Source: Baffinella frigidus
Lineage: Eukaryota; Cryptophyceae; Cryptomonadales; Baffinellaceae
Reading direction: 5' to 3'
DNA: 21,474 bases
Assembly (NCBI GenBank): GCA_026770585.1
Contig: MU646774.1
Coordinates: 285,628-307,101, forward strand
Shown here one piece after another: positions 1 through 21,474 of the stretch (positions within the stretch are counted from its first letter, which is position 1; every line of letters begins with the position of its first letter). A program made the translations under genes and the position numbers. Under the pieces are notes generated by a model. That model was not told where the DNA came from. It made no database searches and saw nothing but the letters and a program-made list of their open reading frames with translations.

Positions 1-570
1 AGGGTGTAGGTTTTAGGTTTTAGGGTTCAAAGGTTAGGAGTTAGGGTTGAGGATTTAGGATTAAGGATTTCGGGGGTAAGGTTTAGGGTTTAGAGTTTCA
101 TGTTTATGGTTCAGGATTTGGAATTTAGGGTTGAGGGTTGAGGGTTTATGGTTCAGGGGTTGGAATTTAGGGTTGAGGGTTGAGGGTTTATGGTTCAGGA
201 TTTAGGGTTTAGGTTTAAGGGTTTAGGGTTTAGGGTTTAAGATTTAGGGTTTAGGGGTTAAGGTTTAGGGTTTAGGGTTTAGGGGTTAGGGTTTAGGGTG
301 CAGAGTTTAGGGCTTAGGGTTTAGGTTTTAGGATTTAGGGTTTAGGGGTCAGGGGCTAGAGTTCAGGGTTTGGGATTCGGGGTTTAGGGTTTGGGATTCA
401 GGATGTAGGGTTGAGGGGTTAGGATGTAGGGTTTAGGGGTTAGGAATAAGGGTTTAGGGTTTAGGGTTTAGGGTGCATAGTTTGGGGTTTAGGGTTTAGG
501 GTTTAGGGGTAAGGGTTTATGGGTTAGGGGTTAGAGTTCAGGGTTTGGGGTTCGGGGATTAGGGTTTCAA
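1..570 (+). repeat. Degenerate TTTAGGG telomere-like repeat, left edge
   Basis: Seven-base units of TTTAGGG with variants TTTGGGG, TTCAGGG and TTGAGGG; no coding islands seen. It is probably intronic on the minus strand. Confidence 0.9.
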
Positions 571-571
571 C

Positions 572-614
572 CCTGATATGTCAGTGCGACGACGCAGGAT
601 TGGTAGGTTGACGC
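572..614 (-). CDS. Possible exon: ASTYQSCVVALTYQ
   Basis: A 43-nt minus-strand island between acceptor CCTAACCAG| and donor |GTTGAAAC. Phase 0 reads ASTYQSCVVALTYQ plus G. It is flanked by telomere-like repeat exactly as the firm exons are. It could belong to the membrane domain, but the match is too short to prove it. Confidence 0.45.
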
Positions 615-819
615 CTGGTTAGGGGTTTTGGGTTTCGGGTTCAGGGTTTCGGGTTGAGGGTTTGGGGTTTAGGGTTGAGGATTTCGGGTTTCGGGTTTTG
701 GGTTTCGGGTTTCCGGTTTCGGGGTTCGGGTTTCGGGTTTCTGGTTTCGGGTTCAGGGTTTCAGGTTTTGGGTTTTGGGTTTCGGGTTCAGGCTTTCGGG
801 TTTCGGGTTTTGGGTTAAC
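615..819 (+). repeat. TTTCGGG-variant telomere-like repeat
   Basis: The units are mainly TTTCGGG and TTCCGGG. The open frame rich in Gly, Phe, Val and Ser here is only a translation of the repeat. Confidence 0.88.
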
Positions 820-851
820 CGTTGTGTCGGTGCCGCAGCCGTCAAACTCCC
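820..851 (-). CDS. Possible exon: EFDGCGTDTT
   Basis: A 32-nt minus-strand island between CTAACCCAG| and |GTTAACCC. In phase 1 it reads EFDGCGTDTT and ends in phase 0, matching the next island. The function is unrecognised. Confidence 0.4.
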
Positions 852-1140
852 CTGGGTTAGGGTTTATTGTTCATTGTTTCTTGTTCAGTGATGATTGTTT
901 ACTCTTCAGTGTTTAGTGTTTCGGGGTTAGACGCTACGCCGAATTTATCGGGATTGAGTGGTTGAGGTCTAGGGTTCAGGGTTTAGGGGTGAGTGTTTAG
1001 GGTTTGGGGTTTGGGGTTTGGGGGTTGGGGTTGGGGGTTTGGGGTTTGGGGTTGGGGGTTTGGGGTTGGAGGTTTAGGGGTTAGGGTTTGAGAATTAGGG
1101 CTTAGGTTTTAGGGTTTAGAGATTAGGATTTGGGGTTTAG
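852..1140 (+). repeat. TTTAGGG/TTTGGGG tract
   Basis: Repeat interrupted at 890-965 by short unique sequence in which I can define no exon. A second piece, 1296-1388, follows a short GAAGAA run at 1278-1291. Confidence 0.8.
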
Positions 1141-1181
1141 CCGTAAGTCGGAGACGGTAGCCAGGTGTGCTACTCTAGGAC

Positions 1182-1208
1182 GGTCTTAGGATGTCTGTAA
1201 GTGAGATC
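1182..1208 (-). CDS. Possible exon: DLTYRHPKT
   Basis: This non-repetitive island has acceptor ATAACCAG| and a possible donor |GTCCTAG on the minus strand. Phase 0 gives DLTYRHPKT, and all three frames meet stops if read further. It is the next island after exon 34, but neither family match nor phase continuity with the next island is convincing. Confidence 0.3.
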
Positions 1209-1509
1209 CTGGTTATCTGTCAAGGGCGAACGGTGCGTAGTTAGTAGTTGATCACTTTTTGAGAGGTTGGAGGTTAATAAAGAAGAAGAAGAGAGACTTT
1301 AGAGTTTTGGGGTTTAGGTTTTAGGGTTGAGGTTTTGGGGTTTGAGGTTGAGGGTTTAAGGTTGAGGGTTTGGGGTTTGGAGACTAGGGGCTACCTGGTA
1401 CCCCGTTTGCCACGCCAAAGTCAAATCGTCCACTTAAAAACGATCTCGCGTGTGTATGCTGAACAGTAGGGGTAGGGGGGGACGACGAGCACTGCTCCAT
1501 ACACCTCAC

Positions 1510-1544
1510 AGAAAGAACAGCGTGGTCCCTTAGTGGGGGCACTC
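1510..1544 (-). CDS. ABCA exon 34: VPPLRDHAVLS
   Basis: Minus-strand exon of 35 nt, acceptor CTCACCCCAG|, donor |GTGAGG, phase 1 in and phase 0 out, encoding VPPLRDHAVLS after completing Gly. It resembles the PPxLLRVPRSVN segment ahead of the second helix in plant ABCA proteins. Good splice sites and matching phase support it, but the match is short. Confidence 0.62.
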
Positions 1545-4500
1545 CTGGGGTGAGGTGCAACACCCACAGAAGCACGTCGAGTTTAAGGATTGGGGTTGAG
1601 GCTTCAGGCAGCGTGCTAGACTGCGGCAAAAACAAGCAGTGGGGGTACGGAACGCGCGGTTGGTTTCCATTTTTGTTGTTTCATAGAAGAAATCAGAGGA
1701 GAACTTACTATGGCATAGGAAATTGTACGTATGAATCCTAATTAAATCAAGCACCCCCCTCAACGATCCTGGGGGGTTACCTGGCACCCCGTTTGCCACG
1801 ACTCCTGCGGTACGGAACGCGCGTAGGGCACGTTCCGCCCCCCCGCCCCCCCCCCCGCGCGCGCTCTCTCTCTCTCTCTCTCTCTCCCTCCCTCTCTCGC
1901 GCTCTCTCTCTCTCCCTCTCTCTCCCTCTCCCTCGTACCTGGGATCCCGTTGGCCACGACTTCTGCGATCGCCGCTTCGAATGCCACCCCCAAACCAGGT
2001 CGTCCAAGCTCATCGGACCCCTTCATAGATTCTATCTCAGAAACTGTCCATCTAAACTATTTCTGGTACACATCGAAGGGTTTTAAAACTCGAAATGTAT
2101 AGAATGGCTCCACGCCCCACTGAAATCTGAGATATAATCTATGGACAGACGCGATGAAATGCATGCGCCATCGCTCTCCAGGTTCCACACCAGGGTTTTT
2201 TGAAATTAAATTATCTATTTAAAATCGCCAAGTAGTACCTGTAAAGCATTCCTGGTAGGAAGTTAGGGGTTACCTGGGACCCCGTTTGCCACGACTTGTG
2301 CGATCGCCGCTTCGTATGCCGCCTGATGTTTCAGTCGACGTGTTGACTTAGGCTTCAGGGTTTAGGGTTCAGGAGTTAGGGTCTAGGGTTTAGGGTTTCT
2401 GGGGTCTGGTTTCTGGTTTCGAGTTTAAAGATGAGCGTTTCGGGTTTCTGGTTTCGGGTTTCTTGTTTCGGGTTTGCAGCCTGGTTTAGGGTTTTGGGTT
2501 TCGGGTGGGTTTAGGGTGGGTTTGGGGTTTCGGGTGATTTTCTGGTTTCGTGTTTCGACATTGGTATGCAGCCGAGCCGGGGTTTGGGATTCGTCTTTAG
2601 GGTGAGTTTAAGGTTTAGAGTGAGTTTAGGGTTTGGAGTGTAGAGTTTAGGGTTCAGGGTGAATTTTGGGGGTTAGGGTGAGTTTTGGATTTCGGGTTTC
2701 GGGTTTCTTGTTTGGGGATTGGTTTCGGATTTCGAGTTGCGGGTTGGGGTTGAAGTTTATGGATTGGGGTTTAGGGTTTACCTTGGTGTGCGCAGGGTTC
2801 GCGGTCCACACGTTAAATCCGGGAACGAAGGTGCCGTTGAAAAACGCCTGGTTGGGGTTTAGATTTTAGGGTTTAGGGATGCCAGAAACAATACAACTGC
2901 CGCCCTATCCTGCCAACCGACGCCCCATTCTGTCAACTGCCGCCCTATCCTGCCAACCGCCGCCATATCCTACCACCTGCCGCCCTGTCCTGCCAACCGC
3001 CGCCATATCCTACCAACTGCCGCCCTATCCTGCCAACCGCGGCCCTATCCTGCCAACCGCTGCCCTATCCTGCCAACCGCCGCCCTATCCTGTGCCAACT
3101 ACTGCCGTATCCTGCCAAATACCGCCCTGACCTGTGAGCCAGATTGGACGAACAGACGTTTGGCAGGGAAGGAAAGTGCCGTTGAAGAACTCAGGGGGGG
3201 GGTTCAAGGTTTTGGGTTCAGGGTTTGAATTGTATGGTTTAGGAGTTAGGTTTCAGGATTTGGGGTCCAGGGTAAAGGGTTTAGAGTTTAGGGTTCAGGG
3301 TTCAGGGTTGAGGGTTTAAGGTTTAGGGTTTAGGTTTTGGGGTTTGGGGTGTGGGGTTTAGGGTTTAGGGTTGAGGGTTTAGGGTTTGGAATTGAGGGTT
3401 CAGGGTTTAGGGTTCAGGGATTAGGGTTCAGGGTTTAGGGTTCAGGGTCTAGGATTCAGGGTTTAGGGTTCAGGATTTAGGGTTCAGGGTTTAGGGTTCA
3501 GGGCTTAGGGTTCAGGGTTTAGGGTTCAGGGTGTGGGGTGTATTGTTGACCTGGGAATAGTCCACACAGCACGGGTCGTTGGAGCCCTGGCTCAGGGTTG
3601 AGGGTTTGGGGTTTAGGATTTGGGGTTTGGAATTTGGGGGTGAGGGGTTAGGGCGAGGGGTTAGGGTTTGGTGTTTGGTGTTTGGTGTTTAGGGTTTAGG
3701 GTTTAGGGTTTAGGGTTTAGGGTTGAGGGTTTGGACTTTAGGGTTTATGGTTGAGGGTTTAGGGTGTAGGGTTTAGAGTTCAGGGTTTCCGGGTTGGGGG
3801 TTGAGGATTAGGGTTTGGGGCGAGACAACCTGTCCCTGCTGAATAAGTTTGCACATGGCTTCCTGATGCGTCCTGGTTTGGGGTTTGGGGTTTGGGATTT
3901 AGATTTTGGGGTTTAGGGTTTGGGGTTTGGGGTTTGGGGGTTGGGGTTTGGGGTTTGAGGTTTGGGGCTTGAGGCTTGGGGTTTTGGTTTAGGGTTTGTT
4001 GTTTGGTGTTTGGTGTTTGGAGTTTGGAGTTTGGTGTTTGGAGTTTGGTGTTTGGTGTTTGGGGTTTGGAGTTTGGGGTTCGGGGTTTTGGGTTTACAAG
4101 TCCGACATGATGAATTCAAGGCGGTTGGAATTTGGCGCCTGGTTTAGGGTTTAGTGTTTAGTGTTTATGGTTTATGGTTTTGTGTGTAGGGTTTTGGGCT
4201 CAGGATTTCGGGTTTAGCCGAACGGGGGCAGGATAGGGCGGCAGCTGGGCCTCGGGTTTAGGTTTTAGTGTTTGGGGGTTGGGTTTTGGAACTTGGGGTT
4301 TTGAGTTTAGGGTTGCGGTTTTCTGGTTTTGAGTTTACAGTTGAGGGGTAAATAATGGCCTTGATGGTGTATTAAAGGGTTTATGAAAGGGTCTGGTGGT
4401 TTTATTAAAGGGCGAATGAAAGGGCCTTGTGGGTTTATTCAAGGGCAGGTCAGAGGCAACGCAATGTTTTGGGCTGACGGACTATTCTCAAGTTGACAGT

Positions 4501-7500
4501 CTGGGTGTGTGGTACACATCCGTCAACTTTGGAGTGAAAAGGGACCGAGGCGACGCATCCGATCTTCGGGACGTTGAGCACTTGCCACGTGTAGAAGTTC
4601 ATCGACTTGGCCAACTGCTTGGGATTGGTAGGATAGGGCGTCAGTTGGGAGGATAGGGCGGCAGTTGGCGCAGAATAGGGCGTCAGTTGGCGCAGGATAG
4701 GGCGACGGTTGGCGCAGGATAGGGCGGCAGTTGGAAGGATAGTGCGTCAGTTGGGAGGATAGGGCGTCAGTTGGCGTAGGATAGGGCGGCAGTTGGCTGG
4801 CACAGGATAGGACGTCAGTTGGCACAGGATAGACAGGATAGGACGGTAGTTGACAGGATAGGGCGTCAGTTGGCACAGGATAGGGTGTCAGTTGGGAGGA
4901 TAGGGCGTCAGTTGGCACAGGACAGGGCGGCAGTTAGCGCAGGATAGGGCGGCAGTTGGCACAGGATAGGGCGTCAGTTGGCAGGATAGGGCGTCAGTTG
5001 GGAGGATAAGGCGGCGGTTGACCGTATCCGTGACGTCGTTGAGGGCGTCTGTCGCAGAGTCTTTGGTGTACATCTTGTCCGCGACCTTGCTGGTCAGCAC
5101 CTGTTCCGAAGCGGTTGTCATAAGTTGTCATACCGATCTTAAGTTGTCATACCGACCATACGTTGTCATAACGATCATAAGCTGTCATACCGATCATAAG
5201 TTGACATACCGATCATAAGTTGTCATACCGAAGCGCCGCCAGCAGTTCCGAGGCGGGCTCGTTTCTGTGAGGCGCATACACTGTTGTATCTCTCAAACTA
5301 AGGCGTAAGGGCCTATCTAGGACCTGTATCAAGAGTAATGAAGAAGAAGAAGAAGAAGAAGAAGAGAAAGAAGAAGAAGAACCGCCGACGGTGAAATTTA
5401 TTTATATATTTTATAATAAAATTATTTTCAAAATACGACGTGTTCCGGCTCGAGGTTCGGGTTTGGGGTTTGGGGGTTAGGGACAAGGTTTTAGGGTCTA
5501 GGGTTTAGGGTTTAGGGTGTAGAGTGTAGAGTGTAGAGTTGAGGGTTTGTTTTAAACCTGTTTAGGGTTGAGGGTTTGTTTTGAACCGTTTAGGGTCTGT
5601 TTTAAACCTTGGTGTGGATGCTGCTGAGAAGGCTACGCGTCGCCGTCTTCCCCGGATATCCGGGAGTAACGTGATCATTTCCAATACAAAATTGAAGACA
5701 CTCCAATTCCCGTTCAAAAGTGTTCCCTGTAGTGTTTTGAGTGGGAGGGGATACGTTCTGTACCAGGAGAGGACTGCACAATAGATCTCCAGACTAACAA
5801 AAGATGTCAAGTCTATCTTTTCTACAGACCCCACGCCAGGTCATACGTCGAAATTTCATTTTACTACACGATCTTCGAGAAAAGTTGATTCTACCCGGGA
5901 AACACGCCAAAGGTGTTGTGAATTGGAGCCCTTGCCCTGCGTAATTTTAAATATATATATACCAGGATAAGGTACGTTGACACTTTTAGCGCAAAAGAGT
6001 GTGTGTATAAAATCCCCCTCATAACCTGGCGTGGATACAATAGATGTATAGCCTATCTTGGTAGGGATGATTACCTGGGTAATCATCCATACCACGACAT
6101 TTTCACGGGCAGTCACCTTATCCTTGCCCGTGAAAATGACGGGGGTCTTCGATCTGAAGTCGGTGTGCGGGGTCTGCCGCATGTCCGGCTGCTTCGGCCT
6201 GAATACGGCGGTAGATGGCGCAGGATAGGGCGTCAGTTGGGTGGTTACGGCGGTAGTTGGCAGGATAGGGCGGTAGTTGGCAGGATACGGCGGTAATTGG
6301 CACAGGATAGGGCGTCGGTTGGCACCGGACAGGGCGGCAGTTGGCAGGATAGGGCGGCCGTTGGCAGGATAGGGCGGTAGTTGGCACAGGATAGGGCGGC
6401 AGTTGGCACAGGATAGGGCGGCAGTTGGCACAAGATAGGGCGGCAGTTGGCAAGATAGGACGTCAGTTGGAACGTGTAGGGTTTAGGGTTTAGGGTTTAG
6501 GGTTTAGGATTTAGGGTTTGGGGTTTAGTGTTGATGGTTTATGGTTTATGGTTTAGGGTTTAGAGTTTGAGGTTCACCCGATTGTGAAAGGGCAGAAGGC
6601 AAACTGGAAGCCAACCTGGTTTAGGGTTTGGGTCTTAGGGGTTAGGGTTTAGAGTTTGGGGTTTAGGGTTTAGGGTTTAGGGTTTAGGGTTAAGGGTGTG
6701 TGGTTTAGGGTTTAAGGTTTTAGGGTTAAGGGTTTATGGTTTAGGGTTTGGGGTTTAGGGTGCAGGGTTTAGGGTTTAGGGCTTGGTGGAAGCCAACCGA
6801 GTACTGCATCTGGAAGCATTCCGTGTTGCCTGGATTGGTTTAGGGTTTTGGGTTTAGGGTTTAGGGTGTAGGGTGTAGGGTTTAGGTTTAGGTTCAGGGT
6901 TTAGGGTTTAGGGTTTAGGTTGTAGGGTGTAGGGTGTAGGGTGTAGTGTTCAGGGTGTAGGGTTCGGTTCGTGTTGCCTGGTTAGGGTTTGGGCATTTTC
7001 TGGTTCATGGTGTTGGGGTCAGGTTAAGGGTTTAGGGTTTGGCGTTTAAGGTTGAGGGTGTAGGGTTTAGGGTTGATGAGTGAAGGTTGAGGGCTCAGGA
7101 AGTGCCTTTGCCGCCACATGTCTTCATTATCTTCTTGCACTCAATCCATGGGTCATCGTCGAATCTGGGTTGCGGTTTGGAGTTGAGTGTTTAGTGTTTA
7201 GTGTTGAGAATTGGGGGTTTATGGTTTATGGTTTAAAGTTTAGGGTTTAGGGTTCTGGGTTTGGAATTTAGGGTTCAGTGTTTAGTGTTTAGGGTTTAGG
7301 GTGGAAGAAGAATACAACCGACGCCCTGGCCTGCCAACCGACGCCCTATCCTGTGCCAACTGACGCCACATCATACCAACTGACGCCCTATCTTGTGCTA
7401 CCTGACGCCCTATCCTGCCAACTGACGCCCTATCCTGTGCCAACTGACGCCCTATCCTGCCAACCACCGCCCTATCCTGTGCCAACTGACGCCCTATCCT

Positions 7501-10500
7501 GCCAACTGCCGCCGTATCCTGTGCTAACTGACGCCCTATCCTGCCAACTGCTGCCCTATCTTGTGCCAACTGACGCCCTATCCTGCCAACTACCGCCCTA
7601 TCCTGTGCCAACTGACGCCCTATCCTGCCAACTACCGCCCTATCCTGTGCTAACTGACGCCCTATCCTGCCAACTGCCGCCCTATCCTGTGCTAACTGCC
7701 GCCCTATCCTGCCAACTGCCGCCCTATCCTGCCAACTGCCGCCCTATCCTCCCAACGGCCGCCCTATCCTGCCTACTGCCGCCCTATCCTCCCAACCGCC
7801 GCCCTATTCTGTGGCATCTCACTGTTCGATGACGGCCTGGCGCTGGAGGGCGCCGTCGACGGTGGAGTTATCGTAGAAGAAAAAGTCCGCGCAGTCCTGC
7901 CGTTTCGTACCAGCGCGTCCTTTTAGGTTGTAAATTAGTACGAGCACGTCCTTTTAGGTTGTGAATTAGTACCACGGGGTATTTTAAAACACTTTAATCG
8001 TGGTGGATTTGAGGGCGCGTTGTCGTGAAAGAAGAAGTCCGCGCAGTCCTGCACATGATAAAGCGATGGTGGGAAATGTTGGCCGTTTTTCGGTTTGCTG
8101 ATTTGCCGGTTTGCTCATTTCATTTGAATCAAAAGTAGACTAAAACCCTTTCAAAACGCACCGTTTCGAGAATTCTGGTACAAATGAAATGAGCAAACGG
8201 TCAAAGCAGCAACCCAAAAAGCGGCCAACAATTCCCACCATCGCTCTAGGGCGTCAGTTGGCGCAGGAAAGGGCGTCAGTTGGCAGGATAGGGCGTCAGT
8301 TGACAGGATAGGGCGTCAGTTGGCAGTGGATAGGGCGTCAGTTGGCACATGATAGGGCGTCATTTGGCATTATAGGGCGGGGATAGGGCATCAGTTGCCA
8401 GAGCTGGCAGCTGGATGTAGCTGTCTGCAAAGTCGTCTTTTCCTTGGGTCCGGCGAACGTATTCAAAAGTCACTTTGGTACCAGAAATTTCTGATATCCT
8501 TTGGAAATTGGCCGTTTCCCAGAACAAATAATAGAGGGACCCAGACCTGGCCGCTGCAGCAGATGTCTGCAAAGTCGGAACGGTTTGCAGGGATTCGGGG
8601 AGTGCGGCCAGTTCACACATTTTTACCACGGATCGGCCACTTTTGGGAAAACAATCATTGATTCCGGTGGCGAATTAACTTTTGGCAGGGAGACCTGGCC
8701 GCTGCAGTAGACGTCTGCAAAGTCGTCCTTGGGGCCACAGTACGGGCACCGCACGAAGTTCCTGTTTCGGGTAGGGACGTCAGTTGCCAGGACCCGTCTC
8801 GCAAGGCCAGAGGCAACACACGCTGCGATCAAACCTGAGTTCATTGACCCTTCACATCAGTCAACTAGAGGCTCGCGACCTGGCCCATGGCCGAGGCTCG
8901 CTACCTGTCTGACCGAGGCGCACGAAGTTCGTGTGTCGGGTGTCGGGGTTTGACTTTTGCAACCATCCACATTTGCAGGTACAGGGGTAGCTGCACCGTT
9001 TCCCGGGGAAACCTATTTTTCTTTCGTTTGATGACAATGAAAATTACTACACAATTCGTTCTTACTTGTAATGTTAAAGAATGTATGTAGTAATTTTCAT
9101 TGCCATCAAATGAGAGAAAAATAGGGTTCCCCAAATAAACCGCTCGGGCCTATCGCGCCCCAAGCGCTTTTGAAGGGCCAGCTCCTTATATCTGTGTGCT
9201 CCGTGTCCAGACCCACCTACCAGGCACGCCAGTATGGGCACCGCACAAAGTTCCTGTTTCGGGTTTCGGGTTTAGGGGTTCGGGTTTCGGGTTTCGGGTT
9301 TCGGGTTCCGGGTTCCGGGTTTGAGGTTTCGGGTTTCGGTTTTCGGTTTTTGGTTTTCGGGTTTCGGGTTTCGGGTTTCGGGTTCCGGGTTTCGGGTTTC
9401 GGGTTTCGGGTTCCGGGTTCGGCGGAGCTGGCTCCTCCACACGAGGATACCCAAGCACCCTTTTAAAATATCGATTGAAGGTGATATGTACGGAGTTGGT
9501 AACGTGTCCCAGAAAAAATTGGGGCGACACGTGACCAAACGTATGAAATTACCACACATTGGCTCACTTGTACAGCCCACCGGGTTTTAAAGAGGGTGCT
9601 TGATCAGCCTCGTGCGGCTCACTGGTTGAGGAAGAGGCTTTTGATTAAGAGCTGCAGAACCTGGTCTCCACACGAGGCTATCTTGTTCCCCTTTTTACAT
9701 GTTGGTTTTACGGTTTTGTGGGGAGTTGGTCACGTGTCGACCGGTTCAAGCGGTCGACACGTGACCAACCCAACAAAAAATTACTACACGACTGATAAAT
9801 TGTGATCTTTTGGATGTTCCAAAAGGGTGCTTGATTAGCCTAGAGTGGTGCACCGGTTGAGGAAGAGNNNNNNNNNNNNNNNNNNNNNNNNNNNNNNNNN
9901 NNNNNNNNNNNNNNNNGGGGGTTGGTGGTTTGGTGGTTTGGTGGTTTGGGGTTTGGGGTTTGGGGTGTGGGGTTTGGGGGTTAGGGTTTAGGGTTTAGGG
10001 TTGGGACCGTGCAGAAGAGCGGCACGAGGAGGAGGCAGCAGTTTGATGTCAATATTTGACATCAAATTTAGTTTGAGTGAAAACATTGGTTAGCAGTGCA
10101 TGTCCGCAAAGTCAGACGGGTTAGCAGGAATGCAGCAATTGCGGCCAGTTCACACATTTGTACCACGGATCGGCCACTTCTGGAAAAAACAATAATTGAT
10201 TCCGGTGGCAGATTCACTTTTGAGGACCGTGAGGAAGAGCGGCACGAGAAGGAGGCAGCAGTTTGCGGCACGCCGCTTCCCCTGGTTTTGGGTTTAGGGT
10301 TTAGGGTTTATGGTTTGGGGTTTGGGGTTTAGGGTTTAGGGTTTGGGGTTTAGGGTTTAGGGTTTGGGGTTTAGGGTTTGAGGGTTTGGGTTTTTGTTTT
10401 TGTTTTGTTTTTTTGTTTTGTTTAGGGTTTAGGGTTTAGGGTTTAGGGTTTAGTGTTTAGTGTTTAGTGTTTAGGGTTTAGTGTTTGAGGTTGAGGGTTT

Positions 10501-11414
10501 GGGGTTTAAGGTTTAGGGTTTAGGGTTTGGGGTTTGGGGTTGAGGATTGAGGGTTTGGGGTTGAAAGAATGCTCGGTCAGTGGGGAGGATCCTGAGGCCA
10601 GTTCAGGCATGAAACCTGTACACAAGATAGCATAAAAGAAGGGCAGATTCTGGTATGTTCCGAAATGAAATCAGGATCCGCTGCGCGTTAATCTGCGTAA
10701 ATGTATTGTAGAACTCGGGTTGGCTTGGATTTTTTCAGGGTCGGTTCGGGCGGAAATCTGACGAAAATGCGCCGCTCTGTGTCATCTTATGCATAAGATA
10801 GCATAAAACTTCATTTAAGCCAGCCATCTAACAGAATGATCTGAAATTTGGAATTGCCCGACTCCGACCCAAAATCTACGCCAACTTGAATTCTACAATA
10901 TTGATGAATTGCTTTCCGGTAACAAAAATTACTACTCAATCGGGTCAAACTAGTAATAGCAGAGCATTTGTGTAGTCAATTTTGTTGCTTCAAAAGCAAT
11001 TAATCAACACTTTACCGGCGTAGAGGATGGCAGCAGAAACCGGCTATAGGGCGTCTGTTGGCAGGATAGGGCGTCAGTTGGCAGGATAGGGCGGCAGTTG
11101 GTACAAGATAGGGCGTCAGTTGGCAGGATAGGGCGTCAGTTGGCACAGGATAGGGTGGCAGTTGAGACCTGAAACGTGAGGTTCTTCAGAACAGGACGTT
11201 GGACTGTGAGAAGAAATAGGTCTGCAAAAGTCGTCCTTGGGTCCGACAAACGTACTCAAACGTCAATTTGGTATCAACAATTCCCGACGTCTCTGTAAAA
11301 GTAACCGAATCCCAAAAAAAACAATAGATGGACCCATACCTGGCCTGAACCCTAAACCCTCAACCCTAAACCTCAAACTCTAAACTCTAAACCCTAAACC
11401 TCAAACTATAAACC

Positions 11415-11453
<39 letters not shown>

Positions 11454-14400
11454 ACACTAAACCTCAAACTATAAACCCTCAACCCTCAACACTAAACGCT
11501 CAAACCTCAACCTCAAACTATAAACCCTCAACCCTCAACCCTCAACCCTCAACCTCAAACTATATACCCTCAACCCTCAACCCTCACCCCTCATCCCTCA
11601 ACCTCAAACTATAAAACCTCAACCGTCAACCTCAAACTATAAACTATAAACCCTCAACCCTCAACCCCCGACCCTAAACCTCAAAGTATGAACCATCAAC
11701 CCTCAACCTCAAACTATAAACCGTAAAGACCTGGAACGTGAGGTTCTTGCGGAACAGGGCGTTGGATCTGGTTTGGGGTTTAGGGTTTAGGGTTTGGTGT
11801 TTGGTGTTTAGGGTTTAGGGTTTGGGGTTTTGGGGTTTAGGGTTTAAGTTTTAGGGTTTAGGGTTTACTGCGAGAAAAATGAGGTCTGCAGCTCTGCGAC
11901 GCGCCTGGTTTGGTGTTTGGTGTTTAGGGTTTAAGGTTTAGGGTTTAGGGTTTAGGGTTGAGGGTTGAGGGTTTAGGTTTCAGGGGTTTTGGTTGGTGGT
12001 TTGTGATTTGTGGTTTAGGGTTTAGGGTTTAGGGTTTAGGGTTTGGGGTTTAGGGTTTAGGGTTGAGGGTTTAGGGTTTGGGGTTTAACCAGCGATGGAG
12101 CTCTATGACCTCTCCTTCTGGCTCTCATGGTGTATGGGTTATGGTTTCGGTTTGGAGTTCAGGGTTTAGGGTTTAGGGTTTTTGGTTTAGGGTCTTTCAC
12201 CGGTTCACATCCTCCACAGACAGCTTCGCTTGTTGGCCTGCTTCAGGGTTCGAGGTTTAGGGTGGGGGGTTGAGGGTCTAGGGTCTAGGATTTGGGGTTT
12301 ACCGGTCTCGCTCGAAATCATCGTGTTGCCCTCTTTGACAATGACCTGAGGGTTTGGGTTTGGGGTTGAGGGTGTGGGGTTTAGGGTGTAGGGTTTAGGG
12401 TTTAGGGTTTAGGGTTTGGGGTGCAGGTTTTAGGGTTCAGGGTTTAAAGTTTAGAATTTAGGGTTTAGTGTTTATCTTAACCGTAGCTTCGAAGGTCTGC
12501 CGGCCGTAGAGACCAAAAACAAAAAACGAGTTGGGACGCCTATGAAATTCGGGATGAAGCTTAGCCATTTCTCTTGGCAGACGGTTCGATTCTCATCGGG
12601 TCCCCAAATACAATATCTTCTTGGGAACTCCGAACCTGGTACAAATTTTAAAACTCAGGGCTTTTTAAATCTTGAATTGGAGTTTTTAAATCCCGAATTT
12701 TATTATATTATTTGTACCAGAAGTTTGGAGTTTCCAAGAATATAATGTATTTGGGGACGTGACTAAATCCAAACCGTCTCCCGAGGGAAATGGCTCAATC
12801 TCCATCCTCGATTTGTCTGGGGTTGACCTTGACCGTAGCTTCGAAGGTTTCCCCTGGCGCCAGGCCTTCCGGGATAGTCACCTGGATCAGAACCGCGTCA
12901 GTTGGTTGGATAGGGCGGCAGTTGGCGCAGGATAGAGCGGTAATTGGCAGGATAGGGCGGCAGTATAGGGTGGTAGTTGGCAGGATAGGACGTCAGTTGA
13001 CAGGATAGGGCGGCAGTTGGCACAGGATAGGGTGGCAGTTGGTACAGGATAGGGCGTCAGTTGGCGGGATAGGGCGGCAATTGGCTGGATAGGGCGGCAG
13101 TTGGCACCGAATAGGGCGGCAGTTGGCAGGATAGGGCGGCAGTTGGGACCTGAAACTGCCGACTCTGAGCCGAAACTTCGACATTCTGGCCGGCCAAAGG
13201 CTCTAGCCTTTCGAAGTGGAGCAAATCGAGTTTCTGGCTTCAGCCATTTCCCCCCTAGAGCGGTTCAAAATCAAATAGAATGGCTCAAAAGACCGCCTGA
13301 AACCCAAGACGCTAAAATTAAGATTTGGTCCACCTGGAACTGCTGGCCGTCAGCCGAAACCTCGACATTTTGGCCGGCTTGGATGCCGTCAGGGCACGTC
13401 ACCTAGATTCGGGTTTGGGGGTTAGAGTTTAGGGGTTAGGGTTTAGGGTTTAGGGTTTAGGAGTTAGGGGTTAGGGTTTGGGGGTTAGGGTTAGGGGCTG
13501 AGAGGTTAGGGGTTAGGGGGTTAGGGGTGAGGGGTGAGGGGTGAGGGGTGAGGGGTGAGGGGTGAGGGGTTTAGGTTTTAGGGTTTAGGGTTTAGGGTTT
13601 AGGGTTTGGGGTTTAGGGCTTAGGGTTTGGGGTTTAGGGTTGAGGGTTGAGGGTTTGAGGATTTAGGGTTTAGGGTTTAGGGTTTAGGGTTTAGGGTTCA
13701 GGGTTTAGGGTTGAAGGTTTAGGGTGTAGGGTTTAGGGTTTAGGGTTTAGGGTTTAGGATTTAGAAGTTAGGGTTTAGGTTTTAGGGGTTAGGGTTTGGG
13801 GTTTAGACCGTTACGGTTTTGTCTTTCGTCTTCTTCTCCTGGTTTGGGGTGTAAATATTGGGTTTTAGGGTTTAGAGGTGAGGGTTTAGGTTTTGAGGAT
13901 TAGGGTTTAGGGTTTAGGGTTGAGGTTTTAGGGTATAGGGCGTGGGGTATGGGGTTTGGGGTTGAGGGTTTATGGTTTAGGATTTAGGGTTTAGGGTTTG
14001 GGGTTGAGGGTTTGGGGTTTAGGGTTTAGGGTTTGGGGTTTAGGGTTTGGGGTTTGTGGTTTGGGGTTTGAAGTTTGGGGTTTACGATTGTGGACACGGG
14101 CATCAGGCTCCCCTCTTTGTCCGTGCCCCACACCACCTGTCGAGGGTTTGGGGGTTAGGGTTTTGGGTTTTGGGTTTCGGGGTTTGCGGGTTAGGGGTTA
14201 GGGTTTATAGTTTTTAGTTTAGTTTGTAGTTTATAGTTTATAGTTTATAGTTTATAGTTTATAGTTTATAGTTTATAGTTTATAGTTTATAGTTTAGGGT
14301 TTGGGGGTGAGGGTTTAAGGGTTTAGGTTTTAAGGTTTAAGGTTTAGGGGATGTATATATTTGACCACATGCAAAGGATGATGGTTTTTAAAACGTGCTT

Positions 14401-17400
14401 GTAGCGGTTGAACTGAGGTTTGATTTGAAATACCTCCTTTACAGGTGGGCAAAAAAACCCCTTCCTAACCCCTAAACCCTTAACCGCCCGAATGTATATT
14501 CCAGGGGTGAGGAGGTCAGCACGTCTTCATTCCTACCCTGCATCACATCAAATAATGGCTCCAAAAACTACCCTGGATCGGGCTTTCCTCATGACAGTTG
14601 ACTTTTGATTAACCTCTTTCTCACACACCTCAACTGTCAACTTTTAGAATTGTTGGGACAGACCCAGGGTTGAGAGCAAGGGTTCCCGACGCAGCCCACA
14701 CAGCGGGCTACGAAGAGATTTTCGGGCGCTAAGAGCCCGAGTTTCCGTTACCTTATCCGTAGGAACCCCCCTATGTCCCTACGGGTTGCCCACTGTAGGG
14801 TCCTAGATCTTATCGCTTAGGGGTTATGCAAAATCCCTTCGAAGTCCGCTGTGTGGTAAGTTCATCTCGGAAGATAACTGAATCATTTCCTTTTCAAAAG
14901 GAGGTTGCATATGATAAATTATGCAGGGCATAGTGAATTTGATTAGGTATCCCAATTCAATGAAAACGCCGATTAGGGAACTGATTCAGTTATCTTTCGA
15001 GATGAAAGTTGGCTGACTTTTCCTAAGTTGACATGTGAGACCTGGAATGTGGTCCCGAGGAGGGAAGTCTGCCTCACTCGGCTTGACGGACTATTCTTAA
15101 GCCGACGTTCTCGGTTCGCGGTACAAATGTGTCAACTTTGGAGCGGGAGAGACCTGGAATGTGGTCCCGAGGAGGGAGGTCTCCCACTCTTCCTGCCCGA
15201 GTAGCACACCCACCTGTTGTAGAGTTTAGGGTTTGGGGTTTGGGGTTTGGGGTTTGGGGTTTGGGGTTTGGGGTTTGGGGTTTGGGGTTTGGGGTTTGAG
15301 GTTTAAGGTTTGGGGTTTAGGGTTTGGGGTTTGGGGTTTGGGGTTTAGGGTTTGGGGTCTAGGGTTTAGGGTTTAAGGTAAGGGTCCTGCAGCTTACGAG
15401 ACTGAGACACTTCCCCTCCTATTCTTAAGTTGACTACCATTCGTAAATTGACACGCCGGGTCCGAGGTGCAAATCCGTCAACTTTGGAGTGGGAAAGAGC
15501 CCCGGGCGAAGCAGATTGGTACCCCAATTAACGCCACAAGTCCTCATGCGTGAGTACCTTGCTTGAGCCGTTGATGATCAAACCCCATTGACCATCAATG
15601 GCTCAAGCAAAGGTGCCCACGCGTGAAGACCTTAAGGGGCTCACGCGTGAGACCTTTTTGCACGACAATAGGCTGGGAAAGACCTGCTCGTCGGTTTTGA
15701 GATGGACGATGGTAGTCTGGTTGGCTCCACTCCCCCGGATATCCGGGGGTAACGTGACCATTTTTAACACAAAGTTGAAGAAAAGGCTGGTTGAAAAGAA
15801 AAGGGTGGCAGGCTTGTGAGTGGACCTGCTCGCCGGTCTTGAGATGGACGATGGTGGTCTGGTTCGTGGCCTTCGCCTCGTCAGCCTCCGCCTGCTTTCG
15901 GCTTTCGGGTTTCGGGTTTGGGGGTTGGGTGTTAGGGGGCCAGGGTTCAGGGTCGGAGTCCTCCTCTCAGCTATGGCGTTTTCATTTAATTAGGAGGCCT
16001 AATTAAATTTACTATGCCCTTACTAATTTCTCCTATTCACCTCATACTAGAAAATCTGCTATGCAACCTCCTACTGAAAAGGAACTGATTCAGATGTCTT
16101 CCGATATTAGCATGGAGGTCTGGTTGGTGGCCTCCGCCTGGTTTGTGGTTTGTGGTTTGTGGTTTGTGGTTTGTGGTTTGGGGTTCAGGTTTCAGGTTTT
16201 AGGATTTAGGTTTCAGGGTTTGGGGTTTGGGGTGTGGGGTTTGGGGCTCGGGGCTCGGGGCTCGGGACTCGGGGCTCGGGGGTTGGGGTTTGGGGTTTAG
16301 GCCTCGTCTGCCTCCGCCTGCCCGTGTTTTTGCTATCTTGGGGTTAATTTTGTGCTATTTTACAGCTATGTCGAAGCAAAGATAGCAAAATCTGAGAATA
16401 TCCACTCTTAAGATAGCATAGAAGGTGGTTTAAATTGCATGGTCGCGCGCACTTGACACGGCAGCAGCGTACGTGGCAAGTGCAGTCTTCCCCGTGCCTT
16501 AGAGGCCACGACACTAGGAACACGCAAGGCAGTCACGACCGACCGTCTGGCTTCGGCGTCCGCGTGACCGGTCACGTGGGCGTTCACGAGCCTGCCGGCG
16601 GGGCTGTTCCACGAATCCGGTCAGGTCATCCGGAAGAACAGGCCCCACCCCAAACCCCTAAAACCCTAAAACCCTAAAACAGGGTAGGGTAGGGTAGGGT
16701 AAGGTAGGGTAGGGTGGGGTGGGGTGGGGTGGGGTGGGGTAGGGTGTTGTGTAGGGTAGGGTAGGGTAGGGTAAGGTAGGGCAGGGTGGGGTAGGGTAGG
16801 GTAGGGTTGGGTGTTGGGTAGGGTAGGGTAGGGTAAGGTTTTGGGTTGAGGGTTGAGGGTAAGCACCTTCTTGGCGATGGTGAGAAAGACGTCTTCGAGC
16901 GACGACATGCCCACCTAGGAGGGTTTTCGGTTCAGGATTTAGGGAGTTGATGGGTGTAGGGTTAGGGGGTTGCTGTATAGGGTGTAGGGTGTAAGGTTTA
17001 TGGCTTGGGGTAGGGTTTAGGGTGTAGAAGGTTTAGGGTGTAAGGGGTTGAGGGTTACGGGGTTGGAGGTCTGGGGTTTGGGTTAAGGATTAGGGCTTGG
17101 GGTTCAGGGCTTAGGGCTTAGAGTTTAGGGTTTAGGGTTAAGGGTTTAGGGTTTAGGGTTTTGGGTTGAGGGTGCAGGGTGCAGGGTGTAAGGTTTGGGG
17201 GTTAGGGATTCGACATCCCCACCTGGACGTCGACGATTATGTACCAAGAAAGGTCTAAACGAACCCCAATCCTCAACCCTATACTCTAAACCCTAGCACC
17301 TAACCCCCAAACCCTCGACCCTAAACCCTTCCGAAATGAGATTTCTTCCGAAATGAGATTGGGCTGTAATTGGATCGCATCTGGTTCTGTACCAAAAAAA

Positions 17401-20400
17401 GAGTGTACCACACCAGATTGATCGAGGGAACCCGACGCCTTGTCCACGCCAGATCTGGCGTCGTTGACTTGGGAATTCAAGGGTTTCCCCCAGAACGATG
17501 TCAAAAATGGATGTTTCGATCCCTCTGCGTGGTACAATGCATGTATAGCACTGCCCTGCCAGCCAGAACATTTCACCTCAAGTTCAAAGGCTTATCCTCG
17601 TGTTCATAGGATAACGGCTTGAAAACCGGGTGGTTAAGCCTACAGTATTGACTACGGTAGGCCGTAGGACCCCTAGGCCCATCTTTCTCGTAGGAGCCCC
17701 CCTTGGCCCCTACGACCTACCGTAGTCAATACCGTAGGCCCAACTGCCCGGTTTTCAGTCCGATACCCTATTAATAGATAGAAATGCCCTGCCGGCCAGA
17801 ACATTTCACCTCAAGTGAACTGGCTTATCCTTGGCAGTAATTTGTGGGCGAGCCTGCCACCGTGTCAGTCGTTTGACAGCGAGAAGATTCTCGCTGGCAG
17901 GGCAGTTGACGTAAGGTGAAGTTTCTGGCTGGTAGTGTACCACCCTGGAGGCAACTCATGGGCAAATCGATAGTTTCTTAAGCTAACTCCCATACAATTG
18001 CACTCGGAATCCGAGTGCATTTGTGGGAGATTGACTTGAAATTTTCCCCAGGGTTGCCTCTAGGGTGGTGTACCTGGACGTGGCTCACGTTTCCGAGGCG
18101 GGCCCGTTTCAGGACTCACGTTTCCGAGGCGGGCCCGTTTCAGGACTCACGTTTCCGAGGCGGGCCCGTTTCAGGACACATGTACACCCTCACCGGCCCG
18201 ACCCCCACACCCCCAACCCCAAACCCTCAACCCTAAACCCTCAGTCCCAAACCCCAAGTGAACCGTTGCTCCTCATGAAACACATGCTCGTAAATAACAA
18301 TCTGGGCGCCTCGTTCATCACAGTTAGAGTAGCTCACGTTTCCGAGGCGGGCCCGCTTCTGAAGGCTCATAGACTTTTGTATCACTCAACTCATGACCCA
18401 AGGGCCTCATTTAGGACCTGTATCGAGAGTAATAACGAACAAGAAGTAGTAGTAATGTGCGTCGCCCAAAAGCACTTGATCAAATAGTTTTACGGAGATT
18501 GCCACACAGTGGACTACGGACCTTTCATCAAACGTCAACTTAAGGGGACTCGGTTGGATCCCAATGGATCGGGTCAAGAAGCTCATCCGTAGATCGTTCC
18601 CATCTCCTCCAGAGTGAGGTGGGCGTGGCCTTGGATGTGAGTGTAATACAAAGCACCAAAGCACCAAAAAGCACGCTGTGGGTAAAAACGAAGAAGAAGA
18701 AGAAGAAGTACCTGGACGTCGACGATTCCGAGCTCGGCCGCGCGGGTGTCCTGCTTTCAGGTTTGGGGTGTGGAGTTTAGAGTTTAGAGTTAAGGGTTTG
18801 GGGATTGGAGTCTAGGGTCGAGTGTTTGGGGGTTGGGGTTTAGGGTTTAGGGTTTAGGGTTTAGGGTTTAGGGTTGAGGGTTGAGGGTTTGGAGTTTGTG
18901 GTTTAGGGTCGAGGGTTTGGGGTTTGGGGTTTAGGGTTTAGGGTTTGGCGTTTGTGGTTCAGGGTCGAGGGTTTGGGGTTTGGGGTTTGGAGTTTAGGGT
19001 TTAGGGTTCTGGGTTTAGAGTTAAGGGTTTGGAGTTTGTAGTTTAGGGTTGAGGGTTTTGGAATTAGGGTTGAGGGTTTAGGGTTTACCAGCTGAGCAAA
19101 GAGCCTCGAGAGTTTCTCATCCTCCGAGGCAGGAACCTGTGTTAGGGCTTGGAGTTTAGAGTTTAGTTTTGGGTAATAGGGTTTAGTGTTTAGGGTTCGA
19201 TGTTAAGGGTTTTGGGTTTAGGTTTAGGGGTTAGGTTTAGGGTTAAGGGTCCAGGTTTAGGGTTTAGGGTTCAGGGTTCAGGGTTGGGGTTCAGGGTTTA
19301 GGGTTTACGGTTTAGGATTTGTGGTTTAGGGTTTAGGGTTTAGGGTTAGGGTTCAGGTTTAGGGGTTGCGGTTTGGGGGTTAGGGTTTACGTTGAAGTGG
19401 ATGTGCGCCTTGGTCTCCTCCCTTTTGTTGGTGATACCAAACATGTCCTGGTTGCGCCGCGCTGCCGCAAGGTGCTGAGAGTGTAGCTGACGACGCGCAT
19501 CACACCCTCTCGCACACCCTCTCACACCCTCTCGCACACCCTCGAGGGTGTGATGCGCGTCGCCTTCCGCAGCAACTCCGCAGCCTCGACCTGGTGGGGG
19601 GTGTAGCTGACGACGCGCATCACACCCTCTCGCACACCCTCTCACACCCTCTCGCACACCCTCGAGGGTGTGATGCACGTCGTCAGCGGTGGGGGTAGTT
19701 GGGCGGCCCAAAATCCCGTCCCAACCCCCCCCCGTGGCAAATCCCCCCGTAGTGAAAACAACGCTGCGGTACTAATCTAGGACACGCCGCCGGACGTGAC
19801 CCTCTAGAACGGTCTCTTGGAGGTTGGGATTTACGTTGAAGTGGATGTACGCCTGGGTCTCCTCCTCTGGGGTAATTCCAAACATGTCCTGGTTTAGGGG
19901 TGTGTGTTGAGTGTTTAGGATCTAGGTTTAGGTTTTAGGGTTTAGGGTTTAGGGTTTAGGGTTTAGGGTTTAGGGTTTAGGGTTTAGAATTTAGGGTTTA
20001 GTGTTTGGGTTTGGGGAATATGGATTAGGGATTAGGGTTTAGGGTTTGGGGTTTCGGGTTTGGGGTTTTGGGTTTCGGGTCGAGGGTTTAGGGTTTAGGG
20101 TTTAGGGTGTACTTGGAACAGTTGCTTCACTGCCATGCACTCGGGGCCGTCGAGCCTGGTTCAGGGTTTAGGGTTTGGGGTTTAGGATTAAGGATTTGGG
20201 GTTTGGGGTTTAGGGTTTAGGGTTAAGGATTAAGGATTTGGGGTTTGGGATTTGGGGTTTGGGGTTTAGGATTTAGGGTTTAGGGTTGGGGGGTCAGTGT
20301 TTTGGGTTACGTTCAGGGTTTAGGATTGAGGGTTGCGGGTCTAGGGTCAAGAATCTAGGGTTCAGGGGCTTTAGGGTTTCAGGTCTAAGATCTTGGGTCT

Positions 20401-21369: not shown

Positions 21370-21371
21370 CT

Positions 21372-21474
21372 GAGTATTCGACACACCCGGGTGAGTGTTC
21401 GACACACCCATGTGAGTGTTAGACACACCCGGGTAAGTGTTAGACACACCCGGGTGAGTGTTCGACACACCCAT
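21372..21474 (+). repeat. 21-bp tandem repeat at right edge
   Basis: About five copies of TTCGACACACCCGGGTGAGTG with changes, in the intron upstream of exon 1 and cut by the window end. Confidence 0.92.

Follow-up and report, generated by a model that had tools for sequence, protein, structure and literature searches.

A candidate ABCA-type gene of about 35 predicted micro-exons with telomere-like repeats in its predicted introns in Baffinella frigidus

A 21,474-nucleotide stretch of cryptophyte DNA (Baffinella frigidus, contig MU646774.1, positions 285,628 to 307,101), which as a whole is called the window here, is likely to hold an ABCA-type gene of about 35 predicted micro-exons, whose predicted spliceosomal introns would have been gained through the successive insertion of telomere-like repeats, minisatellites and hairpins into exons. 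The gene was probably once less interrupted, the elements being inserted piece by piece. Coding islands with splice dinucleotides at their edges, an open frame running through them, a match to ABCA proteins in exons 1–7, an orientation rule for the telomere-like arrays, remnants of uninterrupted junctions and copies of exons inside introns are all seen directly, and from these we infer splicing itself. The scope is one gene in one window, studied through its sequence alone.

On the minus strand, from position 21369 down to 820, 36 exon strings are located, each exactly once, with lengths of 29–82 nt and a median of 48 nt. AG precedes all 36, and GT follows 35 of them, with GC in its place after exon 23 (7106). 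Two of the islands, 4a and 4b, are copies of one duplicated exon, and joining the 35 exons that remain when one of this pair is used gives 1731 nt, or 577 codons, without a single stop; frames +1 and +2 of the same joined exons contain 14 and 12 stops. The earlier note, made from the letters of the window, had described at least 34 minus-strand micro-exons of 24–82 nt with AG acceptors and GT (once GC) donors, joined without a frame break into about 560 codons at a coding density under 10%, and this description is borne out, the measured density being 8.1–8.3%. Its lower limit at 1510 fits an alternative last exon (1544–1510, with AG and GT), while the present model uses 820–851. The candidate gene continues past both ends of the window. 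Since the exon list was made by hand, with splice sites, phase and known ABCA features as guides, the splice dinucleotides and the open frame were partly chosen; the independent checks on the chain are the codon-position signal, the guided alignment and the junction remnants. Least certain in the predicted model are the junction between exons 15 and 16, and exons 27 and 35. The exons, all predicted from an AG acceptor, a GT or GC donor and a kept frame, are as follows.

Exon 1: 21309–21369, minus strand, 61 nt; encodes AKGRLRCLGTSVRLKNRFGA(G), in the region that follows the first nucleotide-binding domain; spliced alignment recovers the 3′ end.
Exon 2: 20550–20586, minus strand, 37 nt; 5′ end recovered by spliced alignment.
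Exon 3: 20113–20155, minus strand, 43 nt; absent from the spliced-alignment path.
Exon 4a: 19835–19888, minus strand, 54 nt; first copy of the duplicated exon; absent from the spliced-alignment path.
Exon 4b: 19391–19447, minus strand, 57 nt; second copy; 3′ end recovered by spliced alignment.
Exon 5: 19089–19136, minus strand, 48 nt; VPASEDEKLSRLFAQL; recovered exactly by spliced alignment.
Exon 6: 18712–18750, minus strand, 39 nt; DTRAAELGIVDVQ; recovered exactly by spliced alignment.
Exon 7: 16867–16914, minus strand, 48 nt; VGMSSLEDVFLTIAKK; 5′ end recovered by spliced alignment.
Exon 8: 15826–15891, minus strand, 66 nt.
Exon 9: 15154–15213, minus strand, 60 nt.
Exon 10: 14086–14136, minus strand, 51 nt.
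Exon 11: 13809–13838, minus strand, 30 nt.
Exon 12: 13334–13402, minus strand, 69 nt.
Exon 13: 12834–12881, minus strand, 48 nt.
Exon 14: 12303–12345, minus strand, 43 nt.
Exon 15: 12209–12237, minus strand, 29 nt; 3′ end picked to hold the frame, less certain.
Exon 16: 12090–12121, minus strand, 32 nt; 5′ end picked to hold the frame, less certain.
Exon 17: 11869–11904, minus strand, 36 nt; junction with exon 18 found joined in a remnant.
Exon 18: 11731–11767, minus strand, 37 nt; (Q)SNALFRKNLTFQ.
Exon 19: 10228–10281, minus strand, 54 nt; hydrophobic.
Exon 20: 9623–9660, minus strand, 38 nt; assembly gap upstream.
Exon 21: 8695–8761, minus strand, 67 nt.
Exon 22: 7823–7896, minus strand, 74 nt.
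Exon 23: 7106–7164, minus strand, 59 nt; the sole GC donor.
Exon 24: 6798–6829, minus strand, 32 nt.
Exon 25: 6578–6615, minus strand, 38 nt.
Exon 26: 6117–6198, minus strand, 82 nt.
Exon 27: 5608–5646, minus strand, 39 nt; less certain.
Exon 28: 5023–5100, minus strand, 78 nt.
Exon 29: 4546–4617, minus strand, 72 nt; acceptor of the NAGNAG type.
Exon 30: 4098–4138, minus strand, 41 nt.
Exon 31: 3830–3872, minus strand, 43 nt.
Exon 32: 3551–3586, minus strand, 36 nt.
Exon 33: 2782–2847, minus strand, 66 nt.
Exon 34: 2274–2322, minus strand, 49 nt.
Exon 35: 820–851, minus strand, 32 nt; tentative, with the alternative at 1544–1510.

Several local features accompany these exons. A tandem 21-nt repeat (TGAGTGTTCGACACACCCGGG) lies directly upstream of exon 1, at 21371–21472. 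Exons 12 and 13 (13334–13402 and 12834–12881) encode a repeated motif, VTCPDGIQAGQNVEV...VTIPEGLAPGETFEAT, which may resemble the VPxGxxPGxxF motifs of algal proteins. The assembly gap upstream of exon 20 consists of 49 N at 9868–9916 and may hide a better copy of that exon. At 6100–6136, sequence close to the end of exon 26 (TTTTCACGGGCA) recurs inverted just inside the intron, which puts the donor in a hairpin loop. Exons 4a and 4b are 86% identical over 76 nt, have the same phase and keep intact splice sites in both copies, making them candidates for mutually exclusive use, or for inclusion of both in frame. Between the two lies a 76-nt direct repeat (19607–19682 and 19487–19562, spacing 44 nt) whose copies are 99% identical, the highest identity of the 24 direct-repeat rows; it is perhaps the youngest duplication.

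The frame was chosen without reference to third-position G+C, and this signal is strong. In the joined exons G+C at codon positions 1, 2 and 3 is 0.56, 0.41 and 0.79, and the third position strictly exceeds both others in 29 of the 36 exons (p 8e-9) and, among the 27 exons numbered 9–35, in 21 (p 3e-6). The commonest donor is GTAAAC (8 of 36 exons) and the commonest acceptor AACCAG (11 of 36). As the earlier note foresaw, repeat-derived open frames are abundant, with 59 stop-to-stop frames of at least 80 aa in the window; one of 179 aa (7293–7832) sits over a 42-nt tandem array. A 20–22-nt minisatellite (CAACTGACGCCCTATCCTGTGC) at 7315–7813 and 6203–6470 is open on both strands, and a gene finder could report it.

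For the guided check, three ABCA segments of solved structures were used in a spliced alignment that allowed any AG and GT (or GC after AG). The minus strand scores 85.0 and the plus strand 31.7, while the two reversed strands reach 29.0 and 30.0. Shuffling the window in 3-mer blocks gives a mean of 29.4 and a maximum of 37.2 over 60 shuffles, and in 50-mer blocks a mean of 43.6 and a maximum of 59.8, again over 60; once all exons are masked, the minus strand falls to 26.3. Traced over 21474–15475, the path reproduces both borders of exons 5 and 6 and, for exons 1, 2, 4b and 7, one of the two ends; in the poorly conserved middle another 79-nt segment replaces exons 3 and 4a. A codon-only chain search run at three entry penalties also places the minus strand (65.9, 37.8 and 20.1) above the best controls (29.0, 13.5 and 9.2), with a weak overlap of just 12, 9 and 5 of the 36 exons. 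Against Rfam the window yields no family at its gathering score, the region 19390–20600 has no megablast match among plasmids, and exact searches of the viral and genome contig collections with a 27-nt minisatellite word find nothing.

Compared with solved structures, the joined protein matches human ABCA3 best (E 5.1e-18, residues 1–113), with further matches to ABCA1 (about 1.5e-11), ABCA7 (2.9e-10) and ABCA4 (2.8e-7). The matches at E ≤ 0.01 comprise 13 distinct sequences, all of them ABCA proteins and all within residues 1–116. This ABCA-matching part corresponds to the 110 codons of exons 1–7 plus the opening codons of exon 8; it follows a nucleotide-binding domain, in the R domain region, and ends in MSSLEDVFLTIAKK. 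The +1-frame control has no match among solved structures (PDB), and neither shifted frame has a Pfam match at E ≤ 1. A profile search, proposed earlier as a check, does bring up ABCA11_C (7.5e-5, residues 103–138) and R1_ABCA1 (0.0014), both below their gathering scores, and eight unrelated Pfam families match the joined protein more weakly (0.011–0.15, MG2 at 0.011 among them). Starting at about residue 117, no match above cut-off supports the homology, and beyond residue 138 no ABC family in Pfam and no ABC solved structure is matched. Residues 245–577 searched alone give no Pfam family at E ≤ 1, and the 79-aa stretch of exons 15–21 finds no ABC transporter among solved structures, its one match being unrelated (E 0.37). 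The joined protein has no relative in the viral contig collection. Of the roughly 560 codons assigned to an ABCA transporter in the earlier note, the assignment stands for about 113, those matched to ABCA3; for the exons beyond the matching part, we infer coding from the open frame and third-position G+C. The residues after the start of exon 8 would presumably fit the known ABCA architecture, with a linker, a hydrophobic stretch (exon 19) and a long cysteine-bearing part, and exon 19 is likely the start of the second transmembrane domain. The two nucleotide-binding domains are expected to fall outside the window, upstream of 21369 and downstream of 1.

When 4b is counted as an exon, the model has 35 predicted introns of 65–1797 nt. 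Telomere-like repeats make up 37.5% of their bases with the C-rich strand (CCCTAAA) in sense and 3.6% in the opposite orientation, TTTAGGG being assumed as the organism's telomere unit, and the 20–22-nt minisatellite adds 9.1% and 4.4% in its two orientations. The picture of exons hidden between telomere-like repeats, from which the study started, is thus right for part of the intron DNA, but at least 45% of intron bases are by subtraction neither telomere-like nor minisatellite. The telomere-like arrays follow a strong orientation rule. The window contains 36 C-strand blocks (7600 nt) and 4 G-strand blocks (561 nt; n = 40 in all), a ratio on which no probability is put as the blocks are not independent events. 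Over the 35 introns, telomere-like flanks at the donor are 15 C-strand to 1 G-strand, and at the acceptor 21 to 0, while random 14-mers pass the same flank test in 1% (C) and 0.03% (G) of cases. Introns 2, 3, 10, 11, 17 and 30 are telomere-like from donor to acceptor. Examples of these intron classes are the following.

Intron 17: 11768–11868, minus strand, 101 nt; wholly telomere-like with the C-rich strand in sense.
Largest of the four opposite-orientation telomere-like blocks: 11341–11731, no strand assigned; in intron 18.
Minisatellite of 20–22 nt: 4626–5022, no strand assigned; 98% of intron 28.

The sequence GTAAAC is near the donor consensus and CTAAAC near the branch-site consensus. 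With such donor- and branch-like motifs in its C strand, a C-strand array placed beside a G already comes close to being an intron, unlike the opposite strand. C-strand arrays probably survive through already resembling an intron. The orientation rule could instead reflect a regional strand bias, the window being without intergenic DNA.

Searching the joined exons against the window gives seven junction-crossing rows outside the exons, five of which reach at most about 8 nt across and were not counted. Uninterrupted remnants are thus found at 2 of the 35 junctions, both within the same gene, and they are listed here together with the one intron that has a clear direct repeat at its splice sites.

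Remnant of exons 17 and 18, joined without an intron: 11168–11226, minus strand; inside intron 18, 60 nt, 85%.
Remnant of the end of exon 6 and the start of exon 7: 17211–17238, minus strand; inside intron 6, 28 nt, 96%.
Intron 24: 6616–6797, minus strand; telomere-like; an 11-nt direct repeat stands on either side and contains the donor GT.

The match of the first remnant extends four bases into intron 18, so this segment is not a copy of spliced RNA and looks like old genomic DNA. Telomere-like DNA follows the second and continues as far as exon 7, where 11 of the same 12 nt recur, a layout that suggests a 12-nt target duplication. Both remnants probably preserve the junction as it was before the telomere-like insertion. 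Splice-site repeats over the 35 introns have a mean of 3.1 nt against 2.7 nt in shuffled sequence (P 0.004), much of this being AG|G, and outside intron 24 the matches of 3–8 nt are hard to separate from AG|G. In the 35 of 36 C-strand telomere-like blocks that were tested there is no general target-site duplication (mean 6.4 versus 6.8 shuffled, the shuffled values being inflated by flanks that neighbouring blocks share), nor is there one at the minisatellite blocks (n = 8).

Copies of exons inside the introns form a second kind of record. Requiring E ≤ 1e-3 and a match of 15 or more exon bases leaves 20 rows at 19 places, the pair 4a/4b being listed twice, and all 20 are on the same strand as their exon. 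Copies of exon tails lie downstream in 11 cases out of 11 and copies of heads upstream in 4 out of 4; one middle copy lies upstream, and the other four rows are whole copies (exons 18 and 34, and the pair 4a/4b). With the exception of that pair, every copy sits in a neighbouring intron. The weaker matches (E 0.001–0.05) include non-neighbouring ones, of which many are telomere-like, and a single exception to the tail and head rule: the intron before exon 20 holds a copy of that exon's tail (E 0.003). One intron holds three more copies of exon 34 or its tail, at 1936–1988, 1773–1809 and 1385–1414 (91–93%). The DNA between an exon and its copy is minisatellite for exons 1 and 33 (73% and 78%), and for exon 13 a hairpin fills nearly the whole insert. 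The inserted and dispersed elements include the following.

Hairpin (inverted-repeat) element: 12545–12814, no strand assigned; intron 13, between the exon 13 tail and its copy, with 26-nt flanking direct repeats.
Hairpin element: 17603–17774, no strand assigned; intron 6, with 54-nt flanking direct repeats.
Insert of 70 nt: 15079–15148, no strand assigned; between the exon 9 tail and its copy, overlapping a segment with relatives in introns 8 and 29.
Dispersed element: 20849–20960, no strand assigned; intron 1, 85% identical to 10927–11038 in intron 18.

Further inverted-repeat hairpins lie at 9005–9132 and 8059–8248. After masking of telomere-like and minisatellite DNA, repeats that connect different introns account for 10 of the 24 direct rows and 2 of the 11 inverted rows. 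Two segments, 10093–10222 in intron 19 and 11220–11287 in intron 18, carry scraps of exon 21 together with intron DNA also found beside exon 21, which suggests that DNA may have been copied from intron to intron. A 52-nt segment (87%) is common to intron 8 (15730–15781) and intron 26 (5647–5698) and ends near a GGATATCC palindrome; its copy in intron 26 ends right at the acceptor of exon 27.

Hairpins and segments common to several introns would also be left by introner-type gain, in which miniature transposons with terminal inverted repeats become introns and the arrays later grow inside them by slippage. Such introners are known in diverse eukaryotes, algae included (PMC9860276), and direct repeats flank 2 of the 7 hairpin elements tested here. 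We nevertheless regard this origin as unlikely: the six introns listed above are telomere-like from end to end, intron 17 occupies a junction that is uninterrupted in a remnant, and the flanking repeats of 54 and 26 nt exceed the 3–9 bp given in the available text of PMC9860276. It is quite improbable that the locus is a decaying pseudogene overrun by repeats. Repeat DNA is plentiful, partial exon copies are many and the gene model is a prediction, all of which such a reading would accommodate, but 577 codons run without a stop or frame break and with strong third-position G+C.

Tandem duplication of exon segments bearing AG|GT, with repeats accumulating later between the copies, would account for copies that adjoin their exon on the same strand at 19 distinct places; in its favour, too, 14 of the 35 exons before an intron end in AG and 30 of the 35 after one start with G. 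Yet the copies do not lie at the start of the next exon, so that splicing as predicted does not connect one copy with the other, and some inserts that separate copies coincide in part with dispersed segments or hairpins; as a general origin of these introns, the model is very improbable. Tiny coding islands amid repeat DNA, with a few direct repeats at their boundaries (11 nt at intron 24, and the small excess in mean length), recall ciliate-like germline DNA, where the islands would be gene segments and the repeats DNA cut from the genome, but this idea is far-fetched given GT or GC and AG at every boundary (though the islands were picked with these in mind), and pointer repeats of eliminated DNA were rejected, as at least 6 nt are shared at only 3 of 35 boundaries against 1.4 expected, with no general pointer.

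The insertion of repeat elements into exons thus remains the preferred reading, and a mechanism can be proposed for it. A telomere-like array would enter an exon, likely during the repair of a double-strand break, either added by telomerase or captured as telomeric DNA. If its C-rich strand is in sense, the array could be spliced out at once: a G beside TAAACCC would give a GTAAAC donor, CTAAAC every 7 nt would offer a possible branch site, and a terminal AACCAG would serve as acceptor. Arrays in the other orientation, lacking those signals, would be lost or stay buried. In a second process, hairpin and minisatellite insertions would duplicate about 18–76 nt around exon–intron junctions, and a duplication would be tolerated only if one complete exon kept both its splice sites. 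A survival filter of this kind would leave tail copies downstream and head copies upstream, and in one case would have let an entire spare exon (4a/4b) arise. More tentatively, and as no better than a possibility, telomerase may itself have been the intron maker, with telomere repeats capping or filling broken exons and each repair event with the C strand in sense giving a working intron. If so, the genes of this lineage would have been shredded into micro-exons by break repair.

Many new introns come without a visible source; here a likely one can be named, and most linear chromosomes carry it. Four findings go beyond what the earlier note had seen, namely the orientation rule, the exon-end copies in introns, the intron-less junction remnants and the duplicated exon 4a/4b, and the copies of exon junctions inside introns record an order of insertion that is rarely visible. 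If the proposed model is true, a by-product of repair would explain both extreme intron density and micro-exons, and would show why gene finders miss such genes. It predicts that, gene after gene, telomere-like arrays at splice sites will be C-rich in sense.

Several known systems resemble parts of this pattern. Like introners, the elements described here would form introns from inserted DNA, with inverted repeats, segments common to several introns and, in intron 24, a donor GT inside a duplicated target. Unlike introners, for which the available text reports target duplications of 3–9 bp (PMC9860276), telomere-like arrays are the commonest kind of intron DNA here, mainly without duplication, and the duplications that do exist measure 11–76 nt. 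The chlorarachniophyte Amorphochlora amoebiformis is likewise rich in introns, including introns of simple repeats: the accessible part of its description gives 16.5 introns per gene and a telomere unit of TAACCC, and, of 26 lineage-specific introns, half carry [AT]n repeats and nine have AG|GN insertion sites (PMC12730881). In contrast with those AT-type repeats and that unit, the present gene has the CCCTAAA unit and about 34 introns in 577 codons. Amorphochlora was set aside as a source of the gene for its telomere unit, and Symbiodiniaceae for their share of GC or GA donors, 25–74%, a share that is under 3% in Amoebophrya (PMC11453091); Cymbomonas tetramitiformis was less favoured as a source, given a mean of 7.4 introns in its core genes (PMC5741210). 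Interstitial telomeric sequences share with our arrays the presence of internal telomere-type repeats, introduced at a break with no change or with deletion, addition or duplication, the last being found in 6 of 130 rodent and 4 of 25 primate cases according to the portion of that study available (PMC2246262). Those insertions are described in rodent and primate genomes, whereas the arrays here lie inside coding sequence, reach the splice sites and obey a strong orientation rule. The insertion pattern resembles telomeric insertions at breaks more closely than transposon insertions. Among the matches listed from the open-licence literature, titles and abstract openings describe no introns made of telomere-like repeats. 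Intron gain by break repair, in which foreign DNA in an exon becomes an intron and sometimes leaves short direct repeats, is treated together with the tandem-duplication model in a review (PMC3443670) whose available text has 0 occurrences of “telomer”; the telomere-like class seen here fits break-repair gain in outline.
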